Shown here: positions 1 to 64,000 of the stretch, one piece after another | Numbering within the stretch: position 1 is the first letter of the stretch | Layout of the letters: each line of letters starts with the position of its first letter | Assembly (NCBI RefSeq): GCF_001541925.1 | Contig: NZ_LQMW01000009.1 | Coordinates: 1 to 64,000, forward strand | DNA: 64,000 nt | From: Nitrosopumilus sp. Nsub | Lineage (GTDB): Archaea > Thermoproteota > Nitrososphaeria > Nitrososphaerales > Nitrosopumilaceae | Reading direction: 5' to 3' | Made by a program: the position numbers and the translations under genes | Notes under the pieces: model-generated | The model's input: the letters and a program-made list of their open reading frames with translations, nothing else | Told to the model about the DNA's origin: nothing | The model's database searches: none

Positions 1-194
1 TGCCAAGAAGCATGTACGAACCAGAGCAATTCCCAGGTTTGATTCACAGAATGCTTGACCCAAAAACAGTCATCTTGATTTTTGCATCAGGAAAACTTGT
101 TTGTGTTGGAGCTAAACTTGAGAAAGAAGTATACAGATCAGTTAACAATGTCCACTCATTATTAGAAGAAAAAGACTTGATGGTTTACGATTAA
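1..194 (+). CDS. tbp: TATA-box binding protein, C-terminal fragment
   Basis: This is the 3' end of a gene that begins before the window; the open frame runs in from base 3 and stops at 192-194. The visible 63 residues match the last part of the second TBP repeat, including a [11 protein letters not shown] segment and a [14 protein letters not shown] strand, both hallmarks of archaeal and eukaryotic TBP. TBP binds the TATA box and recruits TFB and RNA polymerase; a TFB gene lies at 58758-59714. The methionine at 12 is internal, not a start. Confidence 0.95.
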
Positions 195-205
195 TTAAAA
201 ATTAT

Positions 206-535
206 TTATTTTATAGAACTGCCCAAAGGAATATCTTCTTCAACAGTTAACCAATATGGTTTATCATCAACATCAGCTGCCAACAACATTGCGTTAGATT
301 CAACACCAGCCATTGTTTTAGGTTCTAAATTTGCTAAAACAATTACAGTTTTTCCAACAATATCTTCAGGTTGAAAATATTGAGCTCCTCCAATAATTAC
401 ATCTCTTTGATCATCACCGCCCAAATCAATTTTACCTTTAATTATTCTGGATTTTCCATCAATGGGTTCAGTGGAAATAATTTTAGCAACTCTAAGATCT
501 AATTTTGCAAAATCATCATACGAAACAGTGGTCAT
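206..535 (-). CDS. tRNA-binding (EMAP/MetRS C-terminal type) domain protein
   Basis: The 109-residue protein is a single OB-fold tRNA-binding domain like the MetRS C-terminal domain or the small CsaA-type proteins. It opens with the family pattern of an FAKLDLRVAKI strand, followed by IIGGAQYF, ANLEPKTMAGVESNAMLLAA and a short C-terminus. Such domains bind tRNA non-specifically and may dimerise with methionyl-tRNA synthetase, which is inferred here because no synthetase gene is adjacent. It converges on the TBP gene with an 11-base gap. Confidence 0.85.
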   Translation of the reverse strand: MTTVSYDDFAKLDLRVAKIISTEPIDGKSRIIKGKIDLGGDDQRDVIIGGAQYFQPEDIVGKTVIVLANLEPKTMAGVESNAMLLAADVDDKPYWLTVEEDIPLGSSIK

Positions 536-572
536 AAAATATCTATAATTTTCCGCTTAAAATGAATTTGCA

Positions 573-770
573 TTATTGCAACTCTTTTTTTGTAATTCCA
601 CTGGTTTCAATATCATATTTTAAAGCAGCAGGCAATTCAAGATATTTTTTATTTACCAATTCAATAATTTGATCATCAGGGACACTGACTTTTTTTAACA
701 ATTTTCCACGCTGGTGGGCATATGCATTTTTCCAAAAAGTTCCTGCATCAAAAGTAGCAATTTTTGCCAT
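573..770 (-). CDS. Small conserved-looking protein of unknown function
   Basis: This 65-residue soluble protein has no recognised domain. It is hydrophilic, with a mixed helical look, and carries two lysine-rich patches (RGKLLKKV and ITKKELQ). It lies 37 bases upstream of the tRNA-binding protein on the same strand and could be its operon partner. Coding is supported by the ATG start, lack of overlap with other genes, and AT-rich codon use like its neighbours. I assign no function. Confidence 0.65.
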   Translation of the reverse strand: MAKIATFDAGTFWKNAYAHQRGKLLKKVSVPDDQIIELVNKKYLELPAALKYDIETSGITKKELQ

Positions 771-807
771 ATAGTAAGTAAATTCTATGTTCTTTTAAAT
801 TTTAATG

Positions 808-885
808 GACTGTGACGGAAGAATGGTCAAGGCCATTAGAACCGGAGTTAGTGTTCTGGATTTTAGGCATTGGCCCATCACAGTC
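808..885. ncRNA. Candidate structured RNA (strand uncertain)
   Basis: An intergenic block between two divergent genes can fold strongly. Eight bases at 808-815 (GACTGTGA) pair perfectly with 878-885 (TCACAGTC). Inside, AATGG at 822-826 pairs with CCATT at 833-837, and AGAAC at 838-842 pairs with GTTCT at 853-857. The block is also clearly richer in G+C than its surroundings. It lacks a T-arm consensus, so it is not a tRNA, and lacks box C/D motifs. A weak TATA-like TTTTAAATTT lies at 793-802. It may be an H/ACA-like or other small RNA; the strand is not settled. Confidence 0.35.
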
Positions 886-942
886 TGTTTCAATATAAAG
901 TGGAATCTAATATATTTGATGCAAAAATCAATTCAATCAAGA

Positions 943-1359
943 ATGGCGACAATTGTGGTTCAGACAGAAATTAACTCTAGCCTGGATAGAGTATGGGAAG
1001 TAATTTCAGACATAGATAATGAACCAAAATTTTGGAAGGGGACAAAAGAAGTAAAAATATTGTCAAAAGAAGGAGACGTCATTAAAAGAGAAATCACAAT
1101 AGCATTTAGAGATCAAAAATGCTTACAAGAAATTCAATTAAAACCTAAAAAAGAAATTAAAGCAAAATTTACCAAAGGAATTCTAAATGGAACAAAGATC
1201 ATCACACTAACACCTAGTAATGACAACATTATCATGGAAACAGTTTGGGAAATTAAATTGTCAGGAATGATGAATATGTTTACAGGAGTAATTAAAAACC
1301 ACATTAAAAGCGGGACTGAGCAGGCAATGCAAAGTATCAAAAGAGAAATTGAGAAGTAA
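943..1359 (+). CDS. SRPBCC (START-like) family protein
   Basis: The 138-residue protein fits the SRPBCC/polyketide-cyclase fold: an N-terminal strand, then a helix (SSLDRVWEVISDIDNEPKFW), an antiparallel sheet and a long C-terminal helix. Family members bind hydrophobic ligands; the ligand here is unknown. An in-frame ATG exists at 805, but that extension overlaps a palindromic block and looks unlike the family, so the ATG at 943 is preferred. The glycosyltransferase gene starts two bases after the stop, so the two are probably cotranscribed. Confidence 0.75.
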   Translation: MATIVVQTEINSSLDRVWEVISDIDNEPKFWKGTKEVKILSKEGDVIKREITIAFRDQKCLQEIQLKPKKEIKAKFTKGILNGTKIITLTPSNDNIIMETVWEIKLSGMMNMFTGVIKNHIKSGTEQAMQSIKREIEK

Positions 1360-1361
1360 TT

Positions 1362-2570
1362 TTGGAATTAGTATTTGAAATTTTTACATACATTATTGCA
1401 ATAATATTAATTGGTATTATTGGTGCATGGATATACCTCATTAAATCAATGATTGAATCATTTACAAAGACACCATATTTAGACAAATTTGAAAAAACAA
1501 ATAATTCAACACCAAAAGTTTCAATAATACTTCCAGCAAGAAATGAAGAAAAGTATCTTGCAAAATGTTTGGATTCATTAATTGATCAAGATTATGAAAA
1601 TTATGAAATTGTAGTAATTGATGATTCATCAGAAGATAATACAGAAAAAATAATTGCAGAATATGCAAAAAAGAATTCCAATATCATTCACGTTTCAGCA
1701 AATTCAAAACCAGAAGGATGGATGGGGAAAAATTGGGCATGTATGGAAGGTTATAGACATGCAAAAGGTGATCTTTTACTTTTCACAGACGCAGATACAA
1801 AGCATTCAAATCAAGTTATATCGTTATCAGTTTCTCATTTATTGAGTTTACAGTTAGATGCACTATCTGCAATTCCAAGATTATTGACATTTGATTTTCT
1901 AACCAAAGTTTCATTACCAATGATATCAACATTTTTGCATACAAAATTTTCAGCTATTAACGTAAACAATCCAAAGAAAAAAGCAGCATATTTTTTTGGT
2001 AGTTTTTTCATAATCACAAAAAAAACATATGAAGAAGTCGGGATGCACGAAGGAGTAAAACATGAAATTGTAGAAGATGGTGCACTTGGTAAAAAAGTAA
2101 AAGAGTCAGGGCATAAAATGAGAATTGTTAGAGGGGATGAATTAATTGATGCAGTTTGGGCAAGAGATTCCAAAACATTGTGGCATGCATTAAAGAGATT
2201 AATGATTCCACTTTATTTGCAAAGTGAGAAAATTGCAATAGGAAGTTTTTTTGCAGTGTTATTTTTGCTATTTGTTCCATTTCCAATATTTGTAATTACA
2301 AATTTAATTCCAATTGAAACAACCTCAACAACAATACTATATTATTCAGCAGCAATTGCATCTTTACTGATTTACATTGGGGCAGTTATTGAAGTAAAAA
2401 TGGGATTAAAATTAAGATTAATTTATGCAGTATTTGCACCACTAGGTGGATTAGTAGTTACATTAGGATTTCTTACAGGACTAATTCAAGCAAAAGGGTC
2501 ATCATCAGTGTCATGGAGAGGTAGGAGTTATTCAATGAAAGATCATACTCAAAGTTCACTCAGTATTTGA
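1362..2570 (+). CDS. Membrane glycosyltransferase, family 2
   Basis: The 402-residue protein starts at TTG. A membrane segment spans about residues 8-30, followed by a GT-A domain with the nucleotide-binding start VSIILPARNE (about 53-62), VVIDDSSEDNT (about 84-94) and a DxD metal site in TDADT (142-146). A further hydrophobic C-terminal region of several spans begins near residue 287. It would transfer a sugar from a nucleotide-sugar donor to a lipid or polyprenol acceptor at the membrane, an inference from the topology. It follows the SRPBCC gene closely. Confidence 0.85.
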   Translation: MELVFEIFTYIIAIILIGIIGAWIYLIKSMIESFTKTPYLDKFEKTNNSTPKVSIILPARNEEKYLAKCLDSLIDQDYENYEIVVIDDSSEDNTEKIIAEYAKKNSNIIHVSANSKPEGWMGKNWACMEGYRHAKGDLLLFTDADTKHSNQVISLSVSHLLSLQLDALSAIPRLLTFDFLTKVSLPMISTFLHTKFSAINVNNPKKKAAYFFGSFFIITKKTYEEVGMHEGVKHEIVEDGALGKKVKESGHKMRIVRGDELIDAVWARDSKTLWHALKRLMIPLYLQSEKIAIGSFFAVLFLLFVPFPIFVITNLIPIETTSTTILYYSAAIASLLIYIGAVIEVKMGLKLRLIYAVFAPLGGLVVTLGFLTGLIQAKGSSSVSWRGRSYSMKDHTQSSLSI

Positions 2571-2581
2571 AAAAAAGAATA

Positions 2582-2591
2582 CTTTTACATA
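2582..2591 (+). promoter_or_regulatory. TATA-like box for the HtrA gene
   Basis: CTTTTACATA is centred about 27 bases before the ATG at 2614. This is the spacing expected for an archaeal TATA box serving a leaderless transcript. Confidence 0.5.
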
Positions 2592-2613
2592 CAAATGAGC
2601 AAGGAAACCCCTT

Positions 2614-3777
2614 ATGGACAAATCAGGAGTGTTTGTAGGTGCAACAGTTGGTAGTATTAGCGTATTTATCATATTTTCAATATTTTTCATCATTCCAGAT
2701 GAACCCGATGAAATGACAATACAAATACAAAATCAAATTGATGAAAACAAATTACAAGTACAGAGTCAAATAGATGAAATCAATAATGTAATTGCAGCAG
2801 AGTCAAAAACGTTATCGTTAACGGAGATTTTTGAAAAAGCAGAACCAGGAGTTGTTCGAGTTAATACAATTCGAAATCAAACAATGAATGAAACAGGAGG
2901 AGTAGGTTCAGGTTTTGTTTTTGATAAAATGGGACACATTATTACAAATGCACACGTAATAGAAGGTTCAACAAAAACAGTTGTTACATTTTTAGATGGA
3001 AGATCATATAATGCAGAAATTATCGGTATGGATGAATATACAGACATTGGAGTTATCAAAGTTAATGCAGATTTAAAATTACTACGACCATTATCATTAG
3101 GAGATTCATCTAATCTTAATGTTGGAGAACCAATTACAGCAATAGGAAATCCATTTGGATTATCAGGATCCATGTCATCAGGAATTGTTAGTCAAATGGG
3201 AAGATTACTACCATCTGGTTCAGGATATTCAATTCCAGATGTTATTCAAACAGATGCAGCAATCAATCCAGGAAATTCAGGAGGGCCATTATTAAACATG
3301 AGAGGAAATATTGTTGGAATTAATACTGCAATTCAATCTACAACAGGTGAATTTACTGGAGTAGGATTTGCCATTCCGTCACAAACAGTTGCAAAAATTG
3401 TTCCAACTCTAATCAGTGAAGGAGAATACAAGCACCCATGGATTGGAATCTCAGGCAGAGATATTGATCCAGATACAGCTAATGTGTTGGGATTAAAAGA
3501 TGCATTAGGATTTCTAATCATTACAGTAGTAGAAAACAGTCCAGCAGAAGATGCAGGACTGATTGGTTCAGATAAAACAATCGAAGTGGATGGAAAAGAG
3601 TATCCAGTTGGAGGAGACATAATTGTTGCAGTTGATGGAATGGATGTTAGAAAAATAGATGACATCCTAGTACATCTTCAAAGAGTTAAAACAATTGGAG
3701 ATGAAATGAATTTAGAAATTTTAAGAGACGGTAGGACTACAAATGTAACAGTTATCCTTCAAGAAAGACCAAATTAG
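2614..3777 (+). CDS. HtrA/DegP-type serine protease with PDZ domain
   Basis: The 387-residue protein has an N-terminal membrane anchor (about residues 7-27), a short charged linker, a trypsin-like domain and one C-terminal PDZ domain (about 275-385). The catalytic triad is visible: His114 in TNAHVIEG, Asp144 in YTDIGVIKV and Ser222 in NPGNSGGPLL. The predicted position is anchored with the protease facing outward, where it would remove misfolded exported proteins. The ATG at 2614 fits a leaderless transcript. HtrA proteins are common in bacteria and known in some archaea including thaumarchaea. Confidence 0.92.
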   Translation: MDKSGVFVGATVGSISVFIIFSIFFIIPDEPDEMTIQIQNQIDENKLQVQSQIDEINNVIAAESKTLSLTEIFEKAEPGVVRVNTIRNQTMNETGGVGSGFVFDKMGHIITNAHVIEGSTKTVVTFLDGRSYNAEIIGMDEYTDIGVIKVNADLKLLRPLSLGDSSNLNVGEPITAIGNPFGLSGSMSSGIVSQMGRLLPSGSGYSIPDVIQTDAAINPGNSGGPLLNMRGNIVGINTAIQSTTGEFTGVGFAIPSQTVAKIVPTLISEGEYKHPWIGISGRDIDPDTANVLGLKDALGFLIITVVENSPAEDAGLIGSDKTIEVDGKEYPVGGDIIVAVDGMDVRKIDDILVHLQRVKTIGDEMNLEILRDGRTTNVTVILQERPN

Positions 3778-3794
3778 AAATAAAAAGATACAGG

Positions 3795-3803
3795 CATAAA
3801 TAC
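3795..3803 (+). promoter_or_regulatory. TATA-like box for cofG
   Basis: CATAAATAC is centred 26 bases before the cofG ATG at 3825, which predicts a leaderless cofGH transcript. Confidence 0.5.
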
Positions 3804-3824
3804 ATCTACTAAAAAATTCTTCTA

Positions 3825-4994
3825 ATGACCAATTTGGTTTTAGAATCAGAGATCTTAAACAACGTATTAGAAAATAAATCAATTAATCGTCAAGAAATAA
3901 TTGATATTTATCAAAAATCACTAGAGAATTCAAACGAATTATTTCTTACAGCACAACAACTTCGAATAAAAAATAAAAACAACACAGTAACATTTTCAAA
4001 AAAAGCATTTTTCAACATTATTAATCTCTGCAAAGATACTTGTTCATATTGTACATACAAAGCAGAACCAGGAGAAGGAAAAATTTCTTTAATGTCAAAA
4101 CAACAAATAAAAGAATTATTGCAATTAGCAAAAAAATACACATGTGTGGAAGCATTGTTTGTAACAGGGGAACAACCAGAAAAAAAATATCCTGAAGCCA
4201 GAAATTGGCTCAAAGAAAATGGTTTCAAATCAACAGTAGAATACCTCATTCATTCATCTGAAGAGGCGTTAGAATTAGGCTTGTTCCCACATACAAATGC
4301 AGGAAATTTAAATTATGATGAAATGAAAGAACTCAAAAAAACTAATGTCTCAATGGGAATAATGTTAGAAAACATTAGTGAAAGATTAACAGAAAAGGGC
4401 ATGCCACATTATTTAGCTGCAAGTAAAAAACCCCAAACACGATTAAAAATTTTAGAAAACTCTGGAAAATTAGGAATTCCAATGACAACAGGCATTCTTG
4501 TAGGAATTGGAGAGACAATCGAAGAAATAATAGATTCAATATTAGCTATAAAGGATCTTCATAAAAAATATGGAAATATTCAAGAAGTAATTTTACAAAA
4601 TTTTCAACCAAAACCAGATACAATCATGAAAGATACCCCATCAGCTAATGAAAAATATTTTAAGAAAATTGTGGCATTGTCAAGAATTATGATGCCAGAA
4701 ATGAACATACAGATTCCACCTAATCTGTCTCCAAAATCATATCAAAGTTTCTTAGAAGTTGGAATTAATGATTGGGGAGGAATTTCACCATTGACACCAG
4801 ATTTTGTTAATCCAGAATTTTCTTGGCCAGAAATTAATAAAGTTGAAGATTATTCAAAGGAAGCAGGATTTGATTTAAAATGCAGATTCCCAATCTATCC
4901 AGAATTCTTTTCTTTTATTAGTAAAAAGTTAAGGGATAAAATAGCAGTGATTCAAAATGATGATGGGTACGTAAAGGAAGAATATTGGAAATGA
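3825..4994 (+). CDS. cofG: 7,8-didemethyl-8-hydroxy-5-deazariboflavin synthase, CofG subunit
   Basis: The 389-residue radical SAM enzyme has the cluster motif Cys69-x3-Cys73-x2-Cys76 (CKDTCSYC). With CofH it makes the deazaflavin chromophore Fo of coenzyme F420 from tyrosine and a pyrimidine ribityl precursor. CofG-type features include an FNIINLCKDTCSYC start and the QNFQPKPDT segment in the C-terminal half. The stop overlaps the cofH ATG (ATGA), so the two are translationally coupled. The pairing of both halves as separate genes is the usual archaeal arrangement. Confidence 0.93.
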   Translation: MTNLVLESEILNNVLENKSINRQEIIDIYQKSLENSNELFLTAQQLRIKNKNNTVTFSKKAFFNIINLCKDTCSYCTYKAEPGEGKISLMSKQQIKELLQLAKKYTCVEALFVTGEQPEKKYPEARNWLKENGFKSTVEYLIHSSEEALELGLFPHTNAGNLNYDEMKELKKTNVSMGIMLENISERLTEKGMPHYLAASKKPQTRLKILENSGKLGIPMTTGILVGIGETIEEIIDSILAIKDLHKKYGNIQEVILQNFQPKPDTIMKDTPSANEKYFKKIVALSRIMMPEMNIQIPPNLSPKSYQSFLEVGINDWGGISPLTPDFVNPEFSWPEINKVEDYSKEAGFDLKCRFPIYPEFFSFISKKLRDKIAVIQNDDGYVKEEYWK

Positions 4995-6250
4995 CAATTA
5001 ACATAGATTCACTGTTTAGAAATGCAGATCCAATAATATCTGGAATTTTAAACAATGCTTTGTCAGAAAAAGAGATTTCTGCAAGAGACGGATTAGAACT
5101 TTATAAAACAAAGGGAATTGACTTTCACTTAGTAGGGCTAGTTGCAGATGAATTACGAAAAAGAAGAGCGGGCAACATTGTATCTTATGTAGTAAATAGA
5201 AATATCAATTTTACAAATGTGTGCATCAAACAATGTGGTTTTTGTGCATTCAGCAGAGATTTTCGAGAAGAAGAAGGGTATTTCCTACCAACTGAAGAAA
5301 TTGTGCGTAGAGTGAAAGAAGCACATGATCTAGGTGCAACAGAGGTGTGTATTCAAGCAGGATTGCCACCAGACATGGAAGGGGATTTGTATGAAAAGGT
5401 ATGTAGAGAAATCAAAAAAGAAATACCAGAAATACACATTCATGGTTTTTCACCAGAAGAAATCCTATACGGAGCAACTAGATCAAACATCACAATTGAA
5501 GAATTTCTAAAAAGAATGAAAGAAGCAGGAGTCGACACATTACCAGGAACATCAGCAGAAATATTAGATCAAAAACTTAGGGACAAAATATCTCCAGGAA
5601 GAATTACAGTAAAACAATGGGAAAAAGTGATAAAAATGGCCCATAAAATTGGAATCAATACAACATCCACTATGATGTTTGGTCATTTAGAAACTTTAGA
5701 GCAAAGAATTAACCATATTGTGAAATTAAGAGAAATTCAAAAAGAGACATCAGGATTTACAGAATTTGTTCCATTAAATTTTGTCCATTCAGAAGCACCT
5801 ATGTATAAACATCAATTACATGAAGGAATACAACAAGGTGGAAGTGGTAATGACGTATTGTTAACACATGCAATTGCTAGAATTATGTTCAATAATACAA
5901 TAGACAATATACAAATGTCCTGGGTAAAAGAAGGTCAAAAAATGTCCCAATTGTTATTGATGTGGGGGGCAAATGATTTTGGAGGGACTTTAATCAATGA
6001 AAGCATATCCACATCAGCAGGATCAGAACATGGACAATTGTTAAAACCAAAAGAAATTAGACGAATGGTAAGAGAAATTGGAAGAATCCCAGCTGAAAGA
6101 AATACACAATATAAAATGTTAAAAAAGTTTGAAACAGAAAATGGGGTAGAAGAAGGATTAGATAAAATAACAAATAATTCTCAATTTGGATCATATAAAG
6201 AATTAATTAAAATTAATAAATTCAGATACAAAAACCCCAGAGAAGAATAA
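4991..6250 (+). CDS. cofH: 5-amino-6-(D-ribitylamino)uracil-tyrosine 4-hydroxyphenyl transferase, CofH
   Basis: The radical SAM partner of CofG has its cluster motif at about Cys78, Cys82 and Cys85 (CIKQCGFC). It links a tyrosine-derived hydroxybenzyl group to the ribitylaminouracil in F420 biosynthesis. The ATG at 4991 overlaps the cofG stop by four bases (ATGA) and is preferred to an in-frame TTG at 4985. The family feature GFSPEE and a C-terminal WGANDFGGT segment are present. MqnC at 27911-29029 is a paralogue with the same fold, but its sequence context and charge pattern set it apart. Confidence 0.93.
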   Translation: MTINIDSLFRNADPIISGILNNALSEKEISARDGLELYKTKGIDFHLVGLVADELRKRRAGNIVSYVVNRNINFTNVCIKQCGFCAFSRDFREEEGYFLPTEEIVRRVKEAHDLGATEVCIQAGLPPDMEGDLYEKVCREIKKEIPEIHIHGFSPEEILYGATRSNITIEEFLKRMKEAGVDTLPGTSAEILDQKLRDKISPGRITVKQWEKVIKMAHKIGINTTSTMMFGHLETLEQRINHIVKLREIQKETSGFTEFVPLNFVHSEAPMYKHQLHEGIQQGGSGNDVLLTHAIARIMFNNTIDNIQMSWVKEGQKMSQLLLMWGANDFGGTLINESISTSAGSEHGQLLKPKEIRRMVREIGRIPAERNTQYKMLKKFETENGVEEGLDKITNNSQFGSYKELIKINKFRYKNPREE

Positions 6251-7612
6251 TTGTCAGCCTTAGAAAAGGCAATTAGATATTCAAAAAAAATTGGAATCGA
6301 TGAATGTGAAATTGTAAATGTTAAAAAAAATATCACAACAGTAAGAATTACAGATTCAGAAATTGTAGAAATTAAACAAAATTTTGATGAAAATTTTGGT
6401 ATCAGATTGATACATGGTAAAAAAATCGCATCAATACAAACAACTAACGAAGAAAGTATTTCAGATGCAATTACCAAAGGAATGAAATCAATCAAAAATC
6501 TAAAACCAAGAAAGTTTTGGAATGAGTTACCAGAAAGGAAAGAATTTCAACAATTAGAAGGAATATTTGATAAAAAAATTAAGCACATTTCAGGTTCAAA
6601 AGCTGCAGATATCGCTCAAAATATGATTAATAATTCTGAAAATGATAAAATTGATACAATTACAGGTTCACTAAATTTAGTTTATGAAAATTTCGAATTA
6701 AGCAACTCCAATGGACTCAATTTCAATAATGAAGCAACATACGTTTCAGGAATCATCAATGCAGAATCAGAACAAAGTACACTACCAGTTTCAGGAATTG
6801 GTCATGCATGTGGAAGAACACTATCAAAATTCTCATCAGAGCAAATAGGAGCAGATGCAAAAAATATGTGTATTAATTCAATTAATCCAAAAAAAATTAA
6901 TTCCAACACATTCTCTATAATTTTTGATTCCTATTCAGTTGGAGAATTATTATCATTTGTAATAGCATCAAATTTTAATTTTAAAACATTCAAAGAAAAA
7001 AAAAGTTGTTTTTCTAATAATTTTAAAGAAAAAATATCAAACGAAGAATTCAATTTAACAGATGATCCACACATACCAGAAGGGATTGGAACCAAATCAG
7101 TAGACAGTGAAGGAATAAGAACTAAGAAAAATACACTAATTAAAAAAGGAATTTTTACAAATGTTTTTTCGAATCTTTATGATAGTTTCAAAGAAGGTAA
7201 AAAAGAATCATCAGGAAATGGAATAAGAATGGGCTCACCCATGGGAAATAGTGCAGAACCAATTCCAATTTCAGCTCCACATAATTTGATAGTTACACCA
7301 GGTAATAGTACACAAGAAGACATGATCAAAGACATCAAACACGGTTTATTGATAGGAAGATTATGGTATACATATGCAGTCAACCCAATCAAAGGAGATT
7401 TCTCATGTACTGCAAGAAGTGGAATACAAATCATAGAAAATGGCGAAATTGTAGCACCAGGAAAATCAGTAAGAATAGTGCACAATCTTCCAAAATTGTT
7501 GAATAACATTACAGATATTGGAAGTGATCAACGTAGAGTAATTCAATGGGCATCATTGCCTTCAATCACCCCATCAATCAAAGTTGAAAATATCTCAGTA
7601 AATTCAATTTAG
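6251..7612 (+). CDS. PmbA/TldE-like subunit of a TldD/TldE peptidase
   Basis: The 453-residue protein begins at a TTG directly after the cofH stop. It resembles the TldD/PmbA family: an N-terminal domain with a conserved RITDSEIVEIKQ strand, and a C-terminal domain ending near RVIQWASLPS. The zinc motif HExxxH of catalytic TldD is not visible, so this is the PmbA/TldE-type, non-catalytic half by sequence. No TldD gene lies in the window. The tight linkage to cofGH suggests cotranscription but does not prove a shared pathway. Confidence 0.82.
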   Translation: MSALEKAIRYSKKIGIDECEIVNVKKNITTVRITDSEIVEIKQNFDENFGIRLIHGKKIASIQTTNEESISDAITKGMKSIKNLKPRKFWNELPERKEFQQLEGIFDKKIKHISGSKAADIAQNMINNSENDKIDTITGSLNLVYENFELSNSNGLNFNNEATYVSGIINAESEQSTLPVSGIGHACGRTLSKFSSEQIGADAKNMCINSINPKKINSNTFSIIFDSYSVGELLSFVIASNFNFKTFKEKKSCFSNNFKEKISNEEFNLTDDPHIPEGIGTKSVDSEGIRTKKNTLIKKGIFTNVFSNLYDSFKEGKKESSGNGIRMGSPMGNSAEPIPISAPHNLIVTPGNSTQEDMIKDIKHGLLIGRLWYTYAVNPIKGDFSCTARSGIQIIENGEIVAPGKSVRIVHNLPKLLNNITDIGSDQRRVIQWASLPSITPSIKVENISVNSI

Positions 7613-7632
7613 GCCTAGAATTTAGGCACAAA

Positions 7633-8568
7633 TTATTTAAAAAAAGTGGTCGCCAAATATAGAACATATCCTGCAGTTAAAATTATACCCATAGTCCTGT
7701 TAATTATTTTGGTTTTCAAACCAATCAACAATGAAAGACTAAAGATAATCATTATCGCATAATCTACATAAACATCAGAAGTTACCAAAACACCACCAAG
7801 AGCAGCACCTATCCCCATGATCATCAAAATATTGTAAATATTACTTCCAATAATATTTCCAATTCCAACATCGGCATGTCCTTTACGGATTGCAATAATA
7901 GAAGTGATCAATTCAGGAAGAGACGTTCCAATTGCAATAACAGTTAATCCAATAATTTTTTCAGATAAACCAAATTCAGCTGCAATAACTACAGCATTAT
8001 CAACTGTAAGCATAGCTCCAATATACAACACCACAATACCAATTCCAATTAGTCCAAAAGATTTTAGATAACTATTATTTTGAGTATTTTCAAATTCATC
8101 TTCAATTTCTATTCTTTGTTTTAAAGCATCTCTAAAAGTAAAAAAAGCAAAAATACCCAATCCAACAAGAAGTAACCCACCATCATATCGAGAAAGTTCC
8201 CCATCAATAGAAAGCAAAACAAGTAACAAAGAAACACCCAACATTATTGGAATTTCTTTTCGTAAGACAGATTTTTTAATTGCAATAGGAATTAAAATTG
8301 CAGACACACCAATTACCATACCGACATTTGCAATATTACTTCCAATAATATTTCCCAAAATTATTGCACCATGATCACCGGCAGCTGCAATACTCGCTGC
8401 AAGTTCTGGAGTAGAAGTTCCATAAGCTACAATAGTCATACCAATCACAAGATTACTAATTCGAAATTTTTTAGCAATGCCAACACCACCACTGACTAAC
8501 CAATTTCCACCAAAACATAGCATAACTAATCCTACAACAAGTAATGCGGTACTCAGTACAACTTCCAC
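7633..8568 (-). CDS. CaCA-family cation (Na+/Ca2+-type) exchanger
   Basis: The 311-residue integral membrane protein has about ten hydrophobic spans and two inverted alpha repeats. The repeats show GTSTPEL at 50-56 with GNIIGSN at 72-78, and GTSLPEL at 214-220 with GNIIGSN at 237-243, the ion-binding signature of the family. It would exchange Ca2+ or another cation for Na+ or H+; ion specificity cannot be read from sequence. It converges on the PmbA-like gene with a 20-base gap. Confidence 0.9.
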   Translation of the reverse strand: MEVVLSTALLVVGLVMLCFGGNWLVSGGVGIAKKFRISNLVIGMTIVAYGTSTPELAASIAAAGDHGAIILGNIIGSNIANVGMVIGVSAILIPIAIKKSVLRKEIPIMLGVSLLLVLLSIDGELSRYDGGLLLVGLGIFAFFTFRDALKQRIEIEDEFENTQNNSYLKSFGLIGIGIVVLYIGAMLTVDNAVVIAAEFGLSEKIIGLTVIAIGTSLPELITSIIAIRKGHADVGIGNIIGSNIYNILMIMGIGAALGGVLVTSDVYVDYAIMIIFSLSLLIGLKTKIINRTMGIILTAGYVLYLATTFFK

Positions 8569-8612
8569 AACAAAATTTTATACAATGGTTGTTTAAAGGA
8601 GATGATTCACCA

Positions 8613-8695
8613 TATTTTTACAAATGTACCAATTCAAGTTAAGTTCAAAAAATACCAAATGTTTGTAAAAATAGTCTTATTTTATGAACTTGAAT
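8613..8695. promoter_or_regulatory. Nested inverted repeats upstream of the winged-helix gene
   Basis: Two dyads are interleaved in the divergent intergenic region. TATTTTTACAAA at 8613-8624 is the exact reverse complement of 8662-8673. TTCAAGTT at 8633-8640 matches AACTTGAA at 8687-8694, and AAGTTCA at 8641-8647 matches TGAACTT at 8685-8691. The arrangement suggests operator sites for a dimeric regulator, perhaps the winged-helix protein encoded just downstream (autoregulation), or a control region for the exchanger. Binding is inferred only. Confidence 0.45.
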
Positions 8696-8794
8696 CCTTA
8701 AAATGACCAAATTAGGTGTAAAAAAACTACCCAGATAGATAAAAAATAGACAAGTCAAAGACTAATAAGGTAATGTACCGTACCATACAGTATA

Positions 8795-9139
8795 ATGAAA
8801 GCAAGACTAACTTATGTGCCATTAGAAGTGGCAGATCAATTCGAAGACTTCATCATAGAAAGAGAAGAGCAAATTCTAGATGCAGTAAAAGCAAGAACCA
8901 AAGATTTCAGCACGTTATCTTTGTTAAAGTTGTTATATCACCTCAAAGGAAATCCAATGACATTTTCACATCTATATTCAAAATCAAAAATTAGAATGAA
9001 AAAATCATTTTTGAATTACTTGCACCTTTGTGTAAACTACAATTTCATAGAAAAAGAAACAGTTGGACCAAATGTAATCTATACAATTACAGATAAGGGA
9101 AGAATGATGCTAAATCTATTCATGCAAAAAAGTAATTAG
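8795..9139 (+). CDS. Winged-helix DNA-binding protein
   Basis: The 114-residue protein has the helix-helix-helix-wing pattern of a small transcriptional regulator. A helical start is followed by LSLLKLLYHLKGNPMTFSHL, a recognition-helix region near KMKKSFLNYLHLCVNYNF-like residues, and a wing ending in YTITDKGRMML. It probably acts as a dimer and may bind the dyads at 8613-8695. It is 21 bases upstream of the PAC2 gene on the same strand, so the two may form one transcription unit. Confidence 0.7.
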   Translation: MKARLTYVPLEVADQFEDFIIEREEQILDAVKARTKDFSTLSLLKLLYHLKGNPMTFSHLYSKSKIRMKKSFLNYLHLCVNYNFIEKETVGPNVIYTITDKGRMMLNLFMQKSN

Positions 9140-9160
9140 ATAGAGTATAGCGTTGAAATT

Positions 9161-9886
9161 GTGCAAAAAGGATTTCCAGAAGCAGAAGTATTTGAGATTA
9201 AAAAAACAGAATTAAAGAATCCAATAATTTTTGCAGGATTTGTAGGTGCAGGTCTTGTAGGACCATTAGCAATTAATCATATAATTACAGAATTAAAAAT
9301 GAGAGAAATTGCAGTAATGAGATCAAAATATCTTCCACCGTCAACAGTTTTTATGAGAGGAAGATTACGTCATCCATTCAGATTCTATGCAAATGAAGAT
9401 GGAACACTTTGTGCAATAATTTGTGAGATTACATTAAGAATGGAAGGATTGTATTCATTAGTATCATCAATTTTAGATTGGGCTGAAAAAAAGGGATCAC
9501 AAGAAATAGTAATTTTAGATGGAGTTGCAAGTACAGAACATGATGACAAAGCATATTGTGCAGCAGAAGAAGATTTAGTTAGAACAATGGCAGACAAAGA
9601 CATTAGTTTAATTCCACAAGGATTCATCACAGGAATTCCAGGAGGTATTCTAAATGAATGTCTAGTCAGAGAAATTCAAGGATTAACATTATTGGCAAAA
9701 GCAAATAAAATAGAGCCAGATTCAGGTGCGGCTGCAACTCTAATTGAGGCATTAAACAGATTTTATGAGATGGAAATTGACACATTAGATCTGCAAGAAG
9801 AGAAAGAAAGAATACATTCGGAATTCAGCGAATTATCTCAAAAATATGTGGAACATAGAGAAGAAATATCTGGAATGTATATGTGA
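9161..9886 (+). CDS. PAC2-family protein (proteasome assembly chaperone-like)
   Basis: The 241-residue protein starts at GTG. It has the PAC2 core: an IIFAGFVGAGLVGPLA strand-loop near residues 22-37, a central ILDGVAS segment and GFITGIPGGILNE. A helical, probably coiled-coil tail follows (about 205-241). Archaeal PAC2 proteins are related to eukaryotic chaperones that help build the 20S proteasome, and some have other or unknown roles. No proteasome gene is nearby in the window. Confidence 0.85.
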   Translation: MQKGFPEAEVFEIKKTELKNPIIFAGFVGAGLVGPLAINHIITELKMREIAVMRSKYLPPSTVFMRGRLRHPFRFYANEDGTLCAIICEITLRMEGLYSLVSSILDWAEKKGSQEIVILDGVASTEHDDKAYCAAEEDLVRTMADKDISLIPQGFITGIPGGILNECLVREIQGLTLLAKANKIEPDSGAAATLIEALNRFYEMEIDTLDLQEEKERIHSEFSELSQKYVEHREEISGMYM

Positions 9887-9904
9887 TCGAAGTAATAGCA
9901 AATT

Positions 9905-9913
9905 CTTTTATTC
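9905..9913 (+). promoter_or_regulatory. TATA-like box for purM
   Basis: CTTTTATTC is centred 26 bases before the purM ATG at 9935, consistent with leaderless transcription. Confidence 0.45.
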
Positions 9914-9934
9914 ATAATAAATGCGGAACAAATT

Positions 9935-10957
9935 ATGGCTTTAACGTACAAAAAAGCAGGTGTAGATATTTCAAAAATTAAACAAAGTCAAAAGGCAATT
10001 GGCAAATTAATTACGTCAACTCATAAACTTCAGAAAAAAGCAAAGATAGCTCATGGATTTGGACATTATGCAGGGATTGTAGAAATTCCAGGAGGGAAAA
10101 TGTTAGCAACCCATACAGACGGAGTGGGAACTAAAGTGGTGATTGCAAACATGATGAAAAAATACAATACAATAGGAATTGATTGTGTTGCAATGAATGT
10201 TAATGATATAATTTGTATCGGTGCAACACCAATTTCTTTTGTAGATTATATTGCTGCAAATAAAAACGATGTACCAATATTCAAAAAAATTGTAGAGGGT
10301 TTAGTTACAGGTGCAAAAAAATCTTCAATGCCAATAGTAGGTGGAGAGACAGCAATTATGCCAGATGTGATAGAAGGTAAAGGGTTTGCATTTGACTTGG
10401 CAGGAATGGTAGTAGGATTAGTAGAGAAAAAAGATCTTGTTTTAGGAAATAAAATAAAAAGAGGAGATGTCATTATAGGTGCAAACAGTACAGGAATTCA
10501 TTCAAATGGTTATTCACTTGCAAGAAAGGCATTATTAAAAAAATATTCAATTAAAGATAAAGTGAAAGGAGTAGGAAATATTGGAGATGCATTACTCAAA
10601 CCAACAGAGATCTACACCAATCCAGTTTTAGAGATGGTGCAAAAATGTAAGATAAATGGTTTAGCACACATTACAGGAGGAGCATTTACCAAATTATTAC
10701 GCCTAAAAAATATTGGATATGAGATAGATTCTCTGCCAAAAATCCCACCAATTATGGGTTTAATAGAGGAACAAGGAGTAAAACCTGAAGAAATGTACAA
10801 GACATTCAATATGGGGGTAGGATTTTGTGTGGTAGCTCCAAAATCACAAGCAACAAAAGTAATATCAATTTTCAAAAAGCATAAGATCAAAAGTCAACAA
10901 ATTGGACAAATTGTTACAAAGAAAGGAGTCACAGTAAATTCAGCAAGAATTGCTTAA
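9935..10957 (+). CDS. purM: Phosphoribosylformylglycinamidine cyclo-ligase (AIR synthetase)
   Basis: The 340-residue protein closes the imidazole ring in purine synthesis, converting FGAM and ATP to AIR. Family signatures are visible: the TYKKAGVDI start, the GGKMLATHTDGVGTK substrate and ATP loop, MNVNDIICIGATPISFVDY, and GGETAIMPD in the second half. Length fits the bacterial and archaeal enzyme. It stands alone here; no other pur gene is in the window. Confidence 0.95.
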   Translation: MALTYKKAGVDISKIKQSQKAIGKLITSTHKLQKKAKIAHGFGHYAGIVEIPGGKMLATHTDGVGTKVVIANMMKKYNTIGIDCVAMNVNDIICIGATPISFVDYIAANKNDVPIFKKIVEGLVTGAKKSSMPIVGGETAIMPDVIEGKGFAFDLAGMVVGLVEKKDLVLGNKIKRGDVIIGANSTGIHSNGYSLARKALLKKYSIKDKVKGVGNIGDALLKPTEIYTNPVLEMVQKCKINGLAHITGGAFTKLLRLKNIGYEIDSLPKIPPIMGLIEEQGVKPEEMYKTFNMGVGFCVVAPKSQATKVISIFKKHKIKSQQIGQIVTKKGVTVNSARIA

Positions 10958-11031
10958 TTTTACAACAGCAAAATAATTTTCAACTCGATATCACCTTATA
11001 TGACAGATTTTTCATCAAACATTAGGAAAAG

Positions 11032-12282
11032 ATGGCAGCAGAAGCACATTTTATTGAAACAATCATAGGAGTGGGCATACTTCTATTTGCAGCCAAATTA
11101 ATGGCAGAGCTTTTCCTCAGATTAAAACTACCAATTGTATTAGGAGAACTACTTGCAGGAATGATCGTAGGTCCATTTGCATTAGGACAATTTTTCATAA
11201 TTGATGGTAAACAGCTTTTACACATTAACGATGAAATCAAAATTTTAGGAGAAATGGGTGCAATTGTCATTTTGTTTATGGCAGGGTTAGAAATGACACC
11301 AAAAGAATTTCTGAAAGGAGGTAAAGCATCATTTACAGTAGGAACATTAGGAGTAGTAGTTCCATTCTTTGCAGGTCTTGCAGTATTTGGAATGTTTGGG
11401 TTTGAAGCGTTAGAATCAATGTTGATTGCAACAGCGCTTACTGCAACAAGTATCGCAATTTCAATTCAAGTGCTAAATGAATTTGGAAAAATCAAAACCC
11501 CAGAGGCCAGATTGATAATAGGTGCAGCCGTAGTAGATGACATTTTAGCAATTGCAGTATTATCAGTAGTAATTTCAATTACAGGTTCAGATGCAGGAGT
11601 AGAAAGCATAGACATTGCCGAAGTAATAATTACAATTCTCAAAGTATTAGGATTCTTTGCAATAATGTTAGTTGTTGCAGTAGTAGTAATTCCAAAAATA
11701 ATCACACCAAGACTATGGAAAGCAAAGGGTAGTGTAGAAGGAATAGCTACTGCGGCGTTCTTTGGAGCTGCAGCGCTAGCAGGATCAATAGGGTTGTCAC
11801 CAATTGTAGGAGCGTTTGCAGTAGGAATGGCGCTTTCAACCACCAAAGTATTTGAAAAAGTTGAAAACTTCATTGGAAAAATTGGATTGATTTTTGCTCC
11901 ATTATTCTTTGCAATAATTGGAGCACAAGTAGATCTTAGGGCAGTAGATATCAATATTTTGATGTTAAGTGGAGTAGTCATAGCAGTAGCTGTTGTAACC
12001 AAATTATTTGGATGCGGATTACCTGCAATGCTATTTTTGAAAAGCAAGGCACAAGGAATGCGAGTAGGAATTGGAATGATTTCAAGAGGAGAAGTAGGAT
12101 TAATTGTAGCAGGAGTAGGAGTCACAGCAGGAGTTCTATCATCAGAAGTATATTCCACAATAGTAATCATGGTAGCAGTAACAACAATCATTACACCAAT
12201 TTGGTTGAAAATGGAGTACAGAAAAGAGCAGAAAAACGATAACAACGAATCAAATAAAACAGTAGAACAAAAATCAGAATAA
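11032..12282 (+). CDS. Cation:proton antiporter, CPA2/Kef type
   Basis: The 416-residue polytopic membrane protein has about twelve spans. Kef-type landmarks include LGELLAGMIVGPFALG near residues 36-51, a VDDILAIAVL motif with the paired aspartates expected in the transport core (about residues 168-177), and a short charged C-terminal tail. No TrkA-N regulatory domain follows. It would exchange Na+ or K+ for protons. A TATA-like TTATAT lies at 10996-11001. Confidence 0.88.
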   Translation: MAAEAHFIETIIGVGILLFAAKLMAELFLRLKLPIVLGELLAGMIVGPFALGQFFIIDGKQLLHINDEIKILGEMGAIVILFMAGLEMTPKEFLKGGKASFTVGTLGVVVPFFAGLAVFGMFGFEALESMLIATALTATSIAISIQVLNEFGKIKTPEARLIIGAAVVDDILAIAVLSVVISITGSDAGVESIDIAEVIITILKVLGFFAIMLVVAVVVIPKIITPRLWKAKGSVEGIATAAFFGAAALAGSIGLSPIVGAFAVGMALSTTKVFEKVENFIGKIGLIFAPLFFAIIGAQVDLRAVDINILMLSGVVIAVAVVTKLFGCGLPAMLFLKSKAQGMRVGIGMISRGEVGLIVAGVGVTAGVLSSEVYSTIVIMVAVTTIITPIWLKMEYRKEQKNDNNESNKTVEQKSE

Positions 12283-12311
12283 ATTTTAACAGAGAGACAT
12301 AATCAATAATC

Positions 12312-13898
12312 ATGAATAAATTGGATCCAGAATTGAGTAAAGCTTGTTCTGAAATCACAAAGAATCTATTAACAATTAATCAACCAACAAAAAAACAAGT
12401 GAAAGAAGAAATTATTAAAATTTGTACAAAATATGCATTAGAAAGGATTCCAAAAAATTATGAAATATTATCAATGGCAAGCAATTCTGATTTTGATAAA
12501 TTAAAAAGAGTGCTGATAAGAAAACCGGCAAAAACAGCATCAGGTGTATCAGTAGTAGCATTAATGCCAAAACCATATGCATGTCCTCACGGAAGATGCA
12601 CATATTGTCCGGGAGGAATTGAATTTAATTCTCCAAACAGCTATACAGGAAAAGAACCATCATCATTAAATGCAATCGAAAATGAATTTGATCCTAAATT
12701 ACAAATTACATCAAAAATTGAAAAATTGATTGCATTTGGACATGATCCATCAAAAATGGAGATAGTAATTGTAGGTGGAACTTTCCTATTCATGCCAAAA
12801 GATTACCAAAAAGACTTTATCAAATCATGTTATGATGCACAAAACGGGATTGATTCAAAAAATTTAGAGGAAGCCAAGTCAAATAACGAACATGCAGATA
12901 TAAGAAATGTAGGATTTACAATTGAAACTAAACCAGATTATTGTAAAAAAGAACATGTTGATTTAATGTTAAGTTATGGAGTCACAAGAGTCGAAATAGG
13001 GGTTCAATCATTACAAGAAAGAGTTTACAAAATTACCAATAGAGGACATGATTACAATGACGTAACAGAGTCATTTCAAATTTCAAAAGATGCAGGATAC
13101 AAAATTGTTGCACATATGATGCCAGGATTACCCACAATGACTCCAGAAGAAGACATTGCAGATTTCAAAAAATTATTTTCAGATTCACAGTTACGACCAG
13201 ACATGTTGAAAATTTATCCATCTCTTGTAATTGAAAACACACCATTGTATGAAGAATACAAACAAGAAAGGTATACACCATATTCTGATGAAGAAATGAT
13301 CAAGGTACTAACAGAAGCAAAAAAGAATGTTCCAAAATGGGTCAGAATAATGAGAGTTCAAAGAGAAATCTCACCAAAAGAAATCATAGCAGGTCCAAAA
13401 TCCGGAAACCTTAGACAAATTGTGCATCAAAATCTTGCCAAACAGGGGTTATCATGTAAGTGTATTAGATGTAGAGAAGCAGGATTAACAGACAAAAAAA
13501 TAGACAGTGAAGAAATTATGTTAAAAAGAATAGATTATGATTCGTCAAATGGAAAAGAAGTTTTCTTATCATATGAAGACAAAAATGAATCAATTTATGG
13601 ATTTTTAAGATTAAGAAATCCAAGTATTGAGGCCCATAGAGATGAAATTGATGAAAATACATGCATAGTTAGAGAGATTCATGTGTATGGAAAATCTTTG
13701 AAATTAGGAGAAAAAGAAACAGATGAAATCCAACACTCAGGATTAGGAAAGAATTTGATGAAAGAGGCTGAAAAAATATCAAGAGAAGAATTTGACGCAA
13801 AAAAGATACTAGTGATTAGTGCAGTAGGGACTAGAGAATATTATCAAAAATTAGGGTATTCGTTATATGGGCCATATATGTCCAAAATATTGAATTAA
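12312..13898 (+). CDS. elp3: Elp3: radical SAM tRNA uridine-34 carboxymethyl acetyltransferase
   Basis: The 528-residue protein joins a radical SAM domain and a C-terminal GNAT acetyltransferase domain, the Elp3 layout. The cluster motif is Cys91-x4-Cys96-x2-Cys99 (CPHGRCTYC). The GNAT part (about 400-528) shows REIHVYG and a QHSGLGKNLM acetyl-CoA loop, ending with YYQKLGY. Archaeal Elp3 acts alone to make cm5U at the tRNA wobble position. It is followed nine bases later by lysK, whose tRNA substrate is a typical Elp3-type target, though this may be coincidence. Confidence 0.95.
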   Translation: MNKLDPELSKACSEITKNLLTINQPTKKQVKEEIIKICTKYALERIPKNYEILSMASNSDFDKLKRVLIRKPAKTASGVSVVALMPKPYACPHGRCTYCPGGIEFNSPNSYTGKEPSSLNAIENEFDPKLQITSKIEKLIAFGHDPSKMEIVIVGGTFLFMPKDYQKDFIKSCYDAQNGIDSKNLEEAKSNNEHADIRNVGFTIETKPDYCKKEHVDLMLSYGVTRVEIGVQSLQERVYKITNRGHDYNDVTESFQISKDAGYKIVAHMMPGLPTMTPEEDIADFKKLFSDSQLRPDMLKIYPSLVIENTPLYEEYKQERYTPYSDEEMIKVLTEAKKNVPKWVRIMRVQREISPKEIIAGPKSGNLRQIVHQNLAKQGLSCKCIRCREAGLTDKKIDSEEIMLKRIDYDSSNGKEVFLSYEDKNESIYGFLRLRNPSIEAHRDEIDENTCIVREIHVYGKSLKLGEKETDEIQHSGLGKNLMKEAEKISREEFDAKKILVISAVGTREYYQKLGYSLYGPYMSKILN

Positions 13899-13907
13899 GG
13901 AAAAGAT

Positions 13908-15500
13908 ATGTCTGAAGAAAAAATTATTGGAAAAGGAACATGGATTGACAAACTAGCATCAGAATTACTTGAACGTGAAAAAAAACTTGGAAGAAATTTA
14001 GATGTAATTAATGTAGAAAGTGGGTTAGGAGCATCAGGAATTCCCCACATAGGAAGTTTAGGAGACGCAGTCAGAGCATATGGAGTTAAGCTCGCATTAG
14101 AAAATTTAGGATATAAATCAGAATTAATTGCATATTCAGATGACCTAGATGGATTAAGAAAAATTCCAGAAGGAATGGAAAAATTTGGCCTAGAAGAACA
14201 TATAGGAAAACCAGTTTCATTAATTCCAGATCCTTATGGAACTCATGATTCCTACGGAATGCATATGAGCAGTATTCTTTTAGATGGATTAGACAAGGTG
14301 GGAATAAAGTATGAATTTAGAAGAGCAAAAGATACCTACAATCAAGGACGTCTAAAAGATCAAATTCATACAATATTAGAAAATAGTACAAAAATTGGAG
14401 ATAAAATTTCAGAATTAGTTGGACAGGAAAAATATCAAAAATATCTGCCATATTTTCCAGTTTGTAAGAAATGTAATCGACTATACACAGCAGAAGCTAC
14501 AGAATATCTACCAGACAAAAAAATTGTCAAATACAATTGTCATGATACAGAAATTGGTTCTAAAATGATCAAAGGGTGTGGTCATCAAGGGGAGGCAGAC
14601 ATTACAAAAGATTTAGGAAAATTAGCATGGAAAGTAGAATTTGCAGCAAGATGGTCAGCATTTGACATTAGATTTGAAGCATATGGAAAAGACATCATGG
14701 ATTCAGTCAAAGTAAATGATTGGGTAGCCGATGACGTACTACAATTCCCACATCCACATCATGTAAAATATGAAATGTTCTTAGACAAAGGAGGAAAGAA
14801 AATTTCAAAATCATTAGGAAATGTAATTACTGCACAAAAATGGTTAGAATTTGGAAATTCAAAATCAATTTTACTATTACTGTACAAAAGAATTACAGGG
14901 GCAAGAGAATTAGGATTTGATGACATACCAGGTTTGATGAATGAATATAATGAACTTGAAGACACATACTTTGGAAGAATCAAAGTAGATAATCAAGCAA
15001 AATTAACCAGATTAAAAGGACTTTATGAATACGTAAATTTACTTAATCCACCAAAACAGTCTAGCACTCATGTAAATTATAGATTATTAATTGAATTAAC
15101 AAAAATTTTCAAAGAAAACAGAAATGAAAGAGTAGTGAAAAAATTAATCGATTACGGAGTCATTAAAGAAGAAGGCAATCAAGAAATAGAGAAATTAATT
15201 GAAATTGCAGGAAATTATTCTGATGAGTTTGATGAACAAGAAAAAATAGAAATAGAGATAGATAATACATCTAAAAAAGCACTATCATTACTCATAACAG
15301 AATTAGAAAAGGATGAGGAACCAGAAGATATTCAAAATACGATATATCAAATTGCAAAAGGAAACGATGTCAAACCAAAAGATTTCTTTAAAACATTATA
15401 TCAAATAATTTTAGGAACTTCACGAGGACCAAAGATAGGACCATTTATCACAGATATTGGAAGAAAGCAAGTTGCCAAAACACTAGCAGAGCATGTTTAA
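13908..15500 (+). CDS. lysK: Lysyl-tRNA synthetase, class I
   Basis: The 530-residue class I enzyme charges tRNA-Lys. The HIGH-type motif is PHIGS at 46-50 and the KMSKS-type motif is KKISKSLGN near residue 298. A zinc-ribbon insertion has CKKC near residue 186. Class I LysRS is typical of most archaea and a few bacteria, whereas others use the unrelated class II form. It lies immediately after elp3 and two bases before a small membrane protein gene. Confidence 0.95.
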   Translation: MSEEKIIGKGTWIDKLASELLEREKKLGRNLDVINVESGLGASGIPHIGSLGDAVRAYGVKLALENLGYKSELIAYSDDLDGLRKIPEGMEKFGLEEHIGKPVSLIPDPYGTHDSYGMHMSSILLDGLDKVGIKYEFRRAKDTYNQGRLKDQIHTILENSTKIGDKISELVGQEKYQKYLPYFPVCKKCNRLYTAEATEYLPDKKIVKYNCHDTEIGSKMIKGCGHQGEADITKDLGKLAWKVEFAARWSAFDIRFEAYGKDIMDSVKVNDWVADDVLQFPHPHHVKYEMFLDKGGKKISKSLGNVITAQKWLEFGNSKSILLLLYKRITGARELGFDDIPGLMNEYNELEDTYFGRIKVDNQAKLTRLKGLYEYVNLLNPPKQSSTHVNYRLLIELTKIFKENRNERVVKKLIDYGVIKEEGNQEIEKLIEIAGNYSDEFDEQEKIEIEIDNTSKKALSLLITELEKDEEPEDIQNTIYQIAKGNDVKPKDFFKTLYQIILGTSRGPKIGPFITDIGRKQVAKTLAEHV

Positions 15501-15502
15501 CA

Positions 15503-15703
15503 ATGGTTCACGGAGATCACAATAAAAGTAAAAACAGTGGAGGATTTGCATTAATAATTTTAGGAGCATTAATGTTAATTGTAGGACCTCAAGAAGCAAT
15601 AATCCCACAAAGTTTGAGCATAATTGTATGGATAGGAGGCATAATTATTGGAGGCACAGGATTTTACCTAAAATTCGTTAGAAATAGAGTTAAACGGCAA
15701 TAA
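15503..15703 (+). CDS. Small two-span membrane protein, unknown
   Basis: This 66-residue protein begins two bases after the lysK stop. It has a hydrophilic start, two hydrophobic segments (about residues 13-31 and 37-55) split by a short proline-bearing loop, and a basic C-terminus (NRVKRQ), which predicts a hairpin in the membrane. The position suggests cotranscription with elp3-lysK. I do not recognise the family. Confidence 0.65.
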   Translation: MVHGDHNKSKNSGGFALIILGALMLIVGPQEAIIPQSLSIIVWIGGIIIGGTGFYLKFVRNRVKRQ

Positions 15704-15740
15704 AGAAATATTCAACTTTTGGGACATATGTGATAAGAAA

Positions 15741-16502
15741 ATGGGATTTTTTAGCAAGAAAAAAGAAAAGAAAAATGAAAACGAGAATGAATCAATATTA
15801 AAAGAAGAGTTAGAAACGGAAGTGGAAAATCTTCAAACTGAATTTAGAACTAAACAAGAAGAAATAGTAAAAATTACTGAAAAAATTGAAACGGTGAAAG
15901 AAGAGTATGATACTACAGTTAGTAACCTCATGATGATAAAAAAAGAATTCAATCAAAAGAAAATGGAATTAGACACAGTGCAAAGAGAGTATAGAGAAAT
16001 GAGAGAGAAAATAAAAAATGCTCAGCAAATTAAAGATACAAAATCAATTAACGAATTTAATAAAACTGAAAAAGAATTCAAAAAAATAAAAGAAGAATTA
16101 GAGCAAATGGTAAAAGAACAAAATAAGATTAAAAATGAAATTACAAAAGAACAAAGCACATTACAAGGATTAAGAAAACAACAAATAGATGTAGGAAAAG
16201 AACTAGACGAAGCTAATTCAAGATTATACAATGCAAAAGAAGAATTAGATAAAAAAGATCAATTTCAAGATACCAGTATCTTAACAACAAAAGAGAAAAA
16301 AGAAATTAAAAATAATTCATCTACTGAAAAAGCTAATGCAGGTGTAATTGAAGCAGCTAGTGTAGTTGTAGGTTCATTAAAAACAAAATTAAACACAGCA
16401 CAGAAAGAATTAGAACAAATTCAAGGACTTTTAGAAGAAGAACGAGAAGCACATAAAAAAACAAGGCAAGAATTAATGAAAATTAAATCTGAAAAGAATT
16501 AA
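15741..16502 (+). CDS. Long coiled-coil protein
   Basis: The 253-residue protein is almost all charged helix. A lysine-rich start (FFSKKKEKK) is followed by heptad-like glutamate/lysine/leucine repeats from about residue 20 to 175. A short non-coil stretch (NAGVIEAASVVVGSLKTKL, about 200-218) precedes a final coil. No membrane segment or enzyme motif is seen. It may be a structural or adaptor protein; glutamate and lysine bias makes distant coiled-coil similarity uninformative. Confidence 0.75.
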   Translation: MGFFSKKKEKKNENENESILKEELETEVENLQTEFRTKQEEIVKITEKIETVKEEYDTTVSNLMMIKKEFNQKKMELDTVQREYREMREKIKNAQQIKDTKSINEFNKTEKEFKKIKEELEQMVKEQNKIKNEITKEQSTLQGLRKQQIDVGKELDEANSRLYNAKEELDKKDQFQDTSILTTKEKKEIKNNSSTEKANAGVIEAASVVVGSLKTKLNTAQKELEQIQGLLEEEREAHKKTRQELMKIKSEKN

Positions 16503-16507
16503 ACCAA

Positions 16508-16954
16508 TCATAAATCATTGAAATATTTCTTCCATCGTAATTTTATCTCATTCTCAGATTTACCCAAGTCATATAGAGGCGAAGTTACTTCAGAAATAGA
16601 TGAAACATCAATAATTACAATAAAATCAATTGGGCTTTGAATTCCACTTTTTCGATAATAAGACAAAATTTCATCATACAAAGGAGTATCTTTAATGATC
16701 TTTCCGGTTCCAGAAAACAAATACCCTTTACGAGATAAAGGATCAATTACGTTAATTTCTATAAAAGGATTATTTCTCAAATTATTGATAGTATCAGGTG
16801 AGCGAATATTTGCAAATGCAAGAAGATTAGAATCCCATGAAATTATAGTTCCTTTTGGAGAGATGTTGGGTTTTCCGTCAGATGAAACAGTTGCAACATA
16901 ACCTAATTTTTGAGAATTTAAAAAATTCTTGACTTTTAAAGAAAGAATAGACAC
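16508..16954 (-). CDS. Pyridoxamine 5'-phosphate oxidase-family flavin protein
   Basis: The 148-residue protein matches the split-barrel flavin fold: LGYVATVSSDGKPNISPKG at about residues 17-35, followed by LAFANIRSPDTINNLRNNP and IEINVIDPLSRKGYLFSGTGKI. Such proteins bind FMN or F420 and reduce varied substrates. F420 is plausible because cofG and cofH are present, but the cofactor cannot be decided from sequence. It converges on the coiled-coil gene with a five-base gap. Confidence 0.8.
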   Translation of the reverse strand: MSILSLKVKNFLNSQKLGYVATVSSDGKPNISPKGTIISWDSNLLAFANIRSPDTINNLRNNPFIEINVIDPLSRKGYLFSGTGKIIKDTPLYDEILSYYRKSGIQSPIDFIVIIDVSSISEVTSPLYDLGKSENEIKLRWKKYFNDL

Positions 16955-17050
16955 AATAATTGTAAATAATTGAAGATAATTAATTTTAGGATTATCTAAT
17001 TAATCAAAAATGGATTTATTTTAAAATGATTTCAAACATCAAATAATCTG

Positions 17051-17185
17051 CTAATATTTTTTTGGTTTTTTTCTCTTTGTATTTTCTTGCTGTTTCTTTT
17101 TATAATTTCTAATTCGTTGTTTTTGTTCAGCTTCTTTTTGACCTTTCCGTTTTCTGGTATCTACTTTCTTTTTTGATCCACCCAT
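17051..17185 (-). CDS. Very basic 44-residue protein
   Basis: The frame from ATG at 17185 to TAG at 17051 encodes 44 residues, beginning MGGSKKK and ending KKPKKY. About half the residues are lysine or arginine, with many glutamines, and there is no hydrophobic core. It could bind RNA or the ribosome. The MGGSKK start recalls the beginning of some archaeal S25e proteins, but the remainder does not follow that family. It is the last of three small minus-strand genes. Confidence 0.55.
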   Translation of the reverse strand: MGGSKKKVDTRKRKGQKEAEQKQRIRNYKKKQQENTKRKKPKKY

Positions 17186-17203
17186 ATAGAAACTTCAGAA
17201 TTT

Positions 17204-17374
17204 TTATAATTTATTAGCTATTCTTAGTTGTAAAATAGTAACTACTCCGATTATGATCAAAATACTGCCAATAGGCAACAAATAATCTAATGAAGGGAAT
17301 AGAAAATATCCGATTAGGATAGAAATTCCAATTAAAATAAATCCAGCAATTCCATTTATAGCAAATGTACTCAT
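17204..17374 (-). CDS. Small two-span membrane protein
   Basis: The 56-residue frame starts at ATG 17374. Two hydrophobic stretches (about 5-24 and 29-48) flank a short LDYL turn, and the protein ends in a basic IANKL tail. The open frame extends upstream to 17455, but that part overlaps another small gene and is hydrophilic, so the internal ATG is preferred. Function is unknown. Confidence 0.55.
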   Translation of the reverse strand: MSTFAINGIAGFILIGISILIGYFLFPSLDYLLPIGSILIIIGVVTILQLRIANKL

Positions 17375-17396
17375 GCATTCATCACTTTTTAGAATT

Positions 17397-17495
17397 TTAA
17401 CGCATGAATTCAGCCATTTCCATAGAGAAAAAGAAAAATCCGATTCCTCCACCAATCATTGCAATCCAGGCAATAACTTGTTGTTTTTTATTCAT
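17397..17495 (-). CDS. Single-span 32-residue membrane protein
   Basis: ATG at 17495 to TAA at 17397 encodes MNKKQQ followed by a hydrophobic helix (about residues 7-24, with a GGGIGFFFF run) and a short tail MEMAEFMR. The positive N-terminus and single span suggest a small membrane peptide. It sits 22 bases upstream of the two-span protein gene on the same strand. Function is unknown. Confidence 0.5.
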   Translation of the reverse strand: MNKKQQVIAWIAMIGGGIGFFFFSMEMAEFMR

Positions 17496-17895
17496 AAAAT
17501 AAAAAAATAATACTCATTATTGAATCTAATTGGTAAGTTAAGACAATTATTAATCAAAAATATCTAATGTTACAGTTCCTTATTATTCAAAAATTAAGTA
17601 ACTCTTTCCTTTCTTTATTCATAATTCTTGAACATAGAGCAACTTTTGATATTCTTCTTTATGTTAATAGGAAATGCAGAGAAATAATATCTGAAGATGA
17701 AGTTTACCAGTGAAAATCTAGAAGAGTTCAAGATTGTGTTGAAGAAATTGCGCCGATGTAAAAAATCAGAATAGGATTTCCAAGGTAATAGAACTTACAG
17801 ATAGGGTCAACAAACCAAACTGTATTTTCTTCAGGTATTTTTTTTACAAACAACCCGACATCTTTTACACAATATAACCAGATGGAAATCTGGTC
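17496..17895. other. 400-base stretch without a clear gene; possible ORF remnant
   Basis: No convincing intact gene is visible. On the plus strand, a frame from ATG 17567 to TGA 17713 (48 codons) overlaps another from ATG 17697 to TAG 17774 (25 codons). Read together across a frame change they give a hydrophobic-then-charged helical pattern (FDILLYVNRK, then SENLEEFKIVLKKLRR) that resembles part of a winged-helix protein. This may be a decayed regulator. A perfect 6-bp dyad CCAGAT/ATCTGG lies at 17878-17893, and a TATA-like box CAATATAAC at 17869-17877 serves the gene at 17896. Confidence 0.35.
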
Positions 17896-18078
17896 ATGTC
17901 TATTCAAATATCCCTCAATTCTATACCTGACATGGTAGATCCTGAAAAGAAAAAGGAAGTCATGGACGGTATTGTAGCTGAAATCATGACTAGAATGAAA
18001 GCTCAAGGTATGTCTCAAGAGGACATCCTTGCAACCATAGAACAGATAAAAAATCAAGAAATTGAAGAAGAGGAATAA
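17896..18078 (+). CDS. Small acidic helical protein
   Basis: The 60-residue protein is rich in methionine and acidic residues, with a VDPEKKKEVMDGIVAEIMTRMKAQGMSQEDILATIEQ-like pair of amphipathic helices (shown only in outline) and an acidic EIEEEE tail. The start fits a TATA-like box about 24 bases upstream. A longer frame on the opposite strand (17728-18183) is a shadow with unlikely composition. Function is unknown; it resembles small adaptor or chaperone-like helical bundles. Confidence 0.6.
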   Translation: MSIQISLNSIPDMVDPEKKKEVMDGIVAEIMTRMKAQGMSQEDILATIEQIKNQEIEEEE

Positions 18079-18142
18079 TAGTCTATAAAAAAATAACCGC
18101 CCATTTGGCCCACATCCTAAAAGAAGAGTCCCTTTAAAATCA

Positions 18143-18152
18143 AAATAAATAC
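18143..18152 (+). promoter_or_regulatory. TATA-like box for the CFI-box protein gene
   Basis: AAATAAATAC is centred 26 bases before the TTG at 18174, supporting that codon as a leaderless start. Confidence 0.45.
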
Positions 18153-18173
18153 TAGATATTTTTGAAGTAGGTA

Positions 18174-19295
18174 TTGAAACCAATATTCATCATCCCATTG
18201 ACAGTTATTGTCATTATTGGGGTTATGGTTCCAAATGTTTTTGCACAACAATTTGATGATTTTGATTACAGTATTCGTGGTGGAGAAGTGTTAAATTTTG
18301 AATTAGACTCAGAAAATACAGCATTACTCATTTCTATCGATGCAAGAGCCAGAGGAGAACTAATCATTACATTACCAAGAGCCATAATTGATGCAAAAAT
18401 AGGTTCTGAAGATACTGACTTTGAAGTGTTCATTAGAGGAATACAACTTTCCTCATATGAAGAAACCATTACTCCTTATGATAGAACAGTAACAATTCCT
18501 TTCAAAAGATCAAATGACGAATTTACTATTGTTGGAACACATATGTTTTCACAACCTGCAATTACAGTTCAAACAAAAACAATAGAACAAACAGTAGAAT
18601 CAGAATTAAATGAAAATGTACCTGATGGACAAGCAAAATTATTGATATTTTCAGATACGGAATGGGCTGGAGCATACCAATCTTCAAACATACAGGTCAT
18701 GGAAATATCAGGTCAAAACGATGATGATGTTATTTTTGAATGTAATTCTAATTTAGGACGTCAAGCTCTATTTGGTGCAAAAATTCAAAAATTAACACAA
18801 GATGGATACTTGGAACTTTATGTAATTCAAAATCAAAAAATAATATCTCAAGGTTTTACTGAAGCAAGTTTTGGAGAAGTATACATTACAGATAGTTGTT
18901 TATCTAATTCGGCGCCCACACCTCCAGGAGGAGGTTGCCTAATTGCAACAGCAACATATGGCTCAGAACTTGCACCACAAGTACAACAGTTACGAGAACT
19001 AAGAGATAATCAATTAATGCAAACAGAATCTGGAACTGCATTCATGGGAATATTCAACGACATCTATTACTCATTTAGTCCAATAATTGCTGATTATGAG
19101 CGTGAAAACTCATACTTCAAAGAGACTGTCAAGATTGCAATCACACCAATGATTTCCTCACTATCACTAATGGAAAACGCTAATTCAGAATCAGAAGTTT
19201 TGGGTATGGGGATTTCAATTATTGCACTAAACATCGGAATGTATCTAGGGGTTCCAGTTATTGTAATTGTTGGAATTAGGAAAACATTAACTTAG
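18174..19295 (+). CDS. Secreted or anchored protein with CFI-box C-terminal domain
   Basis: The 373-residue protein starts at TTG with a signal peptide (hydrophobic residues about 4-20, likely cut after NVFA at 24). A beta-rich extracellular domain follows (about 25-245). At 252-265 the sequence GGGCLIATATYGSE matches the CFI-box pattern (Gly-Gly-Cys-Phe/Leu-Ile-Ala-Thr-Ala) found near the C-terminus of many exported proteins of unknown role. A final membrane span lies at about 344-366. The conserved cysteine at 255 may carry a modification or bond, which is inference. Confidence 0.75.
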   Translation: MKPIFIIPLTVIVIIGVMVPNVFAQQFDDFDYSIRGGEVLNFELDSENTALLISIDARARGELIITLPRAIIDAKIGSEDTDFEVFIRGIQLSSYEETITPYDRTVTIPFKRSNDEFTIVGTHMFSQPAITVQTKTIEQTVESELNENVPDGQAKLLIFSDTEWAGAYQSSNIQVMEISGQNDDDVIFECNSNLGRQALFGAKIQKLTQDGYLELYVIQNQKIISQGFTEASFGEVYITDSCLSNSAPTPPGGGCLIATATYGSELAPQVQQLRELRDNQLMQTESGTAFMGIFNDIYYSFSPIIADYERENSYFKETVKIAITPMISSLSLMENANSESEVLGMGISIIALNIGMYLGVPVIVIVGIRKTLT

Positions 19296-19350
19296 TAATT
19301 TTTGTCAACTTAAAGACAATTATAATTACGATTACAATAAAGAAATAGAA

Positions 19351-19509
19351 TTGGTAAGCATCAAAGACATAGGCAAGTTATTCATTTTTGTAGTAGTAGG
19401 AATAGGAACAATAATTGTCGGTTCCTTTATGATTAGAGGAACTATGCATATGTGGGATAACGTAGAGGATGGAAATAATGATTCAGGAAATAAAAATACT
19501 AAAAAATAA
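19351..19509 (+). CDS. Small single-span membrane protein
   Basis: TTG at 19351 to TAA at 19507-19509 encodes 52 residues: a short basic start (VSIKDIGK), a strongly hydrophobic helix (about 10-28) and a hydrophilic, asparagine-rich tail. It lies between the CFI-box gene and the next small gene on the same strand with short gaps. Function is unknown. Confidence 0.5.
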   Translation: MVSIKDIGKLFIFVVVGIGTIIVGSFMIRGTMHMWDNVEDGNNDSGNKNTKK

Positions 19510-19527
19510 ACAAGAGAGAGAATAGAA

Positions 19528-19827
19528 GTGCTTCAAGATTCAACAATTAGAAAATCATTAGATGAATACATCAAGCGACGAATTAAAGAAATTCCAACAG
19601 AGATTGAACAAACTTTTCCAAATATTAGAAAAATTTGGAAATGCAATAATGAATTAGATTTTCTATATGGGTATTATGTAGGAAAGATTGAAGAAGGAGC
19701 ATTACACTATTTGTTAAAAGCCACACGTGCATCTGCAGGGGGATATGTAGATACTTTTGAAATTAGAGGAATTATTGAAGAAAATAAAATCCAACTTCAA
19801 GAAACTATCAAAAATGTATTAAATTAG
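19528..19827 (+). CDS. Conserved-looking 99-residue protein
   Basis: The GTG start at 19528 gives a soluble mostly helical protein. Visible features are a basic helix (YIKRRIKEIP), a central WKCNNELDFLYGYYVGKIEEGALHYL region (outlined only) with one cysteine, and a C-terminal helix. I do not recognise a family. It follows the small membrane protein by 18 bases and precedes a small Cys-rich gene, suggesting a run of cotranscribed small genes. Confidence 0.6.
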   Translation: MLQDSTIRKSLDEYIKRRIKEIPTEIEQTFPNIRKIWKCNNELDFLYGYYVGKIEEGALHYLLKATRASAGGYVDTFEIRGIIEENKIQLQETIKNVLN

Positions 19828-19862
19828 TGAACTAAAAATACTAGAGAAATTATTGAAATAAC

Positions 19863-20036
19863 ATGGTAGGACCACAAGATGGAGGATTCGGATTTGATCA
19901 ATCAAAAAAATATACAGAGGTTGAAAACCTTGATGAAGTTTGTGTTCAATGCCAAGCAGGTCAACATAGAAAATGCCTGAAAAAATCAAAAGACCAAGAT
20001 GTTTGTGAATGCGAACACTGTATGATTTATGGTTAG
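19863..20036 (+). CDS. Small cysteine-rich protein, possible zinc binder
   Basis: ATG at 19863 to TAG at 20034-20036 encodes 57 residues. The glycine-rich start (MVGPQDGGFGFD) is followed by CVQC, a single Cys in HRKC, then CECEHC. This gives six cysteines and two histidines in about 30 residues, enough for one or two metal sites. It converges on the next gene with a nine-base gap. It may be a zinc finger or an iron-sulphur/metal-binding peptide. Confidence 0.6.
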   Translation: MVGPQDGGFGFDQSKKYTEVENLDEVCVQCQAGQHRKCLKKSKDQDVCECEHCMIYG

Positions 20037-20045
20037 ATTAAAAAA

Positions 20046-20426
20046 TTATTCAACTAAATGTGGAACAAAATTTTCATCAATCCACACACCAACTACATCT
20101 GCATCCAGATTCCAAGAAGAAATTATTTCTACACTTTTTTTAATGTGGATAAAATGTTCTTCATCAGAAACAGGGTTTCCAGCACAACCAAAATGTCCTG
20201 AAACAACAATATGGTTTGATTTATGATTAGTCACAGAAATCATTACACTTTTTTTAAGTGATTCAACATTACCATCAAACATTACTTTATCAATACCAGG
20301 AGCAGTGATAGTGTCAACAAAATCTACAGCATATTTTGCCTTAATCCAGTCATTCATAGGAATTTGAACTCTTCCATCCATACAAGATAATGAGGTTGCA
20401 AAAGATTTGTCAGCCAAGATATTCAA
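20046..20426 (-). CDS. Minimal beta-carbonic-anhydrase-like protein
   Basis: The 126-residue protein carries the metal-site pattern of beta-carbonic anhydrases: Cys15-x-Asp17-x-Arg19 (SCMDGR) and His78-x-x-Cys81 (GHFGCAGNP). It is much shorter than the 190-220 residues usual for the family, so it may be a degenerate or differently acting relative, for instance a metal-binding protein. The zinc-ligand residues are intact, so CO2 hydration is possible but unproven. Confidence 0.65.
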   Translation of the reverse strand: MNILADKSFATSLSCMDGRVQIPMNDWIKAKYAVDFVDTITAPGIDKVMFDGNVESLKKSVMISVTNHKSNHIVVSGHFGCAGNPVSDEEHFIHIKKSVEIISSWNLDADVVGVWIDENFVPHLVE

Positions 20427-20457
20427 TATTCCTCAAAATTATTCCAAATATTAAATT

Positions 20458-20742
20458 TTAGGAACAATGTGAAATAATAAAAAAATAATTTTCCACATCA
20501 CATCTAAGCAAAATTTCATCAGCTTTTTCCAGCATTTCCAAGATATCGATATTAGAAGCAATTTCATTTTGGTAGATTCCAATATAGGAAGTAAGCATGT
20601 CTTTAGATGTTGGAAACGATTCATGTTTTGGAAGTTCCTTTTTAAAATCATCAACAGAATTTTGAAGAGATAAATTTCTTTTCTCCAATTTATTTCTGGC
20701 TTCTCTAATTAATTTTTCAACTACTGGATCTAATTTTGACAC
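20458..20742 (-). CDS. Helical protein of unknown function
   Basis: This 94-residue protein is soluble and predicted to be mostly helical, with charged heptad-like stretches (VEKLIREARNKLEKRNLSL) and an acidic later half (ILEMLEKADEILLRCDVENY). No domain is recognised. A second overlapping frame on the same strand at 20451-20654 has poorer composition and is treated as a shadow. Confidence 0.6.
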   Translation of the reverse strand: MSKLDPVVEKLIREARNKLEKRNLSLQNSVDDFKKELPKHESFPTSKDMLTSYIGIYQNEIASNIDILEMLEKADEILLRCDVENYFFIISHCS

Positions 20743-20809
20743 TAACTCTTAATGATTTTCTTAAATTTATTTTTGATCTTTTAGATTTTTGTAGTCTTAT
20801 GAGAATAGA

Positions 20810-21364
20810 TTATTTCGAATATTTGAAACAATTAACAGTATGATCATTTACCATTCCTACTGCCTGCATAAATGCATAGCAAATAGTAGGTCCAACAAAA
20901 GTAAATCCATGTTTTTTAAGATCAGTGCTGAGTTTTTGAGAAAGTTCAGTATATGCAGGTAAATCAGAATGTGTTTTGAATTTATTTTTAAGGGGTTTGT
21001 AATTCACAAATGCCCACAAATATTTATCAAAAGTTCCAAATTCTTTTTGAATTTGAATAAATTGTTTGGCATTATTGATTGCAGAATTTATTTTAAGCTT
21101 ATTTCTAATAATTGAATCATCATTGAGTAATTTTTTGACATCTTTTTGATTAAATTTTGAAACTGCATTAACATTAAAATCACAAAAAGCTTTTCTGTAT
21201 CCATTTCTACGATTAAGAATAGTAGTCCAAGATAATCCAGCTTGAGCACCTTCTAAAATTAAAAATTCAAATAATTTTTGATCATCATGTCGAGGAATGC
21301 CCCATTCAGCATCATGATAGGTCAAATTAGGCTCATTTTTAGCCCATTCACATCGTTTTTTCAT
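20810..21364 (-). CDS. tag: DNA-3-methyladenine glycosylase I (Tag)
   Basis: The 184-residue protein removes 3-methyladenine from alkylated DNA. It shows the Tag start (RCEWAKN), HDAEWGIP and the conserved LEGAQAGLSWTTIL segment. The zinc ligands of the E. coli enzyme are matched by Cys5, His17, His175 and Cys179. Tag is mainly bacterial, so this copy may derive from transfer. It diverges from the membrane protein gene at 21410 with a 45-base gap. Confidence 0.93.
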   Translation of the reverse strand: MKKRCEWAKNEPNLTYHDAEWGIPRHDDQKLFEFLILEGAQAGLSWTTILNRRNGYRKAFCDFNVNAVSKFNQKDVKKLLNDDSIIRNKLKINSAINNAKQFIQIQKEFGTFDKYLWAFVNYKPLKNKFKTHSDLPAYTELSQKLSTDLKKHGFTFVGPTICYAFMQAVGMVNDHTVNCFKYSK

Positions 21365-21409
21365 AATTTCTTACAATTGATACAGAATATTAATTCTAAA
21401 AAAATTGAA

Positions 21410-21841
21410 ATGAGTATGAAGATAAATAAGCAATTATTACAAATTAATAGAAATTTCATAATTTGTTTTATTGCTTCTGCATCATTATCAGCAGTAGCTG
21501 CTCAATTGTTAGCAGATTATGAAAATTATCAAAATACTACAATAACAATAATTATTGGATATGTAATTTATTTTGGATTATTTTCCAGTTTGTTTTACAT
21601 GGATAACAAAAAAAGATACAAAACTATGGAATCCAAATTAATCAAAAAAGAATTATTAAAATTAGTATCATCATTTGGGGTTGGAGAGATAATATATTTA
21701 GGAATTAGATGGCCAAGCTTATATTATTTTTTAGAGATAGGCATAGAACCATATCTTGCATCAATAATTTCAGAGGTAATTGCAACAACATGTTACATGA
21801 CGTCAGTGACAGTTTTTCTAAGAAAAACTAAAACATTCTAA
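21410..21841 (+). CDS. Four-span membrane protein (GtrA-like size), unknown
   Basis: With the ATG at 21410 the protein has 143 residues. Four hydrophobic segments are visible (about residues 14-31, 44-62, 85-104 and 116-136), with basic loops between. It resembles small GtrA-like or flippase-type proteins in size and layout but shows no clear motif. The longer frame back to 21278 overlaps tag and is rejected. It ends next to the CBS gene, with which it converges directly. Confidence 0.6.
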   Translation: MSMKINKQLLQINRNFIICFIASASLSAVAAQLLADYENYQNTTITIIIGYVIYFGLFSSLFYMDNKKRYKTMESKLIKKELLKLVSSFGVGEIIYLGIRWPSLYYFLEIGIEPYLASIISEVIATTCYMTSVTVFLRKTKTF

Positions 21842-22240
21842 TCATTTAGTTAGCTGAGTTACTAAATCAGTTGAGGTAATTAATCCAACAACATTTCCAT
21901 TATCAGTTACAGCCAGTTTTCTAATTTTTTTACTAGTCATTCTTTCAGCTGCAGCAGAGATGGTTTCATCATAATTTATTGTGATCAACGGAGAAGACAT
22001 TATTTTTTGCACAGCAGTATCTGAAGGTAAATTATTACATACAATTTTTGTTGCATAGTCCCTATCAGTAATTATTCCATTAAGGCGACCATCCTTTTTT
22101 ACAAGAATTGCACCAATTCCACCTTGTTCCATCATCTTTGCAACTTGAAAAACAGTTGTTTCTCCAGGTACAGAAATGATTGCTTTTGTCATGATATCCT
22201 TGACTAAAATTGAAGAGGAATCAAAATCTTGGCGGCTCAT
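21842..22240 (-). CDS. Paired CBS domain protein
   Basis: The protein has about 132 residues and consists of two CBS domains (about 12-70 and 75-132). Visible elements include the VKDIMTKAIISVPGETTV start of the first, the GIITDRDYATKIV turn, and VVGLITSTDLVTQL at the end of the second. CBS pairs sense adenosine nucleotides and regulate partner proteins; no fused partner exists here. ATG at 22240 is preferred to the upstream TTG. The tRNA-Arg gene lies 37 bases upstream on the same strand. Confidence 0.85.
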   Translation of the reverse strand: MSRQDFDSSSILVKDIMTKAIISVPGETTVFQVAKMMEQGGIGAILVKKDGRLNGIITDRDYATKIVCNNLPSDTAVQKIMSSPLITINYDETISAAAERMTSKKIRKLAVTDNGNVVGLITSTDLVTQLTK

Positions 22241-22277
22241 CAATTTAGTGAGAAATCATCATATTTAAGAATAAACA

Positions 22278-22351
22278 GGACGCAATGGGATTCGAACCCA
22301 CGACCTATAGATCCGCAATCTATCGCTCTATCCAAGCTGAGCTATACGTCC
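22278..22351 (-). tRNA. tRNA-Arg (anticodon GCG)
   Basis: The minus strand folds as a 74-base tRNA: acceptor GGACGTA/TGCGTCC, D arm GCTC...GAGC, anticodon stem ATAGA/TCTAT with loop TTGCGGA giving anticodon GCG (reads CGC, arginine), and T arm GTGGG-TTCGAAT-CCCAT. No intron is seen and CCA is not encoded. A TATA-like CCAAATTAAGTG is centred 26 bases upstream of its 5' end. Confidence 0.95.
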
Positions 22352-22370
22352 AAGAACATTGAGAATGGTA

Positions 22371-22382
22371 CACTTAATTTGG
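22371..22382 (-). promoter_or_regulatory. TATA-like box for tRNA-Arg
   Basis: On the minus strand CCAAATTAAGTG is centred at 22377, 26 bases before the tRNA 5' end at 22351. It overlaps the stop end of the neighbouring methyltransferase gene. Confidence 0.5.
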
Positions 22383-23210
22383 ATTGCTATTATGAAATTT
22401 TGAAAAAACGTATTGTGTGTCATCTGATTCTTTAAACGACCATGCAGTAGGTAAAGAAATACTTTGAATCAATTTCAAATTATTATTTTCAATGAAACTA
22501 CCCCATCCAGACATATTTTTTGGATCCGGATGATATTTTTTTGAAATAGTACCTGCAAAAACCCAACTAGAATTAGACATCAAATGAGATTCAGATTTTA
22601 TTTTCTTTAGAACACCTGTTGCCAATTCAACGCCACCCATTTGAGCAAGACCTCCAATGAAAAATACGGGTTTTGTTAAATTTAATGAAGAATAGTCAAA
22701 TTGAGTTGCATCAAAGCAGTAAGGATTAAAATCAATATTTTCAGTTAAAGATTTTTGAATATCAGTTAATTGATCATCAAGTTCAATACTGAAAGATTCA
22801 ACACCCAATACTTTACCACAATATGCAATACGTCCATCACCAGAACCAATATCAATTATTTGAGAACAACCATTTTCTTTTGCAAATAATGTCATAATAT
22901 ATCCAGACATAATCCAAGTAGGAGAAAAAGGAGCACGACTTGAATCGTGTTGAATACTGTTTAACCAATATTTGTTAATATCACCTTCATATACAATACA
23001 AGGTATGTCACCAAGTGTTTTTTCAAATGAGTTATAGTAAATAGGATTTTTTTCTGCAAAATTATGTAATAATTTTAGTTCACTTTCATTAATGGGGAAT
23101 AAATCAGAACTTGAAAGTGGGAGAAATTCTTGAATTTGGCTAGAACCATCATATTCAGAAGCAAATTCTTTTTTTAAATTAATTAAATTTTCAGCAAGTT
23201 TTTCAATCAT
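22374..23210 (-). CDS. SAM-dependent methyltransferase-like protein
   Basis: The roughly 278-residue protein has a class I methyltransferase core beginning at IIDIGSGDGRIAY (about 118-130), followed by an acidic strand end (FSIELDD) that would hold the SAM ribose. The N-terminal 100 residues have no recognised domain, and the substrate is unknown. The ATG at 23210 overlaps the stop of the upstream gene by eight bases, so it is chosen over an ATG six codons earlier, and translational coupling is likely. Confidence 0.72.
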   Translation of the reverse strand: MIEKLAENLINLKKEFASEYDGSSQIQEFLPLSSSDLFPINESELKLLHNFAEKNPIYYNSFEKTLGDIPCIVYEGDINKYWLNSIQHDSSRAPFSPTWIMSGYIMTLFAKENGCSQIIDIGSGDGRIAYCGKVLGVESFSIELDDQLTDIQKSLTENIDFNPYCFDATQFDYSSLNLTKPVFFIGGLAQMGGVELATGVLKKIKSESHLMSNSSWVFAGTISKKYHPDPKNMSGWGSFIENNNLKLIQSISLPTAWSFKESDDTQYVFSKFHNSNPN

Positions 23211-23637
23211 CAGATAAACCTGCATCATATTGTTTTACAAATTCTTTTGTACTCATAATTTCACGTAGTTTTTCATATAATTTAGCCTCATTTTCAATAG
23301 TTTGTTTTGATTTTTGTTCAGAATTTAGGGATTGTAAATTCTCAGTAATTTCAGAAATAGAGTTTGTAATATTTGTCATTATTTTAGGATGAATAACAGA
23401 ATTAAATTTTTTAGAAATAAAATGTTCAGCATTAGAAATTTTTTCAAGAGAGTTTGAATCAGAATTATCAATTTGTTGTTTCATTACCTCAATCATTGAG
23501 GTAACACTTGTAATTTGATAATAAATGGAAATAATTTGATTCACAGATAATTGATCTTCAAGATTTACTTCATTAACCAAATTTTCTAATTTTCCAAATT
23601 CCGTATTAAATAATTCAATTAGATCATTTGAGGACAT
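23203..23637 (-). CDS. Helical protein coupled to the methyltransferase
   Basis: The 144-residue protein is almost wholly helical, acidic and rich in serine, asparagine and isoleucine, with coiled-coil-like stretches. It has no recognised domain. Its stop overlaps the start of the methyltransferase gene, suggesting the two proteins are made together and may form a complex. Function is unknown. Confidence 0.65.
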   Translation of the reverse strand: MSSNDLIELFNTEFGKLENLVNEVNLEDQLSVNQIISIYYQITSVTSMIEVMKQQIDNSDSNSLEKISNAEHFISKKFNSVIHPKIMTNITNSISEITENLQSLNSEQKSKQTIENEAKLYEKLREIMSTKEFVKQYDAGLSDD

Positions 23638-23684
23638 TACGGAAAAATTATTTTAAATTTTTAAAAATGTTGGTATTTGAAAAA

Positions 23685-24398
23685 TTAATCTTCTTTTTCT
23701 GCTTTGTTAACGTAAATGTAAGTCATCAAAGCACCACCAATTATACCACCAATTATTGGACCGACCCAATAAATCCATTGAACCTCCCATAATCCAGCAT
23801 CACCAGAAATTAATGCAGGTGAAAAAGATCTTGCAGGGTTCATAGATGCACCAGTTAAAGGTACACCGATTAAGTGTAGTAAGAAAACCATTCCACCAAT
23901 TGCTGCACCATAAACACTCTTGGGTGCTTTTTTATGAACAGCAGTCATAAAGATTACAACTACTAAGAAGAAAGTGAAAATGGCCTCTAAAACAACAGCA
24001 GAGACTAGACTGCCATTAATTATTTCACTTGGTCCACCATGAGCACCCCAAAGTACTTGTTTTCCAATTTCTGGAAATATTACTGCAAGTGTGGCAGTTG
24101 CAATTACTGCACCAATTATTTGAAATAGAATATATCCAATTCCATCTTGAATTCCAATTTTTTTGGTAATCATCATAGGAATAGTTACAGCTGGATTAAT
24201 GTGAGCGCCTGAAACATGGCCAAATGCATATACCATCAATGCAATTGCACCACCGTGACCTAACGAAATGAAAATTATTGCTTCTGTGGATAAACCATCA
24301 CCATACCATGCTGCAGCCAATATTACAGATAACGGACCAAAGAATACTAGTCCAAATGTTGCAATTGCTTCAGCAAGCCATGCTCTAGGATTAACCAT
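23685..24398 (-). CDS. Aquaporin/MIP-family channel
   Basis: With ATG at 24398 the protein has 237 residues and six spans. The two half-helix NPA motifs are at 68-70 (GAHINPAVT) and 187-189 (GASMNPARS); the arginine after the second NPA (Arg190) is the selectivity-filter arginine. It would conduct water and perhaps glycerol or ammonia, which would suit an ammonia oxidiser but cannot be deduced. The longer frame to 24494 adds an unlikely extension before the MVNPRAWLAE start. Confidence 0.92.
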   Translation of the reverse strand: MVNPRAWLAEAIATFGLVFFGPLSVILAAAWYGDGLSTEAIIFISLGHGGAIALMVYAFGHVSGAHINPAVTIPMMITKKIGIQDGIGYILFQIIGAVIATATLAVIFPEIGKQVLWGAHGGPSEIINGSLVSAVVLEAIFTFFLVVVIFMTAVHKKAPKSVYGAAIGGMVFLLHLIGVPLTGASMNPARSFSPALISGDAGLWEVQWIYWVGPIIGGIIGGALMTYIYVNKAEKED

Positions 24399-24518
24399 CA
24401 AGCAATCCCCAAAAGATTTCAATATAAAAGATGTGGTTAACATTGAATTATGAAATAAAGGTAGGAGTATGATGAAAATTAAATACTGTATCAATATGAA
24501 AATTATTGGGATGCATAC

Positions 24519-24977
24519 ATGATCGAGGTTGGGGATTCAGTTCCAAAATTCAGTTTAAATAATTCAGAAGGAGAGAAAATAAAATCAACAGATTTCAAAG
24601 GTAAAAAACACATCATTTACTTTTATCCAAAAGATTTCACCCCAGGATGCTCAACTCAAGCAGATGAATTTTCAACAGAATATAAAAAATTTCAAAAACA
24701 AGAAATAGAAATAATTGGCATCAGTCCAGATGACGTAGAATCTCACAAAAAATTCTGTTCTAAAATGGGAATCAAATATGTATTATTATCAGATTCAGAA
24801 AAAGAAGTTTCAAAACTATTTGGTGTCTGGGGGATGAAAAAATTCATGGGACGAGAATACATGGGAGTTACTAGAAGTTCATTTTTAGTAAATGAAAAAG
24901 GAAAAATTTTCAAGACGTATCCAAAGGTCAAACCTAAAGGACATGCATTACAAGTTTTAAAAGATTTTACAGAATAA
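24519..24977 (+). CDS. Peroxiredoxin, BCP/PrxQ type
   Basis: The 152-residue thiol peroxidase has the active-site segment YPKDFTPGCSTQADEF with peroxidatic Cys44 and a second cysteine at 80 (HKKFC), placed unlike the usual PrxQ pair five residues apart. It reduces hydrogen peroxide and organic peroxides using thiol donors. ATG at 24519 follows a TATA-like AAAATTAAATACT at 24475-24487. It is divergent from the aquaporin gene with a 120-base gap, so the two may share control. Confidence 0.9.
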   Translation: MIEVGDSVPKFSLNNSEGEKIKSTDFKGKKHIIYFYPKDFTPGCSTQADEFSTEYKKFQKQEIEIIGISPDDVESHKKFCSKMGIKYVLLSDSEKEVSKLFGVWGMKKFMGREYMGVTRSSFLVNEKGKIFKTYPKVKPKGHALQVLKDFTE

Positions 24978-24991
24978 AAATAAAGAAAAGG

Positions 24992-25942
24992 TTAGAAACC
25001 TTTTGGTAGTGTTCCCCTTGAAGGTTTAGCAGGTTCTGTTTCAGCCTTTGCTTCAAATCCTTTTGGTAATGCACCACCTTTCTTATTAGCTGCTACTTTT
25101 GCTGCGGCTTCTGCTGCTGTTTTTTCTGCTGCAGCTTTTGCATCATCAATTTTTTGTTGTTCCAATCTTTTCAGATAATCAGCTTCATAATCTGCCAATT
25201 TTTCGGATTTAGATTTCCCATCATCAACATAAGTTGTTTGTTCTGTTTGTTGAGTAGTTTGGGTTTGTTCCATTCCTTTTGGTAGTGTACCTTTTTTAGG
25301 CTTTGGTGGTTCTGATGTTGGTGCTTGTTTTGCTTTTGCATCAACGCCATCAACAGTCATAGCGACACCACTGAAACTTCCAAATGTTTTATCTGCTGGA
25401 TGATATGCCATTCTAGCTCTTGTTGCAAAGTATTGATTAGATACTGCGGTATAACCAGTTACTGTTGCTTTTTGATCATTCCAGTTTTTAGTTGGTACCT
25501 TTCCTACAGGAGCTGTTCTTCTAACAAAGTATCTGTTAGGTGCAGGCGAATATCCAGTAACTTTTGCTCTGTACTGATGGAAATCAGATGTTGCAGCAGT
25601 CATGTATGCATTTTCTAATGCATCTTGAACAGTTGTTGGTAGTTGCGATGTTGTCTCAGCTGGTTTTGTCTCTGCAGGTGTCTCAAATCCTTTAGGTAGT
25701 GTACCTTTTGGTTTGGTTGTTGCTGCAGGTCTCTCAGCTGGTTTTGGAGTTTCTTTTGGTTTTGCTTCAGAACCTTTTGGAAGTGTAGGTTTTGGCTTTG
25801 CTGTCTCAGCTGGTTTTGTCTCTGCAGGTTTAGTTTCTGCTGGTTTGGTGGTTAGCTGATCAGATAATTTTGATAATTTTGCCTCTAATTCTGCAATCTT
25901 GTCTTCAAGATCTTTTTTTGTTTGCTTTTTAGCAGCTGCCAT
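24992..25942 (-). CDS. Low-complexity protein with five LPKG motifs
   Basis: The 316-residue protein is not recognised. It begins with a basic coiled-coil (about 1-31), then Pro-Ala-Glu-Thr-Lys linkers. Five copies of a short motif stand at 53-58 (TLPKGS), 81-86 (TLPKGF), 219-224 (TLPKGM), 291-296 (ALPKGF) and 311-316 (TLPKGF, the C-terminus). A central pair of similar units, VTGYSPAPNRYF and VTGYTAVSNQYF, lies at about 128-139 and 161-172. No signal peptide or membrane span is seen. The layout suggests a scaffold whose repeated peptides bind a partner. Confidence 0.8.
   Translation of the reverse strand: MAAAKKQTKKDLEDKIAELEAKLSKLSDQLTTKPAETKPAETKPAETAKPKPTLPKGSEAKPKETPKPAERPAATTKPKGTLPKGFETPAETKPAETTSQLPTTVQDALENAYMTAATSDFHQYRAKVTGYSPAPNRYFVRRTAPVGKVPTKNWNDQKATVTGYTAVSNQYFATRARMAYHPADKTFGSFSGVAMTVDGVDAKAKQAPTSEPPKPKKGTLPKGMEQTQTTQQTEQTTYVDDGKSKSEKLADYEADYLKRLEQQKIDDAKAAAEKTAAEAAAKVAANKKGGALPKGFEAKAETEPAKPSRGTLPKGF
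25652..25829. repeat. 28-base direct repeat within the LPKG gene
   Basis: Identical 28-base units at 25652-25679 and 25802-25829 are 150 bases apart and encode part of the Pro-Ala-Glu-Thr-Lys linkers. They could drive gain or loss of linker and motif units by recombination or slippage. Confidence 0.8.
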
Positions 25943-26008
25943 TAATTTGCATGCACAATTCGGGGTTTATGTACATTTGGTTTGATCTAGTTGTAAAAGT
26001 ATGATCAA

Positions 26009-26017
26009 TTTTATATG
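26009..26017 (+). promoter_or_regulatory. TATA-like box deciding the start at 26039
   Basis: TTTTATATG is centred 26 bases before the ATG at 26039, so transcription would begin there and the earlier in-frame ATG at 26015 would lie inside the promoter. Confidence 0.5.
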
Positions 26018-26038
26018 TCCAATCAGACAATCTCTGTC

Positions 26039-26413
26039 ATGGATGATTTTGAGAAAGAATTTCCAGATTTTGATTGGAAAAATACACCTGCATATAAACA
26101 TCCAGGAGGCAGAAATTGTCCATGCCCAAAACATGAGTACATTAGAGAACAAATCAATTTTACAAAACAAGTCAATGAGAAAGGAAAAGAACCTGCTAAA
26201 GTCACGCTAAAATTCTGCCCAGATCATTACAGAGTATACTTAGATGAAGTAATTCCAGCAATGCCATTAAAGTATAGAATTTTAACAAAAATTGCATTAA
26301 AATTAGGTGCAATCAAAATTGAGCAATTAAAATACATGGAATCAGAATTATGTTTTTACTGTAAATTTGGTTCTGGCGGTCATGATAAAAAAACAGAATT
26401 ACCACCAATGTAG
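26039..26413 (+). CDS. Cysteine/histidine-rich protein, probable metal binder
   Basis: The protein has 124 residues from the preferred ATG. It shows GGRNCPCPKHE near the N-terminus, KFCPDHYRVY in the middle and ELCFYCKFGSGGHD at the end. These are several Cys and His pairs that could hold zinc or an iron-sulphur cluster. No family is recognised. It sits in the divergent region with the LPKG protein gene and ahead of ubiD, with which it may be cotranscribed. Confidence 0.65.
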   Translation: MDDFEKEFPDFDWKNTPAYKHPGGRNCPCPKHEYIREQINFTKQVNEKGKEPAKVTLKFCPDHYRVYLDEVIPAMPLKYRILTKIALKLGAIKIEQLKYMESELCFYCKFGSGGHDKKTELPPM

Positions 26414-26467
26414 ATAGTAACAAAGTGAGAAAAATCCAGTTAAGCTTATACCTGATCTAAAAAGAGT

Positions 26468-27916
26468 TTGAGTGTGCCAATACAAGATACTCAAGAATTT
26501 ATCAATGAACTTGAAAAACATGGAGAGTTAAAAAGAGTAGAAACTGAAGTTGACCCAGATTTAGAAATTGCAGAAATTTTAAGAAGAGAGATGTATTCCA
26601 ACGGACCTGCAATTCTTTTTGAAAATGTAAAGGGTCACAGTATGCCAGTTTTAGGAAATGCATTTGGATCAATGAAAAGACTTGAGATAGGACTTGAAAT
26701 GACAGACTTTACCGAAATTGGTCACAGAATTACAGATATGACAAAAATGGATATGCCATCAGGTTTTCTAAATAAAATAAAAAAACTTCCAGAACTTTCA
26801 AAAATGACAGCTTCTTTTCCAAAACCAGAATCTAGCGGGTTAGTTACAGAAGTTACATCAACAGATGCATCATTTGATGATTTACCAATTATCAAATCAT
26901 GGCCAAATGATGCAGGACGATTTATCACATTAGGATTAATTGCAACAAAACATCCAGAAACAGGAGTTAGAAATCTAGGAGTTTACAGAATGCAAATAAT
27001 AGATAAAACACATGCATCAATGCATTGGCAAAAACACAAGAGAGGTGCAAATCACGGAGAGATTTCAAAAGATAAAGGAGAAAAAATTCCAACAGCAATA
27101 ATTTTTGGAGGTGAGCCTGCAACAGTATTTTCATCAATTGCACCAGTGCCAGAAGGATTAGACAAATATCTATTTGCAGGGATTACAAGAAAGGAAGGAA
27201 TCAAAACAGTGAAATGTAAAACAATCGATTTGGATGTTCCAGCAAATGCAGAAATTGTTTTAGAAGGATATGTAGACCCTGCAGATATTAGAGATGAAGG
27301 TCCATTTGGAGACCATACAGGGTATTATACACCAGTTGAACCATATCCAACATTTACTCTAACAGGAATTATGAGAAGAAAAAATCCAGTGTATTTGACA
27401 ACAGTTGTCGGTAAACCAATTTTAGAAGATGCATACATTGGAAAAGTGATTGAACGCTCATTCTTACCATTGATTCAAATGTTTCATCCAGAAGTAGTAG
27501 ACTTTAGCATGCCAGCTGCAGGATGGTTCCAAGGTTTTGCAGTAATTTCAATCAAAAAAAGATATCCAGGTCAAGCAAAAAAAGTAATGATGGGGTTATG
27601 GGGAACAGGACAACTTACACTAACCAAAATGTTCGTGGTAGTAGACGAAGATATCAATGTGCATGATATGAATGATGTAATTTGGGCAATTACCACAAGA
27701 GCAGATGCAGCAAGAGATACAACAATAATCAACAATACACCAACAGATACTTTAGATCCAGCATCACCATTAGTCAATCTAGGATCTAAAATTGGAATTG
27801 ATGCGACTCAAAAAACAAAAGAAGAAGGATACATGAGAGAGATTCAACAACAGGTAAAAGTTGATGAGGAAACAAAAAAGTTAGTAGATTCTAAATGGTC
27901 TGATTATGGACTATAA
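26468..27916 (+). CDS. ubiD: UbiD-family decarboxylase
   Basis: The 482-residue protein starts at TTG and follows the UbiD family over its length: early LEKHGELKRVETEVDP and ILFENVKG, and later a GHTGYYTPVEPYPTF-type metal/prenyl-FMN region and LTKMFVVVDEDINVHD. UbiD enzymes use prenylated FMN to decarboxylate aromatic or unsaturated acids. Convergent mqnC suggests a role in menaquinone synthesis by the futalosine route, where a UbiD-like decarboxylation step is known. The 3' ends overlap by six bases. Confidence 0.9.
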   Translation: MSVPIQDTQEFINELEKHGELKRVETEVDPDLEIAEILRREMYSNGPAILFENVKGHSMPVLGNAFGSMKRLEIGLEMTDFTEIGHRITDMTKMDMPSGFLNKIKKLPELSKMTASFPKPESSGLVTEVTSTDASFDDLPIIKSWPNDAGRFITLGLIATKHPETGVRNLGVYRMQIIDKTHASMHWQKHKRGANHGEISKDKGEKIPTAIIFGGEPATVFSSIAPVPEGLDKYLFAGITRKEGIKTVKCKTIDLDVPANAEIVLEGYVDPADIRDEGPFGDHTGYYTPVEPYPTFTLTGIMRRKNPVYLTTVVGKPILEDAYIGKVIERSFLPLIQMFHPEVVDFSMPAAGWFQGFAVISIKKRYPGQAKKVMMGLWGTGQLTLTKMFVVVDEDINVHDMNDVIWAITTRADAARDTTIINNTPTDTLDPASPLVNLGSKIGIDATQKTKEEGYMREIQQQVKVDEETKKLVDSKWSDYGL

Positions 27917-29029
27917 TGTACGAATAGGATTATAGAAATTATCTCGCTCTTCTACATGATAACCAATTTGATGAATTGCATCTACAATTATTTTATCAGT
28001 TAATTCAGTTGATCGTGCACCAGTACATGAAACAACTTCCTCTCCAATCAAGGTTCCACCAAAATCATCAGCACCGTATTGTAGTGCGAGTTGAGCCATT
28101 CCAATTCCGTTTGTTAGCCATGAGGATTGAATGTGAGGAATTAATCCATCAAACACCAAACGAGAAATTGCAATCATTTTCAAGAGTTGAATTCCACCTG
28201 TTCCATATTCAACAATTCCCTCATCCTGCATCAAAGTGTTATTTGGTTCAAAATTCCAAGGAATGAAAGCCATAAAACCATTAGTCTTTTCTTGTAGTTT
28301 AACAATTTTAGAAAAGTGTTCAACAATATCATTATTGTTTTCAACATGTCCATACATCATTGTAGCAGAACCAGGAATTCCTACAGAATGAGATTCATCC
28401 ATTATTCTAATCCAAGTATCACTAGAAATTTTCTTTGGGCTAATAATTTCCTTAACAGAATCAGTCAAAATTTCAGCTCCAGCTCCAGGAATGGATTGTA
28501 AACCTGCTTCTTTTAATCTGGACAAAATTTCTTTGGTAGATGATTTTTCAACTTTGGCAATCATATCAATTTCAGATGTAGATAATCCATGAACACCTAC
28601 ATTTGGAAATTTTTCGCGAATCATTTTAAATGCGTCTTCATAATATTCAATTTTCAAACTTGGATTATGTCCACCTTGAATCAAAACTTGACGAATTTTA
28701 AACATGTCATATGATGTTTTAACACGAGTTTCAATATCATCAAGAGATAAAGTGTAAGAATCTTCAGCACCAGGAGATCTATAAAATGCACAAAATTTAC
28801 AATCTGTTATACAGACATTAGTATAATTCAAAATTATATTATTTACAAAAGATGCCTTATTACCAAATTGTTTCTTTGATAGATAGCCAGAGACTAATCC
28901 CATCAAATGAACATCGTCAGATTCTAACAATCTCAAAATATCTTCAGATTTAGGCCTATTTCCTTTAAGAGAATTTTCTAAAATATCTTTGATATCACTT
29001 TTTTGTATCTGTTCAGTTGTCTGACTCAA
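27911..29029 (-). CDS. mqnC: Cyclic dehypoxanthinyl futalosine synthase (MqnC-like)
   Basis: The 372-residue radical SAM enzyme has the cluster motif Cys73-x3-Cys77-x2-Cys80 (CITDCKFC). It resembles MqnC, which cyclises dehypoxanthine futalosine in menaquinone synthesis, more than CofH: note FCAFYRSPG and the GGHNPSLKIEYYED segment. It could also be the related MqnE; the linked UbiD favours the futalosine pathway either way. The gene runs against ubiD and lies 145 bases before the aro cluster. Confidence 0.85.
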   Translation of the reverse strand: MSQTTEQIQKSDIKDILENSLKGNRPKSEDILRLLESDDVHLMGLVSGYLSKKQFGNKASFVNNIILNYTNVCITDCKFCAFYRSPGAEDSYTLSLDDIETRVKTSYDMFKIRQVLIQGGHNPSLKIEYYEDAFKMIREKFPNVGVHGLSTSEIDMIAKVEKSSTKEILSRLKEAGLQSIPGAGAEILTDSVKEIISPKKISSDTWIRIMDESHSVGIPGSATMMYGHVENNNDIVEHFSKIVKLQEKTNGFMAFIPWNFEPNNTLMQDEGIVEYGTGGIQLLKMIAISRLVFDGLIPHIQSSWLTNGIGMAQLALQYGADDFGGTLIGEEVVSCTGARSTELTDKIIVDAIHQIGYHVEERDNFYNPIRTL

Positions 29030-29139
29030 TTATCATTAATCCTTAAAAATTTCTATTTATTCCTTGATAGAATAAAGGATGGAAATTGAGGTAAAATTCA
29101 CAGAGAATTCAAAATATTTTTGAGCATACAGATACACAT

Positions 29140-29149
29140 TATTTTTAAG
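29140..29149 (+). promoter_or_regulatory. TATA-like box for the aromatic operon
   Basis: TATTTTTAAG is centred about 30 bases before the ATG at 29175, so it would give a leader of only a few bases for the first aro gene. Confidence 0.5.
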
Positions 29150-29174
29150 TAGGGCTGAAAGAACAAAACAACAC

Positions 29175-29957
29175 ATGGTATCAGCAAATGAAATTAGATT
29201 AAGTAGAATTATGAGAAAAGGAAGAATGTTATGCATTCCCATGGATCATGGTATTTCAAATGGACCTATCGAAGGACTTGAAAATCCAGCAGATACAATT
29301 TACAAATGTGAAGGACACGGATTAACTAGTGTCATCATTAACAAAGGAATTCTCAAATCATTACCAAAACCACCAAAAATTGGAACTTTAGTTCATTTTT
29401 CAAGCAGTACAGCATTATCATTATCACCAAATCGAAAAATGCTTACAGGTACAGTAAAGGAAGCTGTAGCATTAGGTGCAGATGGAGTTTCACTACATAT
29501 CAATATTGGAGGAAAAGAAGAACCAGAAATGTTAGAACAACTTGGATTAACAGCAGACCAATGTCATAGATGGGGAATGCCACTTTTAGCAATGATGTAT
29601 CCCAGAGGAGAAAATGTTCCTAATCCACATGATCCAGAAATTGTAGGACATGTTGCAAGAATCGGTGCAGAATGTGGAGCAGATATTGTAAAAACATTGT
29701 ACACCGGAGATGTAGATTCATTTTCAAAAATTGTAAAAAGCACACCAGTTCCAATAGTTATTGCCGGAGGACCAAAAGCTAAAACAGATTTAGACATACT
29801 TCAGATGACGGAAGATGCAATTACTGCAGGAGCTAAAGGAGTCACATATGGAAGAAATATTTTTGCACATAAAAAACCAGAAAAAATGGTTCAAGCATTG
29901 TCAGAAATAATTTTCAAAAAAGGAACTGCAAAGGAAGCAATGAAGAAAATTGAGTAA
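29175..29957 (+). CDS. 2-amino-3,7-dideoxy-D-threo-hept-6-ulosonate synthase (AroA')
   Basis: The 260-residue class I aldolase-like enzyme makes the archaeal precursor of dehydroquinate, replacing DAHP synthase. Early MDHGISNGPIEG matches the family, and the likely Schiff-base lysine is in GADIVKTLYTGD. GGPKAKTDLD near residue 195 binds the phosphate end. It is the first gene of an operon; its stop overlaps the next start by eight bases. It would act on aspartate semialdehyde and a 6-deoxy-5-ketofructose phosphate donor. Confidence 0.93.
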   Translation: MVSANEIRLSRIMRKGRMLCIPMDHGISNGPIEGLENPADTIYKCEGHGLTSVIINKGILKSLPKPPKIGTLVHFSSSTALSLSPNRKMLTGTVKEAVALGADGVSLHINIGGKEEPEMLEQLGLTADQCHRWGMPLLAMMYPRGENVPNPHDPEIVGHVARIGAECGADIVKTLYTGDVDSFSKIVKSTPVPIVIAGGPKAKTDLDILQMTEDAITAGAKGVTYGRNIFAHKKPEKMVQALSEIIFKKGTAKEAMKKIE

Positions 29958-31011
29958 AACAAGAGAATTAATAATTTTACCAAAAGTAAATCAGGCACAA
30001 CTTACAAAATTTTTACCTCAGTTAGAAGAAGAAGGAATTAAAACAGTTTTTCTAGATCCAAAAAAACTAGATAAGAAAAAAACAAAATTAAAAACAATAT
30101 CAACATCAAATTCATCAAACTATGTTGTATTAGAAAAAGAAAATTCAACAAAACCAAAAGGCAAAAAAGTTGGAATTAAGTTTGAAGTATTATCAAATGC
30201 AGATATTGACAACGTCTTATCAATTTCAAAAAAAGGATTAGATTTTGTCATCATAGAAGTAAAAGACTGGAAAATTATTCCGTTAGAAAACATTATTGCA
30301 AAATTGCATAAAATACATACAAAGATTTTTGCAATTGCTAGAACACCTGAAGAGGTGAGAAAAATGTTTTCAATTTTAGAAGTAGGAGTAGATGGAGTAA
30401 TTTTCAGTACGTCATCCATTAATGAAGTAAGAGAAGCAATGGTATACCTAGGTACTAGAAGTTTCGATATGAAACCAGCAAAAATTCTTGAAATTAAAGA
30501 AGTAGGTGACGGAGAAAGAGTTTGTGTAGATACCGCATCAATGTTACATAAAGGAGAAGGAATGTTAATTGGAAGTAGATCAAATTTCTTATTTCTTGTA
30601 CATAACGAATCAGTAGGATCATCATTTACATCACCACGACCATTTAGAGTAAATGCAGGTGCAGTCCATTGTTACACGTTATCTCCAGACGGTACAACAA
30701 ATTATTTATCAGAAGTAGAAACAGGTTCTGAAGTATTAATTCTAAATTCCAAAGGTAAAGCAAGAAGAGCTACAGTAGGAAGATCTAAGATAGAAAGAAG
30801 ACCAATGTTAATGATCAAAGCATCAGTAGGAAATGAAATCGGAGGAATTATTGCACAAGATGCAGAAACAATCAGATTCGTTAAACCTAACGGCCAATTA
30901 GTTTCAGTAACACATCTCAAAAAAGGGGACATCGTAATGGCACATGCAAAACCTGCAACAGGCAGACATTTTGGAATGGAAGTTTCAGATGAATACATAT
31001 TAGAAAAATAA
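29950..31011 (+). CDS. 3-dehydroquinate synthase II (AroB')
   Basis: The 353-residue archaeal enzyme oxidatively deaminates and cyclises the AroA' product to 3-dehydroquinate. It has the family's internal features VDGVIFSTSSINEVREAM and GDGERVCVDTASML, with a GSRSNFLFLVHNE strand. It starts at TTG inside the end of the previous gene (TTGAGTAA), indicating coupling. It is the standard partner of AroA' in archaea lacking the DAHP route. Confidence 0.93.
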   Translation: MSKTRELIILPKVNQAQLTKFLPQLEEEGIKTVFLDPKKLDKKKTKLKTISTSNSSNYVVLEKENSTKPKGKKVGIKFEVLSNADIDNVLSISKKGLDFVIIEVKDWKIIPLENIIAKLHKIHTKIFAIARTPEEVRKMFSILEVGVDGVIFSTSSINEVREAMVYLGTRSFDMKPAKILEIKEVGDGERVCVDTASMLHKGEGMLIGSRSNFLFLVHNESVGSSFTSPRPFRVNAGAVHCYTLSPDGTTNYLSEVETGSEVLILNSKGKARRATVGRSKIERRPMLMIKASVGNEIGGIIAQDAETIRFVKPNGQLVSVTHLKKGDIVMAHAKPATGRHFGMEVSDEYILEK

Positions 31012-31012
31012 A

Positions 31013-31690
31013 ATGAAATACAAAACATGCATTTCAATTGCAGAGAATTCTCCAAATAAAATTAAAAATAAATTAAAAGAATCATTGAAAAAATCAGATT
31101 ACGTTGAAGTAAGATTAGACTTTCTGAAAACAAAACAAATTCCTGAAACGCTAGAGATTATTAAAAAAGATTTGAAAAAAATTGTGTGTACTTTAAGACC
31201 AAAAAATGAAGGCGGTAAATTTCCAGGTACTGAAAAAGAAAGAATTGCAATATTGAAATTAATTGCAGAGTATAACCCATTTTTATTAGATGTGGAATTC
31301 AATACATTAAATAAAAATAAAGAATTATCAAAATATCTCAACAGTACTAAAACAAAATTATTAGTTTCTTGGCATGATTTTAAAAAAACTCCTAAGACAA
31401 CAGAATTAAAAAGTAAAATAAAAAAAATGAGTAAATTTTCAAATAATGTTAAAATCGTAAGTACAGCAAAATCAATAGACGATGCAACCAGAATGCTAGA
31501 ATTGTATAATAAAAAAGGGAAAAATAATTTAATTTCATTTGCGATGGGGGATGCAGGCAAAATTTCTAGAATTTTGTGCCTGTATTTGGGCAGCCCATAC
31601 ACATATGTCTCATTAGGAAAAGCAGTAGCACCAGGACAATTCAGCGTAGATGAAGTAAACAAAATAATCAATCTAAAAAGTAGTAAATAA
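31013..31690 (+). CDS. aroD: 3-dehydroquinate dehydratase, type I
   Basis: The 225-residue enzyme removes water from dehydroquinate by a Schiff-base lysine. Seen are VEVRLDFL near residue 31, LRPKNEGGKFPG, VSWHDFKKTP (histidine near the active site), a likely lysine in VKIVSTAKS, and LGKAVAPGQFSV at the end, which is the closing loop. It begins two bases after the AroB' stop. Type I is the usual archaeal form. Confidence 0.92.
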   Translation: MKYKTCISIAENSPNKIKNKLKESLKKSDYVEVRLDFLKTKQIPETLEIIKKDLKKIVCTLRPKNEGGKFPGTEKERIAILKLIAEYNPFLLDVEFNTLNKNKELSKYLNSTKTKLLVSWHDFKKTPKTTELKSKIKKMSKFSNNVKIVSTAKSIDDATRMLELYNKKGKNNLISFAMGDAGKISRILCLYLGSPYTYVSLGKAVAPGQFSVDEVNKIINLKSSK

Positions 31691-31701
31691 GAAATTGAGA
31701 G

Positions 31702-31708
31702 TTTAAAT
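31702..31708 (+). promoter_or_regulatory. TATA-like box for aroE
   Basis: TTTAAAT is centred 26 bases before the aroE ATG at 31731 in a 40-base gap, suggesting an internal promoter within the aro cluster. Confidence 0.45.
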
Positions 31709-31730
31709 CAATCTATTTCTCAAAAAACGT

Positions 31731-32549
31731 ATGGGAAAAAGTTTTGCAGTAATCGGAGATCCTATCAATCATTCTTTATCACCAATCATACACAGTGCAG
31801 CATTTAGAGAACTGAATTTAGATTCATCATATATTGGATATAGAATTCCAAAAGGAGAATTAGAAAGTGGAGTTGAAGGACTTAAAAAAATCAACATTAC
31901 TGGATTCAATGTCACCATTCCTCACAAAATTGAAATGATGAAATATTTAGACAAAATGGATGAATCATGCAGCATCATTGGTGCAGTAAATACTGTTGTA
32001 AATGATGAAGGAATTTTAAAAGGATACAACACAGACATGGAAGGATTTTTGGAACCATTAAAAAAAAGAAATTTTTCAATTCAAGATAAAAAAATTCTGT
32101 TAATTGGAGCAGGAGGGGCAGCAAGAGCCATCATTGCAGGGATGTCTAAAGAAAAAGCAAAAGAAGTAGACATTGCAAACAGAACAACAAAAAATGCAGA
32201 GGAGTTATCAGAATTTGCTACACGGATTGGATTGTCAACAAATGTAAAAAAAATAGAAGAAATCAAAAATTTACAAAATTACGATGCCATAATTAATTCA
32301 ACATCAGTAGGATTAAAAAACGAATCAAGTCCAATTTCATTTGAACAAACAAATGAAAATACGGTGATTTACGATATAGTATATTCACCAATGAATACTG
32401 ATTTCATTAAAAAAGCTAAAGAGAAAAAATTAGATGTTATTTACGGATACGAGATGCTTTTAGGTCAGGCTACTAGAGCATTTGAGATTTGGCATGGGAT
32501 GAAAGCACCTTATAATGCGATGAAAAAAGCATTGTTAGGAGGGTTTTGA
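31731..32549 (+). CDS. aroE: Shikimate dehydrogenase
   Basis: The 272-residue NADP enzyme reduces 3-dehydroshikimate. The N-terminal substrate site shows NHSLSPIIHS and FNVTIPHK with the catalytic lysine, then NTD, and the dinucleotide fold begins at LLIGAGGAARAI. NRT near residue 150 suggests NADP preference. Its stop shares a base with the next start (TGATG), so translation is coupled to the shikimate kinase gene. Confidence 0.95.
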   Translation: MGKSFAVIGDPINHSLSPIIHSAAFRELNLDSSYIGYRIPKGELESGVEGLKKINITGFNVTIPHKIEMMKYLDKMDESCSIIGAVNTVVNDEGILKGYNTDMEGFLEPLKKRNFSIQDKKILLIGAGGAARAIIAGMSKEKAKEVDIANRTTKNAEELSEFATRIGLSTNVKKIEEIKNLQNYDAIINSTSVGLKNESSPISFEQTNENTVIYDIVYSPMNTDFIKKAKEKKLDVIYGYEMLLGQATRAFEIWHGMKAPYNAMKKALLGGF

Positions 32550-33403
32550 TGGCAAAAGTAAAAGCTACTGTACATGGTGCAGTTTCCATAGTTAGTGCCA
32601 TAGCAAGTAAAAAAGGGGCAACATTAGGAATATCACTAAAAGTTGAAGCAATTGTAGAGACATCAGAAGGAAAAGGAATCAGCATTCAGTCTGAAAACAA
32701 GAGTCTGAGTTCCCGATTAATCAACAAGACAATTGAAAAAATTGTTTCACAAAAAGATTTAGAAAAAAATAAAATCACAATTACATTAACTTCAGAAATT
32801 CCAACAGGTTACGGATTAAAAAGTTCTAGTGCAATCTCATCAGTAGTTGCATTAGCATGTGCAAAAATATTCAAACCAAAATTAACAGACAAGCAAATTC
32901 TGTTAGCAGGAGTTGATGCATCAATTGAAACTAAAATCAGTATTACTGGAGCATATGATGATGCATGTTCATGTTATTACGGAGGATTTAATGTAACAGA
33001 TAATGGAAAGAGAAATCGAAGAAAGTTTGAAAAAATACCATCAAATCTAAATGCAGTTATTTTTATTCCAAAAAATAGAAAGAGAGGAAATCTTAAAAAA
33101 TTAAAAATATTATCATCAATATTTAATAATGCATGGGAATTAGCAAATGAGAAAAAATATTGGGAAGCAATGATAATTAACGGATTAGCCACATCCCCTA
33201 TTCTAAATTCAGATCCTAAAATCATAGTAGATTTAATTGATAAAGGAGCACTTGGAGCATCAGTTTCAGGAAATGGTCCATCTATTGCAGCAATTGTAAA
33301 AAAAGAAAATATTTCTAATGTTAAAAAAATATTTTCAAATTTAGAAGGAAATATCATTGTTTCAAAAATCAATAACAAAAAGGCAGAAGTACATGAACTG
33401 TAA
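32549..33403 (+). CDS. aroK: Shikimate kinase, archaeal GHMP type
   Basis: The archaeal shikimate kinase belongs to the GHMP superfamily, not the bacterial AroK fold. The phosphate loop is PTGYGLKSSSAISS (about residues 88-101). The C-terminal GASVSGNGPSIAAIV segment is a further GHMP motif. It makes shikimate 3-phosphate with ATP. ATG at 32549 is preferred to TTG at 32546. It overlaps the next gene by 11 bases. Confidence 0.93.
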   Translation: MAKVKATVHGAVSIVSAIASKKGATLGISLKVEAIVETSEGKGISIQSENKSLSSRLINKTIEKIVSQKDLEKNKITITLTSEIPTGYGLKSSSAISSVVALACAKIFKPKLTDKQILLAGVDASIETKISITGAYDDACSCYYGGFNVTDNGKRNRRKFEKIPSNLNAVIFIPKNRKRGNLKKLKILSSIFNNAWELANEKKYWEAMIINGLATSPILNSDPKIIVDLIDKGALGASVSGNGPSIAAIVKKENISNVKKIFSNLEGNIIVSKINNKKAEVHEL

Positions 33404-34661
33404 AGTAGAGAAATCAAAAATCAATGGAATCATTGATTGCCCTTCAAACAAAAGTTATACGCATAGAGGAATTTTCCTAGCATCACTTGCAGGCAAAAAC
33501 AGTAAAGTAGAGAATATTCTGCTTTCAGCAGATACTAAAGCAACCATTGAAGCATGTAAAAAATTTGGAGCAACTTTAGAAGTAAATGATTCAACAGTTA
33601 TTGTAAAAGAATCTATCAAAATAGGTTCAAAAGTACCAGAAATAAATACTGAAAATTCTGGAACTACCATCAGAATTGCTATTGGAATTGCAAGTCTATT
33701 TTCAGAAGAAATAATTTTGACAGGAGATGATAGTATTCAAAAAAGACCCATGCAACCATTGTTAGATGCATTGACAAGCATTGGTGCCAAATGTAATTCA
33801 ACAGATGGAAAACCTCCAGTAAAAATTAAAGGGAATATTTCAGGAGGAAACATTACAATTCCAGGTAATTTATCAAGTCAATTTATTTCATCATTGTTAA
33901 TTACTGCACCGTTAACAAAAAATGGGATTAATTTAACAGTTGAGGGCGATTTAGTATCAAAACCATATTTAGATGCAACAATTGCAACAATGAGAAAATT
34001 TGGAGTGTCAGTTCAAACATTAATTCCATACAAAAAATATAACATATCACCACAAATTTATAAAAATACAACATTCAATGTTCCAATTGATTTTTCAAGT
34101 TTAGCATTACTACTTTCTTTTACTGTGCTCAATGGAGAAGATGTAACAATCAAGGGCAGTATGGGAAATCTACCTCAAGGAGACGAAGCATTCATTGACT
34201 TTTTAGAACAATTAGGAGTTTCAGTAACAATTAATGAAAATGAAATAAAAATCAAATCACCTGAAAAATTAACAGGAGGAACTTTTGATTTAAGAAATTC
34301 ACCAGATCTTCTACCACCATTAGCAATTTTGTCACTAATGTCAACTGAGTCAATTGAAATTGTAAATGTTAAACATGCAAGATTAAAAGAAACAGATCGA
34401 ATTTCTATTCTTGCAAGAGAATTACCAAAAATAGGAATTATTGTGGAAGAAAAAGAGGACGGATTGGTTTTGAAATCTTCAGATAACCTTACAGGAGCCA
34501 AATTAGATTCAGAGAATGATCACAGATTGTTTATGACATTTTGCATTGCAGGAACATATATTGGAAATTGTACAGTAACAGATTCAAAATCAGTTGAAGT
34601 ATCATATCCAAATTTCATAGAAGAAATGAATAGATTAGGTGCAAAAATCGAGACATTATAA
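33393..34661 (+). CDS. aroA: 3-phosphoshikimate 1-carboxyvinyltransferase (EPSP synthase)
   Basis: The roughly 422-residue enzyme adds the enolpyruvyl group of PEP to shikimate 3-phosphate. Motifs include CPSNKSYTHR near the start with the PEP-binding lysine, ENSGTTIRIAIG, DDSIQKRPMQP and the later RLKETDRI and DHRLFM. The in-frame upstream codons from 33357 overlap aroK and add a non-family extension, so ATG 33393 is preferred. Confidence 0.94.
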   Translation: MNCKVEKSKINGIIDCPSNKSYTHRGIFLASLAGKNSKVENILLSADTKATIEACKKFGATLEVNDSTVIVKESIKIGSKVPEINTENSGTTIRIAIGIASLFSEEIILTGDDSIQKRPMQPLLDALTSIGAKCNSTDGKPPVKIKGNISGGNITIPGNLSSQFISSLLITAPLTKNGINLTVEGDLVSKPYLDATIATMRKFGVSVQTLIPYKKYNISPQIYKNTTFNVPIDFSSLALLLSFTVLNGEDVTIKGSMGNLPQGDEAFIDFLEQLGVSVTINENEIKIKSPEKLTGGTFDLRNSPDLLPPLAILSLMSTESIEIVNVKHARLKETDRISILARELPKIGIIVEEKEDGLVLKSSDNLTGAKLDSENDHRLFMTFCIAGTYIGNCTVTDSKSVEVSYPNFIEEMNRLGAKIETL

Positions 34662-34767
34662 CCATAAATCAAAAAATCACTCTAAAAATCACTAAGAAAA
34701 GCCCATAATCATAATTTTTACCAAATAAAATAGATTTACAGATAGGGATCAGCAAAAACCACGAGGA

Positions 34768-34776
34768 ATTATAAAC
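34768..34776 (+). promoter_or_regulatory. TATA-like box for aroC
   Basis: ATTATAAAC is centred 23-26 bases before the candidate starts GTG 34795 and TTG 34798, in a 133-base gap after aroA. It suggests a separate aroC-pheA/tyrA unit. Confidence 0.45.
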
Positions 34777-34794
34777 ATCACTTAACTAGATAAT

Positions 34795-35892
34795 GTGTTG
34801 CCGGGAAGTTCTATTGGTCAGCGTCTTGTTTTGACAAGTTTTGGTGAAAGTCATGGAAGATCAATTGGTGCAGTTTTAGACGGATGTCCTGCAGGATTAG
34901 AAATTGATGAAAAAGAAATCCAAGAAATGCTTGATTTAAGAAAACCAGGTCAGAATATTATTTCAACCCAAAGAAAAGAAGGAGATGTAGTAGAAATTGT
35001 ATCAGGAGTTTTTAGAGGATTTACAACGGGTGCACCAATTACTATGTTAATTTGGAATGCAGATCAAAAATCAAAAGATTATGAAAACTTGAAAACAAAA
35101 TTAAGACCAGGTCATTCAGATTATCCTGCAATGATGAAATATAATCAATTTAATGATCACAGAGGAGGCGGCAGATTTTCAGGAAGATTAACGGCAACAC
35201 ATGTGATGGGAGGAGCAATAGCAAGAAAATTACTTGATATAACATTAGGAATTAAAATTAATTCATTCACATCGCAAATAGGAAAAGTCAAGATGGAAAA
35301 AGAATTCAATGAAAAAATGTCAAAATTAATTTATAAAAATGAAGTAAGATGTCCTGAAGAAAAAACAGCTGAAAAAATGAGAGAGTCAATTCTAAGTGCA
35401 AAGAAAAAAGGAGATTCTCTAGGAGGAATTATTGAATCAATTACAACAAATGTTCCAGTTGGATTAGGAGAACCAATTTTTAATTCACTAGAATCAGATT
35501 TAAGCAAAGCAATTTTTTCAATCCCATCAGTTAAAGGAATAGAATTTGGGTCAGGATTTAGAGGTTCAGAATTATTTGGTTCAAAAAATAACGATTTGTA
35601 TGCAATGAAAAGAGGAAAAGTTGTAACAAAAACAAATAACTCAGGAGGAATCTTAGGTGGAATTTCTAATGGAATGCCAATTACAATGAGAATTGCATTT
35701 AAACCAGCATCATCCATTGCTCAGAAACAAAATACAGTAGATATCAAAAATAAGAAGAATGTAGTTTTACAAGTAAAAGGCAGACATGATCCTTGTGTGG
35801 TTCCTAGAGCGGCACCAGTTGTCGATTCATTAGTAGCTCTAACTATTGCAGATCATGCACTTATCACAGGTGCAATCAAACCAAGTTTATAA
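34795..35892 (+). CDS. aroC: Chorismate synthase
   Basis: The 365-residue enzyme converts EPSP to chorismate using reduced FMN. Signatures: LTSFGESHGRSIGAVLDGCPAG at the start, FNDHRGGGRFSGRLTA in the middle, and GRHDPCVVPRAAPV near the end. The start is GTG 34795 or TTG 34798; the promoter spacing allows either. The stop is followed five bases later by the chorismate mutase-aminotransferase gene, linking both chorismate formation and use. Confidence 0.95.
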   Translation: MLPGSSIGQRLVLTSFGESHGRSIGAVLDGCPAGLEIDEKEIQEMLDLRKPGQNIISTQRKEGDVVEIVSGVFRGFTTGAPITMLIWNADQKSKDYENLKTKLRPGHSDYPAMMKYNQFNDHRGGGRFSGRLTATHVMGGAIARKLLDITLGIKINSFTSQIGKVKMEKEFNEKMSKLIYKNEVRCPEEKTAEKMRESILSAKKKGDSLGGIIESITTNVPVGLGEPIFNSLESDLSKAIFSIPSVKGIEFGSGFRGSELFGSKNNDLYAMKRGKVVTKTNNSGGILGGISNGMPITMRIAFKPASSIAQKQNTVDIKNKKNVVLQVKGRHDPCVVPRAAPVVDSLVALTIADHALITGAIKPSL

Positions 35893-35896
35893 AAAA

Positions 35897-37267
35897 ATGT
35901 CAGACATTAATGAACTTCGGAATGAAATGGATGCAGTAACATTAGAAATGATCAATTTACTGAAAACTAGAACAGATATTGCAAAACAAATTGGAGAAGT
36001 CAAAAAAAGTATTGGAAAAGGAATTGCAGATGAAGAACGTGAAGAGAATTTACGTAAAAAAATTATGAAAGTCACTCAAGAAATAGGATTAGATGAGACA
36101 TTAGCAGCAAAATTTTTGAATTTCTTATTAAATGAATCAATCAAAGTTCAATCAAAAAATAAGCAAACACATCTTTCAATATTTTTAAAAGCAAAATCAT
36201 TAGAACAAGAAGGGAAAAAAATTGTCCATATGGAAGTAGGAGAACCAGATTTTACTCCTCCAGAAATTGTCAAAAAATCATTATCAGAAGTTTTTGATGA
36301 AGGATTTATGAAATATGGTCAAGCACGAGGGATGCCAAAATTCAGAGAAGCACTTGCAAAATATGTTTCACAAAAGTTCAATGCAGAAATAACACAAGAA
36401 AACATCATTGTTAGCCCAGGTGCAAGATTTTCAATTTTTTCAGCAATCACCACATTACTAAATCCAGGCGATGAAATGATTGTAATAGAACCAGCATGGC
36501 CAGCATACAAAGATTGTGCATTAAATTCAGGAATTAAAATTAGAACAATTAATACAACATTAGAGAAAAAATGGGAACCTTCAATCGAAGAAATAAAAAA
36601 TACAATTAATTCAAATACAAAAATGATTGTTCTCAATTATCCAAATAATCCAACAGGAAAAATATTACCAGAAAAATTGCAAGATGCCATCATAGACTTA
36701 GCAAAAGAAAATAACCTCTATGTTTTAAGTGATGAAATTTATTCGCAATATGCAAAAACTAATTGGAAAAGCATTCTGAGTTACAATTATGAAAAAAGCA
36801 TAATTACACAATCATTTTCCAAATCACATGCAATGACAGGTTTCAGGATTGGTTATGCAATTACATCTAAAGAAATAATAGAAAAAATGGTCAAATTGGA
36901 AGCACTTTGTTTAACAAATGTATCTGAACCAATTCAATATGTTGCCATGAAAGCATTAGAATCAGACACATCAAATAATTCAAAATTAATTCAAAATAGA
37001 TTGGATAAATTATCAGATAAAGCAAAAGAAATGGGACTAGAATTTATGATTCCAGATGGAGCAATGTACATTTTTGCAAAAATTAATCAAAAAGACTTTG
37101 ATGGAGTTGAATTTGCCAATAATTCATTAGAAAAAGGTCTAGCAGTAGCACCAGGAGAGGGTTTTGGCAATTATAAGAATTTTATCAGAATATCAGCATG
37201 TCAAGATGAGAAAACACTAATGGAAGGAATGCATATACTAGGCAATATCATGAGTGAAAAACAGTGA
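35897..37267 (+). CDS. Chorismate mutase-aminotransferase fusion
   Basis: The 456-residue protein joins an AroQ-type chorismate mutase (about residues 1-85, with LRNEMDAVTLEMINLLKTR and later K-rich helices) to a class I PLP aminotransferase (about 95-456). The aminotransferase has NYPNNPTG and the PLP lysine at Lys309 in SFSKSHAMTGFRIGY. It would rearrange chorismate to prephenate and transaminate prephenate or an aryl-pyruvate. The ATG at 35897 avoids a longer overlap with aroC. Confidence 0.9.
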   Translation: MSDINELRNEMDAVTLEMINLLKTRTDIAKQIGEVKKSIGKGIADEEREENLRKKIMKVTQEIGLDETLAAKFLNFLLNESIKVQSKNKQTHLSIFLKAKSLEQEGKKIVHMEVGEPDFTPPEIVKKSLSEVFDEGFMKYGQARGMPKFREALAKYVSQKFNAEITQENIIVSPGARFSIFSAITTLLNPGDEMIVIEPAWPAYKDCALNSGIKIRTINTTLEKKWEPSIEEIKNTINSNTKMIVLNYPNNPTGKILPEKLQDAIIDLAKENNLYVLSDEIYSQYAKTNWKSILSYNYEKSIITQSFSKSHAMTGFRIGYAITSKEIIEKMVKLEALCLTNVSEPIQYVAMKALESDTSNNSKLIQNRLDKLSDKAKEMGLEFMIPDGAMYIFAKINQKDFDGVEFANNSLEKGLAVAPGEGFGNYKNFIRISACQDEKTLMEGMHILGNIMSEKQ

Positions 37268-38115
37268 AAAAATTAACAGTAATTGGTGCAGGAGGGCAAA
37301 TGGGCCGATGGTTTACAAAGTATTTTGCAGATTCAGATTTTGAGGTTACAGGATTTGATACTGAAACTAAAAGTTTTGGTAAAAATGTATTAGTTTCAGA
37401 ATCATTAGTAGGCGCAATTCTAAAAACAGATTACGTAGTATTATGTACACCAACTAGAAGAACACCAGAAATTATCAGATTAATTGCAAAAGAAATGAAA
37501 AAAGGAACATATCTAATTGAAATTTCGTCAGAGAAATCAAAAGTTGTTTCATCATTATCAAAAATGCCAGATAAAATCAATCCAATTTGTATTCATCCTA
37601 TGTTTGGTCCAGGAATTAAAACTATAAAGAATCAAAATATTATTTCAGTTCCAATTAAGGATGCAAAAAAAGAATTAACTGTAGCTAAAACATTATTTGA
37701 AGGAGCAAATTTTGTAACAATAGATGCAATTGAACATGATAAAAAAATTGCAGTGATTTTAGGATTAACACATCTTATGAATTTAGTTTTTGCAAATATA
37801 ATTTCCAAAGATGAAAAAATGTTATTGACAGAAAAAATGTCTGGTACTACATTTAGAGTACAAAAAACATTAGCAGAAAGCATCATGACAGAAACTCCAG
37901 AATTAATTGAAACAATTATTGCAAATCCAGAAATTAGAAGAGTAGCTGAAGAATTATGGAAAGATATAGGTAGATTACTTACATCAGTTCAAGAATCAAA
38001 AACAGAAGAAGTAATAGAATATATTAAAAATTGTCAAGAGAGACTTTCAAAACATACTGACCTTGATGAGTCATATAAGAAACTCTCAAAGATGGTCAAA
38101 TCTGTTGAAAAATAA
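37264..38115 (+). CDS. tyrA: Prephenate dehydrogenase
   Basis: The 283-residue enzyme starts at GTG overlapping the previous stop (GTGA). A Rossmann start VIGAGGQMGRWFTKYF is followed by VVLCTPTRRTPEII and the family segment CIHPMFGPG with a conserved histidine (about residue 117). It would oxidise prephenate to 4-hydroxyphenylpyruvate, or arogenate to tyrosine, depending on specificity. It completes the local tyrosine branch. Confidence 0.9.
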   Translation: MKKLTVIGAGGQMGRWFTKYFADSDFEVTGFDTETKSFGKNVLVSESLVGAILKTDYVVLCTPTRRTPEIIRLIAKEMKKGTYLIEISSEKSKVVSSLSKMPDKINPICIHPMFGPGIKTIKNQNIISVPIKDAKKELTVAKTLFEGANFVTIDAIEHDKKIAVILGLTHLMNLVFANIISKDEKMLLTEKMSGTTFRVQKTLAESIMTETPELIETIIANPEIRRVAEELWKDIGRLLTSVQESKTEEVIEYIKNCQERLSKHTDLDESYKKLSKMVKSVEK

Positions 38116-38118
38116 GGA

Positions 38119-38523
38119 ATGCGTTCAACACGAATAGTTACATCTTTTTTAAAAAAGTCTGATCAAATTTTAATTCTAAAAAGAAGTCAAAAAGTAAGAT
38201 CAATGAAAGGCCTATGGTCAGGAGTTAGCGGTATGATTGAAAATAATGAAGTCCCACTAGATAGAGCAAAAATTGAAATTTTTGAAGAAGTAGGAATGAA
38301 AGAAAATAAAATCATCCTCATCAAAGAATCAGAAAAAATAATAATTTCTTCCCCACAATACAAAAATCACGAATGGGAAATTTTTCCATTTTTATTTGAA
38401 ACAGAAAAAGAAAAAATTAAACTAAATTGGGAAAATTCAGATTTTAAATGGATTTTGCCTAAAGAATTAAAGAATTATGAAACAGTTCCTAGTCTTGAAA
38501 AAATATTACTCAATTTGCTTTAA
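38119..38523 (+). CDS. Nudix hydrolase
   Basis: The 134-residue protein carries a Nudix box, GMIENNEVPLDRAKIEIFEEVGM, written here only in outline: Gly, Glu, then EEVG with the metal-binding glutamates. The usual Arg of the box is replaced by isoleucine. It would hydrolyse a nucleoside diphosphate linked to another moiety, such as a damaged nucleotide. Its 3' end overlaps thiC by 18 bases on the opposite strand. Confidence 0.85.
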   Translation: MRSTRIVTSFLKKSDQILILKRSQKVRSMKGLWSGVSGMIENNEVPLDRAKIEIFEEVGMKENKIILIKESEKIIISSPQYKNHEWEIFPFLFETEKEKIKLNWENSDFKWILPKELKNYETVPSLEKILLNLL

Positions 38524-39834
38524 ATTTTCATTTTCTTTTTCATATTTTTTTTGTTGAGGCAACATCATGTAAACACATGCACCACCACACATAGTACAAG
38601 GCACATTATTTCCAGGATGTTGACCAGTTCTGCCATGGATTTTTGCGGCTTCCTCTGGATCAATAGATAAAGCAAGTTGTTTTTCCCAATCTAATGTTCG
38701 TCTAGCTTCAGTCATTTCCATATCCCATTTAATGGCTTTATCTCGCATTTTTACAAGATCACCAGCATGAGCTGCAATTCGGTATGCAATCAATCCAGAT
38801 TTTACTTCTTCAGCATTTGGTAATGCCAAATGTTCAGAAGGAGTAAGATAACACAATAAATCTACACCTTCACTTGCTGAAACTGCTGCACCAATTGCAC
38901 TTGCTATATGATCATGTCCAGACGCAATATCAGTAACTAAAGGACCAAGAACATAGTAAGGGACATCACCAATAAGAGATTTTGCCAATTTAACATTTGC
39001 AGCAACTTCATTCAATGGAACATGTCCTGGTCCTTCAACCATGACCTGAACATCATTTTCATGTGCTCTTTTTGTTAATTGAGAAATATTGATCATTTCT
39101 TGTACTTGTAATTCATCATGAGAATCCAATATAGAGCCAGGTCTTAGTGCATCACCAAGACTGAAAGTAACATCATATTTTTTGGCAATTTCCAGTAGAT
39201 AGTCGTAATGAGTCAAGTAAGGATTTTCTTTATCATGTTTTAACATCCATGCAGCAGTAATTGTTCCACCCTTACTTACAACTCCACCATATCTTTGAAC
39301 TTTCAGAATTCTTTTAGCAATATCTTTTGTTATTCCACAATGAATTGTGGTATAATCGACTCCATCTTTAGCATTATTTTCAAAAGCATTAAGATAATCA
39401 TCTTCAGTTAAATTAAGAGGATTTTTATGAACTTCAACGCCGTAATTATATGCCTCATAAATTGGAACAGTTCCAAAAGTAATAGGTGCAACATCTAAAA
39501 GGGAACGTCTAATTTCTTTTACATCTCCACCATCACTAAGATCCATCATAGTATCAGCATGATATTTTATGGCAACTTTGGCTTTTTCAATTTCTTCATC
39601 CAAATTTACATTTAGAGTAGAAGTTCCAATATTGACATTGACTTTAGTTTTCATTCCTTTACCAATTCCAACATTATGGATTTTTTGAGGCCGAACATTG
39701 TTACTTGGAATAATAATTGAACCTCTAGCAATTTTTGGAATCAACCAGTCAAGTGAAACATCTTCATCTTTTGCAACTTGTTTCATTTCATCAGTTGCAA
39801 TTCCACGACGTGCAGAAGTCATTTGAGTTGCCAT
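38506..39834 (-). CDS. thiC: Phosphomethylpyrimidine synthase ThiC
   Basis: The 442-residue radical SAM enzyme makes hydroxymethylpyrimidine phosphate from aminoimidazole ribotide for thiamine. It shows the family segments FTHCG-like ITKDIAKRIL, VEGPGHVPLNEV, and a C-terminal iron-sulphur site CTMCGGAC. The spacing here is Cys-x2-Cys-x3-Cys. No TPP riboswitch is visible in the 126-base leader region 39835-39960. The fused thiD-thiN gene lies 0.7 kb away on the other strand. Confidence 0.95.
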   Translation of the reverse strand: MATQMTSARRGIATDEMKQVAKDEDVSLDWLIPKIARGSIIIPSNNVRPQKIHNVGIGKGMKTKVNVNIGTSTLNVNLDEEIEKAKVAIKYHADTMMDLSDGGDVKEIRRSLLDVAPITFGTVPIYEAYNYGVEVHKNPLNLTEDDYLNAFENNAKDGVDYTTIHCGITKDIAKRILKVQRYGGVVSKGGTITAAWMLKHDKENPYLTHYDYLLEIAKKYDVTFSLGDALRPGSILDSHDELQVQEMINISQLTKRAHENDVQVMVEGPGHVPLNEVAANVKLAKSLIGDVPYYVLGPLVTDIASGHDHIASAIGAAVSASEGVDLLCYLTPSEHLALPNAEEVKSGLIAYRIAAHAGDLVKMRDKAIKWDMEMTEARRTLDWEKQLALSIDPEEAAKIHGRTGQHPGNNVPCTMCGGACVYMMLPQQKKYEKENENLKQIE

Positions 39835-39960
39835 GTATCAATCTAGTTTTTACCTGATTTAAACAATCGTGAGAAAAAGAGATTATTTTGATCGTATTAT
39901 GGGTTAGCATCATATTAATAAAAATTTCATGTTTAAATTCAAAATACACCTAATAATTTT

Positions 39961-40059
39961 ATGAAAATGATTAGAGAGTGCATGTATTGTGGAAAAGAAT
40001 TTCACAGTATGAGAGATGAATTTTGCTCATTCGAATGTGTTACGCAATCCACATCATAA
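39961..40059 (+). CDS. 32-residue zinc-finger-like peptide
   Basis: ATG at 39961 to TAA at 40057-40059 encodes MKMIRECMYCGKEFHSMRDE, then FCSFEC and a short tail. The Cys-x2-Cys and Cys-x3-Cys pairs about 12 residues apart would hold one zinc. A TATA-like TAATAATTTT lies just upstream but too close to be placed with certainty. Function unknown; it is a small gene easily missed in annotation. Confidence 0.55.
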   Translation: MKMIRECMYCGKEFHSMRDEFCSFECVTQSTS

Positions 40060-40284
40060 TCAGAATAAATTCAAATTCTTTTCTATAATTGATTTTTCAT
40101 CTCGTATTTGATGAATTCTTTGCATAATAGGCTCAATTATGCGTTCCAAATCACTGGAATTGGAAAAATTTTGTCGAATTTCAAGAATTCGTTGAATTAA
40201 TTCAATTTCAGCAGAAATCAAAGATTTGTAATCATCAAATTGTTGTAGAGTTGATTGTGAAAGGTTTTTTTCTGAATCAGTCAT
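40060..40284 (-). CDS. Small helical protein
   Basis: With ATG at 40284 the protein has 74 residues, mostly long charged helices (FDDYKSLISAEIELIQRI and IEPIMQRIHQIRDEKS). No domain is recognised. The start overlaps the stop of the upstream zinc-ribbon gene by four bases (ATGA), implying coupling. An in-frame upstream ATG at 40299 is less likely. It ends exactly where the small zinc-finger gene ends on the other strand. Confidence 0.6.
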   Translation of the reverse strand: MTDSEKNLSQSTLQQFDDYKSLISAEIELIQRILEIRQNFSNSSDLERIIEPIMQRIHQIRDEKSIIEKNLNLF

Positions 40285-40472
40285 CTTGGTGGACTCCAAC
40301 TTTCTTCTATTTCATCATCAATATTGTGAGAAACAAAATATTTTTTTCCACATTTAAAACACTGCCAAAGAAATTTTCCGTTATTTTTTTCCTGATATTG
40401 CATAGGAAGTAAGCAATTTGTACACTGTAATTGATCTGGAATACGATCATCAACCATTGGAATTTTACTCAT
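40281..40472 (-). CDS. Zinc-ribbon protein
   Basis: The 63-residue protein has a Cys pair CTNC near residue 17 and another CFKC near residue 38, the four-cysteine ribbon pattern, within a compact fold followed by an acidic tail ending WSPPR. It may act in transcription or as a small nucleic-acid-binding adaptor. It is translationally coupled to the downstream helical protein. Confidence 0.7.
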   Translation of the reverse strand: MSKIPMVDDRIPDQLQCTNCLLPMQYQEKNNGKFLWQCFKCGKKYFVSHNIDDEIEESWSPPR

Positions 40473-40572
40473 ATAATAAAAAAATTATTCAAGTATAAAA
40501 TAGATAAGTTGATTTAAAATCAAAAATTATTCATAGAGAAAAATAGATTAGTGTTAAAAATTAGTAAATGAT

Positions 40573-41874
40573 GTGAATTTATTATCAATAGGAGGTTCAG
40601 ATCCATCATCAGGGGCAGGAATTCAAAGCGATGTCAAAATATTTACAAAATTTAATGTTCAATGCTTGACAGCTATTACAGCAATTACAAGTCAAAATAC
40701 TTCAAATTTTGGAAAGATAGAACCAGTAACAAAAAAAATTTTAGAAAATCAATTAGAGTCATTAATTTCAGATTTCAAAATTGATGGGATAAAAATCGGA
40801 ATGGTGTACAATTCAGAAATTATAAAAACGATTTACCAATATTTCAAAAAATTAGATATTCCAATTGTTGTTGATCCTGTAATAAAATCAACAACAGGGG
40901 GAATGTTAATTGAAAAATCATCAATAATTGATTTTAAAAAATACATTATTCCTCTTGCGACAATAATTACACCAAACAGATTTGAGGCAGAAATCTTAAC
41001 TAAAGCAAAAATTAATTCAAAAAATAAGCCTGAAAAAATTGCAAAAATGATTCAAAAAATGGGAGCAAGAAATGTGATAATAACTGGTTTAGAGGAGAAA
41101 AATAACAAAATTTCAGATTTTGTGTTAGAGGCTAATAAAAAATATTTTCTTAATGATAAAAAAATTTCAAAAATTAATCGTGGTAGTGGATCCATTCATT
41201 CATCTATGGCGCTATATGGGATTATCAAATTCAAAAATATTAAAAAATCATTAGAGTTTGCAAAACAAGTCACTTTAAACTCAATAAAAAATTCAAAGAG
41301 AGTGGGAAAAGGTTTTGAAGTAACAAACTTTGATGAATTAGACAGCAATAGAATTGAATTAACTAAAGCAATTGAGGACTTTACAAAAATAAAAAACATT
41401 TTTGAAAGTATACCAGAATGTCAAACTAATTTTGTTTTTTCAAAACATAAACCAAAATCTATTAAAGAAATACTTGGAATTTCAGGAAGAATTGTAAAAG
41501 CAGGTAAAGAAGTCATAGTAGCAGGAGAGTTAGAATATGGAGGTTCAAAACATGTTGCAACAGCACTATTATCTGTAAATAAAAAATATTCTAAAGTTCA
41601 ATCTGCAATCAATTTAAAATTTAGGGAATCAACAATTTTGAAAATAAAAAAAATGAAATGGAATACATATGATTATGATAGAAGTCAGGAACCAGAAAAC
41701 ATTAAAAAAAATGGATCCACAATAGAATGGGGAATTAAAAATGCTATTAAAAATTCAAAAAAAGCACCGGATGTAATTTTTCATAAAGGGGGTTTTGGAA
41801 AAGAACCAATGATAATATTATTTGGAGAAACTCCAGAAGCAATAATTAAAAAAATACAAAAATTATCAAAATAG
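40573..41874 (+). CDS. thiD: ThiD-ThiN fusion: HMP(-P) kinase and thiamine-phosphate synthase
   Basis: The 433-residue bifunctional protein starts at GTG. The N-terminal kinase (about 1-245) opens with LLSIGGSDPSSGAGIQSD and contains VVDPVIKSTTGG. The C-terminal ThiN domain (about 265-433) includes GGSKHVATALLSV and ends in an ILFGETPEA segment. It phosphorylates HMP phosphate and joins it to the thiazole, replacing ThiE. This fusion is known in archaea. It is near thiC, but divergent and separated by small genes. Confidence 0.9.
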   Translation: MNLLSIGGSDPSSGAGIQSDVKIFTKFNVQCLTAITAITSQNTSNFGKIEPVTKKILENQLESLISDFKIDGIKIGMVYNSEIIKTIYQYFKKLDIPIVVDPVIKSTTGGMLIEKSSIIDFKKYIIPLATIITPNRFEAEILTKAKINSKNKPEKIAKMIQKMGARNVIITGLEEKNNKISDFVLEANKKYFLNDKKISKINRGSGSIHSSMALYGIIKFKNIKKSLEFAKQVTLNSIKNSKRVGKGFEVTNFDELDSNRIELTKAIEDFTKIKNIFESIPECQTNFVFSKHKPKSIKEILGISGRIVKAGKEVIVAGELEYGGSKHVATALLSVNKKYSKVQSAINLKFRESTILKIKKMKWNTYDYDRSQEPENIKKNGSTIEWGIKNAIKNSKKAPDVIFHKGGFGKEPMIILFGETPEAIIKKIQKLSK

Positions 41875-41893
41875 GAATAAATCCATCCTTGAA

Positions 41894-41902
41894 CATAAAT
41901 AC
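41894..41902 (+). promoter_or_regulatory. TATA-like box for the nucleotidyltransferase
   Basis: CATAAATAC is centred 25 bases before the GTG at 41923, supporting a leaderless start there. Confidence 0.45.
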
Positions 41903-41922
41903 TCAAATTTGAAATAACGTTT

Positions 41923-42624
41923 GTGAAAGCAGTTATTCTTGCTGGAGGTCTAGGAACAAGATTAAGACCATTAACCAATGACAAACCCAAACCGATGCTA
42001 CAAGTTGGTGAAAAACCAATTTTAGAGCATCTAATAGAATGGACAAAAAAAGGAGGAATCAAATCAATAGTAATTTGTGTTAGTTACCTCAGAAAATCAA
42101 TTGAAGATTACTTTGGTGATGGAAGCAAATTTGGAGTAACAATTGAATATGCAATTTCAAATAAACCATTAGCTACAGCAGGGCAACTCAAAACTGCAGA
42201 AGAATTTATCGATGACGATTTTGTATGTATGTATGGAGATTCAATTTTTAATTTTAGTTTAAGAAGTATGATCAAACAACATGTTACAAAGAAACCATTT
42301 GTTACAATGGGCTTAAATGAATATAAAACAAATTTACCATACGGTGTAATTGAAACATCTAAAAATGGAAAAGTGGTTAGCTGGAATGAAAAACCAGAAA
42401 TAAAAGCAAATGTAAACATGGGTTGTTACATAATGAATCCAAAGATTTTTGATTTAATTCCAAAGAATAAACCATATGGAATGGATGATGTGATAAAAAA
42501 AGCAATGAAGAAAAAACAATCAGTGAAAAGTTTTGTTACAAAAAAAGGTTTTACAGATATTGGAAATAAAGAATCATACATGCAGGCATGTAAAGAGTAC
42601 GAACAAAAGAGCAAGTTAAAATGA
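41923..42624 (+). CDS. Sugar-phosphate nucleotidyltransferase
   Basis: The 233-residue protein makes a nucleotide sugar from a sugar 1-phosphate. The N-terminal motif AVILAGGLGTRLRPLT-NDKPKPM is typical of the family (GxGxRxxPxT followed by the PKPM lysine), and VCMYGDSIFN contains the metal-binding aspartate. It lacks a C-terminal acetyltransferase half. Linked to a GNA1-like acetyltransferase, it may serve UDP-GlcNAc or similar synthesis; the sugar is uncertain. Confidence 0.9.
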   Translation: MKAVILAGGLGTRLRPLTNDKPKPMLQVGEKPILEHLIEWTKKGGIKSIVICVSYLRKSIEDYFGDGSKFGVTIEYAISNKPLATAGQLKTAEEFIDDDFVCMYGDSIFNFSLRSMIKQHVTKKPFVTMGLNEYKTNLPYGVIETSKNGKVVSWNEKPEIKANVNMGCYIMNPKIFDLIPKNKPYGMDDVIKKAMKKKQSVKSFVTKKGFTDIGNKESYMQACKEYEQKSKLK

Positions 42625-43058
42625 ATCAACCAGTCGTTAGAAAATTACAAGAAGAAGATTTTCAAAAAGGTTTCCTAAATTCATTGGATACATTAAGAGA
42701 AGCTAGTAACATTACCAAAGAGAAAGCATTAGAAATTTTTAATAACATTCAATCAAATCCAAATCACATTATTGTTGTTGCTGAAATGAATAACAGGATT
42801 GTAGGTTCTACAACTCTTCTGATTGAGCCCAAATTCATTCATCAAGGTGGATTTGTAGGACACATAGAGGACGTAGTAGTTAGTAAAGAGTTCCAAGGTC
42901 AAAAAATAGGCGAAAAAATTATCAAATATGTATTAGAAATTGCTGAGAAACAGAATTGTTATAAAACAATTCTAAATTGTTCAGATGAAGTTAAACAATT
43001 TTATGAAAAAATAGGTTTCAAATATCATTCAAATGAATTTAGATTTGAACACAACTAA
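42621..43058 (+). CDS. GNAT acetyltransferase resembling glucosamine 6-phosphate N-acetyltransferase
   Basis: The 145-residue protein overlaps the previous stop by four bases (ATGA). HIEDVVVSKEFQGQKIGEKI and YKTILNCSDEV-FYEKIGF match eukaryotic-type GNA1 proteins. It would transfer acetyl from acetyl-CoA to glucosamine 6-phosphate, which fits the neighbouring nucleotidyltransferase. Generic GNAT function is certain; the GNA1 substrate is inferred from these motifs and context. Confidence 0.8.
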   Translation: MNQPVVRKLQEEDFQKGFLNSLDTLREASNITKEKALEIFNNIQSNPNHIIVVAEMNNRIVGSTTLLIEPKFIHQGGFVGHIEDVVVSKEFQGQKIGEKIIKYVLEIAEKQNCYKTILNCSDEVKQFYEKIGFKYHSNEFRFEHN

Positions 43059-43498
43059 AAATATTCTTTCGTTGGACGTTTTTTACGTTTCAGAATCAAA
43101 GATGCACCAACAGCCATTACAGGAGCAGATAAGATTATGAATAAGATTGGCAGATATTGAACTGCATCTGTTAAATAAATTTCTGGAACAGAGTCAACCC
43201 AAGAAAAAACTACAAGATTACCGGCAAGTAAAACAATACCTCCAACAATAATTAAACCACCAATTTGTTTTGAACCATAATTCCTTGACATAATGTAAGC
43301 AACTGCAGCTAAAATTCCAGCCGGTGCAACACCAATGGAAACAAATTGAATTAGTTTTGGATCAGGAGCAAATCCTTGTGCAATAACAGCATCTTCAGGA
43401 ACTGTCAACATAAAATAATAAACAGAGATCAATTCACCAGCAAACATTGCAAAAAGAGCGACACTAATTACTGCAAGCCATTTTTCAACATTCCCCAT
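43055..43498 (-). CDS. Four-span membrane protein, unknown
   Basis: The 147-residue protein has four hydrophobic segments (about 5-30, 47-68, 75-98 and 111-135) and a basic C-terminus (KRKKRPTKEYF). No family motif is seen. It converges with the GNAT gene with a four-base overlap and stands alone on this strand between two unrelated genes. Function unknown. Confidence 0.65.
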   Translation of the reverse strand: MGNVEKWLAVISVALFAMFAGELISVYYFMLTVPEDAVIAQGFAPDPKLIQFVSIGVAPAGILAAVAYIMSRNYGSKQIGGLIIVGGIVLLAGNLVVFSWVDSVPEIYLTDAVQYLPILFIILSAPVMAVGASLILKRKKRPTKEYF

Positions 43499-43539
43499 TA
43501 GCAGAAGTAAATAGAGTTGATAAATAAACCATTCAGAAA

Positions 43540-44553
43540 TTAAAGGATTCCAACAAGGTTAGCTAGTTCTTTCCTACAAGCTATTCCAAGTTTTTCAGCA
43601 GCATCTTCAGGCGATACATCATTCAAAAATATTCCATAACCACGTTCTAACCCAGACCAGGGTTTAGTTATTGGATAAATTTCAATGTGCCAATGAATTT
43701 GTCTAGTATTTTTCTTTTCAGGCGAAAGGTGAAAAACCAGATTATATGAAACATTTTTGATAGTTTTTGTCAGACCACCTAAAGTGGCTCTCAAAATTAG
43801 GGACAAATCATTAATTTCTTTTTGAGTGATTTTTGAGAAACTAGTTGTGTGTTTTTTAGGGGCAATCCAAAATTCATACGGATATGATGGAGCCCAAGGG
43901 GAAAAAGCAATGAATCCATCAGTTTGAAGTATTTGTCTAGGTCCGCTCAATTCCTCATTAATCGTTTGACACATATGACATACTCCTTTTTCATTCAAGA
44001 TTTTATGAGAAGCTTCTGCCTCTGCATCAATTACAGGAGGGATAGTAGAAAGAGTTAGAATATTCAAGTGAGGGTGAGGGTTAGTACTACCTGCCAACTC
44101 ACCATTATCACCATAAATTGAGACGTAAGTGACACCCTTTTGAGTATAAAGCCATCGTAATCTATCTTGAACAACAACTAAAACATTTGACCATTGTTCT
44201 GGAGTAATTGTAGAAAAAGTATCTTTAGTGTTTGGAGAAGCTACAATGACATAATGATATCCATAATTGGGTTCACTGTAAAATGGTTTTTCACTGTAAG
44301 AGTTTTCTGTTTCAACTGAAACCACAGGATTTTTACTTTCAAAAACACGTATAGACCAACCTTCAACAAAATCATCTTCACTGTCTTGAAGACGTTGTAA
44401 CATTCCATCTTTTTCAACAAGAGATAAAACCGAAGGATTGGTAAGAGATTCATTTCCAGGTGCAAAAGGATTTTTTTTACCGTCTACAGATTTATTATTT
44501 TTTGAAACAATCATAAATCTTTCAGAAACATAATCCTTGCGCATATCACCCAT
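43540..44553 (-). CDS. GalT-like hexose-1-phosphate uridylyl/nucleotidyltransferase
   Basis: The 337-residue protein has the HIT/GalT layout. The catalytic motif is STNPHPHLN: His160-Pro161-His162-Leu-Asn164, where the usual GalT glutamine of HPHxQ is asparagine. A zinc site CHMC is at 192-195, and HWHIEIYPI lies near residue 273. It would transfer a nucleotide between hexose 1-phosphates, or act as an ADP/phosphorylase-like relative. The ATG at 44544 is an alternative start. Confidence 0.8.
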   Translation of the reverse strand: MGDMRKDYVSERFMIVSKNNKSVDGKKNPFAPGNESLTNPSVLSLVEKDGMLQRLQDSEDDFVEGWSIRVFESKNPVVSVETENSYSEKPFYSEPNYGYHYVIVASPNTKDTFSTITPEQWSNVLVVVQDRLRWLYTQKGVTYVSIYGDNGELAGSTNPHPHLNILTLSTIPPVIDAEAEASHKILNEKGVCHMCQTINEELSGPRQILQTDGFIAFSPWAPSYPYEFWIAPKKHTTSFSKITQKEINDLSLILRATLGGLTKTIKNVSYNLVFHLSPEKKNTRQIHWHIEIYPITKPWSGLERGYGIFLNDVSPEDAAEKLGIACRKELANLVGIL

Positions 44554-44740
44554 AATTGTTATTGAAAGTAACTGTATGTTAAAATGTTTACTGAAAATAA
44601 AATAAAATTATTTCAAATCTGAAAAAATAATTTTTGTTTTAGGATAACTGATTTTCCAAAACACTAGAATAAATTACTGATCGCAAAAGGCATTGCAAGA
44701 TTTAAAACAGAGATCAAAGAATCCAACAATCAGAGTTCAA

Positions 44741-46039
44741 ATGGACAATTCTAACACACACATTATCTATGTTCTTTTAGATGGTGTTGGAGATCTACCG
44801 CATCCAGATTTAGATGGAAAAACACCTTTAGAAGCAGCAAATACGCCTACTTTAGACAAAATTGCAAGCAATGGTGTCATCGGGGAAGTGATTTCAGTAG
44901 GAAAAGGCATTGCCCCAGAATCAGATATTGCAGTATTCAATATGTTAGGTTACAAATTTGAACATGCAGATTATGCTGGAAGAGGAGTTATAGAAGCAAT
45001 AGGAGTTGGAATTGATTTTAAAGATGGGGATTTAGCATTAAGAGGAAATTATTCAACATTAGACGATAATGAAATTATTACAGATAGAAGAGCTGGAAGA
45101 CACATAGAAAAAGCAGACGCAGAAGGAATTGCAAAAGAATTAGAAGAAAAAATTCAGTTCTCAGTACCAGATACTCAAGTTGTTGTTGCACCAACAATAG
45201 GACACAGAGTGACAGTTAGAATTAGAGCACAGTCTAAAAAATTATCATCAAGAATTACAAATACAGATCCTGCATATAGCAACATTGGAGGAATGGGTGT
45301 AGCAAAAGAGATAGGAGATAATTTGAAAGTTGAAAAATGTTTACCGTTAGAAGATATCGATAATGCTGAAATTACATCAAACTTAGTAAATGAATTTTCA
45401 GAACAATCTATCAAAATTATGAGAAACAGTGAAATTAATAAAAAAAGAAAAGAATTAAACAAAAAACAACTAAGTTGTATTCTACTTCGAGATGCAGGTA
45501 ACAAATACCCGGATGTGCCACCAATTAATGAAAAACATGAAATGAAATTTTCATGTATTGTAGACATGCCAGTAGAGTTAGGAATTTCAGAAGTTCTAAA
45601 AATGAAAGCATTTGAAGCAGGAGGTTTAACAGATTATGAGGAAAAAGCAAGAGTTGCTGCAAAAGCAATGGAAACACATAATGCAATTTATGTTCACCTT
45701 AAAGGACCTGATGAATTTGGCCACGATGGGGATGCAATTGGTAAAATGAAAAACATAGAAGAAATTGATCAAAGATTTTTCAAAACACTAGTAGAAAATA
45801 TAGATTCAAACAACGTTGCAATAATTATTTCTGCAGACCATTCAACTCCATGTATTAACAAAGGACATAGTGATGATCCAGTGCCAGTAGTTGTTTCAGC
45901 AGATTTTATCAAAAATGATGGTACCACAAGAATGACTGAAGATCAAGCAAAAAAAGGAAGTATCGGATTATTACAAGGGGCAGAAGTTGTTACAAAATCA
46001 TTAGAACTAATCAGATCTCAAATAAAACCAGATCATTAA
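44741..46039 (+). CDS. apgM: 2,3-bisphosphoglycerate-independent phosphoglycerate mutase (archaeal ApgM)
   Basis: The roughly 432-residue enzyme interconverts 3- and 2-phosphoglycerate in gluconeogenesis. The archaeal signature IIYVLLDGVGDLPHPDLDGKTPLE begins the protein and GIAPESDIAVFNMLGY carries the catalytic serine. C-terminal metal sites include FGHDGDAIGKM and SADHSTPC. ATG at 44741 suits the family start better than a TTG at 44693. It overlaps the DUF309 gene by 29 bases, tail to tail. Confidence 0.93.
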   Translation: MDNSNTHIIYVLLDGVGDLPHPDLDGKTPLEAANTPTLDKIASNGVIGEVISVGKGIAPESDIAVFNMLGYKFEHADYAGRGVIEAIGVGIDFKDGDLALRGNYSTLDDNEIITDRRAGRHIEKADAEGIAKELEEKIQFSVPDTQVVVAPTIGHRVTVRIRAQSKKLSSRITNTDPAYSNIGGMGVAKEIGDNLKVEKCLPLEDIDNAEITSNLVNEFSEQSIKIMRNSEINKKRKELNKKQLSCILLRDAGNKYPDVPPINEKHEMKFSCIVDMPVELGISEVLKMKAFEAGGLTDYEEKARVAAKAMETHNAIYVHLKGPDEFGHDGDAIGKMKNIEEIDQRFFKTLVENIDSNNVAIIISADHSTPCINKGHSDDPVPVVVSADFIKNDGTTRMTEDQAKKGSIGLLQGAEVVTKSLELIRSQIKPDH

Positions 46040-46571
46040 TTTTCTGCATCTCAATAGATTTTTCCCGAATTCTTTCAATGTCTATTGAGTGATATATTGA
46101 AGGGGAAGTTCCTAATTTTTCTAATGCTCTTGTAAGCATAGCAACCCCAATACTCAATTCATTTTCTTGAGCATGAGCATATGCTACTGCCACAAGTATT
46201 ATTCCTTGCACTAATTCTTTTTCACGTCCAAAGCATTGTTTCCAGACACCTTCAAATGCCTCATGACATTCCCAAAATCGTTCACTGTTAAAATAAAATA
46301 TTCCGTCCTTAATTCCTTGATCTATTTCAATTTCTTCTTCTATTACATGTCGAATATTATCTAATTCACCAATTGGAGACAATTTCTTAACTAGTTCATC
46401 TACATCTTTTGTTTCAATAGCTACATCAAATTCAATAAATTTAGTAGCAACTCTACAAAGTCGAATATGAGCATCGGTCCCAGTAATCAGATCTCTTGCA
46501 CGATAAAGAACTTCACGAGAATTCATGGGAATAAATTTTTCATTTTTTAAATGAATCAAATATCGCTCCAT
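46011..46571 (-). CDS. DUF309-family protein
   Basis: The 186-residue protein has a C-terminal DUF309 domain (about 85-180), seen as GIFYFNSERFWECHEAFEGVW and GIILVAVAYAHAQENE, with paired His-Glu residues that suggest a metal site or helical bundle. The N-terminal part is an unrecognised domain of about 80 residues. Its role is unknown. The 29-base convergent overlap with apgM is unusually long for this window. Confidence 0.8.
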   Translation of the reverse strand: MERYLIHLKNEKFIPMNSREVLYRARDLITGTDAHIRLCRVATKFIEFDVAIETKDVDELVKKLSPIGELDNIRHVIEEEIEIDQGIKDGIFYFNSERFWECHEAFEGVWKQCFGREKELVQGIILVAVAYAHAQENELSIGVAMLTRALEKLGTSPSIYHSIDIERIREKSIEMQKINDLVLFEI

Positions 46572-46621
46572 ATCATGAATTCATCCCATTTTCTTAAATT
46601 TCTTGTGTAAATTCAACTAGG

Positions 46622-46629
46622 TTTATATG
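46622..46629 (+). promoter_or_regulatory. TATA-like box for rps24e
   Basis: TTTATATG is centred about 28 bases before the ATG at 46654, a strong archaeal TATA match. Confidence 0.55.
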
Positions 46630-46653
46630 AAATATCCAAAGGATTTTTGATAC

Positions 46654-47025
46654 ATGTCAACTATTGAGACACTTTCAGATGTCAATAATACCTTCTTATC
46701 AAGAAGAGAATTAACTTGTGATTTTCCAGGGTTAGGTGGAAAATTAAAGAATATGGAAGCAGTAGACATGATTACAAAAGAATTCAAACTAGATGGCAAA
46801 GTAGTGATACCAATGAGACTAAAAACTCATGTTGGAATGTCAAAAGTTACAGGAACTTTCTATGTTTATGATGATGAAGGATTGGCAAAAAAACACATCA
46901 ATCCAACAATCTTTTCAAGATTAGAAAAAACTAAAGCAAAAATAGCTGAAGCTGAAAAAGCAGCAGCTGAAGCACCAACAGAAGATGCAGCAGCTGAAGC
47001 ACCAACAGAGGAGAAAACAGAATAA
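46654..47025 (+). CDS. rps24e: 30S ribosomal protein S24e
   Basis: The 123-residue protein carries the S24e core, with SRRELTCDF near residue 16 and VIPMRLKTHVGMSKVTGTFYVYDDE in the middle (outlined). The C-terminal 25 residues are an Ala/Glu-rich tail with a repeated AAEAPTE unit, an addition beyond the normal core. It forms an operon with S27ae: the stop shares a base with the next ATG (TAATG). Confidence 0.93.
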   Translation: MSTIETLSDVNNTFLSRRELTCDFPGLGGKLKNMEAVDMITKEFKLDGKVVIPMRLKTHVGMSKVTGTFYVYDDEGLAKKHINPTIFSRLEKTKAKIAEAEKAAAEAPTEDAAAEAPTEEKTE

Positions 47026-47210
47026 TGCCTGTAGAGAAAAAAGGCAGCAAAGGTTCTAGTCCAAAAGTTTATGGTTATTTCAAAATTGATGGCGATAAAG
47101 CAACAAGAACTAAGAAAAATTGTTCAAGATGTGGAAAAGGAGTATACATGTCTGAACATAAAGATAGAAACACATGTGGAAAATGTGGTTTGACAGAATT
47201 CAAACAATAA
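47025..47210 (+). CDS. rps27ae: 30S ribosomal protein S27ae
   Basis: The 61-residue zinc-ribbon ribosomal protein has VYGYFKIDGDKATRTKKNC-SRCG and later CGKCG, the four zinc cysteines. It is the archaeal S27ae without the ubiquitin fusion found in eukaryotes. It follows S24e with a one-base overlap, the usual archaeal order. Confidence 0.95.
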   Translation: MPVEKKGSKGSSPKVYGYFKIDGDKATRTKKNCSRCGKGVYMSEHKDRNTCGKCGLTEFKQ

Positions 47211-47229
47211 AATCAATAAAATAAATTAT

Positions 47230-47940
47230 TTAGTACAATATTTTTTTACGTATTTTTGCACTTTTTTCTTCCAGCTCAGTAATTTTTAAAATAAATTTAG
47301 GATCAAGTTTAATGTTGGATAAAGATTCAGCAGATAATTTCACATTGTTGGCATCTAAAGAAATATTAGATTTAGGCAAATTTCTATCAGACCAAAATTT
47401 TATTACTTTATCTTCAAGTTTGTAATCACGAAAACCAGATGGAAATTTTTTTGTGATATGATTTAGTAATGTTCTATCATTAAAAACAGCTCGAGGTTCA
47501 AACAATCTAGTTTCATCACTATACACATTTTCAAATAAATTTCCAGATAATTCGTCAGAAATTAATTCCATTTTTGAGATTTTTCTAATTAATTCTAAAA
47601 AATGTAAAAATTCATGAGCCAAAATTGCATGTATGGTACCTTTCAACCCATAAGCAATCAAAGGAGCAGAAATTTGAATAACAACTTGAAATTTTTCCTC
47701 AAACATTACAGGAATTGTCCTTGCAAATAAAATTCCATATTCATATGAATTTGGATCAGATGAAGATAGTACCAAAGAAGGTTCAACATATGCTACAGGG
47801 TATTGAATACCAGATGCTTTTTCAATTCGATTAATTCCAGCAACTGTAATTGGAAAACGCTTCAAAGTAAGATCATAAACATCTTCAGGTATAAGACCCT
47901 TAGAATATGCATCTCTAAAACGAACTAAAGGATCCAACAT
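47230..47940 (-). CDS. Putative zinc metalloprotease-like protein
   Basis: The 236-residue protein has an HExxH motif, His109-Glu110-Phe-Leu-His113 in AILAHEFLHFLE, inside a helix as in zinc peptidases. The remaining parts show no recognised domain; no membrane span is clear. It could be an M48-like or unclassified soluble peptidase. The third ligand is not evident. It converges on the S27ae gene with a 19-base gap. Confidence 0.65.
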   Translation of the reverse strand: MLDPLVRFRDAYSKGLIPEDVYDLTLKRFPITVAGINRIEKASGIQYPVAYVEPSLVLSSSDPNSYEYGILFARTIPVMFEEKFQVVIQISAPLIAYGLKGTIHAILAHEFLHFLELIRKISKMELISDELSGNLFENVYSDETRLFEPRAVFNDRTLLNHITKKFPSGFRDYKLEDKVIKFWSDRNLPKSNISLDANNVKLSAESLSNIKLDPKFILKITELEEKSAKIRKKILY

Positions 47941-47978
47941 TAATTATTAAAAATTTTAATGTAAAAATGTTGATTTTC

Positions 47979-48077
47979 TTACGATCTAGGTTTTCCACAT
48001 TTTGCTTTTTTTACTCTACGAGTATTTGCTCTTTGATCAGCATGTCTTTGATGTTTACCTTTTTTTCTCATTGGCAT
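47979..48077 (-). CDS. Small basic 32-residue protein, possibly ribosome-associated
   Basis: ATG at 48077 to TAA at 47979-47981 encodes MPMRKKGKHQRHADQRANT and then a basic stretch ending CGKPRS. About 40 percent of the residues are Lys, Arg or His, with a single cysteine. It lies next to the pus10 gene and close to ribosomal genes, which suits an RNA-binding role. It does not match a ribosomal protein family I can name. Confidence 0.55.
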   Translation of the reverse strand: MPMRKKGKHQRHADQRANTRRVKKAKCGKPRS

Positions 48078-48102
48078 GATAAATTACGATATTTAGTGCT
48101 AG

Positions 48103-49257
48103 TTAATTGTTATCATTTACAAAAATTTTGAGAAAATCAAATTCCTTAGCAATACAATTAGTTCCAATAGTTACAGAAACATTAGGTTCAACGTTAGTTC
48201 CAGTCACAAATCGTTTAATTGGCAATCCACCTTCAGCCTTAATTTTTAATACTATCAAATGATCAGAGTTTTTTCTATAACTCAAATCAAAAATTTTTTT
48301 TTCGTAAGATCTTCCAGATTTTTCAGAAATTATAATAGGAATATTTTTGAGAGTTTTTAATTTTTTCAGATGTTTGGATTCAAATTTTGAATCAGTAGCA
48401 ATTTTAATAGAAATCAAAGAAGAAAACTTCAAAGGAGTTTTAGGATAATCATCGATTATTTTCATATTTGAAACAGAGATAGAATCAGAAAGAAAATCAA
48501 AAAGTCTTTTTTTCCTTTTTACAGGATTTTGGAGTTTAACTACAAAAGGCCGACCAGAACCCAATACCAAACTAGATTTATCTTCACCGCCTATCCAAGT
48601 AAATTTTGTCGTAGTTCCACCAAATTTTTTAAAAATTAATTTTGAGATAATTCCCTCAATACTATCAAATTCTGTAATTCCATGAAAATTACAAGTTCTG
48701 CATCCCTTTCCAGAACAATTATCACAAGATTTCTGTTTTTGAGAATATCCTCGTTTAGATTTAGTATACCTTCCAGAAATAACAAGAGGTTTTGAATATA
48801 GATTACAAGAATGTTCTTTGAGATTAACAGTAAAAATGACATCTGGATCAATATAATTAATAATTTTTTTTGTCTTTTTTGAAAAAAGTTTTCCCAATTC
48901 TTTTGCAATATCAGATTTTATACCATCAATTCCTCGTAACTTAAATTCAGATTTTAAAGCATCATCTCTATCAATTATAGAAGGCTTAACTATTGTTCCA
49001 ATACTAAAAGTATCAAATCCATAATCTAAGGATGAATCTAGCATTAATTTTGAAAAATAATCCAAATTATCAAAGAGATTTTTACAAATGTGACATGGGT
49101 TATTGGAACTATGACCATTCTTTAGTTTTTTACCAAGTAATTTATTTGAAGATAAACGAAGTTGTTTTGAAAATAATCTACCTAAACAAAAATTACATAA
49201 ATCATATTTTTCAATAATTTCCTTTGAAGAAGAAAGGACAGTAGAATATTTAGACAT
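48103..49257 (-). CDS. pus10: tRNA pseudouridine synthase Pus10
   Basis: The 384-residue archaeal enzyme makes pseudouridine 54 and 55 in the T loop of tRNA. The N-terminal THUMP-like domain carries zinc cysteines Cys21/Cys24 (CNFC) and Cys55/Cys58 (CHIC). The catalytic half contains the GRYTKSKRGYSQ region, CxxC near SCDNC and GSGRPFVVKLQNP. The length matches archaeal Pus10. It is upstream of SRP54 in the minus-strand order only by position; both are transcribed leftward. Confidence 0.9.
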   Translation of the reverse strand: MSKYSTVLSSSKEIIEKYDLCNFCLGRLFSKQLRLSSNKLLGKKLKNGHSSNNPCHICKNLFDNLDYFSKLMLDSSLDYGFDTFSIGTIVKPSIIDRDDALKSEFKLRGIDGIKSDIAKELGKLFSKKTKKIINYIDPDVIFTVNLKEHSCNLYSKPLVISGRYTKSKRGYSQKQKSCDNCSGKGCRTCNFHGITEFDSIEGIISKLIFKKFGGTTTKFTWIGGEDKSSLVLGSGRPFVVKLQNPVKRKKRLFDFLSDSISVSNMKIIDDYPKTPLKFSSLISIKIATDSKFESKHLKKLKTLKNIPIIISEKSGRSYEKKIFDLSYRKNSDHLIVLKIKAEGGLPIKRFVTGTNVEPNVSVTIGTNCIAKEFDFLKIFVNDNN

Positions 49258-49279
49258 TTTTGATTTGAGATAATATCAG

Positions 49280-50605
49280 TTATCCCAAACCCATTTTTCT
49301 TAAAGTGCCCTGCATTTGACGACCTTTAGAAGCTTTCATCAAATTCTTTGAATTTTTATAATTTTTCATTAATTCTTTTACTTCACTTTCAGGCCATCCA
49401 GAACCTCTAGCAATCCTTTTGATTCTTGAAGAATTGAGTAAATCAGGGTCTGCTTTTTCATCTTTATTCATACTTTGAATAATGTATCTCCATTTGGATA
49501 CTCTGTCTTCCATTTGATCAACTTGATCTTCTTTTACCATTCCAGACATTCCCGGCATACTGTCAAGAAGTCCTTTTAGTGAACCAACTTTTGTTACTTC
49601 TTCTAATTGATAAAAGAAATCATCCATGTTCATTTTTCCACTGGAAATACGTTTCATTCTAACATCATCACCTTCATTTTCTAATCTTTTTGCTAAATCT
49701 AATACAGCCTGAATATCACCCATCCCAAGTAATCTGCCAACAAATCTAGTCGGAGAAAATTTTTCTAAATCATCAATTCTTTCACCAGTACCAATGTACA
49801 TAATTTGAGCACCAGTTGCTGCAGATGCAGCTAATGCGCCGCCACCTTTTGCAGAACTATCTAATTTTGAAATTATAACACCACCAACAGGGATAGTTTT
49901 ATGAAATGCTTCAGCTTGATTGAAACATTGTTGACCAATTGTTCCATCAATTACAAGTAGAGCTAAATCAGGATCTGCAACTTTATTGATTCTACTCATC
50001 TCTTCAAGTAAATCTTGTTCTTCTTTGTGACGACCAGCAGTATCAATAATTATTACATCAAGAGGTTGTCCTGCAAAATGTTTTAATCCATTTTGGACAA
50101 TATTTGGAGAATCTTTATTATTTTCTTCACCATAAACTTCGACATTTGATTTTTCACACATCATTTTTAATTGAACCAATGCACCTGGTCGATAAGTATC
50201 AGCACCAACAACACCAACCTTATGACCTTGTCCAGTCAAAAATTTTGCAAGTTTTGATGCAACAGTAGTTTTACCACTTCCCTGAATTCCCAATAAAATA
50301 ATTTTATTTTGTTTTCCAGGTTTAAGTTCGAAATCAGACTCGTTACCCAATAATTTTGATAATTCATCATATAGAATTTTCACAATATGATCTTTACGAG
50401 ATAATCCAGGAGGAGGAGTTTCATTTAACGAGCGTTCTTCTAACCTTTTAGTAATTTCAAGTACTAGTCGAACATTGACATCAGAGGTCAATAAAGCCCG
50501 TTGAACATCTTTACAAAGATCTTTAATTAATTCCTCATCAATGCCTGAAGATTTAACAATTTTTTTAATTGCATCTCCTAAGCTACTTTTTAATCCATCA
50601 AGCAT
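49280..50605 (-). CDS. srp54: Signal recognition particle GTPase SRP54
   Basis: The 441-residue SRP54 targets nascent membrane and secreted proteins. N domain at about 1-88, G domain with the P-loop GIQGSGKTT at 106-114, DTAGR and SKLDSSAKGGGALA (G4 region), then a methionine-rich M domain (about 310-441; DSMPGMSGMV) for RNA and signal binding. It overlaps the Dph6-like gene by eight bases, so the pair is likely cotranscribed. SRP19 lies at 58118. Confidence 0.95.
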   Translation of the reverse strand: MLDGLKSSLGDAIKKIVKSSGIDEELIKDLCKDVQRALLTSDVNVRLVLEITKRLEERSLNETPPPGLSRKDHIVKILYDELSKLLGNESDFELKPGKQNKIILLGIQGSGKTTVASKLAKFLTGQGHKVGVVGADTYRPGALVQLKMMCEKSNVEVYGEENNKDSPNIVQNGLKHFAGQPLDVIIIDTAGRHKEEQDLLEEMSRINKVADPDLALLVIDGTIGQQCFNQAEAFHKTIPVGGVIISKLDSSAKGGGALAASAATGAQIMYIGTGERIDDLEKFSPTRFVGRLLGMGDIQAVLDLAKRLENEGDDVRMKRISSGKMNMDDFFYQLEEVTKVGSLKGLLDSMPGMSGMVKEDQVDQMEDRVSKWRYIIQSMNKDEKADPDLLNSSRIKRIARGSGWPESEVKELMKNYKNSKNLMKASKGRQMQGTLRKMGLG

Positions 50606-51287
50606 TGCAATTTAACTCCGCATCCACTATTTCAAACCTTCCTCTATAACCATCCCAATTTTTTGTGAATTTATTAATTTTAATAGAATTAGAAAATAAA
50701 GGACAATCTATAACAAAGGTTTCAGCCTCTCCACCTTCAAAATTCAAATTAAATCCAAATTTGTCAGATAAAATTTCTAATTTTTTCATATCAGATTTTG
50801 AAATTAATTTTCCTAGCCATTGATCGTCTAAACCATCAGATGAAACAGTAGTCATAATAAAATGAAAATTGGATTCCATCAAATCATTCATGTATTTTTT
50901 TGGTTCACTTTCCCATAAGGGGGAAACAGAAATCAAATTTAATTTCCCACACAAACTTTCAAATTTTTCTTTTTGAAATTTACTTTTTATTCCACCATGA
51001 ACCAATCCCTCGATTTTAAATTCATCTATAGCATTTTTCAATAATTTTTCTAACACAATTAATTCATCATTTGTTTCATCTGAAGAAGAAGAGATAGTTA
51101 ATTGAGGAATTTTCAAGGATTTAGATTGTAATTTTGTCCATTTTAAATTTGGGTGATGTAAAAGATGACTTTCATCAGATTTTGCAAAAACACTCAAGAG
51201 ACACACAATCTCATGTCCTTGTTTTTTAGCAAGATGAATTGCATAAGTACTATCTTTCCCACCAGAAAAAAGACAAGCTAATTTCAT
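50598..51287 (-). CDS. Diphthine-ammonia ligase-like ATP pyrophosphatase
   Basis: The roughly 229-residue protein resembles Dph6, which performs the last step of diphthamide synthesis on EF-2. The PP-loop start KLACLFSGGKDSTYAIHLA binds ATP, and FEGGEAETFVIDCPLF is the family's second signature. An in-frame ATG one codon earlier exists at 51290. Its end overlaps srp54. The neighbouring aIF5A gene is, by chance or design, also a factor with a modified residue. Confidence 0.85.
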   Translation of the reverse strand: MKLACLFSGGKDSTYAIHLAKKQGHEIVCLLSVFAKSDESHLLHHPNLKWTKLQSKSLKIPQLTISSSSDETNDELIVLEKLLKNAIDEFKIEGLVHGGIKSKFQKEKFESLCGKLNLISVSPLWESEPKKYMNDLMESNFHFIMTTVSSDGLDDQWLGKLISKSDMKKLEILSDKFGFNLNFEGGEAETFVIDCPLFSNSIKINKFTKNWDGYRGRFEIVDAELNCNA

Positions 51288-51334
51288 CAATTAATAAAAA
51301 TGAGACTCTAATAAAATTCTAAAATTTTTGATTG

Positions 51335-51399
51335 AGATGCCTCAATACTCATAATCGTCATCACAAATCAGACGGCTTTTCCGATAATCATCAGCATCT
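51335..51399 (-). ncRNA. Box C/D guide RNA with predicted tRNA-Met C34 target
   Basis: The minus strand holds a full archaeal box C/D layout. A terminal stem AGATGC (51394-51399) pairs with GCATCT (51335-51340). Box C TGATGA is at 51388-51393, guide 51372-51387, D' box CTGA 51368-51371, a four-base spacer, C' box TGATGA 51358-51363, guide CGATTATGAGTA 51346-51357, then D box TTGA 51342-51345 (variant of CTGA). The second guide pairs with ACTCATAATCG, an elongator tRNA-Met anticodon arm, placing C34 opposite the fifth guide base from box D. Confidence 0.8.
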
Positions 51400-51476
51400 G
51401 TAATAGTGTTACAATTATAGAATTTTAGTGCTATGATTGAAATCAAATAATGAAAATATGTTGCAGAATTCTAAGT

Positions 51477-51890
51477 TTAACTATTTTTAATACTCATGAT
51501 TTTTGTATTATCCATTACAACCCAATATTCAACATTTTGTCCGTTTTCCAATTTTCCTTGAACAGAGTCGTCAATCATTGCAATGTCAATAGTTTCAAAG
51601 GATTCATTATCCATAACTTGTACAGTATCACCATTTATTGAGATTATTTGACCAACTTTCTTGTTAATCATTGGAACATGGATTTGCATACTTACAGGTC
51701 CAACATGAGGTCTATTTTTGCCATCAAAAATTCCCTGACCAACGATTCTAGCTTTTGCTGCACCGTGTTTTCCAGGTTTTGAAGTATCGTACTCAATAAT
51801 TCTACATGGTTCCCCACTAGGTTGATCAGAGTGAGGTAGTAGAATGTATGATCCAATTTTCAATGAACCCAAATCAGATGGTTTACTCAT
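51477..51890 (-). CDS. eif5a: Translation initiation factor aIF5A
   Basis: The 137-residue factor stimulates peptide bond formation at prolines. The hypusination loop is SKPGKHGAAKARIV with the modified lysine at Lys41. The C-terminal half is the OB-fold domain. The start MSKPSDLGSLKIGSYIL is typical. The box C/D RNA lies 78 bases downstream on the same strand and could be processed from its 3' transcript. Confidence 0.95.
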   Translation of the reverse strand: MSKPSDLGSLKIGSYILLPHSDQPSGEPCRIIEYDTSKPGKHGAAKARIVGQGIFDGKNRPHVGPVSMQIHVPMINKKVGQIISINGDTVQVMDNESFETIDIAMIDDSVQGKLENGQNVEYWVVMDNTKIMSIKNS

Positions 51891-51920
51891 AAAATTCAGT
51901 TTTTGCTCGAATATTTAACT

Positions 51921-52532
51921 CTACTTTAGTTGATCAAGAATAGAAAGACTCAAGAGATTTGATAAAGTAAAACCTTTCCTAGTTACATCACGTTGTGTTT
52001 GATCACAATATTTTTTGACGCTTTGATGACTTTTTTCACTTGCCACTTCAATTACAATCATATTTTCAGAATAGGGGAACGTAAATTTTGAAGGAATAGA
52101 GCAAGTAGTAGTCATGTTTCCAATTCCAGCAACTTCAATTTTTTCTCTTTTTAATAATAAGCCAGCAATTTCAACTAAATCATCCATATCTTCACCATAT
52201 TCTAGATAATAAATAGAAATGAAATTTGTTTCACCTAAAACTTCCCGTTCGAAGAGATCATCATGAATATTGAAAACAAATGAAGTTTTTTCTTGTACAT
52301 GTTGAGATAATTCTTTTTCTACAATTGAACTGTCCTTAAATTTAGCTAATAAGTAGTGGTTTGCTGAAGTTGAAAAATAGGGTTGACTATCACTTGAAAA
52401 AGTTCCAGTTACAAAAAATAATTTTTCAATATTTTTAGAACTTGACCAAGATTCTTTTAATTCAAGAGAATCACGATTGTGTAAATAAGGTGCACAAACA
52501 TATCCCGAATAAGACAATTTTAATTCAGACAT
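51921..52532 (-). CDS. Unknown 203-residue protein
   Basis: The protein is soluble, serine-rich and acidic with mixed strand and helix prediction. It includes SYSGYVCAPYLHNRDSLELKE near the start (outlined) and a later VEIAGLLLKREKIEVAGIGNMTTTCS segment. No domain is recognised. It lies 30 bases upstream of aIF5A on the same strand and may be cotranscribed with it. Confidence 0.65.
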   Translation of the reverse strand: MSELKLSYSGYVCAPYLHNRDSLELKESWSSSKNIEKLFFVTGTFSSDSQPYFSTSANHYLLAKFKDSSIVEKELSQHVQEKTSFVFNIHDDLFEREVLGETNFISIYYLEYGEDMDDLVEIAGLLLKREKIEVAGIGNMTTTCSIPSKFTFPYSENMIVIEVASEKSHQSVKKYCDQTQRDVTRKGFTLSNLLSLSILDQLK

Positions 52533-52595
52533 TATTAATGAGAAATTTTTAGAGTATTTATCAATATATTAGACCAAATTAAAAAAGCACGATGG

Positions 52596-52606
52596 TTTTT
52601 TAATAA
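52596..52606 (+). promoter_or_regulatory. TATA-like box for tRNA-Tyr
   Basis: TTTTTAATAAC is centred about 26 bases before the tRNA 5' end at 52628. Confidence 0.5.
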
Positions 52607-52627
52607 CTCAATACACATAATTTTTGT

Positions 52628-52751
52628 CCCGTGGTAGCTCAGCCTGGTAGAGCTTCCGGCTGTAGTTGTTGGCTTAAGATGGCTGACCGAAAAACAGCAT
52701 ATCAGGCATACAGAAACCGGGTTGTCGCATGTTCAATTCATGCCCGCGGGA
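52628..52751 (+). tRNA. tRNA-Tyr (anticodon GTA) with intron
   Basis: The gene folds as a tRNA: acceptor CCCGTGG/CCGCGGG, D arm GCTC/GAGC, anticodon stem TCCGG/CCGGG, T arm GCATG-TTCAATT-CATGC and discriminator A at 52751. The C1-G72 pair is characteristic of archaeal tRNA-Tyr. Anticodon GTA is at 52662-52664, and a 50-base intron (52666-52715) sits after position 37, the canonical site. Bases CCA follow at 52752-52754, so the 3' end is encoded. Confidence 0.95.
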
Positions 52752-52799
52752 CCACAAAATTTTTACAAAAAAAGAGATCCACATTAAACAAAATATTGG

Positions 52800-53836
52800 T
52801 CATTCCGAAGTGATTATTTTTGACACAACAATATTGCTGGAAATGGTATTTTCAACGGCATATGAAATTGAAGATAAATTTATGATCCCATAATCATATA
52901 ATCTAACAACAGACACCACAGTAGATAATTTGAACATATTTGTAAATTCTCGAAGTAATGAATTATACAAAAATAAATCAGATTTTCTATCAAATTCATT
53001 CATCATAACAATATCATCTGCTTCAGAAGGAATAATTTCAGAAAATTTTGTTTTAGATAACTCCATAAAACTACTTTTAAGATTTTCAGCAGAAATCATC
53101 TTGGATAGTAATTCATCACTATTACCAGAAATATGAGAAACTAACAAGTCATGAAGGGATTGTTCATTTAAATTCCAAAATTTTCCACGTACAATATTTG
53201 TGATATTATACAAATCAAATTCAGTTCCAAATAATTTTAACAGATTTAAATCCACCTTACTTTTGATACTATCAGCTAATTTTGATATAAAATTTTATCA
53301 AGATATGTGTCAATTACACCAATTTCACCCAAATCATTGTAAAGCACTACTGCTTTTTCAATATCGTTTCCAAAATTACAGGATTTTAAATTACTAATTA
53401 CTTCTTCAACATTTTTTGAAGTTAAAGTTTTCAGTGTAACATCTCTACGTGGAATTAATTCTTCAGTCTTTAATCCCATTGTAGATTCTATCTCAGATTG
53501 AGTTTTTCTCAAAATTTTTTCTTTAAGAAAATTTTTTAAATTTTTAAAATGAATTTTTAATAATAAGCCATTAGTAAATTTGAACCGCCTACAGAATTCA
53601 TCATGCAATACAATTCAGATTGTTTTCACCTAAAACTAATCTAAAGATTATTTGAAGTGTAAGGTTTTGGAATTTTCCGAATGTAATCAGAGTAAGAAGT
53701 ACTGTTTAAACGACTTGTAAATTCATCAAGGTTTCTAGATTCTGCTAATGTTTGAAATGTTTTTTTTTGAAAGTAATTTACCTTTTAAACTATATGCCTT
53801 TACAGTAGCGTATGTCATTAAGGACCCTACAACCAT
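52800..53836 (-). pseudogene. atpC: Broken A/V-type ATP synthase subunit C (AC39) gene
   Basis: Six segments in changing frames spell one subunit C. From 53836: YATVKAYSLKGKLLS; frame change at a run of nine A (53760-53768); AESRNLDEFTSRLNSTSY; change near 53650; FRLVLGENNLN; change near 53605; SVGGSNLLMAYY; change near 53560; KIHFKNLKNFLKEKI and YLDKILYQ; change near 53280; then LADSIKSKVDLNLLKLFG, DLYNITNIVRGKFWNL to 52800. Order and repeats fit the three-fold AC39 layout. The usual C-terminal KExE-NL motif is degraded. At least five indels make expression as one protein implausible, so an intact copy should exist elsewhere. Confidence 0.82.
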
Positions 53837-54002
53837 TGAACTCTAATGAAGAGTATGAATTTAAGAATTCCTCACGATTATCGAACATAGAGATGTGAAA
53901 ATTTCAAAAAGAAATGTAATTTTTACATTTAATTTAAAAATAATAAAAAAATAGACTGTTTAAGAAAACATAGATGAAATCTTAATTTAAAAATTCAATT
54001 GT

Positions 54003-54194
54003 CTACTCTAATTTTTTGACTTTTTGTGCTGCTGGGCCTTTTTGGCCTTCTCCGATTTCAAACTCGACTTTATCGCCTTCGTTAATGAATCCATCAACGT
54101 CAGATTTGTGTACGAACATATCGTCGCCACTTTCTCTTTCGATAAAACCAAAGCCCTTAGTACGGTTGAACCATTTTACGGTACCTTGTTCCAT
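54003..54194 (-). CDS. csp: Cold-shock domain protein (Csp)
   Basis: The 63-residue single OB-fold protein has the RNA-binding motifs RNP1 KGFGFIE (13-19) and RNP2 DMFVH (25-29). Bacterial Csp proteins bind single-stranded RNA and act as RNA chaperones; they are rare in archaea but known in mesophilic thaumarchaea. Start ATG 54194 fits a leaderless transcript from the TATA-like box at 54217-54225. Its G+C at third positions appears higher than nearby genes, suggesting transfer or strong codon selection. Confidence 0.93.
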
Positions 54195-54216
54195 AAACTC
54201 TAAAACAATGTATTCG

Positions 54217-54225
54217 CTATATTAA
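54217..54225 (-). promoter_or_regulatory. TATA-like box for csp
   Basis: On the minus strand TTAATATAG is centred 26-27 bases before the csp ATG at 54194. Confidence 0.5.
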
Positions 54226-54243
54226 CTAAGGCATATTTTGATT

Positions 54244-54579
54244 CTAGAAATCTTTTGCAATATGGCCATTATCTTTTAACCACTCTACTTGTGGCAATGT
54301 GAATCTCCAAACAATATCACCACGTTCGTTATCATTAAAATCCCATGGAGCAATTATTACAATGTCATTATCTCGAATCCATACACGTCTCTTTAATTTT
54401 CCACGAATTCTACCTCTCCTAGTAACATTATCATCACATTTTATCATAACATTTTCTCCGCCCATCATTTTCAAGACTCGTCCAAACAATTCACCTTCTT
54501 CAGGAAGACGAATCTCTTTTAGTGCACTTTCATTTTTTACTTGACGCTTACCCACAAAAAGTCTAGATCTAGTAACCAT
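54244..54579 (-). CDS. eif1a: Translation initiation factor aIF1A
   Basis: The 111-residue OB-fold factor binds the A site of the small subunit in initiation. Family elements: EIRLPEEGELFGRVLKMMGGEN, IRGKLKRRVWIRDNDIVIIAPWDFN, and a C-terminal helical tail. It starts at ATG 54579. It is on the same strand as csp, 50 bases upstream, and both bind RNA through OB folds, though csp has its own promoter. Confidence 0.95.
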   Translation of the reverse strand: MVTRSRLFVGKRQVKNESALKEIRLPEEGELFGRVLKMMGGENVMIKCDDNVTRRGRIRGKLKRRVWIRDNDIVIIAPWDFNDNERGDIVWRFTLPQVEWLKDNGHIAKDF

Positions 54580-54652
54580 ATAACTGATGAGGTCTTAAAA
54601 AACTAAAACAAAAAGTAGAAGGAATTTTATCTATTTCAAGAATAAACAAGAT

Positions 54653-55216
54653 ATGGAGTTTAGATGTGTCGAAGAATGCTCTGATTGTTGCGTTAAAAGG
54701 GAATATTATCCAAATAAACAATTTGGAAAAATAGGCGTATTGATTTTACCAGATGAAAAAGAAAAAATAGAAAAAATTGCTGAAGACAATAAAATCAAAA
54801 TTAAAATTTTACCAAGGATAGGGGTCTCAGAAAATCCAAATCAACTTCCCACAGAAATTTTAGCATATCAATTAATTGGAATCGAAGATAATGGCAATAC
54901 GTGTCCCTTTTTAGATACTAAAAGTGGACAAAAATCAACTCATGGAGGTTATCCATGCAAAATATACAAAACCAAGCCACTTGCATGTAGTGCTTATCCA
55001 CTTATTGAATCAAATCCAATCACATTAGATGAAAAATGTAAATTTTGTAAAGAATGTGGAACTGCAAATCAAAATTTAGAATTTGAAACAGAGTCACTAT
55101 TAAAAATTAAAAACAATATGCAAACTAACGCAAGTCATATTTGGAGATATGCAACTGGAATTGGTGAAAGTGAAGATAAAGAAATAATCAAGAAAGGTTG
55201 GATTTTAGAAGAATAA
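54653..55216 (+). CDS. YkgJ-type cysteine cluster protein
   Basis: The 187-residue protein begins FRCVEECSDCCVK, the zinc or iron-binding cysteine cluster with Cys5, Cys9, Cys12 and Cys13. A second group includes CPFLD, YPCKIYKTKPLACSAYP and CKFCKECG. Such proteins bind iron-sulphur or zinc and have unknown activity. It is divergent from aIF1A and convergent with the ADH gene. Confidence 0.82.
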   Translation: MEFRCVEECSDCCVKREYYPNKQFGKIGVLILPDEKEKIEKIAEDNKIKIKILPRIGVSENPNQLPTEILAYQLIGIEDNGNTCPFLDTKSGQKSTHGGYPCKIYKTKPLACSAYPLIESNPITLDEKCKFCKECGTANQNLEFETESLLKIKNNMQTNASHIWRYATGIGESEDKEIIKKGWILEE

Positions 55217-55223
55217 GTTTTGA

Positions 55224-56273
55224 TTAAGGATTAATTACTGCACGACCAATAATTTTTCTATTCTTTAGATCATCTAAAGCACCGGTTGCTTCATCCAAAG
55301 TATAATGTTTTGATACAATTGGATTGATAACACCTTGTTTTGCAAGTTCAATTAATTCAACCATGTCTTTGTAGTTTCCAGTATAAGCACCTTGAATTGT
55401 AATTGCCTTTAACGGTACAGAAACTAATGGTAAATCTACAGAACCACCAAACAAACCAACTAAGATAATATTTCCACGTTTCCTTACAACAGATAAAGCA
55501 AGTTTTACAGTTGGAGGTGCATTAACAAAATCAACTATACTATCAACACCCTTTTCATTACAGATAGACATAATTTTTTGTGATGCACCACTTTCTTTTG
55601 TGTTAACAACATCAGTTGCACCCAATTCTTTTGCAGTTTTTAGTTTCTCATCATCAATGTCTGCACAAATGATTTTACATTTTGCCATATGGCTTGCAAT
55701 CTGAACACCCATCAAACCTAAACCACCTGCACCTACAATCAAAATTGATTCAGGGTTATTTACTAATGCTTTCTTGACTGCAGTATAAGCAGTTAATCCA
55801 GAGCATGCTAGTGAAGATGCTGAATCAGGATCGACATCACCTATATTTGCTAAAAATTTGTAATCAGGAACAATAACTTTTTCAGCATATCCTCCATCTT
55901 GAAAAACACCTAATGATTTTGGAGTTTCACACAAATTTGTATCACCTTTTTCACAAGTTGGGCATTTTGCACATCCAATCCAAGGGTAAACTAAGACAGT
56001 ATCACCAATTTTCACATCCTTTACAGATTCACCAATTTTTTCAATAGTACCAACAACCTCATGACCAGGAGTAACAGGGAATTTTACACCTCTATCTGTT
56101 ACCTTCATGAATCCATCACCTGTATCATATCCACCTTCCCAAAGATGAAGATCACTGTGACAGACACCTGTGGAAATAACTTTGAGTAATACTTGAGTTC
56201 CAGTAGGATCAGAAATTTCAACTTGATTTAGTTCAAGTGGTTTATCAGGTTCAATAATTCGTGCTGCTTTCAT
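55224..56273 (-). CDS. Zinc-dependent alcohol dehydrogenase
   Basis: The 349-residue medium-chain dehydrogenase has catalytic zinc ligands Cys38 (GVCHSD), His71 and Glu72 (GHEVVG), structural zinc cysteines at 101, 104, 107 and 115 (CAKCPTCEKGDTNLC), and a Rossmann start VGAGGLGLMG. It would oxidise primary or secondary alcohols with NAD(P). It stands alone. The stop is seven bases past the YkgJ-type gene end on the opposite strand. Confidence 0.92.
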   Translation of the reverse strand: MKAARIIEPDKPLELNQVEISDPTGTQVLLKVISTGVCHSDLHLWEGGYDTGDGFMKVTDRGVKFPVTPGHEVVGTIEKIGESVKDVKIGDTVLVYPWIGCAKCPTCEKGDTNLCETPKSLGVFQDGGYAEKVIVPDYKFLANIGDVDPDSASSLACSGLTAYTAVKKALVNNPESILIVGAGGLGLMGVQIASHMAKCKIICADIDDEKLKTAKELGATDVVNTKESGASQKIMSICNEKGVDSIVDFVNAPPTVKLALSVVRKRGNIILVGLFGGSVDLPLVSVPLKAITIQGAYTGNYKDMVELIELAKQGVINPIVSKHYTLDEATGALDDLKNRKIIGRAVINP

Positions 56274-56367
56274 AAAATGAATTCATTATTTTGCAATATA
56301 AGAGTTGACTGGAAGTAAGAAAAAAGTAGAGTAATTAGATATTATGGAATAATAAAATAGTCAATTT

Positions 56368-57048
56368 GTGAATGAATCTAAAACACCAAACAGTATTTCT
56401 CAAGAACCAGTAAATATCCTATTCAATCCATCATCAGTAATTAAAAAAGATGTTTGGGAAATAGATCTAATTCAAATTTTGAATTTATTAATTAAGATTC
56501 TTGAAAAAACGGGGAAAAAGGATCTTAAAGTTGCTGGAATGGCAGCATTGTCGTCATCATTGATTTACAGAATGAAAGTAGAAAGTATTTTTGCATTACA
56601 AAGAGCAGCCATGGAGAAAAAACCAACTACACAACGAACCGATGTAGATATTGAATTAATCGATATTCCATACAGACATGAATCAACATATCCAGTTTCA
56701 TTAGATGACTTGTTGGGATTATTACAAAATCTCATCGGAACAATCGCAAACCCACAATCACGAAGAAATAAAAAATTAGACATTGAACCAATTGAAGCAC
56801 CGGATTTTCAGGAATATTTTATTTCATTAGAAAGTATTATTGGAAAATATGAAGAATTGATTATGAAAAAAATTGCAAGTAAAGGATTTGGATTACTCCA
56901 AGAAATTATCACAGATTTAGACCAAGTAGATTCAATCAGATGTTTCTTTGCAGCACTATTTTTAGCAAGAGACCAAAAAGTAGATTTGGAACAGCAAAAT
57001 GATGACATTAAAATTATACTCATGAGTGAACAACTAGAAGAAAAATGA
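56368..57048 (+). CDS. scpA: Segregation and condensation protein A (ScpA, kleisin)
   Basis: The 226-residue protein starts at GTG and has the kleisin pattern: an N-terminal SMC-binding helix region (WEIDLIQILNLLIKILEK) and a C-terminal winged-helix (LDQVDSIRCFFAALFLARDQKVDLEQ). It bridges SMC heads to form a chromosome-organising ring. It is paired with scpB 39 bases later. No smc gene is in the window. Confidence 0.85.
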   Translation: MNESKTPNSISQEPVNILFNPSSVIKKDVWEIDLIQILNLLIKILEKTGKKDLKVAGMAALSSSLIYRMKVESIFALQRAAMEKKPTTQRTDVDIELIDIPYRHESTYPVSLDDLLGLLQNLIGTIANPQSRRNKKLDIEPIEAPDFQEYFISLESIIGKYEELIMKKIASKGFGLLQEIITDLDQVDSIRCFFAALFLARDQKVDLEQQNDDIKIILMSEQLEEK

Positions 57049-57087
57049 AAGAAAGTTTAATGATATTCAAAAGGAGAATTTTTCAAG

Positions 57088-57666
57088 ATGGCAAGAGTTG
57101 AAAATATAATTGAAGCAACTGCAAGAATTGAAGCAGCTCTATATTCAGCAGGAAGACCACTGAGAATAGAAGATATCATTAGAGCGTCAGGCACAGAATC
57201 AAGAACAAAAACATTAGACTTGCTTGAAACAATTATGAAAAAAACAAGAACTGCATTCAAAGCATTAGAAATTGTAATTTTACCAGATGGAACATATGTA
57301 ATGCAATTAAAACCAGAATACAGTTCTACAGTTAAGAGATATGCATCAAAACCAGTTTTACCAAATGCAACATTAAAGACATTATCATATATTGCATACA
57401 TGCAGCCAATTGCATCTAAACAGCTTGTAGAAACTAGAGGTTCAGGAGTATATGCACATCTCAAAGAACTAAGACAATTAGACTATATCACTCATCAAAA
57501 TGTAGGAAGATTGAAAATTTATACAACTACTGAAAAATTCCAAAAATATTTTGGGATTAAAGGAGATGTCGAAGATCTCAAATCAAGATTATTTTCAAAA
57601 GTAAGAAAAACTGCAAGTAAAGGTCAAACAAACAGATCACTACAAATCACAGCAGAAAGTAAATAG
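57088..57666 (+). CDS. scpB: Segregation and condensation protein B (ScpB)
   Basis: The 192-residue protein has two winged helices typical of ScpB: IEAALYSAGRPLRIEDIIRA at the start and ATLKTLSYIAYMQPIASKQLVE, then GSGVYAHLKELRQLDYI. It dimerises and binds ScpA and SMC. The C-terminal basic tail (RKTASKGQTNRS) may bind DNA. It is followed by the S8e-SRP19 pair. Confidence 0.9.
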   Translation: MARVENIIEATARIEAALYSAGRPLRIEDIIRASGTESRTKTLDLLETIMKKTRTAFKALEIVILPDGTYVMQLKPEYSSTVKRYASKPVLPNATLKTLSYIAYMQPIASKQLVETRGSGVYAHLKELRQLDYITHQNVGRLKIYTTTEKFQKYFGIKGDVEDLKSRLFSKVRKTASKGQTNRSLQITAESK

Positions 57667-57732
57667 AAAAATTTTGATTTAAGGCTAATTTATGGCGTTT
57701 TGTATAAATTAGAGTAATTCAATTAATTTTTT

Positions 57733-58116
57733 GTGAGAAAATCAGTAGAAAATTTAGCAACCAGTAAAACAACGGGAGGAAGAAGAAGTCCACTTAGAAT
57801 TAGAAGAAAATATGAAACTGATAGATATCCAAATGAAGCAATTAATGGTGCTCAAGTTACAGTAACTAGAAGAGTTAGAGGAAATAATAACAAAGTAGCT
57901 TTGAAATCAATTGATTTTGTTAATTTAGCAAAAGGAGATTCCAAAGTAATTAAAACAAAAATTATCAAAGTTCTAGATAATGCAACAAACAACGATTACA
58001 GAAGAAGAGGAATCATCAGCAAAGGTGCAATTCTTGAAACACAAGAAGGTAAATGTAAAGTTGTTTCTAAACCAGGACAAACTGGAATAGCTAACGCAGT
58101 TTTACTCAAGGAATAA
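57733..58116 (+). CDS. rps8e: 30S ribosomal protein S8e
   Basis: The 127-residue protein starts at GTG. KTTGGRRSPLRIRRKYETDRYPNE is the highly conserved S8e N-terminus (outlined), and the end RRGIISKGAILETQEGKCKVVSKPGQTG matches. It binds the small-subunit rRNA. One base separates its stop from the SRP19 ATG, so they form an operon. Confidence 0.95.
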   Translation: MRKSVENLATSKTTGGRRSPLRIRRKYETDRYPNEAINGAQVTVTRRVRGNNNKVALKSIDFVNLAKGDSKVIKTKIIKVLDNATNNDYRRRGIISKGAILETQEGKCKVVSKPGQTGIANAVLLKE

Positions 58117-58117
58117 A

Positions 58118-58417
58118 ATGAAAGATTACGAGCACATCGTAATCTGGTTGGATTATTTTAACAAAAATTTAAAGAAATCAAAAGGTAGAAGATTAGGATT
58201 AGAAAAATGCATTTTTGATCCTTCCTTAAAAGAACTAATGGATGCAACAAAGGCAGCGGGTTATGAAATTACAGAATCTGAAGAAAAAGTAAGATTTCCA
58301 AGAAGACCATTTGTAAGGTCAGGCTATGTTGTGTTACCAAAAGGATCCTCTAAGACAATAATTCTTAACAAAATTTCACAAAAACTTATTTCAAAAAGAG
58401 CCAAGCAAACAAAATAA
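58118..58417 (+). CDS. srp19: Signal recognition particle protein SRP19
   Basis: The 99-residue protein binds SRP RNA and promotes SRP54 assembly. It shows IVIWLDYFNKNLKKSKGRRL at the start, the RRL-type RNA contact, and PFVRSGYVVLPKG with the basic tail. It is paired with S8e, and SRP54 lies at 49280. Confidence 0.92.
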   Translation: MKDYEHIVIWLDYFNKNLKKSKGRRLGLEKCIFDPSLKELMDATKAAGYEITESEEKVRFPRRPFVRSGYVVLPKGSSKTIILNKISQKLISKRAKQTK

Positions 58418-58496
58418 AATGAATTCTAGCTTTTAGCTAAAGTAAAGTTGACAGAAGTCTATGATAGTGTAAGCATTTCTAGTATTGTTAATTGCA

Positions 58497-58501
58497 GGAG
58501 G
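58497..58501 (+). promoter_or_regulatory. Shine-Dalgarno site deciding the gar1 start
   Basis: GGAGG lies 11 bases before the ATG at 58513. It is one of few strong ribosome-binding sites in a window where most genes look leaderless. Confidence 0.6.
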
Positions 58502-58512
58502 TAGGCGAAATA

Positions 58513-58761
58513 ATGCACCTAGCCGGTAGTGGCAGGGTAATCGTTCAACTTTCAAAAGAATTAGTTGAAGGACAAATACTCTGTGACAACAAAGGAACTA
58601 GAGTTGCAAAAGTAATGGAACTAATTGGTCCAATAAAAAGGCCGTTTGCATCAGCAACGCCCTTAACAAATAGTATCAACAAATTTGTTGGAAAACGTGT
58701 TTTCATTTTTGAGCAATCTACTGCAAATAAACCAAAAAAATTTAGGAGAAGAAGAAGATGA
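58513..58761 (+). CDS. gar1: H/ACA RNP protein Gar1
   Basis: The 82-residue protein from ATG 58513 has the Gar1 beta-barrel pattern: MHLAGSGRVIVQL, then CDNKGTRVAKVMELIGPIKRPFASA and a basic tail (KPKKFRRRRR). A GGAGG Shine-Dalgarno sequence at 58497-58501, with about 11 bases spacing, supports this ATG over the upstream TTG at 58492. Gar1 assists pseudouridine guide RNPs. Its stop overlaps the TFB ATG by four bases. Confidence 0.9.
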   Translation: MHLAGSGRVIVQLSKELVEGQILCDNKGTRVAKVMELIGPIKRPFASATPLTNSINKFVGKRVFIFEQSTANKPKKFRRRRR

Positions 58762-59714
58762 ACATATTACAAACCGAAAACTGTCCAGAATGTAAATCAT
58801 CATTAATCGATGATATGCAAAATGGCGAAATAATCTGTTCTGGTTGTGGAGTAGTTGTCGATGATCAGATTACAGATAGTGGTCCAGAAACAATAAGTTC
58901 GAATCTCGAAGATAAAATGAAGCTTGCAAGAGCAACAGGACAAACAACATATTCTCAACATGATTTGGGAATAACAACTGAGATTTCAATTAGTGCAAAA
59001 GACTTCAGTGGAAAAAGAATCAATCACGAAGTTGCAAACCAAATGAATCATCTCAGAAAATGGCAACAAAGAGTTAGAGTATCAACACCAAAAGAAAGAC
59101 GACTTGCAAATGTTTTAGCAAAAATGGGTGAAACATGTGAATCACTTAATCTTTCAAAAAATGTGTTGGAAACAACTTCAATGATTTATAGAAATTTGGA
59201 TGGACATATGGATGTCAAAGGAAAGTCTGTAGCTTGTATTACAGCAGCAACAATCTATATGGCATGTAAACAATGTAACGTCGTAAGATCATTAGAAGAA
59301 ATTTGCCGAGAAATTGTTCCAGCAAAAGATGTTAAATCAAAAACAAAACTTGCAGCAAGATATTATCGAACCATGGTAATGGAAATGGGAGCAATTAAAG
59401 CTCCAGTATTGACCATGGACAAATACATCTCAAAGATAGCAAATATGACACAGACTGAGGTTAGAGTAGAAAGACTAGCCTTAGAAATTGCAGAAAAGAC
59501 AAAAGACAACAGTATTTCAGATGGAAAATCTCCAAATGGAATTGCTGCAGCATATCTTTATGTCTCATCAGTACTACTTGGACAAAACGTTCTACAAAGA
59601 GACGTTTCAAGTATTGCAGGTGTAACAGAAGTTACTATCAGAAATAGATGTAAAGAGATTCTAACAAATCACAAACTCAAAATTACTTTGAGACCATCTC
59701 TGGCCAAATATTAA
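58758..59714 (+). CDS. tfb: Transcription initiation factor TFB
   Basis: The 318-residue TFIIB homologue has a zinc ribbon (Cys9, Cys12, Cys27, Cys30) and two cyclin-like repeats (about 110-210 and 215-310). VASITAA-type repeats read SVACITAATIYMACK and NGIAAAYLYVSS. It recruits RNA polymerase to TBP-bound promoters. ATG overlaps the gar1 stop. A run of 12 C (59717-59728) follows, then a T-rich stretch that may be a terminator. Confidence 0.95.
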   Translation: MNILQTENCPECKSSLIDDMQNGEIICSGCGVVVDDQITDSGPETISSNLEDKMKLARATGQTTYSQHDLGITTEISISAKDFSGKRINHEVANQMNHLRKWQQRVRVSTPKERRLANVLAKMGETCESLNLSKNVLETTSMIYRNLDGHMDVKGKSVACITAATIYMACKQCNVVRSLEEICREIVPAKDVKSKTKLAARYYRTMVMEMGAIKAPVLTMDKYISKIANMTQTEVRVERLALEIAEKTKDNSISDGKSPNGIAAAYLYVSSVLLGQNVLQRDVSSIAGVTEVTIRNRCKEILTNHKLKITLRPSLAKY

Positions 59715-59716
59715 CA

Positions 59717-59728
59717 CCCCCCCCCCCC
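59717..59728. repeat. Run of twelve C after tfb
   Basis: Twelve consecutive C bases are followed by TTTTCATTTTATT. Such a run is striking in AT-rich DNA and is prone to slippage and to sequencing error. Confidence 0.9.
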
Positions 59729-59778
59729 TTTTCATTTTATTAAAAATAGCCATTAGGATTAGCTAAATTTCGTCGGCA

Positions 59779-59788
59779 TTATATATAG
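59779..59788 (+). promoter_or_regulatory. TATA-like box for sufC
   Basis: TTATATATAG is centred 24-25 bases before ATG 59808, supporting it as a leaderless start rather than TTG 59802. Confidence 0.6.
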
Positions 59789-59807
59789 AAACAAAATTAT
59801 TTTGAAT

Positions 59808-60578
59808 ATGGCAGTATTAGAAATCAGAGATCTACATGTATCCAGAGAAGGTAAAGAAATCCTCAAAGGAGTCAATTTAAAAACAGGTCCTGGAGAAGTA
59901 CATGCAATTATGGGACCTAACGGTTCTGGAAAAAGTACATTATCTTACACATTATTAGCACACCCAAAATATGAAGTTACAAAAGGAGACATCCTATTAG
60001 ACGGCGAAAGTATTTTAGATTTAACTGCAGATGAAAGAGCAAAAAAAGGACTGTTCTTAGCATTTCAATATCCAACTGAAGTTTCAGGAGTAGGATTTTC
60101 ACATTTCTTAAGAACAGCATACAATTCGCTCAGTAAAGCAATGGAAGGGGATGACAGAGAAGTGTTCATTACGGTAAGAGAATTCCAAAAATATCTTAAA
60201 GAGAATTTGGAAAAAGTAGGATTAAGAGAAGAATTTCTTTCAAGATATCTTAATGAGGGATTTTCTGGAGGAGAGAAAAAACGTGCAGAAGTTTTGCAGA
60301 TGGCTGTGTTAAAACCTAAAATCTCAATTTTAGATGAGCCTGATTCAGGATTAGATATTGATGCAGTTCAATCAGTAGCTCAAGCAATTAGCAAAGTATC
60401 AACAAAAGATGCAACAGTAATCATTATCACTCACTATGCTAGAATTTTGAAATTCTTAGATAAATTAGATTATGTTCATGTATTTGCACAAGGCAAAGTT
60501 CTCGAAACAGGAGATGCATCTCTTGCAGATAAATTAGAAGCCGAAGGTTATGAATGGGCTTTAGAGAAAACTGCATAA
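59808..60578 (+). CDS. sufC: Fe-S cluster assembly ATPase SufC
   Basis: The roughly 256-residue ABC ATPase has Walker A GPNGSGKST (about residues 35-43), the SufC-type FSGGEKKRAEVLQM signature, and Walker B ISILDEPDSGLD with the SufC-type DSGLD. It powers the SufBCD scaffold that builds iron-sulphur clusters. No sufB or sufD lies next to it in this window. Confidence 0.95.
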   Translation: MAVLEIRDLHVSREGKEILKGVNLKTGPGEVHAIMGPNGSGKSTLSYTLLAHPKYEVTKGDILLDGESILDLTADERAKKGLFLAFQYPTEVSGVGFSHFLRTAYNSLSKAMEGDDREVFITVREFQKYLKENLEKVGLREEFLSRYLNEGFSGGEKKRAEVLQMAVLKPKISILDEPDSGLDIDAVQSVAQAISKVSTKDATVIIITHYARILKFLDKLDYVHVFAQGKVLETGDASLADKLEAEGYEWALEKTA

Positions 60579-60623
60579 AAATTATTAAAAATAAAAAATG
60601 TCAGAATTGAGAATAGGTTTTTT

Positions 60624-60632
60624 GTTTAAATA
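60624..60632 (+). promoter_or_regulatory. TATA-like box for the Cld-family gene
   Basis: GTTTAAATA is centred 26 bases before the ATG at 60654. Confidence 0.5.
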
Positions 60633-60653
60633 GGGTTTGAGAGATTAAAAATC

Positions 60654-61328
60654 ATGTCAGAAAGTAGAGAACAATATTTTTTCAATTTTTCGTTTTTCAA
60701 AGTTGATCCCAAATGGAGATGGATGGCAGATTTAGCAAAAGAAGAATCTGCAAAAGAAGTGGAAAATATCATTAGCAATTCAGGAATTATGTTTAGATCA
60801 TATTCTAATTTGGGATTAAGAGATGATGCAGATTTTTTGTTTTGGTTTGCAGCAAAAACAATAGAAGAGATACAAACAGTAATTGAAAAATTGTACAAAA
60901 CAGTTTTTGGAAAATATATTATTTCATCAATGACATATTTGTCATGCACTAGACCATCAATCTACGTACAAGAACAAAAGGCTCACGGTTTCATTACGGG
61001 AAACAATCCAAAAAAACATGTTATCGTCTACCCATTTACAAAAACAAGGGAATGGTATCTTCTACCAAAAGAAAAACGTCAAGAAATTATGGATGAACAT
61101 ATCGAAGTTAGTAAAAAATATCCACAAATAGTTCTCAATACAACTTATTCATTTGGAATACATGATGAAGATTTCATGTTAGCTTTTGAAGTGGACGAAA
61201 TTAGAGATTTCCAAGATTTAATCATGGATTTAAGAGAAACACAAGTTTCAACCTATGTAAAAAATGACATTCCCATGATTGTGTGTGTTAAAAAAGACAT
61301 AATTCCACTAATCACAAGTTTAGGCTAA
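60654..61328 (+). CDS. Chlorite dismutase-family haem protein
   Basis: The 224-residue protein has the two ferredoxin-like repeats of the Cld/HemQ family. Signatures include REWYLLPKEKRQEIMDEHIE and FGIHDEDFMLAFEVD with the likely haem ligand His170. Most non-bacterial members are haem-related or coproheme decarboxylases, not chlorite dismutases. No distinction is possible from sequence alone. Nearby haem or sirohaem genes at 62759-64000 fit a tetrapyrrole link. Confidence 0.87.
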   Translation: MSESREQYFFNFSFFKVDPKWRWMADLAKEESAKEVENIISNSGIMFRSYSNLGLRDDADFLFWFAAKTIEEIQTVIEKLYKTVFGKYIISSMTYLSCTRPSIYVQEQKAHGFITGNNPKKHVIVYPFTKTREWYLLPKEKRQEIMDEHIEVSKKYPQIVLNTTYSFGIHDEDFMLAFEVDEIRDFQDLIMDLRETQVSTYVKNDIPMIVCVKKDIIPLITSLG

Positions 61329-61418
61329 ATTCTTAAAACAAGATATCACGAATGCAAATCTCGGATAAACATAAATGATGAAATTGAAAATAAATAATGA
61401 AAATAAAAGGAGATAAAT

Positions 61419-62417
61419 TTGAAGTATAATAAACTAGGAAAAACAGATATCAAGATATCAGAAGTAGGATTTGGAGCATGGGCAATTGCATTAGATTGGT
61501 GGGGCAAAAAAATTGAAGAAGATGAAGCAAAAAGAATGCTTAAAAAAGCATATGATGTAGGGATTAATTTCTTTGAAACAGGTGATCTCTACGGGAAAGG
61601 ATTAAGTGAAAAATTAATTGGAGAAGTTTTCAAAGATATGAGAGATGAAATTGTTATTTCCACAAAATATGGGTATGATTTTAGCGAAGTTGAACAAATA
61701 GGACATAAAGAACTTCCACAAAGATTTGATGAAGATTATACCAAAATGGCGTTAAGAAATAGTTTAGAAAGATTACAAACAGATCATGTAGATATGTACG
61801 GAGTACATAATCCGAAACTAAAAGATGTAAGAAATAATTCAATTTTCAATGTATTAGATGGTTTTATCGAGGATGGTTCTATCAAAACATATCAAATTGC
61901 TTTAGGTCCAGCAATTGGATGGACACAAGAAGGATTAGAAGCAATGGATAAACCAAATCTTAGTGCAGTTCAAACAGTCTACAACATACTTGAACAAACT
62001 CCAGGAAATGAATTAATGAAAAAAGCCGAAGAAAAAGATGTAGGTATACTAGTAAGAGTTCCAGAAGCCTCAGGGATTTTAACGGGTAAAGTTAATGCAG
62101 ATACCAAATTTGACGACAATGATCACAGATCAGTTCGGAAACGTGAATGGCTTAAATCAGCATTAGAAAAAGTTGAACAATTCAAACCAATTGCAGATAG
62201 GAATGGATTGAATGTTACTGAGTTTGCAATGAAATTTATGATGACAAAAAAAGGATTTGCCACAGTACTTCCAACAATGATAAGTGAAGAGGAAATTGTT
62301 AACTATGCAGAAATGTCAGATGGAAAATATATTTCAGATTCAGATATGAAAGAAATTGATGAATTGTATAACACATGGCCAGCATATGAGTTGAAAGCAA
62401 CACCTCAAACAAATTAA
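61419..62417 (+). CDS. Aldo/keto reductase
   Basis: The 332-residue TIM-barrel oxidoreductase starts at TTG with a GGAG ribosome site a few bases upstream (61408-61411). The AKR start MKYNKLGKTDIKISEVGFGAW, catalytic residues in FFETGDLYGKG, the lysine in ISTKYGY and a histidine in MYGVHNP are seen. It reduces a carbonyl with NADPH; substrate unknown. It is followed by the zinc-binding protein gene with a six-base gap. Confidence 0.9.
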   Translation: MKYNKLGKTDIKISEVGFGAWAIALDWWGKKIEEDEAKRMLKKAYDVGINFFETGDLYGKGLSEKLIGEVFKDMRDEIVISTKYGYDFSEVEQIGHKELPQRFDEDYTKMALRNSLERLQTDHVDMYGVHNPKLKDVRNNSIFNVLDGFIEDGSIKTYQIALGPAIGWTQEGLEAMDKPNLSAVQTVYNILEQTPGNELMKKAEEKDVGILVRVPEASGILTGKVNADTKFDDNDHRSVRKREWLKSALEKVEQFKPIADRNGLNVTEFAMKFMMTKKGFATVLPTMISEEEIVNYAEMSDGKYISDSDMKEIDELYNTWPAYELKATPQTN

Positions 62418-62423
62418 TCACTA

Positions 62424-62762
62424 ATGAGTAATCCAATTGATTCAAAAATAACACTAGAAATTATAGATAGAATGAAGCTTGCCAAAATTGGCGATTATAA
62501 AAAATGGGAAACAATTATTAAAAAAATCAATAAAAAACAAGTTCTAAACCCAGAAGAACTAGAATATTATTCAAATTTAACACGAATTTACAAAAATTCA
62601 ACCATTACAAGTAGAACAAAAATTTACCATACAAAATTATCATCTGAAGATGAAAAACCACCATGTAAAGAATGTGGAGAAGATTCCTCATACTATTGCA
62701 ACATGAATGATCAGTATTTTTGTAACATTCATGTTGTAGGACATGATAAAAATGAGATTTAA
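62424..62762 (+). CDS. Small protein with C-terminal zinc-binding site
   Basis: The 112-residue protein has a helical N-terminal half rich in lysine and isoleucine, and a C-terminal cluster CKECGEDSSYYC, then YFCNIHVVGH. Four cysteines and two histidines resemble a B-box or similar zinc finger. It overlaps the AhbA-AhbB fusion by four bases at the convergent end. Function is unknown. Confidence 0.65.
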   Translation: MSNPIDSKITLEIIDRMKLAKIGDYKKWETIIKKINKKQVLNPEELEYYSNLTRIYKNSTITSRTKIYHTKLSSEDEKPPCKECGEDSSYYCNMNDQYFCNIHVVGHDKNEI

Positions 62763-63805
62763 GAAGTAACGACGTCTTCTAAACTAAAAGAATTCTCGAC
62801 AAAATATTCAACACGGGTTTTTTTGAACTCACGAGAACTAAATAAAATTCTAAATTCATCAACATGAATTTGATCTTGAATAGTTTTAGCCATTTCATTT
62901 GCTTCATCGTGAGTTTTGCAATGAATCATTGAAAATACATTATATGGCCAATCATCATAAGTAGGACGTTCATAACAATGGCTAATTTGTGGAAATGAAC
63001 CTAGTGTTTCACCAACTGAAGAAATTCTATCTTCAGGAACCTTCCAGACAATCATACCATTTGCAGTAAATCCAACTTGACGATGTCTTAGGATTGCTGC
63101 AAATCTTCGTAAAACACCAATACTCTCATAGTGCTTCATTTTTTCAAATAATTCATCCTCAGTAATTCCAAGATTATTTGCTGCTTTTACAAATGGTTCA
63201 TCAATAATTTCCATATCTTTTTGTAATTCACGAATAAAATTTTTATCATCTTCTGTTGGTTCAAATTTTATATTTTTAATTTCCTTTTTCTCTTCAGTTG
63301 GTGCAATGTCATGTTTTTTTTCATCTACCATGTCTAGTTTAACTCCAATTTTGAATAATTGTAATGTTGGAAGCATTCTAACTTTTTTAATTCCTTTTAG
63401 CACGTTAAATTTTTCAAGTTCAGTTTTCAAATCAGCTCCAGGCGGAACAGCTAAAGTAAACCAAAGATTGAATTGGTGATCACGTTCATAATTATGACTA
63501 ACTCCAGGATGACGATTAATTTGAGAAGCTACATAATCTAATTTATCATGTTCAATTTCCATTGCAACTAATGAACTAGTATAACCCAGTTTTCTAGTAT
63601 CAAAAATTGCACTAAGTTGTCTTAAAACGCCAATTTCTTTTAGATGGTTTAATTTTTCCTTAATAATTTCAGGGGTAGTATCAAATTTTTTAGCAATAGC
63701 ATCAAAAGGCCTAGTTACAAGAGGGAAAGTCCATTGAATTTCATTTAGAAGTTCCTTATCAGATTCGCCTAAAGAAGACAATATGTGAATTACCTGGCAA
63801 TTCAA
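62759..63805 (-). CDS. Sirohaem decarboxylase, fused AhbA-AhbB (Lrp/AsnC fold)
   Basis: The 348-residue protein is two Lrp/AsnC-like units in tandem. The first half has a DNA-binding-like helix-turn-helix and ...GVSHNYERDHQFNLWFTLAVP; the second half has RRFAAILRHRQVGFTANGMIVW and ISHCYERPTYDDWPYNVF. These are the AhbA and AhbB patterns, which in most organisms are separate chains that decarboxylate sirohaem to didecarboxysirohaem. Here one chain holds both. It is divergent from the next sirohaem gene. Confidence 0.88.
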   Translation of the reverse strand: MNCQVIHILSSLGESDKELLNEIQWTFPLVTRPFDAIAKKFDTTPEIIKEKLNHLKEIGVLRQLSAIFDTRKLGYTSSLVAMEIEHDKLDYVASQINRHPGVSHNYERDHQFNLWFTLAVPPGADLKTELEKFNVLKGIKKVRMLPTLQLFKIGVKLDMVDEKKHDIAPTEEKKEIKNIKFEPTEDDKNFIRELQKDMEIIDEPFVKAANNLGITEDELFEKMKHYESIGVLRRFAAILRHRQVGFTANGMIVWKVPEDRISSVGETLGSFPQISHCYERPTYDDWPYNVFSMIHCKTHDEANEMAKTIQDQIHVDEFRILFSSREFKKTRVEYFVENSFSLEDVVTS

Positions 63806-63874
63806 TTAAAAATGTAGCTAGTTATTCTAAAAGTGGTTTTAATACATAAATAGAAACTGAAGTGTTTGGGATCG

Positions 63875-64000
63875 ATGATAATTAATCTTAATCTAGAAAA
63901 TAAGAAGATCATTATCATAGGAGGGGGAAATGAAGCAGAAAAAAGAATCAAATCAGTATTAAATGAAAAATGTGAAATTTTAGTAATCAGTGATACAACG
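63875..64000 (+). CDS. Precorrin-2 dehydrogenase/sirohydrochlorin ferrochelatase, N-terminal fragment
   Basis: Only the first 42 residues lie in the window. MIINLNLENKKIIIIGGGNEAEKRI is the Rossmann start of the CysG N-terminal/Met8p family, which oxidises precorrin-2 to sirohydrochlorin. The gene is 69 bases from and divergent to the AhbA-AhbB gene, so both may serve the sirohaem-to-haem route. The rest of the gene is past the window end. Confidence 0.82.
   Translation, partial: MIINLNLENKKIIIIGGGNEAEKRIKSVLNEKCEILVISDTT

Follow-up and report, generated by a model that had tools for sequence, protein, structure and literature searches.

The window analysed here, the whole 64,000-nucleotide stretch of Nitrosopumilus sp. 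Nsub DNA, contains a gene of a conserved, lineage-restricted protein family in which a short motif, LPKG, recurs along the chain and at its C-terminus; in mesophilic ammonia-oxidising archaea (AOA), AmoX, a membrane subunit of ammonia monooxygenase (AMO), begins with the same motif, in the form TLPKG[FY]. Judged from the sequences, the motif common to the two proteins suggests a new docking system that organises AMO. We see a close to even chance that TLP[KA]G[FMWY] acts as a docking motif in the cytosol of AOA, and of these archaea only, and that the product of the window gene is a multivalent, disordered scaffold which makes use of it (called the scaffold below, for this putative role). Such a protein would probably cluster or tether AMO.

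A basic protein with five LPKG motifs

The open reading frame call, on the minus strand in a genome of 1.38 Mb, gives a protein of 316 amino acids with an ATG start (Table 1). With a pI of 9.5 the protein is basic, and its composition is biased towards A, K, T and P. LPKG starts at residues 54, 82, 220, 292 and 312; the corresponding hexapeptides are TLPKGS, TLPKGF, TLPKGM, ALPKGF and, directly before the stop codon, TLPKGF. The original prediction had described these five motifs, with the last at the exact C-terminus, together with a central pair of VTGY units, and both descriptions hold; the units are of the VTGY-N-x-YF type, VTGYSPAPNRYF from residue 128 and VTGYTAVSNQYF from residue 161. 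When the protein was shuffled 20,000 times with its composition kept, two or more LPKG motifs never appeared.

The longest exact DNA repeat within the gene measures 28 bp. Repeats of this kind had been taken as a sign that the copy number of the motif can change. The exact repeat is present, and LP[KA]G does vary between species, from 0 to 10 per protein across 87 distinct relatives, which were gathered by sequence pattern and are not a balanced sample; the repeat itself, however, sits in the PAET linker and carries no LPKG motif. Motif-bearing linker blocks are duplicated in the proteins of other species (for example L014, L027 and L304).

Nothing above the cut-offs was found for the scaffold protein in Pfam, NCBIfam or PHROGs, nor any family match in the PDB; matches to DUF1501 and L29 were below cut-off and low-complexity, and were set aside. 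A sortase or archaeosortase signal was rejected, the protein having no signal peptide and no membrane anchor, and its motif being repeated internally. A role as an AMO subunit was rejected as well: the protein is highly charged, disordered and lineage-restricted, with no apparent membrane helix, and the neighbours of its locus are UbiD, peroxiredoxin and aquaporin genes, with amo genes not nearby. We found no published description of an LPKG motif in these archaea: LPKG-type strings occur in 49 papers, and all of the 20 listed deal with unrelated matters, coronavirus epitopes for the most part.

Upstream of the scaffold locus, in every map made, lies the gene for a conserved 132-aa protein (26015-26413 of the window, plus strand) with several Cys and His residues (CPCPKH, CPDHY, CFYCKF). 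It had no Pfam or NCBIfam match and is likely a metal-binding protein.

Table 1. Features of the scaffold gene, in window positions.
Feature	Position	Strand	Basis
LPKG scaffold gene (putative scaffold), 316 aa	24992..25942	-	ORF, relatives, comparison with tandem pairs elsewhere
N-terminal helix (predicted), residues 2-31, KKDLEDKIAELEAKL	25850..25939	-	AlphaFold2, conserved in alignment A2
Motif 1, TLPKGS, residues 53-58	25769..25786	-	sequence
Motif 2, TLPKGF, residues 81-86	25685..25702	-	sequence, DNA pattern search
Conserved VTGY region, residues 104-205	25328..25633	-	column identity, pLDDT, A1 profile search
VTGY unit 1, VTGYSPAPNRYF	25526..25561	-	sequence
VTGY unit 2, VTGYTAVSNQYF	25427..25462	-	sequence, alignment A3
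Motif 3, TLPKGM, residues 219-224	25271..25288	-	sequence
Long-paralogue helix (predicted), residues 245-288, EKLADYEADYLKRLEQQ	25079..25210	-	AlphaFold2
Motif 4, ALPKGF, residues 291-296	25055..25072	-	sequence, DNA pattern search
Motif 5, TLPKGF, residues 311-316, exact C-terminus	24995..25012	-	sequence; C-terminal LPKGF in relatives
Stop codon after motif 5	24992-24994	-	
Exact 28-bp repeat copy, PAET linker	25652..25679	-	sequence
Exact 28-bp repeat, second copy	25802..25829	-	sequence

Predicted disorder and the VTGY region

The AlphaFold2 model of the scaffold, built with 29 sequences, has a mean pLDDT of 53, with values below 50 in 191 of the 316 residues. Confident helices appear only at residues 2-31 (pLDDT 80-87 across residues 11-30) and 245-288 (85-94 across residues 241-280). 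Outside these helices most of the protein is predicted to be intrinsically disordered, and the N-terminal helix is probably an oligomerising coiled coil.

The VTGY region is the most conserved part of the protein (81% mean column identity across 13 species of the genus), yet its pLDDT is mostly 39-62 and no fold is modelled, so that a folded VTGY domain finds no support in AlphaFold2. Unit 2 is the one retained in the most divergent genera (alignment A3). The pair resembles a disordered but conserved binding region more than it does a simple linker: a region both conserved and disordered may offer a partner-binding surface that becomes ordered on binding. Searched against the PDB, the VTGY profile matched only short stretches of an E. 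coli fimbrial fusion (E 0.0037 and above), which we judged to be chance.

Family distribution and selection on the motif

A profile of the VTGY-region alignment (A1) found relatives in 137 of 167 genomes and in 19 of the 20 genera of the family, by inference Nitrosopumilaceae (names of families beyond Nitrosopumilus being assigned indirectly, partly from AmoX type); among high-quality genomes the count was 116 of 131. A single-protein query had recovered 38 of 61 relatives, nearly all from its own genus. The scaffold is present in nearly all marine-type AOA checked. Nitrososphaeraceae-like and Nitrosocaldaceae-like genomes gave only insignificant matches to the VTGY family, and no VTGY relative was found in viral contigs.

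A search for LPKGF C-termini, put forward with the original prediction as a check on it, found them in 73 of the 87 distinct relatives, and homologues with the repeated motif are widespread. The strict pattern occurs 2.2 times per relative, compared with 0.0002 in composition shuffles. Between genera the linkers are wholly different while [ST]LP[KA]G[FMWY] is retained; the LPKG motif is under selection. Motif copies in poorly conserved linkers and predicted disorder are the marks of multivalent, disordered short-linear-motif scaffolds, which are a kind of protein and not a homology family. Together with the conserved terminal LPKGF, the persistence of the motif in fast-evolving linkers and its varying copy number, they lend support, at the level of sequence and model, to the multivalent scaffold or recruitment tail first proposed for this gene.

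The motif is not uniform. In genus g29 about ten residues follow the last copy (a short tail, ..ANTGH), in g28 and g25 the motif takes the form LPAG[MFW] near the C-terminus, and in a Nitrosotalea-like genus the scaffold has LPAG[MF] but AmoX retains LPKGF. The motifs of scaffold and AmoX therefore do not match exactly in every case, and a free carboxylate is dispensable in some.

Tandem paralogues and concerted evolution

In many genomes a tandem short/long pair lies between the 132-aa gene, which adjoins UbiD, and a peroxiredoxin-aquaporin pair. The short paralogue, which lies upstream, consists of helix, linkers, VTGY and terminal LPKGF, and the long one, downstream, has one additional helix and two additional motifs. 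The window genome and a few others have a single, fusion-like gene, with an N-terminus of the short type and a C-terminus of the long type, as deletion between tandem copies would leave. Judged from these arrangements, the tandem pair is ancient and was fused to one gene in the window genome.

Paralogues within one genome share 95-100% DNA identity over VTGY in 19 of 20 pairs, and 100% in 14 of the 20, against an average of 75% for orthologues between genomes, which argues that gene conversion keeps the paralogous VTGY regions alike. Examples of this concerted evolution are L089-L093, L004-L006 and L297-L299. Many Nitrosopumilus assemblies break inside the scaffold gene (contig ends in G004, G010, G011, G032, G034 and others) because of its repeats and near-identical tandem copies. 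The gene is thus probably under-counted in metagenome-assembled genomes, and counts of its copies from fragmented genomes are minimum values.

The same motif at the start of AmoX

Carriers of LPKGF in the window's genome were sought by a DNA pattern search, which gave three matches in the scaffold gene, one overlapping pair outside any predicted gene frame and only one other in-frame instance, the start of AmoX (MTLPKGFGSGGAGGSSSADVERMIG...), whose gene adjoins amoA. A match at G000:C9:32917 was discarded: no ORF corresponds to it, and the opposite strand carries an arginyl-tRNA-synthetase-like gene there. Experiments support AmoX as an AMO subunit; it is present in the purified complex, and its N-terminal peptide is unmentioned in the paper on that complex (PMC10030591). 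The organisms of the complexome study were Nitrososphaera and Nitrosocaldus; these appear to be without the scaffold, so its absence from the published AMO complexome is uninformative. A PDB search found no solved AmoX structure. The motif at the start of AmoX is the first candidate for what the scaffold motif may connect to.

From the two mesophilic families, 51 distinct AmoX sequences were collected; every one starts with MTLPKG[FY], residues 1-6 being invariant and residue 7 either F or Y. All 28 full-length Nitrosopumilus sequences examined have MTLPKGF, as do those examined from the family's other genera; two Nitrososphaeraceae-like genomes, whose AmoX is about 50% identical overall, have MTLPKGY. 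Synonymous codons vary in the motif, hence selection acts on the peptide. Scanned across the order, M[ST]LPKG[FY] matched in 159 of 250 genomes and the reversed pattern in 0; a Nitrosopumilaceae genome typically has one match, which was amoX in every case read.

A Gly/Ser linker, differing in length between families, follows the AmoX motif, and in the AlphaFold2 model residues 1-16 are unstructured, with a long helix from residue 17. By contrast with these mesophilic forms, AmoX of families f2 and f3 (G037, G053, G038 and G054; L258-L261), presumably Nitrosocaldaceae-like thermophiles, starts at the helix, with neither motif nor linker. The missing extension in thermophilic AmoX points to a change within AmoX that tracks the radiation of mesophilic AOA. 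Under the positive-inside rule, the basic residues beside the AmoX N-terminus and those that separate helices 2 and 3 would make this N-terminus cytosolic, in the same compartment as the scaffold, which is without a signal peptide. Since the scaffold was not found in Nitrososphaeraceae-like genomes, the AmoX motif is independent of it.

Further carriers of the motif

The Nitrosocosmicus-like genus g8 has about three M[ST]LPKG[FY] matches per genome, two of them extra small proteins that start with MTLPKG[FY], are mutually unrelated, recur across the genus and belong to no known family. One is an 87-aa protein (MTLPKGFGSQ...DEWWATVPGDLKTKARKG...; L226 / L328:5251-5514, G043). The other, starting MTLPKGY (MTLPKGYVIPNKEAEEK...LLWDQLREAYLQTMKEATSSYFRLLDFW; L227 / L327:5056-5487, G043), has a long charged helix repeat and a conserved C-terminal segment; a link of this protein to phasins or PHA was rejected, since it matched no family above cut-off and no PHA genes could be recognised in its neighbourhood. 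Eighteen N-terminal MT[LF]PKG[FY] matches in viral contigs were apparently unrelated or out of frame.

Beside a CofD-like gene lies that of a membrane protein whose cytosolic tail is often Cys-rich and metallothionein-like (CGCAASAEIGTECDC...CLCDATC); its homologue in the window genome is at G000:C4:16086-17399. In two species an LPKGF tail replaces the Cys-rich one (L084:2628-3932, G023; L085:684-2105, G024), and in G023 the DNA of this tail matches the end of the scaffold gene almost exactly, so that the tail behaves like a module that can pass from one protein to another. A helix-hairpin-helix-like protein (L087:1127-1771, G016:C136) has a scaffold-like coil at its end, then an in-frame stop and a stretch ending in TLPKGF, possibly another tail fusion that is now interrupted. 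Four other LPKGF-stop matches within the genus (G026:C98:3231, G026:C133:1816, G031:C4:356334 and G009:C1:326142) lie in very short frames or low-quality ORFs and were judged chance.

A docking model and its alternatives

The fuller reading is more tentative, falling somewhat short of an even chance: mesophilic AOA would have a docking code of TLP[KA]G[FMWY] motif and receptor at the cytosolic face of AMO, and in Nitrosopumilaceae a dedicated scaffold and its paralogue would array or tether the enzyme. In the reading to which we give a close to even chance, the motifs of scaffold and AmoX would be functionally equivalent and bind one common receptor. AmoX would hold out a single docking peptide on the cytosolic side of the membrane, at the end of a flexible tether formed by its N-terminus, and the receptor of TLPKG[FY], a soluble protein or a groove on AMO, would have evolved with the mesophilic AOA. 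Because Nitrososphaeraceae-like genomes have the AmoX motif with no detectable VTGY scaffold, neither the VTGY region nor the scaffold is likely to be this receptor.

The Nitrosopumilaceae scaffold, cytosolic, mostly disordered and probably made oligomeric by its helical N-terminus, would display two to ten copies of [ST]LP[KA]G[FMWY] on variable PAET/PPKP linkers, one usually C-terminal, while its conserved disordered VTGY segment would hold a second partner. It would plug into the receptor of the AmoX motif with high valency. Carrying several motifs, the scaffold could cluster or bridge receptor-bound AMO, or else tether other components to it.

Among known systems, the scaffold may work most like CsoS2, whose disordered repeats, with VTG and tyrosine motifs, and conserved C-terminal peptide assemble carboxysomes (PMC11365436). 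CsoS2, of alpha-carboxysomes, and the scaffold are both disordered, repeat-bearing cytosolic proteins with variable linkers, short repeated motifs (in CsoS2 including (V/I)(T/S)G with a conserved tyrosine), helical N-terminal elements and a highly conserved C-terminal peptide (PMC11365436). They differ in that LPKG is not a CsoS2 motif, the scaffold is much smaller and its presumed target is a membrane enzyme. No profile match in Pfam, NCBIfam or PHROGs indicated homology to CsoS2, and no CsoS2 chain was among the PDB matches. AOA are not known to have carboxysomes; they fix carbon by the hydroxypropionate/hydroxybutyrate cycle. Another likeness is to terminal-peptide hubs such as bacterial SSB, in which a conserved hydrophobic peptide at the end of a disordered linker recruits partners. 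The SSB tip, however, is acidic and single-copy on an OB-fold protein, whereas the scaffold motif is basic, occurs in several copies and is attached to no folded domain. AmoX itself has TLPKG[FY] in common with the scaffold, at its N-terminus on a flexible tether, but it is a membrane protein with a single motif copy and is otherwise dissimilar.

An unlikely but serious alternative is that the scaffold has nothing to do with AMO. LPKG would then bind another cytosolic partner, at storage granules, the nucleoid or cell-division sites for instance, and TLPKG[FY] in AmoX would be convergent use of the receptor by a protein not physically linked to the scaffold. The scaffold is indeed absent from AOA whose AmoX has the motif, its locus adjoins UbiD, peroxiredoxin and aquaporin and not amo, the Nitrosocosmicus MTLPKG[FY] proteins are not near amo genes either, and N. 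maritimus has polyphosphate and PHA-like granules (PMC11082331). Against this, it would be an improbable coincidence for the hexapeptide to occur in the genome's one other protein when that protein is a universal subunit of the main energy-conserving enzyme, with the motif on what appears to be the same side of the membrane as the scaffold.

It is quite improbable, in our view, that the scaffold forms a homotypic condensate, its own VTGY region or helices binding LPKG in a self-assembled network with AmoX as a client. AlphaFold2 gives neither a folded VTGY domain nor a confidently docked motif, and the AmoX motif occurs without VTGY, although both types of element do lie on one chain and the near-identity of VTGY between tandem paralogues (14 of 20 at 100% DNA identity) would be expected of a shared binding surface. 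Still less probable is a terminal LPKG[FY] that serves several proteins as a processing, modification or stability signal (a degron, an anti-degron or a lysine modification site) and not for docking. The motif is found at the N- or C-termini of unrelated proteins and the AmoX lysine is invariant, but many copies are internal, the last residue is varied, some genera have alanine in place of lysine, and AMO, a major complex, should be long-lived. Chance resemblance, in which the scaffold would owe its motifs to low-complexity drift and the conserved N-terminus of AmoX would be unrelated to them, is already strongly disfavoured: LPKG is short, and LPKGF or LPKGY is present in unrelated proteins, but the conservation is extensive and broad, the motif is specific within the genome, its reverse is absent from 250 genomes, and it recurs in further proteins, with the tail transferred to a membrane protein.

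Docking connected with AMO would supply a candidate function for a widely conserved, unannotated Nitrosopumilaceae gene. Much of the nitrification in the ocean is due to the AMO of these archaea, and a strictly conserved N-terminal peptide of AmoX, common to a repeat-bearing putative scaffold, offers a concrete and testable handle on how the enzyme may be organised.

Follow-up and report, generated by a model that had tools for sequence, protein, structure and literature searches.

A box C/D sRNA gene of Nitrosopumilus sp. Nsub with predicted targets in the anticodon of elongator tRNA-Met and in helix 90 of 23S rRNA

The analyzed stretch of DNA (the window, 64 kb) carries on its minus strand a box C/D guide sRNA gene of 65 nt (AGATGCTGATGATTATCGGAAAAGCCGTCTGATTTGTGATGACGATTATGAGTATTGAGGCATCT, from 51399 to 51335), flanked by the genes for eIF5A and a diphthamide synthase, which both lie on the same strand. 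Judged from its sequence, the locus belongs to a known kind of gene and has two predicted targets. The best explanation, to which we assign a probability of about 0.9, is a dual-guide archaeal C/D sRNA directed at C34 of elongator tRNA-Met and at the equivalent of Escherichia coli C2510 in 23S rRNA. The RNA would fold into a terminal k-turn formed by boxes C and D and an internal k-loop formed by C′ and D′, and L7Ae, Nop5 and fibrillarin would bind to this fold. The D arm would form 10 bp with the anticodon arm of elongator tRNA-Met, leading to 2′-O-methylation of the wobble C34, and the D′ arm would form 10 bp with helix 90, leading to 2′-O-methylation of the C2510 equivalent next to the peptidyl transferase centre. 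What we infer from the DNA is transcription, assembly of the sRNP, the two methylations and any effect on decoding or on the structure of the ribosome.

Table 1 Features of the predicted sRNA gene and its surroundings (window coordinates)
Feature	Position	Strand	Remarks
Box C/D dual-guide sRNA gene	51335..51399	-	Sequence, conservation, architecture
eIF5A gene, upstream neighbour, synteny anchor	51477..51890	-	Pfam IF5A-like_N and eIF-5a; neighbour conserved
Dph6-like diphthamide synthase gene, downstream neighbour, synteny anchor	50598..51290	-	Pfam Diphthami_syn_2; neighbour conserved
CTAAAAT, TATA-like, candidate own promoter	51422..51428	-	Some 29 to 23 bases upstream of the sRNA 5′ end
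Terminal stem, 5′ strand AGATGCT, pairs with 51335-51341	51393..51399	-	Compensatory changes at all 7 pairs
G, first base of the three-base k-turn bulge	51392	-	
Box C ATGATTA (RUGAUGA, one deviation)	51385..51391	-	Register set by homologs
D′ guide positions 2-11, GGAAAAGCCG	51373..51382	-	10/10 Watson-Crick pairs with 23S rRNA
Box D′ CTGA	51368..51371	-	
Box C′ GTGATGA	51358..51364	-	
D guide positions 2-11, GATTATGAGT	51347..51356	-	10/10 Watson-Crick pairs with elongator tRNA-Met
Box D TTGA	51342..51345	-	
Terminal stem, 3′ strand GGCATCT	51335..51341	-	Covariation

The C/D architecture pattern (core of box C, D′, C′ and NTGA) had a single match in the window, at the sRNA locus, against a mean of 0.0 matches over 60 first-order Markov windows. 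Several features by which archaeal C/D sRNAs are recognized are present: the ordered boxes C, D′, C′ and D are enclosed by a terminal stem, each of the two arms is complementary to a stable RNA so that the target residue lies opposite guide position 5, and the host genome (assembly of 1.38 Mb in 26 contigs) encodes fibrillarin and Nop5. The genes for the latter two are adjacent (L242; Nop 8.2e-68, fibrillarin 4.3e-90) and this apparent operon counts in favour of a guide sRNA. The Rfam scan of the window at curated thresholds returned no C/D family, two tRNAs being its sole matches. The window also contains a tRNA-Tyr(GUA) gene with a 50-nt intron (52628-52754, plus strand), which the default tRNA scan of the window did not report and which apparent ORFs overlap.

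The initial annotation had proposed a textbook box C/D guide RNA at this site. Its nature as such a guide, encoded on the minus strand, has been borne out by conservation and by covariation of the terminal stem, and the epithet suits boxes D′ and C′, which are perfect; C (AUGAUUA) and D (UUGA) deviate from the consensus by one base each. Among 23 divergent homologs compensatory changes occur at seven of seven stem pairs, 93.1% of the stem cells are paired as against 66.7% in shuffles, and all slid registers drop to 33-47% pairing. Since this covarying 7-bp stem fixes the register, box C must be AUGAUUA (51391-51385), one base after the stem, and the homologs place it three bases downstream of CTGATGA, the box C that had been implied with no coordinates. 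The CTGATGA register is not kept: one homolog (L105) reads GGGCGCC-GAUGAUGA and two others (L073 and L109) have A at the base where that register requires G. With box C as AUGAUUA the spacers are 13 nt (D′) and 12 nt (D), and box D, rightly reported as TTGA and not CTGA, leaves a U-U mismatch instead of the G-U pair described. Similarly, the four-base spacer between D′ and C′ holds if C′ is read as TGATGA and shrinks to TTT with the full GTGATGA. In one homolog (L106 of G209) an extra base lies between the D guide and box D, and the predicted target register shifts by one.

The host genome contains three CAU tRNAs, i.e. the intron-containing elongator (L034 101-216, G000:C10:119264-119379) and two others (L018 and L019), which from their stems we take to be initiator-like and tRNA-Ile-like, respectively. 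Positions 2-11 of the D guide pair perfectly with A31-C40 of elongator tRNA-Met with C34 opposite position 5, so the assignment of the D guide to this residue stands, and the elongator is the only one of the three CAU tRNAs whose anticodon arm is fully complementary to the guide. The initiator-like and tRNA-Ile-like CAU tRNAs have the CUCAUAA loop in common with the elongator and differ in the 31-39 pair; the pairing energy is -11.0 kcal/mol for the elongator versus -7.9 kcal/mol for these two. The anticodon arm in this genome reads CCAGA-CUCAUAA-UCUGG, in place of the CGA/TCG stem assumed before. Archaea are known to form Cm34 in elongator tRNA-Met by means of C/D RNPs (PMC2584109, PMC6601510).

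Position 12 of the D guide is unpaired with the tRNA and position 1 pairs only with the last base of the 40-nt intron in pre-tRNA-Met. The 11-base fit claimed initially is therefore found in the pre-tRNA, with 11 pairs that differ from those proposed, and is reduced to 10 pairs in the mature molecule. ARAGORN places the intron at 34/35. The tRNA-Met of a relative (G261) has no intron and reads GCCAGACTCATAATCTGGA, which implies a 30/31 junction in the host tRNA-Met, and because of this and of inspection we set the splice site at 30/31; MFE folding of pre-tRNA-Met gave no bulge-helix-bulge motif. The eleventh pair would be expected if the substrate of the D arm were the intron-containing pre-tRNA-Met, methylated before splicing, a variant of the dual-guide reading. 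However, in relatives guide position 1 does not track the last base of the intron, and genomes with an intron-less tRNA-Met (G303, G293, G289 and G261) also keep the guide, which argues that pairing with the intron is not under selection, and we regard this variant as rather unlikely.

For the D′ guide the initial annotation could name no target. The 12-mer used there has mismatches with 23S rRNA at its ends, and positions 2-11 alone are perfect, forming 10 of 10 Watson-Crick pairs with CGGCUUUUCC in helix 90 (E. coli 2507-2516; pairing energy -15.5 kcal/mol), where position 5 selects the equivalent of E. coli C2510. The identity of this residue follows from its position, counted on the sequence, 42 nt upstream of the U in the A-loop that corresponds to E. 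coli U2552; the same spacing separates Cm4456 from Um4498 in human and Cm2880 from Um2922 in Arabidopsis (PMC11542601). Humans and plants are methylated at the C2510 site (PMC9941101, PMC11542601), and one published table gives this site for human, plants and an alga, and not for yeast or Pyrococcus (PMC11542601). Guided methylation in archaea has a known hotspot in helices 90-93 (PMC4644070).

Guide and target also change together. U2512 of 23S rRNA pairs with A in the guide in seven family-f1 genomes with 23S data; in 11 genomes from outside f1 whose guide matches, C2512 pairs with G. The A form of the guide on a C2512 target would lose ~4 kcal/mol. This co-change is compensatory and, being one evolutionary switch, it counts once. 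In four f1 relatives (G244, G019, G041 and G249) position 2 of the D′ guide is A opposite an unchanged C2507, leaving 9 bp. The chance that a 10-mer of the window perfectly complements an rRNA or tRNA of the host is 0.0074, and two perfect fits, each in the same register from its own box and each on a residue with known methylation in other organisms, are difficult to ascribe to chance.

DNA matches to the sRNA gene were obtained at E≤1 in 243 of 250 family genomes, most of them below 1e-10. A covariance model found it at E≤0.01 in 293 of the 400 class genomes sampled; partial assemblies and strict filters explain some of the remaining 107, which are not proof of true absence. A second model, based on the 23 divergent homologs, had matches beyond the class, in some other lineages of the phylum, the best in family f25 (with E values as low as 1e-13). 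Where flanking sequence was inspected, most homologs had eIF5A, Dph6 or both within 1.5 kb, which marks them as orthologs and not chance C/D RNAs. Among named genomes, those with an exact match to the core motif are almost all labelled Nitrosopumilus or marine group I. The sequences read in detail comprised 30 genus-level copies, 30 divergent genomes and 20 further regions. An alignment of 30 copies shows no change at positions 2-11 of either guide and little or none in D′, C′ and the cores of C and D, and the flanks vary; among the homologs positions 1 and 12 of both guides vary and positions 2-11 are mostly retained.

Most of the Nitrososphaeria examined conserve both the D guide and its tRNA arm: GATTATGAGT in the guide and ACUCAUAAUC in the arm co-occur in most of the relatives examined, and A31, U39 and C40 of tRNA-Met are retained where the D guide is retained. 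A D arm directed at elongator tRNA-Met has been seen only in Nitrososphaeria. Almost every syntenic homolog retains the D′ arm, also beyond the class, where it forms 9 of 10 pairs, and this arm persists in syntenic orthologs with a replaced D arm (G331, G337, G298, G305, G410 and genomes of family f25). Such replacements would be compatible with a guide that has a single target, 23S C2510, and whose D-arm match to the tRNA is incidental or weakly used, but positions 2-11 are the very part of the D arm that is retained over many genera, and their match is perfect, centred on C34 and in favour of the elongator tRNA; we consider a single-target guide highly improbable. Within the dual-guide reading, the D′ arm appears to be the older, constant part, the D arm having been replaced in several lineages.

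Some of the replaced arms have candidate targets. The D arm of G420 is a predicted Leu(CAA) guide, and a tRNA-Leu-like sequence with ACTCAAGATC is present there (L187), called by neither ARAGORN nor cmscan. In G337 (L122) the altered D guide pairs with 23S CCUCGAUGU (9 pairs, one of them G-U), a stretch that directly adjoins the D′ target, so that both arms would sit side by side. The altered D guide of G331 was considered as a tRNA guide (CUG anticodon loop) and rejected, its only matches being the sRNA itself and a locus devoid of tRNA. For the D guides of G298 and G305, the 23S stretches examined yielded no target. Two Leu(CAA) guides (L130 and L131) were rejected as homologs, having neither eIF5A or Dph6 neighbours nor a D′ guide, and more likely belong to a separate Leu(CAA) guide family.

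The position of the gene, 77 nt after the eIF5A stop codon and in relatives almost touching it, in conserved synteny, might also be expected of a 3′-end or processing element of the eIF5A mRNA that is not an independent sRNA gene. Against this, each arm fits a stable RNA in the register of a guide, the sequence of the D′ arm changes with that of its target, and two homologs with no immediate eIF5A neighbour (L055 and L105) still have the sRNA and the upstream CTAAAAT; guide function is, moreover, compatible with co-transcription with eIF5A. We hold the mRNA-element explanation to be extremely improbable. The CTAAAAT motif is found at about the same spacing in 29 of 30 relatives (the exception is L066) and is present in 40 of 41 named genomes. 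Because this spacing is nearly fixed whether the motif is part of the eIF5A reading frame or lies in the spacer, CTAAAAT suggests that the sRNA has its own promoter. In relatives the C-terminal codons of eIF5A would seem to harbour a promoter element.

Among known systems, Pyrococcus sR49 and the Haloferax guide (Rfam sR-tMet, RF02163) are also C/D sRNAs that guide, or are predicted to guide, Cm34, the elongator tRNA-Met of the Haloferax guide being intron-containing (PMC2584109; experimental work cited in PMC6601510). The RF02163 model gave 13.5 bits with the sRNA, below its threshold of 50, i.e. no sequence-family relation was detected. We know of no rRNA target of the eukaryotic SNORD97/SCARNA97. 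These likewise guide Cm34, in human elongator tRNA-Met (PMC6601510). The second guide of tRNA-targeting sRNAs has been described in a 2021 review as having no target (PMC7994747); unlike in those sRNAs, the second arm here has a predicted target in 23S rRNA. The rRNA residue selected by the D′ arm is equivalent to that of SNORD49A/B (Rfam RF00277), the guides of human 28S Cm4456 (PMC9941101). The SNORD49 model aligns weakly over the same stretch (13.9 bits, below the cut-off of 37), and the D′ arm would work like SNORD49 in selecting the C4456 equivalent, a likeness in target and not a demonstrated common origin. Humans have separate RNAs for the two sites, whereas a single sRNA would serve both here. 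In Pyrococcus the wobble bases of tRNA-Leu(CAA), Leu(UAA), Met and Trp are served by a set of four sRNAs (PMC7994747), compared with at least two apparent wobble-base guides (Met and Leu(CAA)) in the host genome. The second C/D-like sRNA of this genome (L287 258-313, G000:C1:137757-137812) has a D guide, GATCTTGAGT, that fits the wobble C34 of tRNA-Leu(CAA) (ACTCAAGATC in L039).

In the open-access literature, to which the search was confined with subscription papers outside its scope, no description of C/D guides in ammonia-oxidising archaea was found. As a class of object the sRNA is ordinary; its dual targeting, its deep conservation and a site shared with eukaryotes raise its interest moderately. 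It joins predicted tRNA and rRNA targets, against the generalisation of the 2021 review (PMC7994747), and it places in archaea a predicted guide for 23S C2510, the site that is listed for human, plants and an alga. We tentatively put forward, at somewhat less than even chances, that a single sRNP connects the decoding site with the catalytic centre: a C2510 guide of ancient origin would have remained close to eIF5A across the class and in other lineages of the phylum, and its other arm would have turned into a guide for wobble C34 in Nitrososphaeria and acquired new targets in some lineages, e.g. tRNA-Leu(CAA) in G420. If this is true, the sRNA would combine one fixed arm with one evolvable arm, and guided methylation of C2510 would be older than eukaryotes.
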